Positions 1 to 39,998 of a stretch of 39,998 bases of DNA are shown one piece after another. Source of the stretch: a virus. Under the pieces are notes generated by a model. That model was given only the letters and a program-made list of their open reading frames with translations. It was not told the DNA's origin and made no database searches. Where the stretch lies: the IMG/VR virus record IMGVR_UViG_3300046683_000574, positions 1-39,998 of that record, one strand, 5' to 3'. The translations under genes were made by a program, and so were the position numbers. Position 1 is the stretch's first letter. Every line of letters starts with the position of its first letter.

Positions 1-24
1 TGGTGGCACCATGGATGGCGCAGG
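1..24. repeat. Terminal direct repeat, left copy
   Basis: These 24 bases recur at 39975-39998 with one difference (G at position 20, C at 39994). Both copies lie in the portal reading frame on the minus strand, and the frame is preserved when the ends are joined. The simplest reading is the overlap of a circular assembly. Confidence 0.85.
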
Positions 25-2523
25 GGCTGCCGGCGCCTGCGGAGCTCGTGGCGGCCCTTGGGGGGGCTGACCAGGCGGGGGGCCTGCCGTGGCTGGCATC
101 TGCGGGCTGGTGGGTGGCGGCAGGTTGCCGAGCAGTTGGATGCCCGGCACCTTGCTGGCCATCGCCTGCTGGAACTCGGTGAGCGACGGCACGGGGGTGC
201 CGAACTGGGCCCCGGCGACCCAGGTCTTGGTCCAGGCATCGAGCGCTGCTTTGTCCCTGTTCAGGTCATCATCGGTCAGCATCTGCGCGCGTTTGGTCTG
301 TTCCGATGCCCGGTCGTTCTCGACATCCGCCGCGGTCTTGCCGGCCTGCACCTGGGCGAGGATCAGCGACGGATCGGGCGGTGTCGGTGGTGGCGGCGGC
401 GCCTGGAACCCAGGCGGCAGGGCTTTGAAGTAGCTGCTGACATCGGCAATGTTGGCGGTTTCCAACATGCGCGATAGCGTATTCCGATACTCCGGCACGC
501 CGACCAAGGGATTGGTTAACCCTTGCGTCTGCATGATCATCTCTTGCTTGCCGGCGATCTGGGCGAGCATCGCCAGGCGTTCCATCGGCATGCCCTTGCC
601 GCCGACGTTCACGCTGGTTTGCCACATCACGCCGAGCGCCCGCGGATCGATCGGCACCCATTGCCCGCGGATACGGTAGACGTTGGGCCTGTCCTGATGC
701 CGCGCCATCATCCTCAACAAGCCCGAATAGAGCGGCGCCAATCCGGTTTCCGCCAACGTCCGCGCCATCATATCGAGCCGGTCCTGAGCTGCGCTGGTCT
801 GCGCCGACACAGCCACGGGTGCCGTGCTCTGCAGCTCATCCACGGTCAGGCCTTGGCTCGCCCGGGTAATCCCTGTCCGTGACTCCCGGATGGCCTCCAG
901 GGCCTGCATCATGTTGAGCGCCGCCTCGCCGGTATAGGGCTTCACCAGCTCGGTGACGGCGCCCGCCTGGGTGGTGCGGATGATGGACCCGATTGCCGTT
1001 TGTCTGGCGTCCGCGAGATTGACTTGCCCCAATGTGACGACCGTCCTTGGGAACATGCTCTGCGCCAGGCTGTCGAGCGTCGCGCGCATCACCCGCGACT
1101 CAACCCGCTGCAGGTCCATCACCATGTCGGCCTGGCTGTACCCGATCAGCCGCCCGGGCTCCCTGTATGGGGTAAAACATGCCAGCGGTATCTCATCCAC
1201 TCGCTCCCACTGGATCATCTTGGTGGCATTGCCGAGCATGTGGACGTGGATGAGTTCCGCCTTGTGGTCGTTATCCGTATCGCACCTGATCCAGCCCTCG
1301 GCGTAGCGACAGATGCCCATACTACGGTCACCTGGGGGCGACGGCTTGATGTTGTGCCCCTGGGCGGGGTTGCGGGCGATCATCTCGCGGCGCTGCTGTG
1401 GCCGCATCATGGTGTCGCAGTAGGCGAGGATCTTGTCCTCTGGCAGCCCCATCTCGATCAGGTCGCTGGCCGGTACATCGCGCACATGAAAGATACCACG
1501 GGCGCCATCGACGGTATCGGCGTCGGCCACCACCCAGACGCACTCGGCGGGCACGGCCTCGACCACTGGCCAGTTCTGCTGCGCGGTGCGGGTGATGGTG
1601 GCACTCCACATTTCCGCAGCACCACCCGACTGCAGATACATCGCCCCATCGGGGGTCTTCTGCAGGGTGGAGATTTCCTCGTCCGTCATCGGGCGTCGGA
1701 CGATGCGCTGCGCCTCGATGCCGGGCTGGGCGAGCAGCATCTGCAACTGCGGCTGCAGCAGGCCCTCGCAGACATCCGTCCGCACCTGCTCCCGCTTGCC
1801 CCAGTACCAGCGCGCCCACCCGGCCTTTCTGGTCAGGGCATCCAGCAAGACATCGTGCAGCACCTGCCAGCCGTGGTTGGCGGTCATCAGCGCCCAGCGC
1901 GCATAATCGGTCGCCTGGCGCGCCAGTGTTGTCGCCAATTGATCGTTGCCCGTGATCTCAGACGAAATCGGCTCAAACGAGACCGGGTCTTCGACGCCCG
2001 TGAACACGCGCAGGAGCGACGGCAGCGTACTTCTGATCGTATCGCGCACCACCGTGAGCACGATCTGCGAGCGCCCCGGCGTTTCATCACCGAGCGGGCG
2101 CCCATCGTAGTATTGCGATGCCGTGATCCGCTCACGCGACAGATACGCATCATAGTTCTGTGCGATTCGGAAATAGTACTGGGCGACGGCTTCTATCTCG
2201 CGATCGTCCTTCCCCAGCCGTTCGAAAACGATCTCCTGCTGCCACGGCACCGCGGCCGGCTTGACTGTCGGGCGCAATCCGGCTGCGTAGCGCCGCAGGT
2301 TTGGCGGTAGCCCCTGGTCCGGATCGTCCGGAATGTCTGCGCGCGGCTGCGGCACCAGGTAGGCCAGCATCTGCTCGGAGCCGAGCTGCAGGCCTTGCGG
2401 CTGCATGCCCGATGGCACCAGGCCCTGCAGCGGCGGCAGAGGCGGGATGGGCCCGGCGCCCATCCCCATAGGAGCGCCCATGGGGGACAGCAGGCCGCCG
2501 GGTCGTGTGATCAGTCCGCTCAT
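1..2523 (-). CDS. Portal protein, N-terminal 841 codons (runs off the left edge)
   Basis: Predicted portal, the dodecameric ring at the capsid vertex through which DNA is packaged and ejected. The ATG at 2523 overlaps the upstream stop as ATGA. After a Met/Pro/Gly-rich start (to about residue 60) comes a typical podophage portal core, with a stretch around residues 90-160 containing AVAQYYFRIAQNYDAYL and VVRDTIRSTLPSLLRVFTG. The frame is open through position 1, where a Pro/Ala-rich tail reads APAPSMVPP. The same SMVPP sequence opens the frame at the right edge and ends at 39768, giving 909 aa if the ends are joined, long for a portal because of the Pro-rich tails. It lies downstream of TerL, as expected. 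The family call (P22-like portal) is by recognition and was not searched. Confidence 0.85.
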   Translation of the reverse strand, partial: MSGLITRPGGLLSPMGAPMGMGAGPIPPLPPLQGLVPSGMQPQGLQLGSEQMLAYLVPQPRADIPDDPDQGLPPNLRRYAAGLRPTVKPAAVPWQQEIVFERLGKDDREIEAVAQYYFRIAQNYDAYLSRERITASQYYDGRPLGDETPGRSQIVLTVVRDTIRSTLPSLLRVFTGVEDPVSFEPISSEITGNDQLATTLARQATDYARWALMTANHGWQVLHDVLLDALTRKAGWARWYWGKREQVRTDVCEGLLQPQLQMLLAQPGIEAQRIVRRPMTDEEISTLQKTPDGAMYLQSGGAAEMWSATITRTAQQNWPVVEAVPAECVWVVADADTVDGARGIFHVRDVPASDLIEMGLPEDKILAYCDTMMRPQQRREMIARNPAQGHNIKPSPPGDRSMGICRYAEGWIRCDTDNDHKAELIHVHMLGNATKMIQWERVDEIPLACFTPYREPGRLIGYSQADMVMDLQRVESRVMRATLDSLAQSMFPRTVVTLGQVNLADARQTAIGSIIRTTQAGAVTELVKPYTGEAALNMMQALEAIRESRTGITRASQGLTVDELQSTAPVAVSAQTSAAQDRLDMMARTLAETGLAPLYSGLLRMMARHQDRPNVYRIRGQWVPIDPRALGVMWQTSVNVGGKGMPMERLAMLAQIAGKQEMIMQTQGLTNPLVGVPEYRNTLSRMLETANIADVSSYFKALPPGFQAPPPPPTPPDPSLILAQVQAGKTAADVENDRASEQTKRAQMLTDDDLNRDKAALDAWTKTWVAGAQFGTPVPSLTEFQQAMASKVPGIQLLGNLPPPTSPQMPATAGPPPGQPPQGPPRAPQAPAAPAPSMVPP

Positions 2524-2750
2524 GACCTGGCCTTTTTTAGCTTCTCGACAGCCTGCTCGATAGCGGCCATGCGTTGCCGCAGATCAAATGCGCCGGTCTT
2601 CGCCTCCAGGAAGATCTTTCCCACTTCCTCAACGATGCCATCAGCCACTGCCTGGGCGGCCTCGTTGACGATGCGCCGCACCCAATCCTGCATGATCTCC
2701 AGGTGGCGGGGGTCATCATCGGGTGGTGGCCATCGCGGAAGACTGCTCAC
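2520..2750 (-). CDS. Small helical protein before the portal
   Basis: 76 aa. The best start is the GTG at 2750, which shares its G with the TAG stop of the upstream gene (TAGTG); its own TGA overlaps the portal ATG. Both junctions support this start over longer readings that run through the neighbour. The first 20 residues are Pro/Asp-rich. The rest is a charged amphipathic helix (IVNEAAQAVADGIVEEVGK, then an EQAVEKLKKA tail) that looks like a coiled coil. No known domain is recognised. Its place between the terminase and portal suggests a virion-assembly accessory role, which is inference. Confidence 0.65.
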   Translation of the reverse strand: MSSLPRWPPPDDDPRHLEIMQDWVRRIVNEAAQAVADGIVEEVGKIFLEAKTGAFDLRQRMAAIEQAVEKLKKARS

Positions 2751-3277
2751 TACATGGTCCCCTCTGCGCCGCCGCCGCCTTCGCTGCCGTCGTGTTCCAG
2801 CAGTCCCGGCGGCACGGGCCCATTCGCCGCCTGCTTGGCTTGTGCCGCCTGGATCATCGCCAGGATGTCGGCCAGGCCAGGAAGCTGCGGTGTGGCCGCT
2901 TGAGGGGGTGGTGCCTGCCGCCCCCACATATCGTAACCGCTCGCCCCTGGTGTGGCCGCCGGCACCTGAGTGCCCACGAAGTCGGCACCCGGGCCCGCTG
3001 CGGCCTGGGGCGGCATTGGTGCTGCCAACCCTGGCCCCACGTTCAGCGACGGCACGGTGGGTGCGGCCTGCGGCTGCGGCTGTCCCGTGACGACGTGCCC
3101 CCACTTGTCATACGCGGTCGGTGCGGCCTCCTGGGCCGCCTGGGGCGCCGGGATCGGGCCATAGCCCTGTGGTGCCCACCCCATCCCGACGATGGCGTTG
3201 TAGAGGTCGCCCTGCGTCGCAGTCGGGCCGCCTGTCGGCACCCCCAGCAACCCCGCCGGCACCATGGTCCCGCTCAT
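2750..3277 (-). CDS. Pro/Ala/Gly-rich protein of the packaging operon
   Basis: 175 aa, starting at ATG 3277 in an ATGA overlap with the gene upstream. The sequence is low complexity, rich in Ala, Pro, Gln and Gly, with two similar aromatic motifs, YDKWGH near residue 56 and YDMWGR near residue 115. A short helix (LADILAMIQAAQAKQAA) lies near the end. There are no membrane segments or catalytic motifs. Such proteins between terminase and portal are common in podophages and often structural or disordered; the function is unknown. Confidence 0.6.
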   Translation of the reverse strand: MSGTMVPAGLLGVPTGGPTATQGDLYNAIVGMGWAPQGYGPIPAPQAAQEAAPTAYDKWGHVVTGQPQPQAAPTVPSLNVGPGLAAPMPPQAAAGPGADFVGTQVPAATPGASGYDMWGRQAPPPQAATPQLPGLADILAMIQAAQAKQAANGPVPPGLLEHDGSEGGGGAEGTM

Positions 3278-3651
3278 TCCCAGCCTCCGGCAAGTTGCTC
3301 AATACGACCGAGCGTCACCTTGCCGATGCCATCAACGGCGAGCCACCAATCCTTGCCCTTGGCGCGGATCGCCTCCGGCGACAAGCAGTCGAGACGGCCC
3401 TCGTAGAACTCACAAAGCACCCAGGCTTTGCCTTGGTTCGGCTCCTCGCTCCAGCCATAAAGTTTCATTTGACGATCAGCCTCATCCATCTTCCGCGCAT
3501 GACTGTGCATGCGATCGCAGCACGCTTGGCAAAGGAATGTGTGCAGACGCCAATGGCTGCTGCTGATAGTTTCATCCATCACCGGCGAACCACCGCAGTG
3601 CTCGCAAGGAATGTGCAGACAGCCGTCTTTGACTTCCAGGGTGCCGCTCAT
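3274..3651 (-). CDS. Zinc-finger plus helix-hairpin-helix-like protein
   Basis: 125 aa. The ATG at 3651 overlaps the TerL stop (ATGA), which decides the start. Residues 16-45 hold CEHC and CQACC pairs about 25 residues apart with nearby histidines (HWRLH, HSHA), a plausible treble-clef or zinc-ribbon fold. The last 35 residues read SPEAIRAKGKDWWLAVDGIG and continue KVTLGRIEQL, resembling a helix-hairpin-helix DNA-binding motif. A DNA-binding role in packaging, or a degenerate HNH-type nuclease, would fit the position after TerL. Neither is proven and no catalytic His-Asn-His set is clear. Confidence 0.65.
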   Translation of the reverse strand: MSGTLEVKDGCLHIPCEHCGGSPVMDETISSSHWRLHTFLCQACCDRMHSHARKMDEADRQMKLYGWSEEPNQGKAWVLCEFYEGRLDCLSPEAIRAKGKDWWLAVDGIGKVTLGRIEQLAGGWE

Positions 3652-5114
3652 ACCTCCACCTCCTGGCCAAGATCCATCCGCATTCCCACCTTGTCGTAGA
3701 TCCCGCCGCTCATCCCCGAGCCCACCCCCAGCCCCTGCTGGCAGAAGGTGAGGTTCAACGCGTCGGCATAGTCGCAACTCGGCAGGCCGCGTGCCCGCAT
3801 GGAATTCTTGTCCTCGACCTTCAACCGGCCGTCGCTCAGGAACGCATAGCGCGGAGCGACCAAATCGTCCCTCAGCCGCTCGTGACGCGGCAGCCGAACC
3901 GCACGCGACGACAGCCACTCCTTGCACCGCACCCACAGCTCATCGCGCAGCCGCGCATAGCGCCCGGTGGTCGATGGGCTCTCCGACACGTTGACGCCGA
4001 GAATGGGCAACCCCTGCTCGTTCAGTCGGTCAACAACCCCCGCCCCAATTCCGATCACGTCGATGCAGATCAACGCCGGCTTGGTGATCTGCGCGTCCCA
4101 TTCCGCCTTGATCGCGCCGGCCAGCATCATGGTGTCGAGCTGGTGGAAGCTGCGCGGCATCTCAGGCACCACGTTGCCCCGCCGCTTGATCAGGACGCTG
4201 GCATCAGTCCCGAACCTGGCGACATCCACACCCCAGATCTCGGCTGAGCCGTCCATCGGGGTGTCACGCACCATCGCGCCGTCCACCAACTCGGCCGGGA
4301 TCAGCGTATCAGCATCAGCCAGCGGGAATTCCCCGAGAACTCTGACCCTGTACGCATTGCTGTCGGCGCCATACCGGCCAGCGATCTCGTCGGCAAAGTC
4401 CTGCGTCACCCGCGGGCTGTCCTGGTAGCCCACCTTCATGCAGAACCAGCGGTCTCTTTCCAGCATGAACGCCTTCCAGAAAAATCCGGATGACCGCGTC
4501 GGATTGCCAATGAGCAGCGTGATCGCCCCCGCACTGCTCATGCTCCCGCTCGCCGCCTCGAACACCTGTTCCGGCACGCCGGACGCCTCGTCCACCACCA
4601 GCAGGATGTTGTCCGAGTGCAGGCCGGCAAGGGCTTCAGGGGTCTCGGGCCTGCTGGTCCTCGCCGTAATAAAACACTCCGGGTTGCTCTTCAGCGTGAT
4701 GTGGTCGGAGGTCACGTGCCACAGCTCGCGCCACGCCCCCGGCAAACGATCGAGCCATTTGATCACCTCGGGGTACAGCGCATCGAACAACTGCGGGCTG
4801 CTCGGCGCCGTCATCGCCAGCTTGAACGGGGCGCGGGTGTTGGAGAACCACACGGCCACCCACGCCGCCAGCGCGGTCTTGCCGGGCCCGTGGCAGCTGC
4901 GCACCGCGATCCGCGTGTGCCCCCGCGCCAACGCCCGCAGCACCTTCATCTGCCAGTCGTCAGGTTCGGCCAACAACACTTCCCGAACAAATGCGATCGG
5001 CGCCCGGGCATACCGCGCCAGGCTCACCTCATACGGATTGGGCGCGCGGGCAATCGCCTCCGCCCAACTTGGTGGCATAGTCTCTGCATAGTTAGGGGCG
5101 GCGGTGTCGCTCAT
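3648..5114 (-). CDS. terL: Terminase large subunit
   Basis: 488 aa. The packaging motor: an N-terminal ATPase pumps DNA into the prohead and a C-terminal RNase H-like nuclease cuts the concatemer. Walker A is CHGPGKT at residues 74-80, and Walker B is the hydrophobic run ending in LLVVDEAS. The nuclease half has the expected acidic motifs: WGVDVARFGTD, then ICIDVIGIG, then a late DYADAL. The length is normal for the family. The ATG at 5114 is chosen because it overlaps the upstream stop as ATGA; an in-frame ATG 18 bases earlier would overlap more. The downstream gene also starts in an ATGA overlap, so translation is coupled. Confidence 0.95.
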   Translation of the reverse strand: MSDTAAPNYAETMPPSWAEAIARAPNPYEVSLARYARAPIAFVREVLLAEPDDWQMKVLRALARGHTRIAVRSCHGPGKTALAAWVAVWFSNTRAPFKLAMTAPSSPQLFDALYPEVIKWLDRLPGAWRELWHVTSDHITLKSNPECFITARTSRPETPEALAGLHSDNILLVVDEASGVPEQVFEAASGSMSSAGAITLLIGNPTRSSGFFWKAFMLERDRWFCMKVGYQDSPRVTQDFADEIAGRYGADSNAYRVRVLGEFPLADADTLIPAELVDGAMVRDTPMDGSAEIWGVDVARFGTDASVLIKRRGNVVPEMPRSFHQLDTMMLAGAIKAEWDAQITKPALICIDVIGIGAGVVDRLNEQGLPILGVNVSESPSTTGRYARLRDELWVRCKEWLSSRAVRLPRHERLRDDLVAPRYAFLSDGRLKVEDKNSMRARGLPSCDYADALNLTFCQQGLGVGSGMSGGIYDKVGMRMDLGQEVEV

Positions 5115-5419
5115 GGCAATTCCGGCAGCCATGGTTTGGTGCGGACCAGAAAATCAAGAAAGTCCCGCAATGTCGCTGCGCCCAGCGGCGTCAGGTCAAA
5201 AGCGGTCTCCCAACTCTCGGCTTTGGTCGGGCCGCCAGAAGGTTGGATGCATACCGTGATCGGCCAAACCTGCGCCTCACGGTCAGCGGCGATGTCCAGC
5301 ACATAGACATTGAGATCAAGCGGGCCGCCGCCTTCCACAGAGCGCACCAACAGGTGCAGATCGAGCGACATCTGCCTGGCCGATAACGGAAGCTTCTCCA
5401 GTTCGTCGCTATCGTTCAT
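5111..5419 (-). CDS. Hypothetical protein upstream of TerL
   Basis: 102 aa, start ATG 5419 in a TAATG overlap, stop overlapping the TerL start. Acidic at the N-terminus (MNDSDELEKLPLSARQ), with alternating hydrophobic residues (LDLHLLVRSV, LDLNVYVLDIA) suggesting a beta-rich fold and a C-terminal helix (LGAATLRDFLDFLVR). Not recognised. It sits between a small HTH protein and TerL, a place where TerS-type or terminase accessory proteins occur, but nothing in the sequence shows that role. Confidence 0.65.
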   Translation of the reverse strand: MNDSDELEKLPLSARQMSLDLHLLVRSVEGGGPLDLNVYVLDIAADREAQVWPITVCIQPSGGPTKAESWETAFDLTPLGAATLRDFLDFLVRTKPWLPELP

Positions 5420-5691
5420 TACCCCTCCTGCAGTTCAGACGGCAGTGGCGGCAGCGTGTGGGCGCCAGGCGGGAGTGGACGCGTGCGCGGCTCTCTCGAC
5501 GGCGGTGGCTCTGGCTCTGCTGGCACGCGACCACGCGGCCCCAGGTGCAATGTGCGGGTTTCGCTGGTCACGCTGTATTTGCTGCGCCCGAGATGCTTGG
5601 CGATCTGCGCCGGCCCCATGCCGTTGCTCCACATCTGGCGCAGCAACGTACGCTCCTCGTGGCTCCAGGGGAGACTGGGCGTGGCTGGCAT
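5419..5691 (-). CDS. GcrA-like small HTH protein; candidate small terminase
   Basis: 90 aa, start ATG 5691. Residues 9-50 form a helix-turn-helix with the pattern W-S-x-E-E-R-x-x-L-x-x-x-W, then GPAQIAKHLGRSKYSV, matching the layout of the N-terminal domain of GcrA, the alphaproteobacterial cell-cycle regulator that binds methylated promoters and sigma70 RNA polymerase. The last 40 residues are Pro/Arg-rich and probably disordered. Its position just before TerL, separated by one gene, would also suit a small terminase that recognises packaging DNA. Which role it has cannot be told from sequence. The phage also encodes two methyltransferases. Confidence 0.7.
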   Translation of the reverse strand: MPATPSLPWSHEERTLLRQMWSNGMGPAQIAKHLGRSKYSVTSETRTLHLGPRGRVPAEPEPPPSREPRTRPLPPGAHTLPPLPSELQEG

Positions 5692-5901
5692 GGCGGCGGT
5701 CCCCTACGCTGTGATCTCCGGCGACGGCTGGACCCCGCGCCACGACCCGCCCCTGACGAGGGGCTGCAACCGGGCAAAGCCTAGGGGGGACCGGATGGCA
5801 GTAGACGGGGGCTGCCACCCCTCGATATGCTGGGTTCCGCGATAAGTCCGAGAACCTCAAGCGCCCCGTATCTCCCTGTGAGTGCGGGGCTACTTTTTGG
5901 C
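5692..5901. other. Non-coding stretch with several hairpins upstream of the terminase genes
   Basis: 210 bases with no credible reading frame. Three inverted repeats are visible: GCCCCT/AGGGGC with a 4-base loop (5749-5764), TGGCAG/CTGCCA (5796-5817) and GCCCCG/CGGGGC (5863-5890). No tRNA could be folded by eye. The position directly upstream of the HTH protein and TerL fits a leader RNA or a packaging (cos/pac) site; this is inference. Confidence 0.4.
5863..5898 (+). terminator. Possible plus-strand intrinsic terminator
   Basis: A 6-bp GC stem (GCCCCG at 5863, CGGGGC at 5885) with a 16-base loop is followed on the plus strand by TACTTTTT. The genes around it are on the minus strand, so if it works it would stop antisense transcripts. 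On the minus strand the hairpin has no U-tract. Confidence 0.3.
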
Positions 5902-6390
5902 CTATGGCTCTAGAATGAAGCAGGCCACATGCCGCCCCGTTCCATTGCCTACCGACCCATCCTCGGTGGCCAGCCAGCGAACATCCCGCAGGTTGCGCAC
6001 CGTGGCGCCGGCCTCGAGCAGCATCAGCACCCACTTGTCCACCGGATAGACCAGTACGACCCGCCTGCCCTTCCGCCACTCGGCCAGCGCCTTGCGCACC
6101 CAGGCGGTTGGTCCCTTCTTCTTGCCCTCGTGGATGATGGATCCAAACGGCGGGTTGACGTAGTTTGACGCGCCCCATTCACAGGTCAGACCATCGAAGC
6201 CGGCCGGCAGCGGCCAAGGGCACGGATCGAAGGTGAACCGGAACTCGGCGTGCAGGCTCGCGTAAACGTCGGGTGGCGTCACCCAGTAGTGCTTACCATC
6301 CTCGCCATTGCCCTGGTGGAACTTGTTGTCTGCCGGCACAGTTCGGCTCTGATGGGGTGGCGCTATCGAGGCGAAAAGATCAGCTTCCAT
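5902..6390 (-). CDS. Phage DNA N6-adenine methyltransferase (Dam family)
   Basis: 162 aa from ATG 6390. A phage-type Dam enzyme that methylates adenine, probably protecting phage DNA from host restriction. Motifs seen: YWVTPPDVYASLHAEF followed by FTFDPCPWP (substrate pocket and SAM-site region), then NYVNPPFG, the catalytic NPPF motif, and VVLVYPVDKW. Length is normal for the phage Dam family. A GTG at 6414 would add eight residues, but it lies in a 21-bp sequence repeated upstream of the neighbouring gene, so I take the repeat as regulatory and the ATG as the start. Ribosome-binding signals are weak for both. Confidence 0.85.
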   Translation of the reverse strand: MEADLFASIAPPHQSRTVPADNKFHQGNGEDGKHYWVTPPDVYASLHAEFRFTFDPCPWPLPAGFDGLTCEWGASNYVNPPFGSIIHEGKKKGPTAWVRKALAEWRKGRRVVLVYPVDKWVLMLLEAGATVRNLRDVRWLATEDGSVGNGTGRHVACFILEP

Positions 6391-6393
6391 AGC

Positions 6394-6414
6394 CTCAATT
6401 GTGGCAACTGGCAC
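6394..6414 (-). repeat. 21-bp direct repeat, copy 1
   Basis: Identical to 6625-6645. It lies immediately upstream of the chosen Dam ATG. The minus-strand form begins GTGCCAGTTGCCAC. It may be a promoter or operator element shared by two adjacent genes. Confidence 0.7.
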
Positions 6415-6416
6415 TT

Positions 6417-6638
6417 CTATGGGGAGCGCTGCGGGCCAGCACGCAGGACGGCATTCTCGACCATCAGTTCGTTCAGCACGACCTCCAGATTGGTCAGCGC
6501 CTCAAGTTGCGCCTCGTCGCCATGCTCAAGGCACCACGTCATCATGCCTCCCAGAGACCACAAGGCGTGCTCGCGGCGGTAACGCCGTAGTAGCTCACCA
6601 TGGGTTTCTGTGTGTTCTGGCTGGCTCAATTGTGGCAA
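6417..6638 (-). CDS. Small hypothetical protein upstream of Dam
   Basis: About 73 aa if it begins at TTG 6638, inside the second copy of the 21-bp repeat. No ATG occurs before residue 32, so the start is uncertain. The sequence is helical and acidic toward the end (GDEAQLEALTNLEVVLNELM). No family recognised. It ends 27 bases before the Dam ATG in the same orientation, so the two are likely co-transcribed. Confidence 0.45.
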   Translation of the reverse strand: MPQLSQPEHTETHGELLRRYRREHALWSLGGMMTWCLEHGDEAQLEALTNLEVVLNELMVENAVLRAGPQRSP

Positions 6639-6645
6639 CTGGCAC
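6625..6645 (-). repeat. 21-bp direct repeat, copy 2
   Basis: Exact copy of 6394-6414. A few bases beyond both copies share TGGGGA. Just upstream on the minus strand lies the palindrome GATAGCTATC (6655-6664). Confidence 0.7.
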
Positions 6646-6884
6646 CTGACTGGGGATAGCTATCGGAAAGGGGCGTAGGAACCTGCCGTCGCGGCGTGGT
6701 AGGTAGTCCCATTGGCCGCCAGACCGCCGGTTTCGCCACCACGCCGCCTATCCAATCCGCTCCACGTTTTTTGCTGGCGCTCACCGCTAGAGCTTCTGAC
6801 CTGGCCCCTGGCTACGACCTGCTCTCACGGATTGGCGGCGCTTTATTACCGGATGCGTGGGGCAGGTTGAAGAGTAGGAGGCGG
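6646..6884. other. Intergenic stretch without a supported gene
   Basis: 239 bases between the small Dam-operon gene and the membrane-protein gene. It holds the palindrome GATAGCTATC at 6655-6664. The 12-bp palindrome CTGCGGCCGCAG (6889-6900) lies just beyond, in the end of the next gene. A plus-strand frame exists but has no ribosome-binding site, good start or recognisable protein. It probably carries the promoter for the Dam operon. Confidence 0.4.
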
Positions 6885-7088
6885 TCACTGCGGCCGCAGT
6901 AGGCATTTTTCCACGATCTTGCTGAGCAACTCGGTGCGCGCCTCGGTGTTGCTCTCATAGAGCCAGACCAACACCCCCAAGAAAAGCACGTTGAGCACGA
7001 TCATCAGCAGGAAAGCTGGCGGCAGCACCCGGATCAGACGCTCCGAGATCGACGCCAGCAGCCCGTTGGCGCGCTCCTGCTCAGTCAC
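6885..7088 (-). CDS. Single-pass membrane protein coupled to the PEP-CTERM gene
   Basis: 67 aa. The GTG start at 7088 overlaps the TGA of the PEP-CTERM gene (GTGA), so the two are translationally coupled. About 20 cytoplasmic residues precede one transmembrane helix (PPAFLLMIVLNVLFLGVLVW), followed by a polar tail (YESNTEARTELLSKIVEK). The topology resembles small phage holin-like or spanin-like proteins, but no family is recognised. The coupling suggests a joint role with the exported protein made just before it. Confidence 0.7.
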   Translation of the reverse strand: MTEQERANGLLASISERLIRVLPPAFLLMIVLNVLFLGVLVWLYESNTEARTELLSKIVEKCLLRPQ

Positions 7089-7720
7089 GCACGCCGCTGA
7101 CGCACCAACCCCAACCCGAGCAACCCGACGCCCAGCAGCGCCAGGCTCGCTGGCTCCGGGACTGCATTCGCGCTGAATGTGCCGCTGACATTGGAGGTGA
7201 ACGATCCAATGCTCGTGCCGACAATCGCAAACCCAGGCGCGATGTTGGTGAACGCCAACCCCACCGCCAACGGCGAAGACAGCGACGTGATGACATCGCT
7301 GGTGAACGCTGCCAGATCAGGCGGCGCTCCGACCGCTAGCGCCCCACCAGTCCCCGTCCCGAACACCAGATCAGTGAACGATCCACTGAGGAAGTTCGTC
7401 CCCGTCATCCCCGCGCCACTGAAGATCGAGAACGATCCGGCATAGTGCTGGGCAGCACCGCTACCCAGTGGCTGGGCGGCGTCAGTAGACGTAGCGTTGA
7501 GGTCAAAGAATGCAGCGCCACCGGCGCCGTTCTGTATCTGTGTGATGGTGATTGCCGCATCCGTAGCACTCAGTGTCGTCTGGTCCTGCGCTGCGTTCTC
7601 CGTCGCTGTAATCGGCGTGCCACTGGACTGGCCGAACACCAGGATCGTGTCGGCATAGGCCGGTGCGTGGAAGAAGCAGGCCCCAGCCACAATCGTGGTA
7701 ATGCGCAGTGCGTGTTTCAT
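7085..7720 (-). CDS. PEP-CTERM sorted exported protein
   Basis: 211 aa. An N-terminal signal peptide (MKHALRITTIVAGACFFHA, likely cleaved after AYA near residue 23) and a complete C-terminal PEP-CTERM tail from about residue 187: VPEPASLALLG, a hydrophobic helix, then QRRA. In PEP-CTERM hosts such tails are cut by exosortase (EpsH family) and the protein is sorted to the envelope or extracellular matrix. The middle is rich in Gly, Ser, Thr and Ala with no catalytic motif, and looks beta-rich. The ATG at 7720 has AGGGG eight bases upstream. The gene lies between phage genes in their orientation. This cargo is very unusual for a phage and probably came from the host. Confidence 0.85.
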   Translation of the reverse strand: MKHALRITTIVAGACFFHAPAYADTILVFGQSSGTPITATENAAQDQTTLSATDAAITITQIQNGAGGAAFFDLNATSTDAAQPLGSGAAQHYAGSFSIFSGAGMTGTNFLSGSFTDLVFGTGTGGALAVGAPPDLAAFTSDVITSLSSPLAVGLAFTNIAPGFAIVGTSIGSFTSNVSGTFSANAVPEPASLALLGVGLLGLGLVRQRRA

Positions 7721-7881
7721 GACGTGAAGCCCCTGTGTGTGCTTGTTGTGCCGTCTCTCCGGCTGTCACCCCCGCGCGTCTACTGGAATTGGGGTCCATC
7801 CTGATTAACCGACGCGTGGCCGGGGCGGCTCCTGGCGGATTGCGTCCCCGTTCGATCTCGTCCCCGCCATCGAAGATCGCG

Positions 7882-8391
7882 TTACTTCGGCTGTGCGTGC
7901 GGCGGCAGCGGCATACCAGGGCGCAGCGACGGATCGACGCTCACATACTTCCACCCCAGCGATGGGCTGTAGCAAAGCATCCAGAACGTCTGTGATGGCA
8001 GCGCGTTATCGATGGTCCCACCCTGGCCCCCTGGGAGAGTATTATCCGGTCGCGCTGGCGTGCCAGGCATCGGCCCACCCCCAGGATGCGGCACGCCTGG
8101 CAGCACGTTACCGGCATGCGGCGGCAGGCCAGGCGACGGCCATATCGTCCCCGGGGCGATCGGCAACGCGTTGTCGGGATGGACCGGAACAATCGGGTTG
8201 CCCCCAGTCGGCGGCGGCCACGTACCAGGCGGCGCCGGCGGCAGCACGATCGGGTTGGACGGCCGATCACTGCTGATCCCATACCCAGGATCCACATCGC
8301 CCTCGACGCCAGGCAGCTCATTGCCGGGATATCCGCCGCTCATCCCCTCGACGTTCAAATAGCCGCCCATGACGTGAACTCTGGCCATCAT
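7882..8391 (-). CDS. Proline-rich repeat protein
   Basis: 169 aa, start ATG ATG at 8391 with GGAG five bases upstream. Residues 20-130 are irregular Pro/Gly repeats built on an N-x-L-P unit (NELPG, DNALPI, GNVLPG, DNTLPG, DNALPS) with intervening PPxxPGTW-type segments. The C-terminal 40 residues differ (FWMLCYSPSLGWKYVSVDP) and look like a small folded or anchoring module. No signal peptide or membrane helix. Pro-rich repeats of this kind suggest an extended linker or surface protein; the function is unknown. Confidence 0.65.
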   Translation of the reverse strand: MMARVHVMGGYLNVEGMSGGYPGNELPGVEGDVDPGYGISSDRPSNPIVLPPAPPGTWPPPTGGNPIVPVHPDNALPIAPGTIWPSPGLPPHAGNVLPGVPHPGGGPMPGTPARPDNTLPGGQGGTIDNALPSQTFWMLCYSPSLGWKYVSVDPSLRPGMPLPPHAQPK

Positions 8392-8431
8392 AATTCTCCA
8401 TGCGTCGTTGCGTCGTTACGTCTTTGCGCCG

Positions 8432-8593
8432 TTACAGCCGATACAGCGTGCCCCAGCGTGTCAGCGAAGCCTTCCGGGCAATCTCCTGCCGCTGGTGCTT
8501 CGACAGCGCCTTCGCCCGCGCTATCCCACCCAGCCGACCCACCACCTTGGCTCTCGCCGATGTCAGCCTGTAGCGGGGACCGCGTGTCGCCAT
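8432..8593 (-). CDS. Small basic protein, 53 aa
   Basis: ATG at 8593 with AGG four bases upstream, stop at 8432. Basic and helical: AKVVGRLGGIARAKALSKHQ is followed by RQEIARKASLTRWG. The pattern AKALSxxxRxEIAxKAxxxRWG is common in small phage and plasmid proteins and suggests a DNA- or RNA-binding helix pair, but no specific function is known. Confidence 0.6.
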   Translation of the reverse strand: MATRGPRYRLTSARAKVVGRLGGIARAKALSKHQRQEIARKASLTRWGTLYRL

Positions 8594-8736
8594 TGGACCT
8601 CAGTATGTCGTTGCGGGTTGGACTCGACCGTGCTGTGATGGCGGACCGCGTCCGTGCAAGGAGCGCGGGAGAGTGGTGGGCGGTAACCGCCAGAAGCCGC
8701 CCCTACTCGCTATCCGGCCGTGTCGTCACGCGACAG

Positions 8737-8811
8737 TCAGGTGACAGCGGTGATCAGCAGCACGACCAGCGCCAGAAGCAGCCATGCCAGGGCCAGCGCA
8801 CCGTGGCTCAC
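8737..8811 (-). CDS. 24-residue membrane peptide coupled to the methyltransferase
   Basis: GTG at 8811 overlaps the methyltransferase TGA as GTGA. The product is essentially one transmembrane helix (ALALAWLLLALVVLLITAV). Tight coupling and strong hydrophobicity support it. Very small size and lack of a known family limit confidence. Confidence 0.4.
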   Translation of the reverse strand: MSHGALALAWLLLALVVLLITAVT

Positions 8812-10403
8812 TCCGCAGCCTCCGCGAACAGGTCGGCCATGCGCTCGTCCTCAGGATCACCGGCGGGCGCATCCACGAACAGCGGCGCATCGTCCCGGCA
8901 GCGCTCCATCGCCATCTCGGTGTAGGCGGTGTTCAGCTCGATCCCGATCGCATCGCGTTGCAGCCGGTCGGCGCACAATAAAGTCGTTCCGGCCCCGGCA
9001 AAACAATCCAAAACTACACAGGGCACGACATCGCCATTGTGGTCGCAGCCTGCGCGCCAGCCGGTGGTAGCTGTCTCGGAGTTCCAGGTTTTTGCGTAGC
9101 TACCACTGCGAACGCCAGCAGCTTTGTTCGGCGCATAATCTGTGATGACGACCTCGACCGTGCCGTAAATCTGCTCATCGAAACGGTTGTCCAACCCCAA
9201 CACTTCCTTCAGCTTTGCCCACTGTTCCGGCATTGGCGTGTTAAGACCAAGCTCCCAATTTCTCACACAGCCGGTTAAGCCACCCGTGGCGCTTGGAAAG
9301 TGAACCGCAAGATTATTAGTCGAAATGCCGAGGGCTTCCCGTGATTGCCGCAGATATGCCCCCAGAGCCTCGCAATCGACTGGCGCCCGCTTCGTAGACA
9401 AGCGCGTCGGCACGTTCTCCATGTTGCGCTCCGTCACCCGCACCCACGGCTTGCCGCACTGGCTGCAACAGCCGCGCTCCGACGTGCCAGCCTTGATGCA
9501 CCGCTCAGCCAACGCAGGCGGGAATGTCGCAAAGTGCGCCTCGCTGTACGGCGCCGTGGCGATCGTCCAGACATTGCGGCAATTCCTGCCTGCTGGGTTC
9601 AGTTCCACAGACGCAGCACTGCCGCCTTGGCTGATCTTGGCGCCACGCTCGCCCGTTATGGTGTTACTGCCAGCGTAGCCGTTGACCGGCGTCCTGACCC
9701 TCTCCAGGCTCGCCGCAAGGTGCGCCTCCCGCACCGCATCCGCATCGTAATAATACCGCGCGCTCTTGGTCAGCAGAAACACATGCTCATGCGCCGATGT
9801 CGGCCGGTCCCTGCAACTCTCCGGCATCGGGTTCGGCTTGTGCCAAATGATGTCGCTCCTCACCCACCACCCATCCGCCTGCAACGCCAACGCCAGCCGC
9901 GCCGGCATCATCAGCAGGTCTTTGGGCTTGGCGTGCTTCGTCGTGTTCAGCGCCGTATTCGACCGATAGTTGTTGAACACACCAGCCTCTGGCCGGTTCG
10001 TGCCGAAGTTGCCTGCCGGGCTTCCCGCGTAACTATCCCCCATATTCACCCAGCACGTCCCATCGGGGCGCAGCACACGCCGCACCTCACGGAACACCCC
10101 AACCATCGTCGCCAGATACTCGTCAGGCGTCGCCTCCAACCCGATTTGCCGGTCAACGCGCGTGGCGCCGCACTGGCATTCTCGATGCGGATGGCCCTGC
10201 TGATAGCTACGCCCGACACGCTGTGACGTAGCGCTAGCATCCGGGCGAAATGCATGATCGCACCCAGCATCCCCGCCATCCCACTGCGCGGTGCCGTAGT
10301 CACGGAGCCCATAGTACGGGGGCGACGTTACAACTGTATGCACGCTGTCGGCCGGCAGCGTGGCCAACACATCCCGACAATCACCCGCCAGCAGCCGGAT
10401 CAC
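8808..10403 (-). CDS. DNA methyltransferase (N4-cytosine/N6-adenine type) with inserted HTH
   Basis: 531 aa. A beta-class amino-methyltransferase: catalytic TSPPY at residues 26-30 comes first and the SAM-binding FAGAGTT at about 467-473 comes last, the permuted motif order. It should methylate phage DNA at a specific sequence. Between them lie a Cys pair (CCSQCGKPW) and, at about residues 345-405, an XRE-like helix-turn-helix (YLRQSREALGISTNNLAVHF and following) that may add DNA recognition. Other Cys residues near 90 (CQCGA) could form a second metal site. The start is GTG 10403, giving the usual MIRLLAGD opening and overlapping the upstream stop as GTGA. Confidence 0.9.
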   Translation of the reverse strand: MIRLLAGDCRDVLATLPADSVHTVVTSPPYYGLRDYGTAQWDGGDAGCDHAFRPDASATSQRVGRSYQQGHPHRECQCGATRVDRQIGLEATPDEYLATMVGVFREVRRVLRPDGTCWVNMGDSYAGSPAGNFGTNRPEAGVFNNYRSNTALNTTKHAKPKDLLMMPARLALALQADGWWVRSDIIWHKPNPMPESCRDRPTSAHEHVFLLTKSARYYYDADAVREAHLAASLERVRTPVNGYAGSNTITGERGAKISQGGSAASVELNPAGRNCRNVWTIATAPYSEAHFATFPPALAERCIKAGTSERGCCSQCGKPWVRVTERNMENVPTRLSTKRAPVDCEALGAYLRQSREALGISTNNLAVHFPSATGGLTGCVRNWELGLNTPMPEQWAKLKEVLGLDNRFDEQIYGTVEVVITDYAPNKAAGVRSGSYAKTWNSETATTGWRAGCDHNGDVVPCVVLDCFAGAGTTLLCADRLQRDAIGIELNTAYTEMAMERCRDDAPLFVDAPAGDPEDERMADLFAEAAE

Positions 10404-10567
10404 CAGAACCGGCCGCCACCAAATAGCAGCAGCAGCACGATGATCAGCAGCACAAGCCCTATTCCTCCAAAGCCGCCGTATCCATACGCCCCCGACCGAT
10501 AGCCGTAGTACCCCCCGAACCCGCCAAACAGCACGATCAGGATGACAACCAACAGCAGCAGGTTCAT
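10400..10567 (-). CDS. Small Gly/Tyr-rich membrane protein
   Basis: 55 aa from ATG 10567, which overlaps the upstream stop (ATGA). Two hydrophobic helices (LLLLVVILIVLFGG and GLVLLIIVLLLLFGG) flank a Gly/Tyr loop (YYGYRSGAYGYGG). Similar small proteins occur widely in proteobacteria and phages without known function. It is coupled both to the membrane protein before it and to the methyltransferase after it. Confidence 0.6.
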   Translation of the reverse strand: MNLLLLVVILIVLFGGFGGYYGYRSGAYGYGGFGGIGLVLLIIVLLLLFGGGRFW

Positions 10568-10755
10568 CTCACTCCAGGCCCCTGGATCATGAACCCAAAT
10601 ACCGCCCACCCAAGCAGAAACAACAGAACAAACAGCCACACGCCGCTAAACCGAACATACCCAGGATTGTTGGCATACGGACCCCAATACCCGCCAATGT
10701 GAAACACTATCGCCAACAACATAATCAACCAGAATATGAAGCCAATCGTCATCAT
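10564..10755 (-). CDS. Small membrane protein
   Basis: 63 aa, ATG ATG at 10755/10752 with AGGTGAC just upstream. Two transmembrane helices (GFIFWLIMLLAIVFHIGG and WLFVLLFLLGWAVFGFM) around a polar loop with aromatic residues. No family recognised. Two adjacent tiny membrane genes before a methyltransferase could form a holin-like pair, but nothing proves this. Confidence 0.55.
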   Translation of the reverse strand: MMTIGFIFWLIMLLAIVFHIGGYWGPYANNPGYVRFSGVWLFVLLFLLGWAVFGFMIQGPGVR

Positions 10756-11203
10756 GTCACCTGTATATCACGGTGTATATACGGCTGCATTTGCGCCAAA
10801 AATTTCGGTGTGAGGGTGGGCGTGGGTGTCAGTCGATGCCGCGGGAAGGGGGGCCACGGCACGGGGGTCGATCCTGGTGGTGGTGCGGATATGTGCCAGT
10901 GCTGCGATGCGCCTATGTCGCTGGCGCTGCTGCGTGCATGCGCCTGGTCTGCGCCGATGTGGGTCGTATCGGCTCGCTACTCCGTGGAGCGCTGCCTGGC
11001 GTTGCGCTGCGCTGCAACATAGCCACTTCGGATGGTGCGTATCGCCAGGTCGCTGATGGGTCTCTGATACCTGGCTGATACCTTAGAACTGTGAATATAC
11101 GCTCGTAGCTTCTGAGAGCCGCAGGAATGCGTGGGTTATTGTGATGTGAGCAAGGGATCATCAATCCCCTGGTCATCACTATGAATAGGCATGCGTATAT
11201 ACG
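10756..11203. other. 448-base non-coding region
   Basis: No supported gene on either strand. It holds an inverted repeat GTATAT/ATATAC (10763-10782), the palindrome CGTATATACG (11194-11203), a long hairpin with one bulge (11040-11049 with 11070-11080), a perfect 5-bp hairpin GGGAT/ATCCC (11154-11168) and a doubled CTGATACC near 11064-11082. It separates the TerS-like gene from the membrane/methyltransferase cluster, so a terminator, promoter or small RNA is possible. Confidence 0.4.
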
Positions 11204-11575
11204 CTATTCCTCAGGCAACGGTGCGTCGAGCAATGATGCTGGCGGTGCATCTTGTGCCTGCGGCTCAATGGTTATTGTGCGCTTGGGCTGTTGCAGCATC
11301 TGCTTTGACACTTCCATCGCTGCCTCAAGATGCAGATGCAGATGGTTGCTGCTTTCGCTGACGATGTGCGCGGGCATCACCTTGGCGAGCAGCGTGAGAA
11401 AAGCGCCTGGATGATCAATGGCTTGCTGCGCGAGATAGCGCACGCCACCGACGCGATGCAGGGCCTGATGCATCATGCTGCGCACGTCACCGTTGACGCC
11501 ATTTGGCGTGCCCTTCGGACGACCGTTACTCCGAGGGGGCTGCCTTTTTCTGTCAATCGAGCTAAGAGACAACAA
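11204..11575 (-). CDS. TerS-like / DUF5681-type phage protein
   Basis: About 123 aa. A stop codon lies in frame directly upstream, so the start must be TTG 11575 or 11572, with GGAG nine bases ahead. Basic N-terminus with GRPKGTPNG near residue 18, then GGVRYLAQQAIDHPGAFLTL and LAKVMPAHI. The GRPKGxxN plus 'GGxxYLxxQAxxxPxAFLxLxxKVxP' pattern is common in phage proteins annotated as small terminase-like. The C-terminal half is helical and Gln/Pro-rich. It may be the DNA-recognition terminase subunit even though TerL is 6 kb away; the GcrA-like gene at 5419 is a rival. Confidence 0.6.
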   Translation of the reverse strand: MLSLSSIDRKRQPPRSNGRPKGTPNGVNGDVRSMMHQALHRVGGVRYLAQQAIDHPGAFLTLLAKVMPAHIVSESSNHLHLHLEAAMEVSKQMLQQPKRTITIEPQAQDAPPASLLDAPLPEE

Positions 11576-11602
11576 CTACTTAAGCTCCGTCCTTTAGGTT
11601 GG

Positions 11603-12196
11603 CTAGTAGTCCTGACGCTCGACAAGTGCGTCGAATGGGTAGACAACTTCGCGTAGTTGTCCAAGGAAGAGGATGCCGACGACGGCGTTTTCCTCCTGCA
11701 GTGCGAGCACCACCCCTGGCAGCCCTGCGAACGGCCCCACGCGAGGCGCCACAGCGTCGCCCAGGTGCCACTGGCTGGTTTCTGGCTGTTGGGCAACGGC
11801 CAACGCCTGAGCGGCCTGCACGGCCTCCACAGCGCCCGCGTTGACCCACTGGATCTGATTACCGTGTTTCAGCACTGATCGGACGCCTGGTGTTTCGTAG
11901 ATGGGCCGCCAGCTATCGCGGCTGTTGTGGTGGACGAAGAGATATCCTGGCCAGAGCGGGGCGAGGACGATGTGGAGCAGCGTTGGGGTGGCGCGATCGG
12001 GTCGGCGTGCGGGGTAGCGTGGGAGGAAGCAGCGATAGCCGCGGCGTTGCAGGTTGGTGTCGGCCCAGGCTTCGGCTTGTGGGTGTGTGGTTGCGACGAC
12101 CCAACCGGCGCGGGGGGAATTGCAGCCGCACCCGAGGTCACCGACTGCGGGTTCGGGTGTAGCTACGCACTGTGGGGTGTTGGCGTCAAGCGGCAT
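11603..12196 (-). CDS. NusG/RfaH-like transcription antiterminator
   Basis: About 197 aa. An NGN domain starts near residue 30 (GWVVATTHPQAEAWADTNLQ) and contains GYRCFLPRY and PLWPGYLFVH, the usual RNA-polymerase-binding layout. A C-terminal KOW-type barrel has LGDAVAPRVGPFAGLPGVVL. NusG paralogues such as RfaH load on RNA polymerase at special sites and suppress termination; here it could drive the long late operon. I chose ATG 12196 because AGGAGG lies 11 bases upstream; a GTG at 12217 inside that sequence is the alternative. The first 30 residues, with CGC near residue 24, are not part of the NGN fold. Confidence 0.85.
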   Translation of the reverse strand: MPLDANTPQCVATPEPAVGDLGCGCNSPRAGWVVATTHPQAEAWADTNLQRRGYRCFLPRYPARRPDRATPTLLHIVLAPLWPGYLFVHHNSRDSWRPIYETPGVRSVLKHGNQIQWVNAGAVEAVQAAQALAVAQQPETSQWHLGDAVAPRVGPFAGLPGVVLALQEENAVVGILFLGQLREVVYPFDALVERQDY

Positions 12197-12233
12197 CAGA
12201 CGCTGAGCCTCCTCCACAACCTATGGTTAGGGT

Positions 12234-12289
12234 GCCGGACAATAATTCAAACCGGACATAAATACTTCTGTCCGGCATTTCTGTCCGGC
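12234..12289. repeat. Iteron cluster A (TGTCCGGC)
   Basis: Four 8-mers: reverse orientation at 12234-12241; ACCGGACA (one mismatch) at 12251-12258; forward at 12269-12276 and 12282-12289, 13 bases apart. A degenerate TTTCCGGC follows at 12293-12300. Confidence 0.75.
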
Positions 12290-12369
12290 CTGTTTCCGGC
12301 TGCTCACAAGGCGCCAAAACCCCAGGCAGTCTGCGGCTTTGCTGCAAATCATCTCGGGCATCCGGAGCC

Positions 12370-12405
12370 GGATGGAATTCCCCCTTAAAAGGGGAATTAC
12401 CATCC
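12370..12405. repeat. Large inverted repeat within the origin candidate
   Basis: GGATGG AATTCCCC (12370-12383) pairs with GGGGAATT (12391-12398) and CCATCC (12400-12405); only the A at 12399 is unpaired. The loop is 7 bases. No U-tract follows on either strand, so it does not look like a terminator. Confidence 0.8.
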
Positions 12406-12411
12406 GTCCAG

Positions 12412-12480
12412 GCCGGACAATGCCGGGAATTATGTCCGGCCTATTTTTGTCCGGCATTCTGTCCGGCATTTCTGTCCGGC
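12412..12480. repeat. Iteron cluster B (TGTCCGGC)
   Basis: Reverse copy at 12412-12419, then forward copies at 12433, 12448, 12460 and 12473 with 15-, 12- and 13-base spacing. The fuller unit is TGTCCGGCATTTC. The array ends at the helicase stop codon. Confidence 0.8.
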
Positions 12481-13998
12481 TCATGACACTACCTCTGGTT
12501 GCACTATCCAAACCCATTTGTCCCTGATTGCGACGGTTTCGAGGGTGAGCAGGCGGTCGGCGGCGCGGCGGAATGACTTGAGCTTGGTGTCGGTTTTGTC
12601 GTCCTCGACGCAGGCGCGGGAGTAGAATTCGGTGCGCCAGCGCTCTTCCCGCACGGCTGGGAGATTGGCTGGAGCGATACCATGCTGGCCTTCCATGACA
12701 ATCAGGTCAGCGAGGATTTTACGGGCGATGAAGGCCTTTTCGTCATTGGCTGGCCGGCCGCGACCATTGGCATGACTATGAGGCTTGGGCGCCTTGTCGG
12801 ATGGTACGGCGAGCTTGATGAGCACGGGGTCGCCGTTTGTGAACGTCCATGACGGATGCGGGCATGGCTTCAGCTCGAAATGGATGGGCGCGAACGACAT
12901 ACCCCGTAGCTTGCCCTGCCAGTGGAGTGTCGTCACGTTTTGTTCGTCATCGGCCCAGAGCGTCAGATTGCCATCGACCTCGTTGAGGAACGAGCCGCCA
13001 CCGCGGGGCAGTAGGTTGGTTTCGTCGGCGTGTTTGGTGGGGTGGGTGGCGATGATGACGGCGGGTCGGCCTGACATGGTGGGAAAGTGCTGCCTGAGCA
13101 TGCGTGCCCATGTGATGGCGTTGGCGTTGCTGTCCTCGTCGTCATCAAAGCGATAGGCGGCCGAGGTATCGATCACCACCAGGGCCGTCTCGCCGCCGGC
13201 TGCTGCCATTTGGATGGCTTGCTTGGGCATGCTGGCGAGGTCAAAGGCGCCGGCCATCACGACCATATCCAGATTGCGAGGATCGATATCCCAGTGCTGG
13301 CAGGCGGTGTGGATTTTCTGTGCGAAGTCGGAGGGGTTTTCGCCGGCGAACCAGACCACGCGTCCGCCCACGGTATGCTTTCCTGCGACGGGTCGGCCGC
13401 TGGCGATGCAGAGCGCGATATACAGCAGCACCGCGGTTTTGCCATGCGATGTCAGCGCTGTGAGCGTGTAGAGGCTGGCGCGCTGGATGAGTGGCTCGAC
13501 GAGGTATTCCGGGGGCCTTTGCGAGGCGATGAAGGCGGTGACGGATTGCGCCCATGGGATGCCTGATGTGCTGGCTCCCAGCTTGTCCTCGGCTGCCTCC
13601 ACATGATCATGGCGCGCCTTGTTCCATTCAGCTTCGACATCGTTGCGCAGATTGATGTGGCGCGCGAGCTTGCCGCCGCAGATGGCGATCGTCATTGAGA
13701 TTTGCTCAGGGTAGATCGCCCGACCAATACCGGCCCGGTAGAACGCCCCAACGATCTCCCTCAGTGTCGGGATAGGATCGACGGCCGCGCCGTTGATGAA
13801 GTCGACGATATGAGGATGTTCCTTGCAGATCGTGTCCCACACCGCGCCGAACTCGGTGGCCTCACGCGGATCTTGAGGGGGCACCTCGGTGTCCGGTTCG
13901 GTCTGCCCTGGCTGGCGGAAATGCTGTGACATGACGTAGCTGCGAACGTTTTTCCCCAGGTTGTTCCACTCGTCGTCGTGGCCGTTACCGTTCTTCAT
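12481..13998 (-). CDS. RepA-like AAA replicative helicase
   Basis: 505 aa from ATG 13998, with GGAGGTG eight bases upstream. A RecA-fold ATPase of the RepA/AAA_25 type: a P-loop (ALTSHGKTA, about residues 180-188, with Ala in place of the usual first Gly), GRVVWFAGENP, Walker B LVVIDTSAAY near residue 270, then PAVIIATHPTKH and a GGGSFLNEVDGNLTLW sensor region. Such enzymes unwind plasmid or phage origins. The N-terminal 130 residues are of unknown fold; the C-terminal 100 resemble a winged-helix region. It lies next to the iteron array, which supports an initiator/helicase role. Confidence 0.85.
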   Translation of the reverse strand: MKNGNGHDDEWNNLGKNVRSYVMSQHFRQPGQTEPDTEVPPQDPREATEFGAVWDTICKEHPHIVDFINGAAVDPIPTLREIVGAFYRAGIGRAIYPEQISMTIAICGGKLARHINLRNDVEAEWNKARHDHVEAAEDKLGASTSGIPWAQSVTAFIASQRPPEYLVEPLIQRASLYTLTALTSHGKTAVLLYIALCIASGRPVAGKHTVGGRVVWFAGENPSDFAQKIHTACQHWDIDPRNLDMVVMAGAFDLASMPKQAIQMAAAGGETALVVIDTSAAYRFDDDEDSNANAITWARMLRQHFPTMSGRPAVIIATHPTKHADETNLLPRGGGSFLNEVDGNLTLWADDEQNVTTLHWQGKLRGMSFAPIHFELKPCPHPSWTFTNGDPVLIKLAVPSDKAPKPHSHANGRGRPANDEKAFIARKILADLIVMEGQHGIAPANLPAVREERWRTEFYSRACVEDDKTDTKLKSFRRAADRLLTLETVAIRDKWVWIVQPEVVS

Positions 13999-14212
13999 GG
14001 CACTGCACCTCCGTTTCGAGTTGGTGCAGCTGGCGCATGGCTGAGACGGTGGCATCCGCCTCGGCGGCCAGGTCGGAAGGTGACAGGGTGCGTTGCAGAC
14101 GCCGCCATGAGCGCAACATGCGCTGGCGATCGCGGATGAAAGACCTGAGACAAGGCACAGCTCCATTGACGGGGCGGTCGGAGCCGTGCGAAATGAGGGT
14201 GTCAGAGTTCAT
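13985..14212 (-). CDS. Small basic helical protein
   Basis: 75 aa from ATG 14212, which overlaps the stop of a tiny upstream ORF (ATGA). Its end overlaps the helicase start by 14 bases. Very basic and helical in the middle (FIRDRQRMLRSWRRLQRTLS), then acidic and Gln-rich at the end. Not recognised; it may bind nucleic acid or the helicase. Confidence 0.6.
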   Translation of the reverse strand: MNSDTLISHGSDRPVNGAVPCLRSFIRDRQRMLRSWRRLQRTLSPSDLAAEADATVSAMRQLHQLETEVQCHEER

Positions 14213-14325
14213 TTGCACAACACCAAGCCGCCGCTTGGTTCAGCTACAGCCGCCAGTGATGTTGAACGCATCGCTGGCGGTTTTGCATTGTGGCGGACGA
14301 AACGAGTCTGAGCAACAACGCTCAT
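14209..14325 (-). CDS. 38-residue small ORF in the early operon
   Basis: ATG 14325 overlaps the stop of the preceding peptide (TGATG) and its own TGA overlaps the next ATG (ATGA). These perfect joints at both ends are the main evidence that it is translated. Basic start (VAQTRFVRHNAKPP). The DNA also contains two hairpins (14222-14239 and 14250-14280). Confidence 0.45.
   Translation of the reverse strand: MSVVAQTRFVRHNAKPPAMRSTSLAAVAEPSGGLVLCK
14250..14284 (+). terminator. Possible plus-strand terminator hairpin
   Basis: An 11-bp stem with one G-T pair (14250-14260 with 14270-14280) is followed by TTTTG on the plus strand. It lies in a minus-strand operon, so it would only act on antisense transcripts, and it also overlaps a small ORF. 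Confidence 0.3.
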
Positions 14326-14426
14326 CACATCCCCCGCTCAGCAAATGCCACCACCGTCAGCCACGTCGCCGCGGCGCTCAGCGCCCAGGCGCAGGCCGTC
14401 AGGGCAAGGGCGCGGAGCAGGCTCAT
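14325..14426 (-). CDS. 33-residue membrane peptide
   Basis: ATG 14426 overlaps the VRR-NUC stop (ATGA) and the TGA overlaps the next start (TGATG). The product is one hydrophobic helix (LTACAWALSAAATWLTVVAF) with an Arg near the front and ERG at the end, like a small membrane-anchored or signal-type peptide. Coupling is the main support. Confidence 0.5.
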   Translation of the reverse strand: MSLLRALALTACAWALSAAATWLTVVAFAERGM

Positions 14427-14935
14427 GCGGCCCCGACCGTGTATGGCCTCAAGGGCACGCCACAGGCCGTCAGGAACGCCAGGACGGCCGGCAGGCTGTC
14501 GCACACGGCGATCGTCAGCCCTGCGGCCTCAAGCACCGGGAAGGTCTCCCGCTGGCCTGCAAGCTCACGCAACCCACCGCGGCGTGTGCGAACGATCCTC
14601 GTCCGCGACAACTGGCCGCCAGGTCTTTTCAACTCAACCCCATAGAGGCGCTGATGGAGAACGAAGATGTCGGGGAGACCCCGCTTCAGGCCGATCTCCG
14701 TGAGGCGTGCGGCCTGCGCCTTGGTCAGCTTGATGTGGCCGACCGGCATCGCGAACCACACCGCCGGCGGCAGCAGCAATACGTCGAGCCCGTGCCTGAC
14801 TGTCGCCTGGATGTCTTTTTCCCGCGGGATGTCTTCCGTCAGCCGCCAGGCGCGGCCCGTGGTGACCCGCACCTCGGCCGTCTGGACGCCGCCACCGACG
14901 CGCATGGGACGGGGGTCGTCGCCGGGGGCGGTCAT
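14423..14935 (-). CDS. VRR-NUC domain nuclease
   Basis: 170 aa from ATG 14935 (ATGA overlap). The PD-(D/E)xK-type VRR-NUC core is clear: REKDIQATV, then GLKRGLPDIFV with the catalytic Asp, and GVELKRPGG with the E-x-K pair, then a closing helical stretch. Standalone phage VRR-NUC proteins act as structure-specific nucleases, for example as Holliday-junction resolvases. Here it could resolve replication or recombination intermediates together with the RecT-like protein of the opposite operon. Residues 1-30 are a Pro/Gly-rich extension. Confidence 0.85.
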   Translation of the reverse strand: MTAPGDDPRPMRVGGGVQTAEVRVTTGRAWRLTEDIPREKDIQATVRHGLDVLLLPPAVWFAMPVGHIKLTKAQAARLTEIGLKRGLPDIFVLHQRLYGVELKRPGGQLSRTRIVRTRRGGLRELAGQRETFPVLEAAGLTIAVCDSLPAVLAFLTACGVPLRPYTVGAA

Positions 14936-15153
14936 TCCGCCGCTATCCGCGGGCGCGGCGCTGGATACAGGTCCGGTCGCAGCACCCGGCGTGAAATGCC
15001 CGTCATACGGGCCACGGTGGCAACGTGCTTCTGAGGCACCCGGCGCCACTGGCTGACCGCTGCCCTGGACACGCCAAGGGCCTCGGCAATCTCAGTGACT
15101 GCCATCCGCGTCCGCAGCGCTAGTTCCAGGCCAGGGTCCCGCCTTCGCACCAT
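14932..15153 (-). CDS. Cro/YdaS-like HTH regulator
   Basis: 73 aa, ATG 15153. A helix-turn-helix spans about residues 17-42 (AVTEIAEALGVSRAAVSQWR), followed by QKHVATVARMTGI, the YdaS/Cro arrangement. It is the first gene of the minus early operon and diverges from a CI-like repressor across 111 bases, as in lambdoid immunity regions. It likely binds operators between the two genes. Its stop overlaps the nuclease start. Confidence 0.8.
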   Translation of the reverse strand: MVRRRDPGLELALRTRMAVTEIAEALGVSRAAVSQWRRVPQKHVATVARMTGISRRVLRPDLYPAPRPRIAAE

Positions 15154-15264
15154 GCGGTTACCCTACTTAATCATATCCCACCCTGCAATACCTGCGATAC
15201 GTTGCAAATCATGCCTTACCTACGTTAAGCTCTGACGCTGCCCAAGGCGACTCTGAGGTGCTCG
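15154..15264. promoter_or_regulatory. Divergent promoter/operator region
   Basis: Between the Cro-like and CI-like genes. Two similar 13-mers read on the minus strand as TTAAGTAGGGTAA (near 15158-15170) and TTAACGTAGGTAA (near 15216-15228), plausible operators. A TATGAT -10-like hexamer faces the minus gene. For the plus gene, TTGCAA and a weak TTAAGC are 17 bases apart, overlapping the second site. Arms TGCAA/TTGCA lie between them. Confidence 0.55.
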
Positions 15265-15705
15265 GTGGAAAAGAAGGATGTTGGCGACCGGCTGCGCGAG
15301 TTCCGCGAACGGCTCGGCATGACGCAAGGCGCTCTGGCGGCTCAGGTCGGCGTCAACGTCATGACGGTGACGCTATGGGAGAACAAAAAGAACCGCCGGA
15401 AGATGAGTAACAAGTACGTCTACAAAGCCGCCGAAGCGCTTAAGATACGAGTGTCTGACCTACTCGGCGCGGATGACGAGCCACAGCAGACACGCATCGG
15501 TGAAATGCCCATGACGATGACGCATACCGTGGACGAGGTTCAATGGCTGCGGATGTATCGGCTACTTCCGGAAAGGCTCAGATTGGTTCAGTTCGCGCAG
15601 CTCGCGGAGTGTGTGGCTCGCAGCAATGCTAATCAGACGGGCAGCCATGATACGAGCATCGATAGCGCGACCAGACAGAGCACTATCGTGAGCATGATAG
15701 GCTAG
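15265..15705 (+). CDS. CI-like XRE repressor
   Basis: 146 aa. GTG 15265 with GAGG seven bases upstream. The XRE helix-turn-helix occupies residues 8-70 (LREFRERLGMTQGALAAQVG, then VNVMTVTLWENKKNRRK). The C-terminal half is short, lacks the S24 Ser/Lys protease motif and is polar, so it is not a LexA-type self-cleaving repressor. It is transcribed away from the Cro-like gene and is the best candidate for the immunity repressor. Confidence 0.8.
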   Translation: MEKKDVGDRLREFRERLGMTQGALAAQVGVNVMTVTLWENKKNRRKMSNKYVYKAAEALKIRVSDLLGADDEPQQTRIGEMPMTMTHTVDEVQWLRMYRLLPERLRLVQFAQLAECVARSNANQTGSHDTSIDSATRQSTIVSMIG

Positions 15706-15795
15706 CCTGCGAATATTTTCGCGCAGTCTGCTATCTGAACCTTGCGTTAACGCATTACTCGATGTAAGGTTGCTTCCAGTTTGTGGAAGCGCGAA
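15706..15795. promoter_or_regulatory. Leader with GCGTTAACGC palindrome
   Basis: Non-coding gap after the repressor. TGCGTTAACGCA (15743-15754) is a perfect 12-bp palindrome; GCGAA/TTCGC forms a small hairpin just before it. A second CGTTAACG lies at 16017-16024. The CGTTAA core also occurs in the 15223 operator, so these may be repressor sites controlling the plus operon. Confidence 0.45.
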
Positions 15796-16269
15796 ATGCT
15801 TATTGTTACCGTACGGCAAAACGACGGCCTCCTTTCCCCAAATCGTCGGTGTCCCGTGCAAGGGGGCCGAGCCGATAGTGCTTCTGGATCGTCGCGGCTA
15901 GGCAATTCTGGCGGGATAGGCGCGCCCATAGAGAGTGTAGCCCCGTCATGGGCATGTCATGCAAGTGGCACAGACGCATCATCGTTACACGCCATACGGG
16001 ATACCAAATCACACGCCGTTAACGCTTTGTTCCTGAGGGAATTGCCGCATGGCGAGCGCTCTGTAACAGAGAGTTACCGCGCCCAGGCCCTCGATGAGCT
16101 GCTGGCCTCGATCCGTGAATACCGCGCCGCCAGCCCAGCCTTCCGCCCCTACTGGCGCAAGCTGGCCAGGCACGACATCGCCCGGTTCAGGCGCGACTAC
16201 CTGATCCCCGAGCGGGCCGCGTTCGAGGCGGCCGTGCGCCGCAGCCAGCAGCGGAGGGCCGCGGCGTGA
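15796..16269 (+). CDS. Small phage protein with a basic C-terminus; start uncertain
   Basis: The convincing coding part is the C-terminal 65 residues: LDELLASIREYRAASPAFRP is followed by WRKLARHDIARFRRDYLIP and a tail RAAFEAAVRRSQQRRAAA. The first ATG in frame is 15796, but residues 1-85 look non-coding in composition; TTG 16027 or 16042 are alternatives. The region before 16040 may be leader DNA. The stop overlaps the next start (GTGA). The tail is nearly the same as that of the mini-gene at 16817. Function unknown. Confidence 0.5.
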   Translation: MLIVTVRQNDGLLSPNRRCPVQGGRADSASGSSRLGNSGGIGAPIESVAPSWACHASGTDASSLHAIRDTKSHAVNALFLRELPHGERSVTESYRAQALDELLASIREYRAASPAFRPYWRKLARHDIARFRRDYLIPERAAFEAAVRRSQQRRAAA

Positions 16270-16820
16270 AATGGCGTGAATGCTCCCACGAGGAGAAAAT
16301 CAACGTCCTGCACCAACTGGTGCATCAAACCAGAATTGCCGATGCGGATCTGTCGCTGATCATGGCGGTCCTTGGGTACGATATAAGTGAATTGGAAATC
16401 TTCAATGCCAACGGTCGACCTGGCGCGGTCGTAATTTACGGCAGCAAAACCGACGCTGACTTATTTGCGCGACTGGAGAAGGCACAGGATGTCGCGACGA
16501 TAGAGGTGCTGCGGCATCTCGCGCCGCAGGATCTACTTTTCGAATTACTCAGGCGTATCAACGCAAAGCTGCTTGCTGAATGCCACCCTCTCCGCCGTTG
16601 CGATTATCCTGATGAGTTCTTCGCTGATCTGGAGATGATCCACCAATGGTGCCGTGAGAATTGTCCGCCCGAGTTGCAGGATAAGTTTCCGCATCGCCCG
16701 TGGCCAGAGTGGCTCCCAAGCCATCTGCAACAAGCGCCCAATGCTGGCATGGTCGGCTTAGCAGAACCGGTGGTGCGTGTAGCTACGACACTGTTCTCAC
16801 AACCGGAGCGCAAGCCATGA
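16266..16820 (+). CDS. Hypothetical early protein
   Basis: 184 aa. GTG 16266 overlaps the upstream stop (GTGA) and its TGA overlaps the next ATG. Acidic, mixed helix/strand, with no recognised motif; Cys residues near 107, 114, 132 and 136 (HPLRRCDYPDEF; HQWCRENCPPEL) are too scattered to call a metal site. Its lower GC and different codon choice compared with neighbours suggest a separate origin. Function unknown. Confidence 0.65.
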   Translation: MKWRECSHEEKINVLHQLVHQTRIADADLSLIMAVLGYDISELEIFNANGRPGAVVIYGSKTDADLFARLEKAQDVATIEVLRHLAPQDLLFELLRRINAKLLAECHPLRRCDYPDEFFADLEMIHQWCRENCPPELQDKFPHRPWPEWLPSHLQQAPNAGMVGLAEPVVRVATTLFSQPERKP

Positions 16821-16865
16821 ACGCCTGCCCCGATCTGCTCGCGGCGCTGAAGCTGCGCCAGCGCG
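16814..16865 (+). repeat. 52-bp direct repeat, copy 1
   Basis: Identical to 17214-17265, exactly 400 bases apart. It spans the start region and first 16 codons of the mini-gene at 16817. Confidence 0.9.
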
Positions 16866-16915
16866 CCGCGTTCGAGGCCGTAGTCGCGCGGCAGCAGAGG
16901 AGAGCGGCAGCATGA
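16817..16915 (+). CDS. Chimeric 32-residue mini-gene
   Basis: ATG 16817 overlaps the upstream stop and its TGA overlaps the next ATG. The first 16 residues (MNACPDLLAALKLRQR) are identical in DNA to the start of the gene at 17217. The rest (RAAFEAVVARQQRRAAA when the shared R is included) matches the end of the gene at 15796. It therefore looks like a recombination product of two neighbours that kept its frame and coupling. Whether it is functional is unknown. Confidence 0.6.
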   Translation: MNACPDLLAALKLRQRAAFEAVVARQQRRAAA

Positions 16916-17220
16916 CCAACCTCGAGGTCTGTGACCGTTGCTGCGGCACGGGGTGGAGCGGTCATCCGGACGACCCGGCTGGCCGCTGCAGTCAGTGCGA
17001 CGGACGCGGCGGCATGACAGCCGATCCGGTGGCCCACCTCGAAGCGGCCATGGCCATGATGCGCAAGATCAACCGCAAGGTCGACGAGCTCCTGGCGCCC
17101 CTCGAACGCGAGATGACGATCATGCAGTGGCCTGCTGAATATCGCTCGATCATGTGGCAAGCGGTCCTGCTCGGCGCCAAGCAACGCATGGAAGACGTGG
17201 CCAGCGAGGCCGCGCCATGA
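16912..17220 (+). CDS. DnaJ-type zinc-finger protein
   Basis: 102 aa, ATGA-coupled at both ends. Two CxxCxGxG-like motifs (CDRCCGTGW and CSQCDGRGG) about 19 residues apart form a DnaJ-like zinc finger in residues 7-36. The remainder is a helix (AMAMMRKINRKVDELLAPLE and following). Small phage proteins of this type are common in early operons; they may bind nucleic acid or protein partners. Confidence 0.7.
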   Translation: MTNLEVCDRCCGTGWSGHPDDPAGRCSQCDGRGGMTADPVAHLEAAMAMMRKINRKVDELLAPLEREMTIMQWPAEYRSIMWQAVLLGAKQRMEDVASEAAP

Positions 17221-17265
17221 ACGCCTGCCCCGATCTGCTCGCGGCGCTGAAGCTGCGCCAGCGCG
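17214..17265 (+). repeat. 52-bp direct repeat, copy 2
   Basis: Exact copy of 16814-16865, spanning the start of the 89-aa gene at 17217. Confidence 0.9.
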
Positions 17266-17486
17266 ACCTGGAGTTGGACGCCGTAGCCGTGAAATCCCGC
17301 ATCGAGGAAATCGCGGAACTCATCGACATGATCGAGCGACCGCAGCGCAAGCGGGGCCGCCCACCAGGACCACGGGCCGTGTTCACCCCCCGCCGTGTCA
17401 ACCCGCCGCTGCACGTCGAGGGCGGCATCCACGCCATAGAGCCCGACGACGAGCTGCCGTTCCAGTCAGACGCCCCCGGCGCGTAA
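17217..17486 (+). CDS. Coiled-coil protein with AT-hook-like motif
   Basis: 89 aa, ATG 17217 in an ATGA overlap. Residues 10-42 form a long charged helix (LKLRQRDLELDAVAVKSRIE and following). Residues 47-53 read KRGRPPG, an AT-hook-type minor-groove motif. The C-terminus is Pro/Asp-rich. The N-terminus was copied into the mini-gene upstream. A DNA-binding accessory role is likely but not shown. Confidence 0.65.
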   Translation: MNACPDLLAALKLRQRDLELDAVAVKSRIEEIAELIDMIERPQRKRGRPPGPRAVFTPRRVNPPLHVEGGIHAIEPDDELPFQSDAPGA

Positions 17487-17499
17487 CAGGGAGACCAAC

Positions 17500-17769
17500 A
17501 TGAGCCTGACAGGCCAAGGCAAAGCAGCAGTGGCGCAACTGGCTGCCCGGTTCGTGTTCGACGAGCAGGCATCCGCTGCCAGCCAGCAGGATCTGGCCGA
17601 GCGCATCGAGGCAGCGATCAGCGCATTCAAAGCCTCTCAGATGCAGCAGATCATCGCCCACACGCTACGGCGGGAACTGGAGCGGCACATTGAGGCAGCC
17701 ATCGATGGCTGGCATCGCGACCACCCGCCGCAACCCGCAACTCCAGAGCCACAGGACACACCAGCATGA
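17500..17769 (+). CDS. Small helical early protein
   Basis: 89 aa, ATG 17500 with GGGAG upstream. Ala/Gln-rich helices (AAVAQLAARFVFDEQASAAS, then AERIEAAISAF) with a His-rich segment (GWHRDHPPQ) and a Pro-rich end. No family recognised. Coupled to the next gene (ATGA). Confidence 0.6.
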   Translation: MSLTGQGKAAVAQLAARFVFDEQASAASQQDLAERIEAAISAFKASQMQQIIAHTLRRELERHIEAAIDGWHRDHPPQPATPEPQDTPA

Positions 17770-17984
17770 GCATCAGCAACGACTACCAAAACCTGGCAGA
17801 CCGCATCGCCGGATACGCCAACCGCCTCGAGCCCATCATGCCGAGCGTGGCAAAGCACCTCGCCGCCAATCTGCTGGCCCTGGCCGATCAGGTGAAGCAC
17901 CTGGAGGTCGTGCCGCTGCGGCTGGACAGCCCCGAGATCAGACTCGGATTTCATAAACTCCGGGAGCGCCACGATGCCGACTGA
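17766..17984 (+). CDS. Small helical early protein
   Basis: 72 aa, ATGA-coupled to the gene before. Entirely helical by composition (NLADRIAGYANRLEPIMPSV, then KHLAANLLALADQV). Acidic and small; may form a bundle with neighbours. Overlaps the next gene by 11 bases. Function unknown. Confidence 0.55.
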   Translation: MSISNDYQNLADRIAGYANRLEPIMPSVAKHLAANLLALADQVKHLEVVPLRLDSPEIRLGFHKLRERHDAD

Positions 17985-18291
17985 CCAGCTACCGCCGGCA
18001 GATGAGCTGTTCGACGTGCGGGATAAGATCAAGCAACTCGCATCCCGCGAACGCGTCCTAACCGCGCTCATGATTGCTGACCCTTCTGCACGCACCGGCA
18101 ACAGCCATGCCGTTGAGGTCAAGGAGGTCGAGACAACCCGGACAGATCTCAAAGAGATGCGCGCCTGTCACGCCGACATTGTCGAGCAGTTCACGTTCCC
18201 GGTGAAGATCACCCGCGTTGAACTGCGCGGCGTCAATGAGGACGGCGAACTGGTGTCGCTGCGCCGTAAACCCGAGAAGGCCACAACATGA
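17974..18291 (+). CDS. Hypothetical early protein
   Basis: 105 aa, ATG 17974 inside the end of the previous gene. Charged helix (DELFDVRDKIKQLASRERVL) followed by a more beta-like region (FPVKITRVELRGVNEDGELV). Sits immediately before the RecT-like gene with an ATGA overlap, so it may be a recombination or ssDNA-binding accessory protein; this is positional inference only. Confidence 0.6.
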   Translation: MPTDQLPPADELFDVRDKIKQLASRERVLTALMIADPSARTGNSHAVEVKEVETTRTDLKEMRACHADIVEQFTFPVKITRVELRGVNEDGELVSLRRKPEKATT

Positions 18292-19199
18292 GCCAAGCAC
18301 TGACCACCACCGAGCCGGTATCCGCGCAAGCGCTTGAGCATGTTCTGGGCACCGGCGACCTGTCGAAGCTGACCACGCAGCAGCGCGTCGAATATCTGGT
18401 CGCAACCTGCAAATCGCTCGGCCTCAATCCATTGACGCGGCCTATCAGGTTCCTGTCGCTGAATGGTCAGATCCAGATTTACTTCACGCGCGACGGCACC
18501 GACCAGCTTCGCTCATCGCGCAACATCACGTTGCACGTTGTCGATAAGTCGATAGATGCCGGGGTGTTCTCGGTCACGGTGCGGGCAAGAACCAAGGATG
18601 GGCGCGAGGACGAGGATATCGGCGCAGTCGTCCTGCCTGCTTCGGGCGATAGCCGCGCCAATGCGTTGATGAAAGCAATTACGAAAGCGAAACGGCGCGT
18701 GACGCTCTCGATCTGCGGGCTCGGCCAGACTGACGAGAGCGAGCTGGACACGATGCCCGGTGCGCGGGTGTTCGATGCCGAGGACGACGTTCCAGTTGCC
18801 CCGATCCGCACCGCGAGGGACGCCCTGAACGATACGATCCCGCTGCGCCCTGCCGCCGCCGCCACGCCCCGCGCAGAGCGCAAGGTTGACCCAACGCCCT
18901 ACGAAGCAGGACCGCCTGCGTCCGACCGCAAGTCGTGGGCACAGTGGGCGCAGAGCCTGGAACTTGCCGACCGCGATAGCAAAGACACCGCGGAAATCGG
19001 CAGGATCATCGCTAAGTCCGAGATTGCGGAGATCGTGCGGTTGGCACAGGAGGGCGAGCCGTCGCCAGCCAAGACCCGCATCGTTGCTGCGTTCCGCAAT
19101 CTTGAGGCGCGCTACCTGGCCGATCCGCCGCAGCCACCGGATGCCGACGACCTGGACGAGGTGGTGATCGCTGGGGAAGCGAACCTCGCGGCAGGCTGA
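18288..19199 (+). CDS. RecT/Redbeta-like single-strand annealing protein
   Basis: 303 aa, start ATG 18288 (ATGA overlap). The core (residues 30-165) has LTTQQRVEYLVATCKSLGLN, then IYFTRDGTDQLR, the RARTKDGREDEDIG loop and NALMKAITKAKRRVTLS with ICGLGQTDE, a pattern I associate with RecT/Redbeta-type phage recombinases that anneal ssDNA. The C-terminal 130 residues are Pro/Ala-rich with a helical end, as in many such proteins. No adjacent RecE/Exo nuclease is seen; the VRR-NUC protein of the opposite operon is the only candidate. A Rad52-like fold is an alternative. Confidence 0.65.
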   Translation: MSQALTTTEPVSAQALEHVLGTGDLSKLTTQQRVEYLVATCKSLGLNPLTRPIRFLSLNGQIQIYFTRDGTDQLRSSRNITLHVVDKSIDAGVFSVTVRARTKDGREDEDIGAVVLPASGDSRANALMKAITKAKRRVTLSICGLGQTDESELDTMPGARVFDAEDDVPVAPIRTARDALNDTIPLRPAAAATPRAERKVDPTPYEAGPPASDRKSWAQWAQSLELADRDSKDTAEIGRIIAKSEIAEIVRLAQEGEPSPAKTRIVAAFRNLEARYLADPPQPPDADDLDEVVIAGEANLAAG

Positions 19200-19216
19200 C
19201 GCGCCTGATACAATTC

Positions 19217-19250
19217 GGGCGGGAGCAGCCCTCGGAAGCCGCTCCCGCCC
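19217..19250 (+). terminator. GC-rich hairpin after the recombinase gene
   Basis: A perfect 10-bp stem (GGGCGGGAGC at 19217 with GCTCCCGCCC at 19241) with a 14-base loop lies between the recombinase and the next gene. No U-tract follows (TACCCCC), so it may be a processing or attenuation site rather than an intrinsic terminator. Confidence 0.45.
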
Positions 19251-19278
19251 TACCCCCAACCGAGAGGAAACCTCGATC

Positions 19279-19479
19279 GTGGCTGACAACATCGAAAGCA
19301 GAACCGCCGTTCTGGAGCAAATCTCCCGTAGCACCGAGGCTATCCTCGGCGAAATGCGCACCGACGTTCGCGAGATACGCGTTCAGCAGGACCGTGACTT
19401 CCGCTGGTTACTCGGTCTTTACCTGGCGGGCACGGCCGCGATCCTCGGCGTTATGGCGCACGGGTTCCGTTGGCTATGA
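19279..19479 (+). CDS. Small membrane protein, holin-like topology
   Basis: 66 aa. GTG 19279 with AGAGGAAA nine bases upstream. A charged N-terminal coiled coil (residues 1-40: ENIxx-type ISRSTEAILGEMRTDVRE) precedes one C-terminal transmembrane helix (LLGLYLAGTAAILGVMAHGF). This layout occurs in small phage holin-like or signal-anchor proteins. With no other holin evident it is a lysis candidate, but evidence is only topological. Confidence 0.6.
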   Translation: MADNIESRTAVLEQISRSTEAILGEMRTDVREIRVQQDRDFRWLLGLYLAGTAAILGVMAHGFRWL

Positions 19480-19513
19480 GCGCCGCCTCATCCACTGTGA
19501 TTGGATCGATGTG

Positions 19514-19729
19514 ATGGACATCCTCATTAGCCTCGGCATCGCCCTCCTGTTGTTGGCGGTGATTATCGGCGGCCCTGCCTGGGTGGTGTACCAAGCCTGC
19601 ACCGGGCCCGCTCGCCCGATGGAGAGGATACTGGCGATCGAGGCTCACTACCGCGCCATCGCGCGGTACAAGCTTGAACAGCGCCACGCCCGTCGCCCAG
19701 TCGGCTCCTACTTCGGCCCCTACTACTGA
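19514..19729 (+). CDS. Small membrane protein ending the plus operon
   Basis: 71 aa from ATG 19514. A longer frame back to 19394 exists, but the transmembrane start (MDILISLGIALLLLAVIIGG) marks the natural beginning. One N-terminal helix is followed by a basic cytoplasmic tail (IARYKLEQRHARRPVGSY). It overlaps the end of the convergent 714-aa gene by 7 bases. Function unknown; possibly lysis-related given its neighbour. Confidence 0.55.
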   Translation: MDILISLGIALLLLAVIIGGPAWVVYQACTGPARPMERILAIEAHYRAIARYKLEQRHARRPVGSYFGPYY

Positions 19730-21867
19730 CCCAGCAGGCCACCGCGCTGGGGTTGCCGGGGTGGTGGCTGGGCTGCCTGGATCGCTCCGGTGATACCGGC
19801 GGGCACCCGCACCCACGGGGTCATCAGCCGGCTCTGCGCCGACTGCAGCGCCTGAAAATAGGGGTTGGCTTGTTGCTGGCCAGGCTGGCTGAATAGCTGT
19901 TGCGCGATCTGTGCCCGCACTGGGTCGGTATCCATCGCGGGATTGGCCCGCGCCCCTTGCCGCAGCAGGCTGACAGCTGCGGGCAATGGGTGGCCGGTCG
20001 CCAACAGTGTGAGCGGCGTGCCGAGGTCCACATCCTGCTGAGCAGCAATCCGCCTGGCTGTGGCCGAGTTTTTCAGCACCTCGTTGCGGGTTTGGGCGAA
20101 CGTCCCTTCGTTTTCCATTGTCGAACGGAACTGGTTGAACGTGGCATCATCACCGAAGCCAGCAGCGATCTTGTTGCGGATCAGTGTGTTGCCGAAAATC
20201 TTTCGCGTCGCATCCGCACCTTCCTGCGTCGCGTCCACCCTGTCCTTCAGCGCCCGCGCAACGCCGGCGCGGAAAAAATCCTTATTGCCGTCCGACAGCC
20301 TGGCAACCGTCTCAGCCGTCACCTCGGGGTCGTTGCTTAGGATGTGCCGGCCCATCTCCATGGCGTCGCGCGCTTCTGACGGACCGGCCCAGGCGGCCCG
20401 AGCTGCGGCGTATTCCGGGTTGTTCTGGTCGAGCGCCGAGACCCAAGCGCGCCGCAGACCATCGATCTCGCGCAGTTTTGGGGTCCAGGCGACTTGGCCG
20501 GTTACGTCGCTGCGGGCGGCCTCGATGATCGCATCCATGCCCTGCTTGACGGCATCAAGGCTGCGCATGTTCGGCACGCCGACAATGCGCGGCACGCCGT
20601 TGGCGTCGTATTGGATGGCCGGATCGGTCGTCGGCAGCGGCGCCTCGCCGCGCCCGATGCGGGCAGAGTTAGCGATCCGCTGGATTTCCAAGCCTTCCTT
20701 AAGACCCTGCTGTGCAACAGGATCGTCCAGCATCCCCTTTATGTTGTCAGTCATCCCGGCCGGCTTGCTGAAGGCTTGTTCGTAGAGCGGCGCCGCGTTG
20801 GTGGAGCGTAGGTCGGCCAGGTTGTTCATCGTGGCGTGGAAATTCGCCGGATTGCCGGTGGCGGCATTGATCGCGGCATTGATCCGGGTCGGCGCCCCCT
20901 CCATGCGCGTTTCCAGAAAATCCTTGGCAATCTGCCGATTGGTGCCAGGCTGGCTGGCCATCGCTTCGCCAAGACCCGTCACGTTGGCGCCACCGGCATC
21001 GATCAGGCCCCCGAGGGGGCCGAGGCGTGCCAGGGCATCCCGCGCCTGGTCGGCTGTGATCATGTCGCGATTGAACGCCTGGGCTATCTTGGCTGCTGCC
21101 TGACGAGACGCCTCCCCAGGAACCAGCCTGGCGGTCACTGCGTCGATCAGCGGGCGGCCGATTAAGCCCGCGGCGCCGAGGCCCAACGGGATGGCTGCGC
21201 CGGCTGTGGCGCCTGCGAGGCCGCCCGAGACCGGGTCTGCCTCATTCATGCCGGCGCCGGCCGTCCCGCCGATAATGCCGCCGCGCGTTGTCTGGCCACC
21301 GATGTCCAGGGCGCGGCCGACGATGCCGGGGCGTGTGGCCGCCGGGATCAGCCGTGTGAGCGCGCCTTCACCGATCGCCGCGGTGGGCAGCGCCCCGACG
21401 ATTTCCGCGCCGGTCTGCAGTTCGGGGCTGTTCGCCTCAAACTTTGCTTGCGGCAGCTCGTCCAGCTGTTGTCCTGGGGTGGCAATAGCGCGGTCGAGGC
21501 GCGGCGCCAGACCGAAGCTCAATCCCTTGGCCATGCCGCCGACCACGCCGGCAGCCTTGGCCAGATCCTGCCCGATCACCGTTGCCCATGGATGGTCGGC
21601 ACGAGGGGGCGGTGGCGTGTTGGCGGCTGCCGTGGTGTCGAAGCCGGCGCCCTCGTCAAGCGCCCGTAGGAACGTGCTGACGCCGCCCCAGACGCTGCCT
21701 GATGGCTGCTCGTTGGTCGGCACCCGCTGGAACGAGGTGTCGAGGATTTTCGCCGGCTGCTGCTGCGGCGTTGCGCCACCAGGGTCGGTATAGGTGGTGT
21801 CGTCGGTCGATCTGCCGGGCACCGCCATTACCGAGTTGGCGCCGGGGTCGTAAGGCTCTCCAGCCAT
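19723..21867 (-). CDS. Large internal virion / DNA-ejection protein
   Basis: 714 aa, ATG 21867 overlapping the upstream stop (TAATG). Last gene of the late operon. A disordered Pro/Thr-rich N-terminus is followed (about residues 150-245) by Gly/Ala-rich hydrophobic stretches (GGIIGGTAGAGM, GGLAGATAGAAIPLGLGAAG) of glycine-zipper type that could insert into membranes. The rest is long, charged and helical, ending in a Pro/Gln tail. In podophages such proteins are packed inside the capsid and ejected to form a conduit for DNA. No enzymatic motif is seen. The role is inferred from size, composition and place. Confidence 0.7.
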   Translation of the reverse strand: MAGEPYDPGANSVMAVPGRSTDDTTYTDPGGATPQQQPAKILDTSFQRVPTNEQPSGSVWGGVSTFLRALDEGAGFDTTAAANTPPPPRADHPWATVIGQDLAKAAGVVGGMAKGLSFGLAPRLDRAIATPGQQLDELPQAKFEANSPELQTGAEIVGALPTAAIGEGALTRLIPAATRPGIVGRALDIGGQTTRGGIIGGTAGAGMNEADPVSGGLAGATAGAAIPLGLGAAGLIGRPLIDAVTARLVPGEASRQAAAKIAQAFNRDMITADQARDALARLGPLGGLIDAGGANVTGLGEAMASQPGTNRQIAKDFLETRMEGAPTRINAAINAATGNPANFHATMNNLADLRSTNAAPLYEQAFSKPAGMTDNIKGMLDDPVAQQGLKEGLEIQRIANSARIGRGEAPLPTTDPAIQYDANGVPRIVGVPNMRSLDAVKQGMDAIIEAARSDVTGQVAWTPKLREIDGLRRAWVSALDQNNPEYAAARAAWAGPSEARDAMEMGRHILSNDPEVTAETVARLSDGNKDFFRAGVARALKDRVDATQEGADATRKIFGNTLIRNKIAAGFGDDATFNQFRSTMENEGTFAQTRNEVLKNSATARRIAAQQDVDLGTPLTLLATGHPLPAAVSLLRQGARANPAMDTDPVRAQIAQQLFSQPGQQQANPYFQALQSAQSRLMTPWVRVPAGITGAIQAAQPPPRQPQRGGLLGQ

Positions 21868-24080
21868 TAGCGTTGCCCCTGCTGAGGAGGCGATTTCGCC
21901 ACCATCACGGCGCCGTTGTTGAGGTGATAAAGCGTGCCGGGCCGGATATCATTATCCTGCGCCCACTTCAGGCGCTGCTGCGCCCAGTTCGGGTCTGGAT
22001 CGGTCCAGTGCGCGCTCAATTCTGCGGGGACCGCAGGGACGAACGGCTTGCGGTTCTGGTTGGCGGCATCGAGGGCGTCGCCGTAGCTCTTACCGCGGCT
22101 CATTTCCTTCTGCACATCAAAGGCAAAACGGTTCTTTGCCTGGTATGCCTGCTTAAGGTAGCCAACCACCGCCGACCTGGTGTCCTTGTCCATCCATTCG
22201 GTCGGTCCCAGCCGCTCGATGAATTTTAAATCGGTGTCCGACAACGAACCCATCGGCATGCCCTGGCGCAACGTGGACACCAGGCCATTGATGCCGCTGC
22301 GCAGCAACTGCACAGCTCCGGTGTCCGATAGCGGCAGGCCAAGGCTTCCCAGCGTCTCGGCGATGGTCGCCTTCATTCCTGGCAGCGACACATTCTGCCA
22401 GAGCTTAGGTTGCTCGACATTATCCGAGAGCGCGCGGAAGCCATCCAACTGGGCAACGATGTTGCCGGTATCGTGCTGCTCTTGCTGCGCCGTCTCCAGT
22501 CCCTTCTGGTTGGTTGTGTTAACGACTGTGTCTTTGTTGGTCTGGCGCGTCAGATCTGCATTGAGCTTGGCCAGTTCGATGGCGTGCGCACGATCCGCTG
22601 CGGCTTTCTCATCCCCCTGCCGGCGGGTCATCTCAGCTTCATACAGCTGCCGCTGGGTATCCAGCGCGTTCTTCTGCGCGGCCTGCTGCAGCTCCAGTGA
22701 CTTGGCCTGCGCATCCTGCTGCAGCTTGTTCACCGCCTGGGTGGCGGTGTTGTAGTCGGACAGCGACTTGTTGGGATCGCCGCCGCGGCCTGCGCGCGCC
22801 AGCGACAACTGCTGCGCTGCTGCGGCCTGCGCTGCCCTGGCCTCGGCCAGACCGGGCGGAGTGACCGTGTAATCGGCGGCGTTGATGGCGATCGGATGCT
22901 GCGCCTGGAACTGCTCTAACGTCAGCTGCCCGGCGGGCGCTGGTGGTGTGGCGTCCGCTGTCGTCGTGGGTGCCGCTGGCGGCGTCTGGCCCGGGGGTGG
23001 AGGCGTTGCGGCGGGCGCCGTCGTAGAGCCGCTGGGAGGCGCCACAGTCTTCCCGGCCACCTGATACGGCGCAGGGGGCGCCTGGACCGTCTGGCCCCGG
23101 TTGGCGGCCGCCAGTTGCACGCCCTTCGCCACGTCGGCCGGATTGAGCACCGCACCGCCGCCGCCGCTCTCGTGGGGTTGAGCAGCGAGGATGAACTTCT
23201 GCTGCACGGTGGGGTCGGTGAGATCGATCTTGTCGGTCGGCTTGACGCCGAGGGCATTCGCGACATCGGCCGTGTAGCTGGTCAGGTCGGCCTTCGGATC
23301 GCTGACCCAGCGCTTGACCGCGTCCTGCACCGTGTTGATGCCGTGCTGTGTCTGGTAGAGCGCGAGCTGATCTGCTGTTGCCGCAACGCCGCTCGGAAGA
23401 TCGGAGAACGTGGCGAAACGGTTGCCCGGTCCTGGCTGCGCGCCTGGCTGCCCGGCAAAGGTCAGGTTCAGCGGGTTGTTCTGCCGCATGCCGAGGGCGA
23501 TGCCGCCCCCGCCTGGCTTCCCAGCGCCGCCCGCGGTTCCCGGCACGACGGGGGCATTCGCGAGCAGCGGGTTGGGAATGTTCGCACCGGCCTGCATCTG
23601 CAGCAGCGGCAGCGCCTCCTTGAGCCGCTCCATCTGCAGCTTCTGCCGCTCCATCTGCCAGTTCTGCTGCGCGCCGAGATAGGACGCCGCCTGTTGCTCG
23701 GAACCAGCTTCGCTCCGCGATGCCCCCTCGAACCCTTGCGCCAGGCCGCCGAACATCGGCTTACCTGGATAGTAGCCAGATCCCGCCATCAGGCTCGTGC
23801 CGAAGTCGCCCAGCGCCCGTAGCCCGGCGCGCTCCCGCTGTGCCGGTGACATCGCGTCGGTCTGTGGGCCGCCACCAATCGCCTCGCCCAGCAGCGACAG
23901 CCAGCCGCGCTTGACCGGTGTGGTGTCGGGCTGCACCGAAGGCAACGGCGCCTGGAGCAGCGCGAGTTGCTGCCTGATGTAGTCCGACGTTGGATCGGCT
24001 GCTGCCGCTGGCGCAGCGCTTGGAGGTGGCGGCGGTGGCGCGTCCGTCTGCGCCAGATCCCAGGTGTCAGGTGTTGCCAT
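21867..24080 (-). CDS. Internal virion protein with P5/lysozyme-like domain
   Basis: 737 aa. Around residues 195-300 lies a recognisable module: MRQNNPLNLTFAG, then RFATFSDLPSGVAA, HGINTVQDAVKRW and ADVANALGVKPTDKIDL. This layout is known from phage 'structural protein P5'/transglycosylase-like domains that open peptidoglycan during DNA entry. It is preceded by a coiled coil (QQNWQMERQKLQMERL) and followed by a Pro/Ala-rich linker (residues 330-390) and a long Gln/Ala coiled coil (AAADRAHAIELAKLNADLTR region). It is the only muralytic-looking protein seen in the genome. The exact catalytic residue was not identified. Confidence 0.7.
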   Translation of the reverse strand: MATPDTWDLAQTDAPPPPPPSAAPAAAADPTSDYIRQQLALLQAPLPSVQPDTTPVKRGWLSLLGEAIGGGPQTDAMSPAQRERAGLRALGDFGTSLMAGSGYYPGKPMFGGLAQGFEGASRSEAGSEQQAASYLGAQQNWQMERQKLQMERLKEALPLLQMQAGANIPNPLLANAPVVPGTAGGAGKPGGGGIALGMRQNNPLNLTFAGQPGAQPGPGNRFATFSDLPSGVAATADQLALYQTQHGINTVQDAVKRWVSDPKADLTSYTADVANALGVKPTDKIDLTDPTVQQKFILAAQPHESGGGGAVLNPADVAKGVQLAAANRGQTVQAPPAPYQVAGKTVAPPSGSTTAPAATPPPPGQTPPAAPTTTADATPPAPAGQLTLEQFQAQHPIAINAADYTVTPPGLAEARAAQAAAAQQLSLARAGRGGDPNKSLSDYNTATQAVNKLQQDAQAKSLELQQAAQKNALDTQRQLYEAEMTRRQGDEKAAADRAHAIELAKLNADLTRQTNKDTVVNTTNQKGLETAQQEQHDTGNIVAQLDGFRALSDNVEQPKLWQNVSLPGMKATIAETLGSLGLPLSDTGAVQLLRSGINGLVSTLRQGMPMGSLSDTDLKFIERLGPTEWMDKDTRSAVVGYLKQAYQAKNRFAFDVQKEMSRGKSYGDALDAANQNRKPFVPAVPAELSAHWTDPDPNWAQQRLKWAQDNDIRPGTLYHLNNGAVMVAKSPPQQGQR

Positions 24081-24089
24081 ATCCGCCCC

Positions 24090-24461
24090 CTAGAGTCCGA
24101 GCAGGCCGCTGGTTTTGCCACCGCCCTGGAGGTTGACCGGGCGTGCGGTCGCCGGGTTGCTGGCATCCCGCAGCGCCTGCACGCGCGCCATCAGCATCTG
24201 CACCAGGGCGTTCATCGACGCCGGGTTGCCGCTGTAGGCAGCCGATGCCGCTTGCCCCGCCGCTGCCGGTGCCCCGGGGGGCAGGTTGGATACGGCTGGC
24301 TTCTGCGCCTGCTGTTGGCCGCCAGCCTGCCCCAGCGCCTTGGCAATGGATGTGAAGTCCATGCCGCCGCCAGTTCCTGATCCGCTGCCTGATGAGAGAT
24401 CCCAAGCCCCAGAGGTATCGCCGCCGCCGCCGAGTGCCGATAGATCCCATGCGCCACTCAT
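24090..24461 (-). CDS. Small Gly/Ser-rich virion-associated protein
   Basis: 123 aa, ATG 24461, nine bases before the P5-like gene. It begins with a repeated motif (SGAWDLSALGGGG, then SGAWDLSSGSG), followed by a helix (DFTSIAKALGQAGGQQQ) and a final LVQMLMARVQALRDA helix. The repeat resembles the MATPDTWDLA start of the next protein, so both may bind the same partner through a W-D-L motif. Probably an ejection-complex component; inferred from place. Confidence 0.65.
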   Translation of the reverse strand: MSGAWDLSALGGGGDTSGAWDLSSGSGSGTGGGMDFTSIAKALGQAGGQQQAQKPAVSNLPPGAPAAAGQAASAAYSGNPASMNALVQMLMARVQALRDASNPATARPVNLQGGGKTSGLLGL

Positions 24462-24464
24462 CGC

Positions 24465-25610
24465 TTATATCCCCGCTGCCGCGCCGCCGATGGACGCCAC
24501 CTTGCTGATCAGCCCCAGGTAGCCGCCGATCTGATCCACCGTTGATGGCGTCGTGGTGCCCGTCGTGGTGCCCGATGTCTGCCCGGTGCCAGTGGTCTGC
24601 CCCGTGGTGCCGTAGGGCACGCCACTGACGGCACTCAACAATAGATCCAGATTTTGGACCGGCTGCTGTTGCCGGGCGTAATAGTTGCTCATCTGCGTAT
24701 TCAGCCCCGCCTGCTGCTGGCTCTGCTGCAGGCCGCCGATGCCGAGCAGGTTCTGCAGATACTGCTGCGGCAGTCCCGAGCCGGTCTGCAACGCGTTGGT
24801 GAGGTCGGCCTGCCCGTAGCCCGCCATCTGGCCGCCGGCCGTGCCATACATCGACGCCAGGCTGCTTGCCGCACCCTCCCCGAGCTGCTGCCGGGTATTG
24901 GCGAGGTTGCCCGCCTGGGTCAGCGCCTGGCCGTAGCCGGTGTTCAGCAGGTTGCCGAGGACATTTTGCTCATTGAGCGCGCCCTGCGCCTGCGCCATGC
25001 CCTCCATGACGCCCTGGCGCGAGCCGCCGAACGCGCCGGCTTGGTTCGCATTCGCGCCTACTTGCTGCAGGTTCTGCGCCAGCGCCTGGCGCCCCAACGC
25101 CAGCGTCGGATCGATGACCGCCTGGGTGTAGGGCGACATCATCGACTGGGCGTCCTGCGCGACGGATTGCGCGCTGGCCGGTCCCTGCCCGGCCCATCCC
25201 CCGAGCAGTCCCTGCGCCTGCCCCAGTCCCTGCTGGATGTATTGCTGTTGCTGCGGCAATGCCATGCCGCTGATGGCGCTGTAGATGTCTCCTGTGGTGC
25301 CGCCGATCTGCCGCGCCATCTGGTCCGGGCCGGCATTGGTGCCGTAGGCAAAGCCCTGCTGTTGGCCGGGCGACAGGTCAGCGACTTGCTGGCCTGGATA
25401 GGGATTGAACAGGTTGGGGTCTTGCGACAGCGTCTGTGCGGTGCCGACAGCCTGCTGTGCCGCGCCGGTGAGCCACGACGGCAGCTGCGTCGACGAGGTG
25501 CCTGACGTGTCGGTGGTGCCTTGCTGCGTGGTCTGCTGGCTACCGCCCTTGCTCTTGTAGACGCCACCGAATGCCAGGTGGTCAATCTGGCCGCCTTCGT
25601 TGAATCTCAT
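24465..25610 (-). CDS. Gln/Gly-rich DNA-ejection or tail-associated protein
   Basis: 381 aa, ATG 25610. Rich in Gln, Gly, Ala and Ser throughout. Near residue 70 NPYPGQQVADLSPGQQQGF matches a motif widespread in phage internal virion and tail proteins (GQ-x-VAxLSxxQ). Alternating amphipathic helical segments follow, with a Thr/Gly linker and a final hydrophobic stretch (LGLISKVASIGGAAAGI). Clustered with two other large late proteins as in podophage ejection modules. No enzyme motif. Confidence 0.7.
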   Translation of the reverse strand: MRFNEGGQIDHLAFGGVYKSKGGSQQTTQQGTTDTSGTSSTQLPSWLTGAAQQAVGTAQTLSQDPNLFNPYPGQQVADLSPGQQQGFAYGTNAGPDQMARQIGGTTGDIYSAISGMALPQQQQYIQQGLGQAQGLLGGWAGQGPASAQSVAQDAQSMMSPYTQAVIDPTLALGRQALAQNLQQVGANANQAGAFGGSRQGVMEGMAQAQGALNEQNVLGNLLNTGYGQALTQAGNLANTRQQLGEGAASSLASMYGTAGGQMAGYGQADLTNALQTGSGLPQQYLQNLLGIGGLQQSQQQAGLNTQMSNYYARQQQPVQNLDLLLSAVSGVPYGTTGQTTGTGQTSGTTTGTTTPSTVDQIGGYLGLISKVASIGGAAAGI

Positions 25611-25611
25611 G

Positions 25612-26094
25612 TCAGCCTCGTTTCATGACGGCGCGACGGAACAGCGCACCGAGTGGCGACATCACCACGACCCGGCCGCCAGGCACCGCAGCCGCCGCAG
25701 CGCGCACCGCGGCACGCGTGCCGGCCGGGCTGGCGACGCTCTCATGAGCCACCGCCCCCGATGTCGTGCGTCCCTGCACGACACGCGGAGCCCCTGATGC
25801 AATCGCATGCCGCTTGCTCTCGGGGTAGCCGAGCTGCTTCGCCAAATGCCCATCATTCACCGTGCGCGCCTTGGCGAACTGCTTGGCCTGCGCCGGCGAG
25901 TTGGTCACCAGCGTGCCCTCGGGCCGCGCGGCCTTTACCAGTCCCGCCGGCAGCGTGCGCGGCACCTTGGTGCCCTTGGCCATGAAAGCCGAGGTCTTGG
26001 GACTGCGCGGATCCGCGACTGCGCCGATCTGCGCCGCCACATCGGCCACCGGTTCCGGCAGCGTGCCGAGCAGGCCTTGCGCCTTACGTGCCAT
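25612..26094 (-). CDS. Hypothetical virion-region protein
   Basis: 160 aa from ATG 26094, which overlaps the upstream gene by 11 bases; longer in-frame starts run through that gene and are rejected. Basic, Ala-rich, with EPVADVAAQIGAVADPRS near the N-terminus and GYPESKRHAIASGAP near the middle. A small Gly/Val-rich end (VPGGRVVVMSPLGAL). Not recognised; likely a capsid-internal or ejection accessory protein by position. Confidence 0.6.
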   Translation of the reverse strand: MARKAQGLLGTLPEPVADVAAQIGAVADPRSPKTSAFMAKGTKVPRTLPAGLVKAARPEGTLVTNSPAQAKQFAKARTVNDGHLAKQLGYPESKRHAIASGAPRVVQGRTTSGAVAHESVASPAGTRAAVRAAAAAVPGGRVVVMSPLGALFRRAVMKRG

Positions 26095-26464
26095 CGGGAG
26101 CCACCAGCGACTTGTAGAACGTCGGGAAATGCGGTCGCCACCCAGAGGCATGGGCAACTCTGCCCCACCCCTTGCGGCCCATCGCAGTGGCAGCGATGCA
26201 GCCCTGCTCGCGGGCCCACACGTCGATGGTCGGCTCAAGCGCCAGGCAGTCGTGCAGCCCGCCAAAGATCAGCCAGTAGTAAACCGACTTGCCGAGCGGG
26301 AACGACTGTATCTCGGTGATGATGCAGCCGTCACCCTGTTCCCACAGCTGGGCCTCGCCGGCCTTCAGCATCCGCACTACGTCTTCGATGCGGTGCGTTG
26401 CGTGGCCGCCGCAGTCCAGCGCCTTCTGCAGTCTCCACGCCTTCTCGCCCCCGCTCAAACTCAT
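26084..26464 (-). CDS. GNAT-like phage protein
   Basis: 126 aa, ATG 26464 in ATGA overlap. The pattern THRIEDVVRMLKAGEAQLWE, then CIITEI, a WLIFGGLHDCLALEP strand-helix, AREQGCIAATAMGRKGWGRV and a final aromatic strand follows the small GNAT-type fold seen in many podophage structural clusters. These proteins sit beside internal virion genes. The acetyl-CoA loop is poorly conserved, so acetyltransferase activity is doubtful; a structural role is possible. Confidence 0.65.
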   Translation of the reverse strand: MSLSGGEKAWRLQKALDCGGHATHRIEDVVRMLKAGEAQLWEQGDGCIITEIQSFPLGKSVYYWLIFGGLHDCLALEPTIDVWAREQGCIAATAMGRKGWGRVAHASGWRPHFPTFYKSLVAPDGT

Positions 26465-26682
26465 CGCGGCACCGCGTCGAAATGAAGCGCCCCGGTATCA
26501 TCGATCGATATCTTCCATGTCGTCCCATTTGGCGAGGTTAATCCGATGAACGGAAACACCGTCGCGCCATTGGCATCGGCCTTGCGGTTCAATGCGTCCG
26601 CGATCTGCGCCAGCCGCTGGTTGATGTCGCCCGAGAGCGGGGCACTGAACGGCGCTGCGGGATGTCGGAGTGTGGCAACCAT
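26461..26682 (-). CDS. Small trimerisation-type tail accessory protein
   Basis: 73 aa, ATG 26682 next to the nozzle-gene stop (TAGATG). N-terminal helix (GDINQRLAQIADALNRKADA) of coiled-coil type, then a beta segment with TTWKISIDDTGALHF. The same xTWKIS motif occurs near the end of the 107-aa protein at 29985. May be a small fibre or nozzle cap protein; function inferred. Confidence 0.6.
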   Translation of the reverse strand: MVATLRHPAAPFSAPLSGDINQRLAQIADALNRKADANGATVFPFIGLTSPNGTTWKISIDDTGALHFDAVPR

Positions 26683-28281
26683 CTAGCGCTTCCCCGCCTT
26701 GGCCAGATCGATCCGCGTGCGCCCGACCGAGAACGGGGCATCAGCCGTCGCCTCAAGCCGCATCCGAATGCTGCGGCCGCTGACCCTGGTATCCATCAAA
26801 CCTCCATGGATGGAGGTGTACAACCCAGTCTCTGTTTCCACGCTGTCCCACGGCTGCTCTTTCGCCAGGAACCTGAACCCAAAGTTGGCCGCCAGCACCG
26901 GATCGGTCGTGCTATCGAACACCAGTTGCTTGACCGCGAAACGAATATCCCCCTCGCCCTGGTTGATGCTGCCGCTCTCCACGAACACCTCACCGGCACT
27001 GGCGCGCGGTGCGCCGTTGTCGGTCCAGCCGGTCTCGTGCTGATAGAGCGCGCCGCCCGTGCCGTCGGGCCCCAGGCCGCCCAGGATCGGGTAGTCCAGT
27101 GTGCCGATGCGATCACCCGCGGTGCGTGCGCGTCGACCCAGCAGCCAGTAGCCCGCCACCGAACCGGCCTGGCCTGAATAGACGCCGGGCAATACGCCTG
27201 AGTAGTTCATCGCGATGTAGCGGTTGCATTCACCGGACGAGTTCTCATCCGGCCAGTCCCACCAGATTTCAGCGAACTGCGGATTGGCCGAGCCGAACAG
27301 CCGGCCGATGCTGCCGGCGTTCAGCACGCTGAAGAACCAGTTCTTCACATCGCAGCCCAGCACCTGCACGTTGCCGTTGTAGAGCCAGAAGTTCTGCAGG
27401 CTCATCCAGGCGACAAAGCCGCCAGCGCCTGCCACCGCGCGCGGCGATATCGGGCCGCAGCCAGCCGCAATCTGATTGATGCCATACGCATAGGGAGGCC
27501 CGACGTAGGTCATCAAGTGAACGTCGTTCGTTGTAAACAACAAAATCCCAGCAGCCACCTTGCAGGCGGTCAGCGCATGGGCGTTGGTGACGAGCTGCTT
27601 GGAGCCGGCGAGGTTGGTCACGCCTGGCGTCCAGACCGTCATATCCTCCTGATCGGACCAGGCGATGCTACGCGGATCGCCACCAGCGCCATACAACACC
27701 ACCTGCCTCTGATCGGTGACGATGACGCCGCGGTTGCCGGTGGGCGCATTGAGCACCTGTGTGGCGTGAACGGTGGGTGTCGTGGGGTTCCACGAATACA
27801 GGTGACCGTCCTGAGTCGGCACCACCACGAGCAGCTCACCGAACGTGTCCATCGACCACCAGTCGGTGATATGGCCGAGGATGCCGGGTGGTCCGATCGG
27901 GCCGCCGCTGGCGCTGCTGATGCCGTAGATGCCGTCACCGTAGAACCCGAGGCCATAGCCCGAGGGATAGCCGGGAGGCAGGATCGGGGGCGCCCCCGTG
28001 GGGGTGATGTCGTAGCTGGTCCCAGTATCGAAGCAATACGCCCACAGCTTGGTATCGGTGCCATACGCCGCCCAACGCTGATAGCTGTTGTCGTGCCAGG
28101 TGAGGACATCGCGCGGGGTGTTGGACACCGCGGTGCCCTGCAGCAGAGCATTGCCGCCCACGGGCGTCAGCACGCCGCCACGCCAGCGTATGTTGTTGCT
28201 ATCGAACCAATGTCCGGATGTGGCTTCGGAGGTTGACTGCCTCACGATGCCGGGCGGCGGTGACTGGGTGAGCCTAGGCAC
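26683..28281 (-). CDS. Tail nozzle / DNA stabilisation protein (P22 gp10-like)
   Basis: 532 aa. GTG 28281, overlapping the fibre gene end by 8 bases. Repeated short beta stretches rich in Trp, Gly and Asp (VLTWHDNSYQRWAAYGTDTK, SWNPTTP, IAWSDQEDMTVW, FVAWMSLQNFWLYNGNVQ) fit the beta-propeller nozzle fold of P22 gp10 and its relatives. The N-terminus (DSNNIRWRGGVLTPVGG) is typical of the family. This protein plugs the tail tube and carries fibres. Length is close to the known family. Confidence 0.8.
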   Translation of the reverse strand: MPRLTQSPPPGIVRQSTSEATSGHWFDSNNIRWRGGVLTPVGGNALLQGTAVSNTPRDVLTWHDNSYQRWAAYGTDTKLWAYCFDTGTSYDITPTGAPPILPPGYPSGYGLGFYGDGIYGISSASGGPIGPPGILGHITDWWSMDTFGELLVVVPTQDGHLYSWNPTTPTVHATQVLNAPTGNRGVIVTDQRQVVLYGAGGDPRSIAWSDQEDMTVWTPGVTNLAGSKQLVTNAHALTACKVAAGILLFTTNDVHLMTYVGPPYAYGINQIAAGCGPISPRAVAGAGGFVAWMSLQNFWLYNGNVQVLGCDVKNWFFSVLNAGSIGRLFGSANPQFAEIWWDWPDENSSGECNRYIAMNYSGVLPGVYSGQAGSVAGYWLLGRRARTAGDRIGTLDYPILGGLGPDGTGGALYQHETGWTDNGAPRASAGEVFVESGSINQGEGDIRFAVKQLVFDSTTDPVLAANFGFRFLAKEQPWDSVETETGLYTSIHGGLMDTRVSGRSIRMRLEATADAPFSVGRTRIDLAKAGKR

Positions 28282-29386
28282 GCTGGATCTCCAAGGACGC
28301 CACGCGCTCCGTGAGTTCCTTCACGGCGTTGACCAGTGCCGCGATGATGGCGGTGGTGGTGAGCGCCAGCGATGGCTGGTCGCTGTCATGGCCGCCGCTA
28401 CCATCGTGCAGTTCCATGCCGATTGCCTGGACGGCTTCCGGGATGACCTCGGCCACCTCCTGCGCGACAAACCCCAGTTCAGTCCTGGGAGGCCTCGTAT
28501 CGGCATCGCGCCGAGTGCGCTGAAAGCTGACGGGGCGCAGGCGCAGAACAGCATCCAACCCCAGGGCCGAGTCCTCGATGGATGACTTGCTGCGCGCGTC
28601 GGAGATGTCGGCGTAGGCGCCGTGGCCACCGATCTGCCCGATGTTGTTGAAGAACAGGAAGTCACTGGTACGCGCCACGAAGAAGTTGCCGCCGGTCGTC
28701 ACGTACTGCAGCGTGCCGGTGGTGGCGTTAAAGTCGAGATACCATGACGGCGAGAACTGGAAGGCGACACCAGTGCCGCCGGCACCCATGAAGGTCTGGC
28801 CGCCTCGCGCCTGGACTGCGCCTGTGGCCTGGATGATGGTGCCGTAGAGGTTGCCGCGCACGGTGATGTTGCCGCTGGTATCGATCGTGGCGTTGGTGGT
28901 GCCGCCCTCAACGAACCGCCAGGCGCCATCGCTGGTGGAGCGCCCCAGGTAGTAGTTGGGGGCAACTGAGAAAGTACCGCTTGTGCTGTTGAAACTGCTG
29001 GCACTCACCTGACCGGAGAAGGTTGCCGTATTGCCGGTCAGGGTGCCGGTGAACGCGCCAGCTGCAGCGTTCACGGTGCCGGTGATACCTGCGTTGCCAT
29101 TGACGGTCAGGCCGCCTGATCCAATCGTGGCAGCGCCTGCGGTCAGTGCGCCGCCAGCGACAACGTTACCGGCAGCGTTCAGGGTGCCACTGACACCCAG
29201 CGTGCCGTTCACCTGGAGATTGCCAGCGACTATGCCCCCGGTGACCGGCAGATAGCCGGATGCCAGGGTGTGGATGGCGCTGTCGGCTGCCACCCAGTTA
29301 GCGTTCAACTTGCCACCCCACGTATCTTGCGAGGCTCCAACTGTTGGTAAATCGAAACCGTAGTTCGGGGTGGTGGTGTCGCTCAT
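28274..29386 (-). CDS. Tail fibre with C-terminal S74 self-cleaving chaperone
   Basis: 370 aa, ATG 29386. N-terminal virion-attachment motif TTTPNYGFDLPTVGASQDTW, shared with the fibre at 30535, then a repetitive Gly/Thr/Asn-rich shaft (GTLNAAGNVVAGGALTAG and following). The last 110 residues are a peptidase S74 intramolecular chaperone: SDARSKSSIE with the Ser and Lys positions of the autocleavage dyad, LRLRPVSFQRT, then LGFVAQEVAEVIPEAV and a C-terminal coiled coil. S74 domains assist trimer folding and cut themselves off. No enzymatic depolymerase motif was seen in the shaft. Confidence 0.85.
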   Translation of the reverse strand: MSDTTTPNYGFDLPTVGASQDTWGGKLNANWVAADSAIHTLASGYLPVTGGIVAGNLQVNGTLGVSGTLNAAGNVVAGGALTAGAATIGSGGLTVNGNAGITGTVNAAAGAFTGTLTGNTATFSGQVSASSFNSTSGTFSVAPNYYLGRSTSDGAWRFVEGGTTNATIDTSGNITVRGNLYGTIIQATGAVQARGGQTFMGAGGTGVAFQFSPSWYLDFNATTGTLQYVTTGGNFFVARTSDFLFFNNIGQIGGHGAYADISDARSKSSIEDSALGLDAVLRLRPVSFQRTRRDADTRPPRTELGFVAQEVAEVIPEAVQAIGMELHDGSGGHDSDQPSLALTTTAIIAALVNAVKELTERVASLEIQRA

Positions 29387-29414
29387 GACAGCGCTGCGCT
29401 CCGTCCGCTATAGT
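29385..29414 (+). promoter_or_regulatory. Promoter-like sequence of the first endonuclease cassette
   Basis: ATGACA at 29385-29390 (one mismatch to TTGACA), an 18-base spacer, then TATAGT at 29409-29414. It is oriented toward the endonuclease gene. The similar position in the second cassette has TATAAG at 35621 but no good -35. Confidence 0.5.
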
Positions 29415-29487
29415 GCGGGACGACAGAGGTGTAGCGAGCACCACTGCCGCCCCTAACCCCGAACCTTTGCGAGAAGGATCGAAGCTG

Positions 29488-29988
29488 ATGCCAGATACCC
29501 CATACCGTTACCGGCCGCACCTGAGTGCCTATATCAGGAAGTGGAAGGCTAAACAGCCGAAGGCTCCTCGCGTTCCTAAAACGGTCGAGGAAACTCGCGC
29601 CAAGAAAACCGCGTATATGCAGAAATATCGAGCCTCGAATAGGGGCAAGATCAACGAGGCCCAGCGCGCAGGCTATGCTGCGAGAGGCAAACATACTTAT
29701 GCGCACAAGACACGTAATAAGCTCACGAAGCACAACCATGTCCGCAACCTTGAACTGCTGGCAGCCAGACCAAAACCGGACTGCTGCGATGTATGTGGAG
29801 GAAATCGCGGCATGATCGTGTTTGATCACTGTCACCGGACCAATCACTTCCGTGGATGGCTGTGCAATGGCTGCAATCGCGCGCTCGGTTTCGTCGATGA
29901 CGATCCCCAACGCCTTAGAATGCTGGCGGCCTACCTGGATCGGACAAAGAATGGCCAAGGTGCTCAACTCAACATCCCAGGCCTCTAA
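29488..29988 (+). CDS. Endonuclease VII-type (HNH) endonuclease, cassette 1
   Basis: 166 aa from ATG 29488, with AGAAGG about ten bases upstream. The C-terminal 65 residues carry the Endo VII zinc and catalytic pattern: CDVCGGNRGM, DHCHRTNHFRGWLC, then GCNRALGFVDDDP. The N-terminus is a basic helix (KKTAYMQKYRASNRGK). The gene is on the plus strand inside the minus-strand structural operon, with its own promoter-like sequence, and its stop overlaps the convergent gene by 4 bases. It is probably a mobile (homing-type) or resolving endonuclease. A paralogue sits at 35697. Confidence 0.85.
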   Translation: MPDTPYRYRPHLSAYIRKWKAKQPKAPRVPKTVEETRAKKTAYMQKYRASNRGKINEAQRAGYAARGKHTYAHKTRNKLTKHNHVRNLELLAARPKPDCCDVCGGNRGMIVFDHCHRTNHFRGWLCNGCNRALGFVDDDPQRLRMLAAYLDRTKNGQGAQLNIPGL

Positions 29989-30308
29989 CGGATGCCCGCT
30001 GGCGGCTTGCCAGGCCAGGGGATGGGCGGCGTCAGCGCTGTTTCAACGGGATCGTCAGCAGTGGAAATCTTCCAGGTGGCGCCAGCATCAAATGGCATCA
30101 GGATCAGCCAGCCAAGGGGGCCGAGGCCGCGGCGACGCCCCTGCCATCCGACCTGGCGTAGATAATCCTGGCGGTTACCTTCGCTCAGCACGCCCTTGGT
30201 GCGCGTTGGCTGCTTGGCATCGAGCACGTAGAGCGGCTGGCCGCTGCATGCCACCCATTGCGGGTTGGGCTGCGCAGTGTTGGACATCGAGCCGGCGAAT
30301 GTGGCCAT
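29985..30308 (-). CDS. Tail-region accessory protein
   Basis: 107 aa, ATG 30308. Small strand-rich protein (QPLYVLDAKQPTRTKGVLSE, WLILMPFDAGATWKI). The GATWKIS motif matches GTTWKIS in the 73-aa protein at 26461, suggesting a related structural unit. No domain recognised. It ends head-on against the first endonuclease gene. Confidence 0.6.
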   Translation of the reverse strand: MATFAGSMSNTAQPNPQWVACSGQPLYVLDAKQPTRTKGVLSEGNRQDYLRQVGWQGRRRGLGPLGWLILMPFDAGATWKISTADDPVETALTPPIPWPGKPPAGIR

Positions 30309-30317
30309 CGTTGCCTC

Positions 30318-30533
30318 CTATGCTCCGTCTGGAATGGTGCGCTCGGTCTGCATGTCCCACTGCGGCTGTGGCTGCGTCTGGCGCTGCAACTGCTGCCCCA
30401 CGCTGTCGATGATCGGTGCGCTGACCTCGAACGGCAGTGGATGCTTGCGCATGACGAACATCACCACGTTCCACTGCTCGGCGGTGAGCGTGGCGGACAG
30501 CGGGCGGTTGGGTTCGATCGGCTGCATGTCCAT
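30318..30533 (-). CDS. Small tail-region protein
   Basis: 71 aa from ATG 30533 just after the fibre stop; an alternative Met lies two codons later. EPNRPLSATLTAEQWNVVMF and FEVSAPIIDSVGQQLQRQ suggest a small alpha/beta protein with a Gln-rich tail. The pattern RPLxxTLTxEQWNxVxxxL is frequent in phage tail-region genes of unknown function. Confidence 0.6.
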   Translation of the reverse strand: MDMQPIEPNRPLSATLTAEQWNVVMFVMRKHPLPFEVSAPIIDSVGQQLQRQTQPQPQWDMQTERTIPDGA

Positions 30534-30534
30534 G

Positions 30535-31734
30535 TCAGACACCCGCCACCGCAGCCCAGGTGCCGCCACCTCGTGAGACGTAGAGCGTGGCGCCGACTGC
30601 GCCGCCTGTGCGGGAATAGAGCGAGCCGACCGGCTGTACAGACGCCGGCGCTGCGCTGCCCATGGTCCAGCTCACGCCACCAGGACCGCGGATCAGGCCA
30701 CCGCTGAAGGTGACAGCGCTAAAGTCGATGCCCCACGCGCAGGCAAAGGCTGGTGCCCCTGTCGTATTGCCCACGACGGTGCCTATGATTGTGCCGGTGG
30801 TCTTCATCGGCCAGTAACCGTAGCAATCACCCACTGCAAACCCGACATCCCAACCGGATGTTGGCCCCGTGGTTGCGGTTGCGCTTGTGCTGTAGGCGCT
30901 ATCCTTACCTTTGGTGCCCGACACGGCATCACTGGCCCAAAGATTAACCTTCATGCCGTGTTTCGACGAACAGGTGGCGCCGGTCTCTGTGCCGACATCC
31001 AGTTCGTAGCCGCAGACCTCTTCCCAGTAGGTCGCGCCGTTTTGCAGGATCACGATGTCATTCGAGGCAAACACGCCGCCCATCGGCGTGGCCGAGGCGC
31101 CGCCGCCGTTGTGAGCGGCATAGACGCCGGTTGCATTGCCGACATAGAAGTTACCGGAGCCGATCGTGGTCGCGCCGCTTTGCTGAAAGTGAATACCCAG
31201 GCCAGTACGGCCTCCCCCTGCCCCCGCCTGGGGGCCGCCTAAGAAGGAAAAGTATCCAGCCCCACTGCCCGCTACGGTATCGGCATTGATCGAGTGGACC
31301 TCGGCACTGTAGCCTGCACTGTTGCCACTGCTGCTATTGGTGCCCTGCATCAAATAATCGAAACGGCAGAGTTCTGGCTGGGTTGCGGCGGCGTCGGGGT
31401 AACTGCGCCACAGATTGATATGCAGCCCGCCTTGCAGGTCCGGCACGATAGCGAGGCTGCCGTTGGACCCGGATGGCGTTGTGATTGTCGCTGGCGATCC
31501 GGCCGCGCCGCCGGCCAGTGTGATATGGTTCGGCTGATCGGCGCCAATGCTGACGGTGCCGGATACGGTGCCTCCTTTTAGCGGCAGCCACGGGCCGGAC
31601 GGTAAGCCACCGGAGCCAAGCAACGCATCCAGCACGTCGGCGTTTGTATTTAGGTGAAATCCCCACTGGCCGTCGTCCATGTCATAGTTCGGCTTGAACA
31701 GGCCGAGGTTCGGGGTCGTCGTGTATTCGCTCAT
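30535..31734 (-). CDS. Tail fibre or spike-like protein
   Basis: 399 aa from ATG 31734, overlapping the upstream stop (ATGA). The N-terminus (TTTPNLGLFKPNYDMDDGQW, then LNTNADVLDALLG) follows the same plan as the fibre at 28274, indicating a shared virion-attachment module. A LPLKGGTVSG shaft and Gly/Ser/Thr-rich beta repeats follow; the C-terminus ends in a compact WAAVAGV unit. No S74 domain or polysaccharide-lyase motif is seen, so it probably binds the host surface without cutting it. Confidence 0.7.
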   Translation of the reverse strand: MSEYTTTPNLGLFKPNYDMDDGQWGFHLNTNADVLDALLGSGGLPSGPWLPLKGGTVSGTVSIGADQPNHITLAGGAAGSPATITTPSGSNGSLAIVPDLQGGLHINLWRSYPDAAATQPELCRFDYLMQGTNSSSGNSAGYSAEVHSINADTVAGSGAGYFSFLGGPQAGAGGGRTGLGIHFQQSGATTIGSGNFYVGNATGVYAAHNGGGASATPMGGVFASNDIVILQNGATYWEEVCGYELDVGTETGATCSSKHGMKVNLWASDAVSGTKGKDSAYSTSATATTGPTSGWDVGFAVGDCYGYWPMKTTGTIIGTVVGNTTGAPAFACAWGIDFSAVTFSGGLIRGPGGVSWTMGSAAPASVQPVGSLYSRTGGAVGATLYVSRGGGTWAAVAGV

Positions 31735-32288
31735 GATACTGCCACCACATCGAACGGGCCTGGCGCCCAGACGCCGGGCGTGTTGCCGCACAGCGCGACG
31801 GTGCCGAAGGTGCGGAACAGCAGCGTCGTCTGGTTTGTCATCTCATACGGCCCGACGCCATAGCCTCCCACGTCGTAGGGGGAACCCAGGCCGCTGCCTG
31901 GCGGCACCAGATTGTGAAACGTTGCATACCGACCGGTGCCCCAGGTGAACGTGCCGAAGCCCAGCGGCGCAGGCGCGCTGTAGACCTGATAGCCCGACGC
32001 CGATACGCGCAGCTCGTCGTACATGTTGCCGCGCACAACGGATGTTGCCTGCTCGGTGCAGAGCAGATTGCCGCCGGTCAGCGCGTCGTACAGGTTGACG
32101 GTGTCGATCAAGCCCCAGTCGGAGCCGCAAGCTGGCCACTGCACGCTGGCAGTGTTGGCAGCGAAGCCGGCTTCTGCGGTCTCCACGAACGTGGCAGGAC
32201 GGCGCACATAGCCGACGCCCGATACCTCAGTGCCGGCCACGATCAGCGCCATGAAGCAATTGAAGGGATAGGTGATGGAGGTGGCCAT
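31731..32288 (-). CDS. Hypothetical tail-region protein
   Basis: 185 aa from ATG 32288, overlapping the HiPIP-fusion stop as TGATG; the longer frame to 32594 lies inside that gene and is rejected. Begins TSITYPFNCFMALIVAG, then strand-rich segments with three Cys residues (WPACGSDWG, LLCTEQA, ALCGNTPG). Aromatic and Gly-rich end (YDVGGYGVGPYEMTNQ). Likely beta-sandwich or fibre-associated. Function unknown. Confidence 0.6.
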   Translation of the reverse strand: MATSITYPFNCFMALIVAGTEVSGVGYVRRPATFVETAEAGFAANTASVQWPACGSDWGLIDTVNLYDALTGGNLLCTEQATSVVRGNMYDELRVSASGYQVYSAPAPLGFGTFTWGTGRYATFHNLVPPGSGLGSPYDVGGYGVGPYEMTNQTTLLFRTFGTVALCGNTPGVWAPGPFDVVAVS

Positions 32289-33739
32289 CAGGTGGTCACT
32301 GACTGCAGTTCGGCGGCGGACAGCACACGGGGCCAGTAGCGGATGCGGCGGACGTGACCATTGATGACATGATCGAACGCCCACGGCCCCATGCCGACTG
32401 ATAGGTATGTTGCGGTTGTCTGCGCAGCCGACGAGTTCGCGGCGGACCCTGTTGCGCCCCCGTTGAGGCAGACGCCGACCGACGTGGCATTGTTGATCGT
32501 GCCGCACATCTTGTTGGAGGCGCCCGCGGTAACGGTGCCAACCGCCGCAGCAGAACCGCCGCCGGCGCGCGTGAACCCGGTGTTTGTCAGCCACGTTCCG
32601 TTGTTGATGTTGCTATCCCCGATCCCTGCATAGAAGCTGGTCGGCACTGCGGTATCGAAGTCGGCCGACAGCGAATAGGTGCTGGGATTGAACCAAGCGC
32701 CGATGGCCGCATAGCACTGATCCTGGGCGCGCGTGACCGCCGCGGTTGTCGTTGCGATGTAGCTCGTGGCGAATGCGCCTGCTTCGACCTGGACACCCCA
32801 GGCATAGATACCCTGACCCACAACCCCGACATAGGAGCGGTTGTCACCCGTGCCGGACACGACGGTGCATAGTCCGATAGCGACTTGAAGCGCGGTGTTG
32901 CCGGCCACGGTGGTGAAGGTGAACGAGCAGCGATACCAGCCATTGCCAACGGCGGTGATGGATACGGCGCGGCCCGTTAGTCCGGCAGCAAGATCGGCGC
33001 CGACAACGGCGGTTCCCGCGGTCAGATCATAATACGCGACTGAGACGCAGGTCGTCCCTCCAGTGACATTGATCTGAAAGTAGGCATTGACCGGGCCCGC
33101 CTTAAAGAATGTCGTCAGCGTGTAGGTCGTGGTCGCTGAGACTGGAATGCCTGAGAGGTAGAACTGTCGCACTGAGTTCGTGGTGTCGATGGCGCCGACC
33201 AGCGCTGTGGTGGATGTGGCGCCGTCTGGGGTTGTGACCGAGCCGCCAAGAGCAGCGCCGAGTGGCCCCCATGACCCACCGATCACGGAGGGGAAGAGCA
33301 CATTGGTGCGCGCCTCCTCGATCAGCAGCCCGCGCGGTGCATGGGTCACCGGGTCATAGTCCCAGCGTGGCGCGTTGATGGCTGCCGTCCGCAGCGTGCC
33401 GGTCGAATCGAGATACGTGCCCGCGCTAGCCCGTGTGAAGGTAACGCTGGGCGGCATCGTGGCGCTCATGAACGACAGATCGAGGGTTACGCCTGGGGGG
33501 ATGAGCCCTGGATTGAGCCCGGCGAGTTGGCCGGCTCGCGGACGCCAGGTCACCTGCTGTGAATACAGCTGGCACCAGCCAGCGGCAGACACTGGCCCCT
33601 CGATGCGCGCGCAGGAACTGGACGGGACGTAGTGCCGGCACATGCCGCAGCGCTCGGCGCCGCCGGCGGGGGTGTAGCGTGCTGCCGCCTTGGTGGCTTT
33701 GGGCGTGCCGCGGAGGGCGAGGCGCTGCAGGACTGCCAT
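32288..33739 (-). CDS. HiPIP-like Cys4 module fused to a concanavalin-type tail protein
   Basis: 483 aa from ATG 33739 (TGATG overlap; an upstream Met overlaps the adaptor gene). Residues 31-56 carry C-x2-C-x8-C-x12-C with the context RCGMCRHYV and SAAGWCQLY, very like high-potential iron-sulfur proteins and small phage HiPIP-like genes. Residues 85-150 show the phage pattern VTFTRASAGTYLDSTG ... RGLLIEEARTN, followed by a jelly-roll carbohydrate-binding-type region and a second concanavalin-like half. It is probably a tail or capsid surface protein that binds sugars. Whether it really holds an Fe-S cluster or a zinc ion is unknown. Confidence 0.75.
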   Translation of the reverse strand: MAVLQRLALRGTPKATKAAARYTPAGGAERCGMCRHYVPSSSCARIEGPVSAAGWCQLYSQQVTWRPRAGQLAGLNPGLIPPGVTLDLSFMSATMPPSVTFTRASAGTYLDSTGTLRTAAINAPRWDYDPVTHAPRGLLIEEARTNVLFPSVIGGSWGPLGAALGGSVTTPDGATSTTALVGAIDTTNSVRQFYLSGIPVSATTTYTLTTFFKAGPVNAYFQINVTGGTTCVSVAYYDLTAGTAVVGADLAAGLTGRAVSITAVGNGWYRCSFTFTTVAGNTALQVAIGLCTVVSGTGDNRSYVGVVGQGIYAWGVQVEAGAFATSYIATTTAAVTRAQDQCYAAIGAWFNPSTYSLSADFDTAVPTSFYAGIGDSNINNGTWLTNTGFTRAGGGSAAAVGTVTAGASNKMCGTINNATSVGVCLNGGATGSAANSSAAQTTATYLSVGMGPWAFDHVINGHVRRIRYWPRVLSAAELQSVTT

Positions 33740-34416
33740 CAGAAGCACACCGCGACTTCCGCGCGCAACGGTGCGCCGCTGTAGTCCGATTGCTGTTTTG
33801 CCAAGTCCGCCCGTGTCACTGCCTGCTGAAACAGCGCATCCATCTGCGTCGCGCGGTCATCATCGAGCGCCCAGATCGCACCCTGTTTGATCACCCCGTA
33901 AAGGTAAACGGAATAGAGGTTCTCAAGAATCGGGTTGGTGTCGGTGGGGAGGATTAACGGCCTCGGCTTGCGATACCAGCCCATTAGCACGCTCTGCGGC
34001 ACCCAGGACGGGTCTGGAGGGCTTGGCACCTGGGGGTGAGGCAGGAACTCGATGCAATTCGCCACCAGCCTGTAGGCGACGCTGGGGCCGCTCAGCGCGG
34101 TGATGGCGTCGTAGGGCTGCCATCCGATCGGAGCATATTGGTTACTCCAATGTCCGCTCCACTCGTCCTTCAGCACGAGCAGCTCGCCGGTGGTGTTGTC
34201 CCTGATGCTCTCCATGGTGGCGAAGTCACTCGGCAGCGCGATGTAGGGCGCGTCGATCGGCTGCACCGCAGACGCCACCTGGCAGCGCGCGCGCAGGGTC
34301 TCGGCCAGCTCGGTTTCCACTGCCAGCACCCAGCCCGGCATGACGCCATTGGTCAGGATGTCCTGCCGGTTCAGGTAGCTGGCCACGTCGGCCTGGAGCT
34401 GCGCGAGCGATGCCAT
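33739..34416 (-). CDS. Head-tail adaptor protein
   Basis: 225 aa from ATG 34416, coupled to the Ig-like gene (TGATG); a longer frame from 34494 lies inside that gene. LAQLQADVASYLNRQDILTN, the ELAETLRARCQ helix, DAPYIALPSDFATMESI, and late segments LYSVYLYGVIKQGAIWALDD and MDALFQQAVTRAD fit the phage adaptor family that seals the portal and connects the nozzle. The length and position downstream of capsid genes agree. Confidence 0.75.
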   Translation of the reverse strand: MASLAQLQADVASYLNRQDILTNGVMPGWVLAVETELAETLRARCQVASAVQPIDAPYIALPSDFATMESIRDNTTGELLVLKDEWSGHWSNQYAPIGWQPYDAITALSGPSVAYRLVANCIEFLPHPQVPSPPDPSWVPQSVLMGWYRKPRPLILPTDTNPILENLYSVYLYGVIKQGAIWALDDDRATQMDALFQQAVTRADLAKQQSDYSGAPLRAEVAVCF

Positions 34417-34907
34417 CAGGGGGCCGTCACCACCACGCCGTTGCTCGGCGGCGCTGCGGTGGTTCCCAGCGCATTGGTGGCGCTCACGACACACGTTGCC
34501 GTCTTGCCAACGTCATCCGCCACGACAGGCAGCGATGCCGTGCCGCCTGTTATGTCGGCGCCATCCAGCTGCCACTGATAGGCGTAGCTGTGCGGCTCTG
34601 CTTGCATGCCCTCCCAGTTGCCCATGGTGCAGGTGAGTTCGCTGCCGACTTGCTGCACATGCGGCACATCGACATTGACCGGGGGTGTGGTGGGCACCGG
34701 GTCAGGACCACCCCCCTCCGGTGCATCGATGTCCAGCACCGGCTCGTATTGGCTGCTCTCCAGCACCGCGCCGGCGGCCGCAGTCTCCACGCCCTGCGCG
34801 AGCGCCATATCGCCGGCAGCGCTGAGAGCCTCTGCCTCGGGATACAGACGTATCAACAGCACCTGGTCGAGGCCCTCGACCAGCACCGGCTCGATGGTGC
34901 CGCTCAT
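34416..34907 (-). CDS. Ig-like domain protein, paralogue of its upstream neighbour
   Basis: 163 aa, ATG 34907 in ATGA overlap. The N-terminal 60 residues (VEGLDQVLLIRLYPEAEA, then MALAQGVETAAAGAVL) match residues of the 122-aa protein encoded just upstream. A Pro-rich linker leads to a C-terminal Ig-like beta sandwich (SELTCTMGNWEGM, SYAYQWQLDGADITG, ATCVVSATNALGTTA). Ig-like domains on phage particles commonly bind carbohydrate at the host surface or mucus. It may decorate the capsid or tail. Confidence 0.75.
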   Translation of the reverse strand: MSGTIEPVLVEGLDQVLLIRLYPEAEALSAAGDMALAQGVETAAAGAVLESSQYEPVLDIDAPEGGGPDPVPTTPPVNVDVPHVQQVGSELTCTMGNWEGMQAEPHSYAYQWQLDGADITGGTASLPVVADDVGKTATCVVSATNALGTTAAPPSNGVVVTAP

Positions 34908-35272
34908 GGCTTGGTCTTTGGCGCTGGCTGCCCTGGCATCACCTGGGGCGCCACTGCGGGATCGCCCTCGATCCAGATCGGCTCCTGCTGCGCCGCGACC
35001 AGCGTCGCGCCCTGCTCCCAGGTTTCCTTGCCCTGCGCGAGTGCCTTGGCTGCCACGTCCTCGGCGCTGTCGGCGTCGGGATAGAGGCGATGCAGCAGCA
35101 CGGGGTCGATACCCTCGACCATCGTCGGCTCGGCGCCCTTGGTCTCGGGCGTCTGTGCGACGTGCCCCGCCATCGGCGTCATGCTCCCAGCGGTTGCCGG
35201 AGCGCCACCGACGCCTGGCGTGGGCTTCATGCTACCGGCATGCGGAGCGTCGTGTTTCGTTGGGCTGGCCAT
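34904..35272 (-). CDS. Short paralogue of the Ig-like protein
   Basis: 122 aa from ATG 35272, with AAGGAG eight bases upstream; an earlier Met is five codons ahead. A Pro/Thr/Gly-rich N-terminus is followed by VEGIDPVLLHRLYPDADSAE and AAKALAQGKETWEQGATLVA, the segment shared with the next gene. It ends in a Pro-rich tail without an Ig-like domain. Tandem duplication with gain or loss of the Ig domain is likely. Probably a virion component. Confidence 0.7.
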   Translation of the reverse strand: MASPTKHDAPHAGSMKPTPGVGGAPATAGSMTPMAGHVAQTPETKGAEPTMVEGIDPVLLHRLYPDADSAEDVAAKALAQGKETWEQGATLVAAQQEPIWIEGDPAVAPQVMPGQPAPKTKP

Positions 35273-35283
35273 GGTGGTCTCCT

Positions 35284-35607
35284 TCAAATCTTGCGGGCGT
35301 CGTCGGTCCTGAACACGCGGTTGTCGCGCTCATCCAGCCAGGCATTGAGCGCCTTCTGGTCTTTCGTGATGCCCAGCTTCTGGAGCTGCTGCCAGATCAC
35401 CATCGGAATGCGCGCGACGTGGGTGATGCCGTCCGGGTTCGGCCGGTGCTTGTCGAAGTTGGACGCCAGTTGCTTGGCGCTCTCGACAATGGGACGGGTG
35501 TTCTGCGAGGTGATGATGACCGGAAGCCCGGTTTCCGCATCGGTCACGATCTCGGTTGACCGCTGCGTTACCGGGTTCCAGGTCTCGAAGAACGGTCTGT
35601 CGGTCAT
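35284..35607 (-). CDS. Hypothetical head-region protein
   Basis: 107 aa, ATG 35607. FFETWNPVTQRSTEIVTDAE, then SAKQLASNFDKHRPNPDGIT and VARIPMVIWQQLQKLGITKD, with a closing helix. This arrangement is common in podophage genomes next to the capsid gene, but its function is unknown; a head-completion or decoration role is possible. The second endonuclease cassette is inserted just upstream and divergently. Confidence 0.65.
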   Translation of the reverse strand: MTDRPFFETWNPVTQRSTEIVTDAETGLPVIITSQNTRPIVESAKQLASNFDKHRPNPDGITHVARIPMVIWQQLQKLGITKDQKALNAWLDERDNRVFRTDDARKI

Positions 35608-35696
35608 AGCGGGATGCCGCTATAAGCGGGGCGTTGCTGGCTCTCCCAAGCCAACAGCGCCCCTGACCACGATCCTACTGGAGAGGACCGAAGCTG
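35608..35696 (+). promoter_or_regulatory. Leader of the second endonuclease cassette
   Basis: CCGCTATAAGCGGG (35617-35630) parallels CCGCTATAGTGCGGG at 29405-29419, both small inverted repeats with a TATA-like core. The 3' part also parallels the first cassette: CGCCCCTGACC, then GAGAGGACCGAAGCTG before the ATG, versus CGCCCCTAACC and GAGAAGGATCGAAGCTG. Carried with the gene, it probably supplies promoter and ribosome-binding site. Confidence 0.55.
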
Positions 35697-36275
35697 ATGC
35701 CATCCAACGATGATGAGACGCGCAAAGCAATTGTCTCTGCGTATAACCGCATGTATGCGGCGAAAAACCGCGAGCGCATCAAAGCTAAGGCGCGCGAACA
35801 CTACCTGAAGAACCGTGAGGCAATTCTTGAAAGAAACCGCGCTCGTGTCGAAGCGTGGCACCAGGAAAATCCCGAGGCAATTCGCGAGCACAAGGGTCGC
35901 TATCGCGAGAAGAACCGCGGCAAGCTTAGGGCTGCCCATCATAAATACATTCGGGATGAAAACGGCGAGATAACCGCCCAGGAGAAGAGGCACCAGGAGC
36001 GCAACCGCGAGCAGCGGGCGCTTGACCTGGAGGCAATGGCTGGAAGGCGACGACCGGAGGTCTGCGATGTGTGCGGCGGCCCGCCGGACCCTAAGAAGGG
36101 GATGCATTACGATCATTGCCACCGGCTTGGCCACTTCCGTGGCTGGCTGTGTCGTGGGTGCAATCTCATCTTGGGATACGCAAAAGATGACCGCAGCCGG
36201 CTGCTTAAGCTGGTTGCTTATCTCGACCGCACCCAAGATGGTCCTGCTCGTCAGTCTAGCCTCCATGGAGTATAA
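35697..36275 (+). CDS. Endonuclease VII-type (HNH) endonuclease, cassette 2
   Basis: 192 aa, ATG 35697 with GGAGAGGA upstream. The C-terminal nuclease has CDVCGGPPDPKKGM, YDHCHRLGHFRGWLC, then GCNLILGYAKDD, the Endo VII zinc and catalytic layout. The N-terminal 100 residues are a long basic coiled coil (YLKNREAILERNRARVEAW and following) different in detail from the first paralogue. It ends 16 bases before the capsid stop and is transcribed against the structural operon. A mobile endonuclease near a conserved capsid gene fits homing behaviour. Confidence 0.85.
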   Translation: MPSNDDETRKAIVSAYNRMYAAKNRERIKAKAREHYLKNREAILERNRARVEAWHQENPEAIREHKGRYREKNRGKLRAAHHKYIRDENGEITAQEKRHQERNREQRALDLEAMAGRRRPEVCDVCGGPPDPKKGMHYDHCHRLGHFRGWLCRGCNLILGYAKDDRSRLLKLVAYLDRTQDGPARQSSLHGV

Positions 36276-36291
36276 GTATAGTCACGCACTT

Positions 36292-37275
36292 TCACTGATT
36301 TAGATCAAAAATCGTCGCATGGGCTTTGGGGGCTGTTGGTCTAATACAGCCCTCGAAGATAACTCCACCCTGGCTGTTGTCACCGGTCTGGGCGTAATCC
36401 TGTTGCACTAGGTCGCGCTCAGGTAAAGGCGCCATTTCCACGTAATCTGTACTTACCAATAGTATCTGGTGAGCGGGACAGAACCGATCGGGTGCGAGTT
36501 GCAGTGTGCCGAAGTTTGTGCGGTAGACATCGACCGCGCCCTGGATGGTCATCTCGCCGGTCGGTGACGCCTGCACGATATTTTGCGCCACGATCGGGTT
36601 GCCGGTCCCGCCCTGTGCGAGCGTCGCGAAGTAGTTCTTCACGTTGCCTGACATGATCCCCAATGTCGGATTACCACCGGCCTGCCAGGACTGCTGGATG
36701 GCGGCGTTGACGACGTTCAGCGTAAGATCGTAGGGCGTGCCAGCCGTTCCGGCGTTGGAGCCGTCACCGATCGGCATAACGCCAGCACCGGCACCACGCG
36801 CGCCGAATGCGGTGTAGCAGGGCAGGCCGCTCATGTGCCTCGGGTCGGTGATGGTGCGTACGAGTGGCGAGGTGACGGCCAACTCAAGGTCGCGCTTCAC
36901 CTCCATCCCGCGCAGGACCATATTCCTATTGTACTCGTCCTCGCCGCCGACCACGTCCACGACGCGGAGCGTATTCGATACCCCGACTGTGCGGGCGATG
37001 ATCTGGCAGACGTTGTTCAGGCGGATGGGCTTGATCACCGCCTGCATAACGGCGGTGAAACCCTCAGGCTGAGCATTGTCTGCCGCAGGATTCAACTCCT
37101 GCACGATCCACTCGGTCAGGACTTGCTTGGAGCCTACTCGCGAGCAGGATGAGACCAGCGGTGTCTCGTCGGGATCGATGCGATAGATGATATCCGCGAG
37201 GTCTTCGCGAACGCCAACAGCTGCAGTCTCGACATATGTGCCTGACGGTGCAGCTCCCATTGCGGGAACGGCCAT
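36292..37275 (-). CDS. Major capsid protein (SU10/DUF5309 family)
   Basis: 327 aa, ATG 37275, with GGAG six bases upstream. An HK97-fold capsid protein of the DUF5309 or SU10 type: the opening TYVETAAVGVREDLADIIYR and DPDETPLVS, then the LTEWIVQEL strand, EVKRDLELAV helix and late WQAGGNPTLGIMSGNVK are characteristic. It assembles the icosahedral shell around the scaffold encoded directly upstream. Length is normal. It is the expected partner of the 380-aa scaffold. Confidence 0.85.
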   Translation of the reverse strand: MAVPAMGAAPSGTYVETAAVGVREDLADIIYRIDPDETPLVSSCSRVGSKQVLTEWIVQELNPAADNAQPEGFTAVMQAVIKPIRLNNVCQIIARTVGVSNTLRVVDVVGGEDEYNRNMVLRGMEVKRDLELAVTSPLVRTITDPRHMSGLPCYTAFGARGAGAGVMPIGDGSNAGTAGTPYDLTLNVVNAAIQQSWQAGGNPTLGIMSGNVKNYFATLAQGGTGNPIVAQNIVQASPTGEMTIQGAVDVYRTNFGTLQLAPDRFCPAHQILLVSTDYVEMAPLPERDLVQQDYAQTGDNSQGGVIFEGCIRPTAPKAHATIFDLNQ

Positions 37276-37517
37276 GGTCTACTCCATTGCTGAGCACGGC
37301 GCGGTGCGCCTGGTGCCGGTTGAACCAAAATTGCTGGCTCGCAATGGATCTGACTGGAGGCTACTCGGGCGTTTAGCTGCTTGGTCGGTATCCCGACTGC
37401 GCTGCGTGCCGATAGCCGGCTTGGTCGTCCTGCGACTACACGTCCCGGTCGTTGCTTGGTGGCTGGACCACTGCCCTCGACCGACGGCGGGACGCTACGA
37501 GCGTATCTACTGTGCCG
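37276..37517. other. Leader between scaffold and capsid genes
   Basis: 242 bases without a gene. It contains the capsid ribosome-binding site (GGAG). A TTGACG hexamer overlaps the scaffold end on the minus strand, but no convincing -10 follows. The length suggests separate control of capsid expression. Confidence 0.4.
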
Positions 37518-38660
37518 TCAATACCGTCCGTTGCTGCTGCTGGCGTTGGAGCGGCGGGCGCTGAGCAGGGCGGCCGCATTGCGGGCATTGGGGCGTGCCT
37601 CGAACGCCTGTTCGGCGGCCTGCACCTGGGCGGCGGCGGCGGGTGGCGGGCGCACGCCACGGACCTGTGCGGTCTGCACCGGCTTGGGGGCTGTGGTCTT
37701 GGCGCCTTCCACCATGCGGTCGAACATCATCGCTTTCATCATGCTCTCGACATGCCTTGGGTCGGACAGCCCCTGGAGCTCCTGCCTCGTGTAGCCGCCT
37801 TTGCTCTCGGCCCATTTGGCAATATCGCGCTGCACCGCACTTCGGGACGCATCATCCCGCCAGAACTCGTATTTCTCGCTCAGCATCTTGTTGCCGGCCT
37901 CGACCTGCTGGGTCATGGCACGCTCGAACGCCTGCTGCTGGAGCTGGGTGAGGCTGCCCAGACGTTGTTGCTCAGCCGTAGCCTGCTGGTAGGCGGCGAA
38001 CTGGCGGAGATAGCCCTGTGGGTCGCTTTCGATCAGGCTGGGGTCTGGCGGGGTCGCTCCCTGGAGCCGCTCACCAAGCTTCGCGAGTTCCGGCTGGATG
38101 TGGGGCAAGACCGTCGCCAATGCCTCGGCCTGCTGCTGGAGCTGAGCGCGCTGCTGGGCCAGTTCCTGGGTCTTGCGGGTGTAGTCCGCGGCCTGGCCCA
38201 TCGCCGTCCTGATCTGGGCGGCGGTGACGCGGTGGCCGTCGATCGTATAGACGCCGTCGGCCGGTGTTTCGGCGGCTGGTGCTGCACCATCGACAGGAGC
38301 CGGCGGCTGCACGCCTTCCTGCAATCCCAGCGCTTTGGCGATGGTGTCGTAGCTGTCGGTGGGGGTGGCGGGCGCTGCGGGTTTGGACTCTACCGGCGCC
38401 GTAAGCTGTCCGGGCGGCCCTGCGGGGGCTGGAGAGGGGTTGAGGCGTGCTGTCGGCTGTCCCTGCCCCTGCGCCTCGCGTGCGGCTTCCTGGCGGCGTC
38501 TGGCGAGCAGGCGCCCGGCATCGGAGAGGCTGATGCTTTCCTGCGACGCTGGCGCGGGGGCGTTGACCACATTTTGGTTCGTGGCTGGTGCCGGGGTGGC
38601 CGGCTGGGCTGCTGCGGGTGCTACCGGTGCAGCCGGCGCTGATGTGCCGCTCTCACTCAT
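37518..38660 (-). CDS. Scaffolding-type protein
   Basis: 380 aa, ATG 38660. A Pro/Ala-rich N-terminus (to about residue 130) and a long charged coiled coil (YTRKTQELAQQRAQLQQQ, LATVLPHIQPELAKLGERL), with a C-terminal AAEQAFEARPNARNAAALLS helix, are typical of podophage scaffolds, which line the prohead and leave or are cut before packaging. Position immediately before the capsid gene supports this. No protease motif. Confidence 0.8.
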   Translation of the reverse strand: MSESGTSAPAAPVAPAAAQPATPAPATNQNVVNAPAPASQESISLSDAGRLLARRRQEAAREAQGQGQPTARLNPSPAPAGPPGQLTAPVESKPAAPATPTDSYDTIAKALGLQEGVQPPAPVDGAAPAAETPADGVYTIDGHRVTAAQIRTAMGQAADYTRKTQELAQQRAQLQQQAEALATVLPHIQPELAKLGERLQGATPPDPSLIESDPQGYLRQFAAYQQATAEQQRLGSLTQLQQQAFERAMTQQVEAGNKMLSEKYEFWRDDASRSAVQRDIAKWAESKGGYTRQELQGLSDPRHVESMMKAMMFDRMVEGAKTTAPKPVQTAQVRGVRPPPAAAAQVQAAEQAFEARPNARNAAALLSARRSNASSSNGRY

Positions 38661-38663
38661 TGG

Positions 38664-39071
38664 TCATCTCTGTATATACTCGTTAGCCTGTTGCTCGTGC
38701 AGCGATTGGGCGTAGGCATCGGCCGCCTCTGGGGTATCGAACACCCCGAGATGCTGTCCCGTCTGCTTGTAGTAGCGGTACGCCTCTGGCGGCGATACGA
38801 TGCCGCGCCCTTCGATCACACTCGGAACGAGCACGGCGCTGCCATCCGGGTTGGTGAATGTCATAGAGCGCACAGTGGAGATGCTGCCGTCGGCATTCCG
38901 AATGACCGGACGCTGGTGGATATTGATATTGCCAGGAACCACAAGCCCCTCGGCGTTCTGAGGTGAGGTGTCGAACATTGAGCCGGCGGGCGCAGGCGGC
39001 ACGTTCAGCAACCCTTGACCGGCAACGCCGTAAGGGTCGTCATCCTGCGGATCGAGCAGTGATGGCATCAT
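38664..39071 (-). CDS. Conserved phage protein next to the scaffold
   Basis: 135 aa, ATG 39071 (ATGA overlap; an adjacent Met is one codon later). The core INIHQRPVIRNADGSISTVR, then SVIEGRGIVSPPEAYRYYKQ and HLGVFDTPEAADAYAQSLHE occurs in many phage structural and replication clusters as a small domain of unknown role. It may be a structural linker or capsid-associated protein. Confidence 0.7.
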   Translation of the reverse strand: MMPSLLDPQDDDPYGVAGQGLLNVPPAPAGSMFDTSPQNAEGLVVPGNINIHQRPVIRNADGSISTVRSMTFTNPDGSAVLVPSVIEGRGIVSPPEAYRYYKQTGQHLGVFDTPEAADAYAQSLHEQQANEYIQR

Positions 39072-39340
39072 TCAAACCGCCTGCCATCGGCCTCGCGCTG
39101 GTTCTGCAGCAGGGCGGTGTCGAGGCGTGAGCGCATCTCGGTCGCCAGGTGATCGATGGCCCTGGCGAGATTGCGGGCGTCCTCGCGTTCACGGACATCC
39201 GTACCATGCACCGCGGTCTGCACCGCGCCTTCCCGAATGAACGTGAGCATGTCCATCAGCTCGCGGTCCTGCAGCAGGCGATGCGCCTCGCCGCCGCGGC
39301 GCTGGATTTCGTAGCGTTCCTCGCGCGAGAGGTCGCTCAC
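39068..39340 (-). CDS. Small helical protein of the head operon
   Basis: 90 aa, GTG 39340 directly after the upstream TAG. Charged and helical throughout (LSREERYEIQRRGGEAHRLL, ARNLARAIDHLATEMRSRL). No domain recognised; possibly a scaffold-like or assembly helper. Overlaps the next gene by 4 bases. Confidence 0.6.
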   Translation of the reverse strand: MSDLSREERYEIQRRGGEAHRLLQDRELMDMLTFIREGAVQTAVHGTDVREREDARNLARAIDHLATEMRSRLDTALLQNQREADGRRFE

Positions 39341-39610
39341 CTATGTCCCCTGCGCCTGCAGCATCTGCAGCGCGCGCAGCAGGTCGTCCTGGGTCATCCC
39401 GGCCGGCAGCCAGCCGCCGACTTCCTGCCCGGGCGATTGGTTGAGGTTGCCGAGCGGTGTGTTGTGCAGGCCGTACCCAGGGTCCACGCCTGGCTGCGCG
39501 ATCATGCCTGGATCGACATTGCCCCGTGCGTGATGCGGTTGTTGTCCGAGGCGTGCGGTCCAGTCGCCGGGCGGCCCCACAGCGGAGCCAAGCAGGCCGC
39601 CGACGGCCAT
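39341..39610 (-). CDS. Small Gly/Pro-rich protein after the portal
   Basis: 89 aa from ATG 39610, overlapping the stop of the 51-aa gene (TGATG). Gly/Pro/Asn-rich with GNVDPGMIAQPGVDPGYGLH, then a helical end (MTQDDLLRALQMLQAQGT). The VDPGYG stretch also appears in the proline-rich protein at 7882. Function unknown. Confidence 0.55.
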   Translation of the reverse strand: MAVGGLLGSAVGPPGDWTARLGQQPHHARGNVDPGMIAQPGVDPGYGLHNTPLGNLNQSPGQEVGGWLPAGMTQDDLLRALQMLQAQGT

Positions 39611-39765
39611 CACCGCGTGGTCTTGGTCGAGGTTCGGCTGATGGTGGGCAGTTTGGCGGTGCCGCGGGCTTTGCCGGCCCCGGCCGCCCCGCCGCTCTGG
39701 GGCTTATTCTGTCCGGCTTTGGGCACGGTTTTGGTACTTTGGGAACCTGTTGCACGTGAAACCAT
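39610..39765 (-). CDS. Small basic Ser/Thr/Gly-rich protein, 51 aa
   Basis: ATG 39765 with AAGGAG eight bases upstream, stop overlapping the next start. Very basic and unstructured (VPKAGQNKPQSGGAAGAGKA, then SRTSTKTTR). Such small basic proteins between portal and scaffold genes may bind DNA or the capsid interior. An in-frame ATG at 39771 overlapping the portal stop is possible but too close to the ribosome site. Confidence 0.55.
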   Translation of the reverse strand: MVSRATGSQSTKTVPKAGQNKPQSGGAAGAGKARGTAKLPTISRTSTKTTR

Positions 39766-39767
39766 GA

Positions 39768-39998
39768 TCATGCTCCTTGCCCTGGTTGTGGTGGTGGCGC
39801 GTTGGGCCGCGGGAGAGGCGGCCCCCCGGGTCCGAACAGCGATTTCGCCGCGGCGTTGGCTGCGATGTTCCCATACGCAGTGGGCATATTCCCCTGCATG
39901 AGCGCCTGGCGGGTGGCCATTGCCTGGGCCGGATTGAACGAGCCGGCGGGCGGGCCCATGGGCTGCTGTGGGCGTGGTGGCACCATGGATGGCCCAGG
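39768..39998 (-). CDS. Portal protein, C-terminal part (enters from the right edge)
   Basis: Continuation of the portal gene seen at 1-2523. From the edge it reads PGPSMVPPRPQQPMGPP, then helical segments (FNPAQAMATRQALMQGNMP, NIAANAAAKSLFG) and a Pro-rich end. The SMVPP junction overlaps the left-edge copy; taking the overlap once adds 68 residues. An ATG at 39986 is internal, not a start. Confidence 0.8.
   Translation of the reverse strand, partial: PGPSMVPPRPQQPMGPPAGSFNPAQAMATRQALMQGNMPTAYGNIAANAAAKSLFGPGGPPLPRPNAPPPQPGQGA
39975..39998. repeat. Terminal direct repeat, right copy
   Basis: Matches 1-24 except at 39994 (C instead of G), which changes Ala to Gly in the portal tail. See the left copy. 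Confidence 0.85.

Follow-up and report, generated by a model that had tools for sequence, protein, structure and literature searches.

PEP-CTERM proteins with constant ends and exchanged bodies recur in uncultured phages

A PEP-CTERM gene and its membrane partner among phage genes

The window analysed here, a virus record of 39,998 bases, is a phage, with terminase, capsid, scaffold, tail and internal virion proteins among the products of its minus-strand genes. The relatives with which it is compared are IMG/VR contigs, that is, viral contigs that are predicted and not isolated. Two overlapping genes lie between the methyltransferase and terminase genes, with the following features.

8808..10403, minus strand: DNA methyltransferase, upstream (PF01555, 155 bits)
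7882..8391, minus strand: proline-rich repeat protein, 169 aa, directly upstream; homologs lie upstream of the PEP-CTERM gene in most relatives
7085..7720, minus strand: PEP-CTERM protein, 211 aa, ATG start, TGA stop (PF07589, TIGR02595; 39 related viral loci)
7652..7720, minus strand: putative signal peptide (residues 1-23) with a cleavage site predicted behind AYA (by inspection; the hydrophobic N-terminus is kept in the alignment)
7166..7651, minus strand: predicted exported body, residues 24-185, all-beta in the AlphaFold2 model
7088..7165, minus strand: PEP-CTERM tail, residues 186-211, with AVPEPASLALLG, a helix and the basic end VRQRRA (PF07589, alignment, model)
7085..7088, minus strand: GTGA, in which the start codon of the membrane gene overlaps the stop codon of the PEP-CTERM gene (read from the sequence)
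6885..7088, minus strand: one-helix membrane protein, 67 aa (hydrophobic segment, related loci, linkage)
5419..5691, minus strand: GcrA-like regulator, downstream (PF07750, 28.3 bits; cut-off 26.9)
3648..5132, minus strand: terminase large subunit (phrog_2, E 2e-40; relatives in the rhizobial phage phiM5)

The 211-aa protein belongs to the PEP-CTERM class. It scores above the curated cut-offs of both Pfam PF07589 (29.5 bits against 20.7, E 7e-7, residues 186-209) and TIGR02595 (24.1 bits against 16), and the matches cover its final 24-26 residues. The C-terminus runs from Pro-Glu-Pro through a hydrophobic helix, placed by the AlphaFold2 model at residues 192-210, to a basic cluster (VPEPASLALLGVGLLGLGLVRQRRA). 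At the DNA level, the PEP-CTERM search found a single instance in the record (33.4 bits, E 2.8e-9) and none in 14 control genomes. The N-terminus, MKHALRITTIVAGACFFHAPAYA followed by D, has by inspection the layout of a Sec signal peptide, which is conserved in relatives. An earlier note on this DNA had read the protein in the same way, as one with a signal peptide and a PEP-CTERM tail. No exosortase gene was found in the phage record, and a promoter scan gave a signal not above the shuffled background.

In the AlphaFold2 model (mean pLDDT 74 over the whole protein), an all-beta body is followed by the C-terminal helix. A fold search with the modelled protein against solved and viral structures gave no significant match, and the body alone matches no NCBIfam family. 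In NCBIfam the whole protein scores best against PepA (NF033554), the floc-associated PEP-CTERM protein; at 42.1 bits against a cut-off of 80, and with the likeness confined to the tail, membership of that family was rejected. No homologs of the body were found in plasmids. In 385 sampled alphaproteobacterial genomes, a small sample searched without a positive control, the whole protein gave matches to the tail only, and the body alone (bodies A and B) gave none. A host origin of the body was rejected on this absence from the plasmids and from the same small, uncontrolled genome sample.

The 67-aa protein is strongly hydrophobic in a single segment (Kyte-Doolittle value 2.76), and its ORF overlaps that of the PEP-CTERM protein by the four bases GTGA; the earlier note had described the same two ORFs and the same overlap, and both are found in the sequence. 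In relatives, the overlap of the PEP-CTERM gene with the next gene is usually 4 or 1 bases. Nearly every close relative has the one-helix gene, which either adjoins the PEP-CTERM gene or is separated from it by one small soluble gene, and this frequent insertion explains the apparent variation of the downstream gene. At this point there are two small soluble genes without relation to each other (75 and 62 aa), alternating or together, as in L005 (3789-4016), L008 (10636-10824) and equivalent positions. Among contigs found by the PEP-CTERM protein alone, the one-helix gene lies no more than 300 bp downstream in about 29 of 36, a set that includes some near-identical contigs. Two forms of the one-helix protein can be told apart by sequence; intermediates connect them, and a cysteine close to the end is conserved.

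The order of the two genes is reversed in L093 and L094, where the one-helix gene precedes the PEP-CTERM gene. Furthermore, the one-helix gene occurs in contigs lacking any PEP-CTERM gene (for example L016, L020, L021 and L078), and it is missing from the most distant relatives. Because the one-helix gene also occurs alone, the pair is linked but separable, and not obligate. The description of the membrane protein as a coupled partner thus holds for most contigs, but not for those in which either gene stands without the other.

Recurrence, selection and exchange of bodies

Loci with the PEP-CTERM gene numbered 13 in viral contigs by one scan and 39 by a profile scan, and at least 39 contigs of uncultured viruses have the gene flanked by phage genes. 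In other contigs its identity is 88-100%, and the phage genes to either side stand in the same order. A chimeric assembly at 7-7.7 kb, which the earlier note had named as grounds for refutation, is excluded by this recurrence of the gene and its neighbours in many independent contigs. The typical order in relatives is methyltransferase, proline-rich protein, PEP-CTERM protein, an optional small gene, one-helix protein, GcrA, terminase and portal. Pro-Glu-Pro is invariant in all 30 aligned relatives, whose identity to the window protein falls to about 41%. With median pN/pS values of 0.34 (body) and 0.23 (tail), both parts are under purifying selection, which is stronger on the tail. The gene is thus conserved beyond chance. 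It is not essential, since some phages of the group are without it.

Uncultured phages encode PEP-CTERM proteins repeatedly, as a class. A search with a strict DNA pattern of the tail picked out 34 viral contigs, and in every one of these that was translated the motif falls in frame at the C-terminal end. When bodies alone are compared, they fall into about 12 unrelated clusters, five of which have several members. Several of the PEP-CTERM contigs carry clear phage genes by PHROGs, a check made on contigs other than L133, L148, L150 and L154. The earlier suggestion that phages rarely if ever carry such cargo agrees with the annotated collection: among 50,697 phage records there is no convincing homolog of the 211-aa protein (the only match, to phage PhiPA3, is weak at E 0.3), and the tail alone gave no match there, in a weak test with a low-complexity query of 32 residues. 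It does not fit the uncultured viral contigs, in which PEP-CTERM genes recur with many bodies. The search for the pair in phages had a positive outcome, both the PEP-CTERM protein and the linked one-helix protein being recurrent.

Two coupled PEP-CTERM genes occur in each of L143, L135, L139, L151 and L058, and L061 (3-2110) has three in succession with three unrelated bodies. In the same slot of related phages, the signal peptide and tail retain about 66-87% DNA identity and the body between them is replaced. Over the stretch that starts 609 bases upstream and ends with the signal peptide, L143 and L139 match at 66.6% of DNA positions, and in the tail again at 87%; their bodies do not match and fall into separate clusters. 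Between the second genes of L139 and L135, identity is 80.6% upstream and 79% in the tail, around unrelated bodies of different length, and the second gene of L143 has the body type of L132 and L144. The converse is seen in L145 and L156, which have a common body (88% DNA identity) and different signal peptides. In these comparisons the ends act as a constant frame, in which the body is an exchangeable insert.

In one lineage (L064 and L065), the upstream sequence, first codons and tail of an L006-like gene are kept and the body is lost. The remnant (L065 2371-2574; L064 1233-1436) has its first codons in frame with the tail (MKRAVLGVGLLGLGLVRPRRVS), the whole body being absent. The deletion joint in L065 is a 15-base imperfect repeat. 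As a general driver of body exchange, a start-tail repeat of this kind was rejected; it is present only in genes with one signal-peptide allele.

Proposed display on the host surface and alternative roles

In bacteria, substrates of the PEP-CTERM/exosortase (EpsH) system have a signal peptide, a body without recognisable homology, Pro-Glu-Pro, one helix and a basic C-terminus (Haft et al., 2006, PMC1569441), an architecture also seen in the phage protein with its putative signal peptide. Such substrates have been treated as an envelope system of bacteria. Given the same architecture, export and cleavage by the host exosortase are the natural reading of the phage protein, and exosortase-dependent display is probable. 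The phage genes differ from the bacterial ones in lying in a fixed slot near the terminase or methyltransferase, in having no exosortase gene in the phage, and in exchanging bodies between constant ends. No description of phages with PEP-CTERM proteins, or with the exosortase route, was found in the open-licence literature.

We propose that the cassette serves phage surface display through the PEP-CTERM/exosortase route of the host, which is the best explanation as a whole and to which we assign a probability of about 0.5. After infection, the signal peptide would take the PEP-CTERM protein across the inner membrane and the C-terminal helix would keep it anchored there, until the host exosortase cuts the protein and passes it on. 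The beta body would end in the outer envelope or exopolysaccharide, and the small membrane protein is probably an accessory encoded on the same transcript. The surface of the infected cell could thereby be changed, for example by masking receptors against adsorption of competing phages or of the phage's own progeny. On this proposal the ends would be constant because the host machinery reads them, and recombination of the body would let one slot serve for the display of different proteins in different phages. A payload that varies between constant ends is what one would expect of proteins whose partners at a surface also vary, and suggests that phages dress the host surface with interchangeable proteins.

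As to purpose, the exclusion of competitors or the masking of receptors is our first-choice hypothesis, held tentatively. T5 Llp and P22 SieA are phage envelope proteins of superinfection exclusion or receptor blocking, small, exported or membrane-bound, that alter the host envelope. The phage PEP-CTERM protein may work in a similar way, a likeness of proposed role, with no relation in sequence or fold found, and we know of no superinfection-exclusion or receptor-blocking phage protein with a PEP-CTERM tag. More guardedly still, there may be a widespread phage system of exchangeable host-surface proteins, with fixed export and exosortase ends and recombination-swapped bodies in fixed slots, each phage having one or two, frequently together with an accessory membrane protein, and driven by competition between phages for adsorption.

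A different use of display would be to alter the exopolysaccharide matrix or the aggregation of the host, the protein joining the matrix and keeping susceptible cells together or altering the capsule. The PEP-CTERM system is indeed tied to exopolysaccharide (PMC1569441), and PEP-CTERM proteins are required for floc formation in several bacteria, according to PMC9850573 and the work summarised in PMC9012009. The phage body, however, is unrelated to that of the floc protein PepA, and a lytic phage would have little time to change a matrix; we consider this use unlikely.

Rather improbable is a lysis pair, in which the one-helix protein would be a holin or an inner-membrane spanin and its PEP-CTERM partner would destabilise the outer membrane. 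A small membrane protein encoded by an overlapping gene upstream of the terminase would suit such a pair, and the ORFs examined elsewhere in the window gave no recognisable endolysin, holin or spanin. Neither protein, however, matches PHROGs or a holin or spanin family in Pfam or NCBIfam (many holins being too diverse for such detection), phages with tandem PEP-CTERM genes, except L058, have no such membrane gene beside the pair, and a lysis protein would hardly have its body swapped for an unrelated one or lost.

An even slimmer chance is given to host-derived cargo without a role in the phage, repeatedly picked up from bacteria and passed around. Bacterial PEP-CTERM proteins are numerous and diverse (PMC1569441) and the gene is lost in some phages, but the gene is under purifying selection and keeps its position and its coupling in dozens of contigs, which speaks against cargo, as does the failure to find bodies A and B in the bacterial genome sample, searched as it was without a positive control. 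Least probable is a decoy that would occupy the host exosortase and stop display of host PEP-CTERM proteins, some of them perhaps phage receptors: the tail is conserved more strongly than the body, as a decoy would have it, but a conserved folded body would be needless, and here the body is under purifying selection and modelled as a beta domain.

If the PEP-CTERM protein is processed and displayed as proposed, phages would re-dress the infected-cell surface through host sorting machinery, with a changeable payload and a constant address label, and PEP-CTERM proteins, whose roles are mostly unknown, would gain a clean assay in phage adsorption. A host-range rule would also follow, in which phages with the cassette infect only exosortase-positive bacteria.

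Host, phage relatives and other features of the window

GcrA is an alphaproteobacterial regulator, and the GcrA-like gene close downstream of the cassette indicates that the host is probably alphaproteobacterial. Exosortase is present in 52 of the 385 sampled Alphaproteobacteria, so suitable hosts exist; that it is found in only these, and that some phages of the group lack the PEP-CTERM gene, count against the display reading. Terminases 45-54% identical to that of the phage occur in six of the 385 genomes, two of which (G056 and G387) have exosortase. In the five genomes inspected, no PEP-CTERM gene lies in the stretch beside such a terminase. This prophage route to the host was rejected, two exosortase-positive genomes being too few to mean anything.

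The earlier note had also offered lysogenic conversion of the host surface. This is not supported, because no tyrosine integrase (PF00589) was found in five near-complete genomes (the window and four relatives), a search whose scope did not extend to serine integrases or plasmid-like lysogeny. Among described phages, the phiM5-type podoviruses of rhizobia (MF074189) and Rhizobium phage RHph_N3_2 have a related capsid protein (about 32%), and the terminase of Sinorhizobium phage phiM5 is 49% identical to that of the window; in contrast to these shared genes, no convincing homolog of the PEP-CTERM protein was found among the annotated phages. Judging by the type of contig and the rhizobial relatives, we guess that these phages live in soil.

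Several further features of the window were noted. The proline-rich protein (7882-8391), which has no family match, contains repeated P-x-x-x-LP motifs (PDNALP, PDNTLPG). Two overlapping small proteins at 10400-10755, with two hydrophobic segments each and similar proteins in relatives, are candidate holins, since no lysis gene was recognised. A block of plus-strand genes (15265-19729) interrupts a genome that is otherwise minus-strand; it includes a Cro/CI-type HTH gene at 15265-15705, and most of its other ORFs examined have no family match. The phage encodes a NusG-like transcription factor at 11603-12217 (PF02357, 43.8 bits). The protein encoded at 34416-34907 contains an Ig-like stretch (LTCTMGNW...YAYQWQ), and such a stretch is also found near PEP-CTERM genes in L058, L061 and L093.
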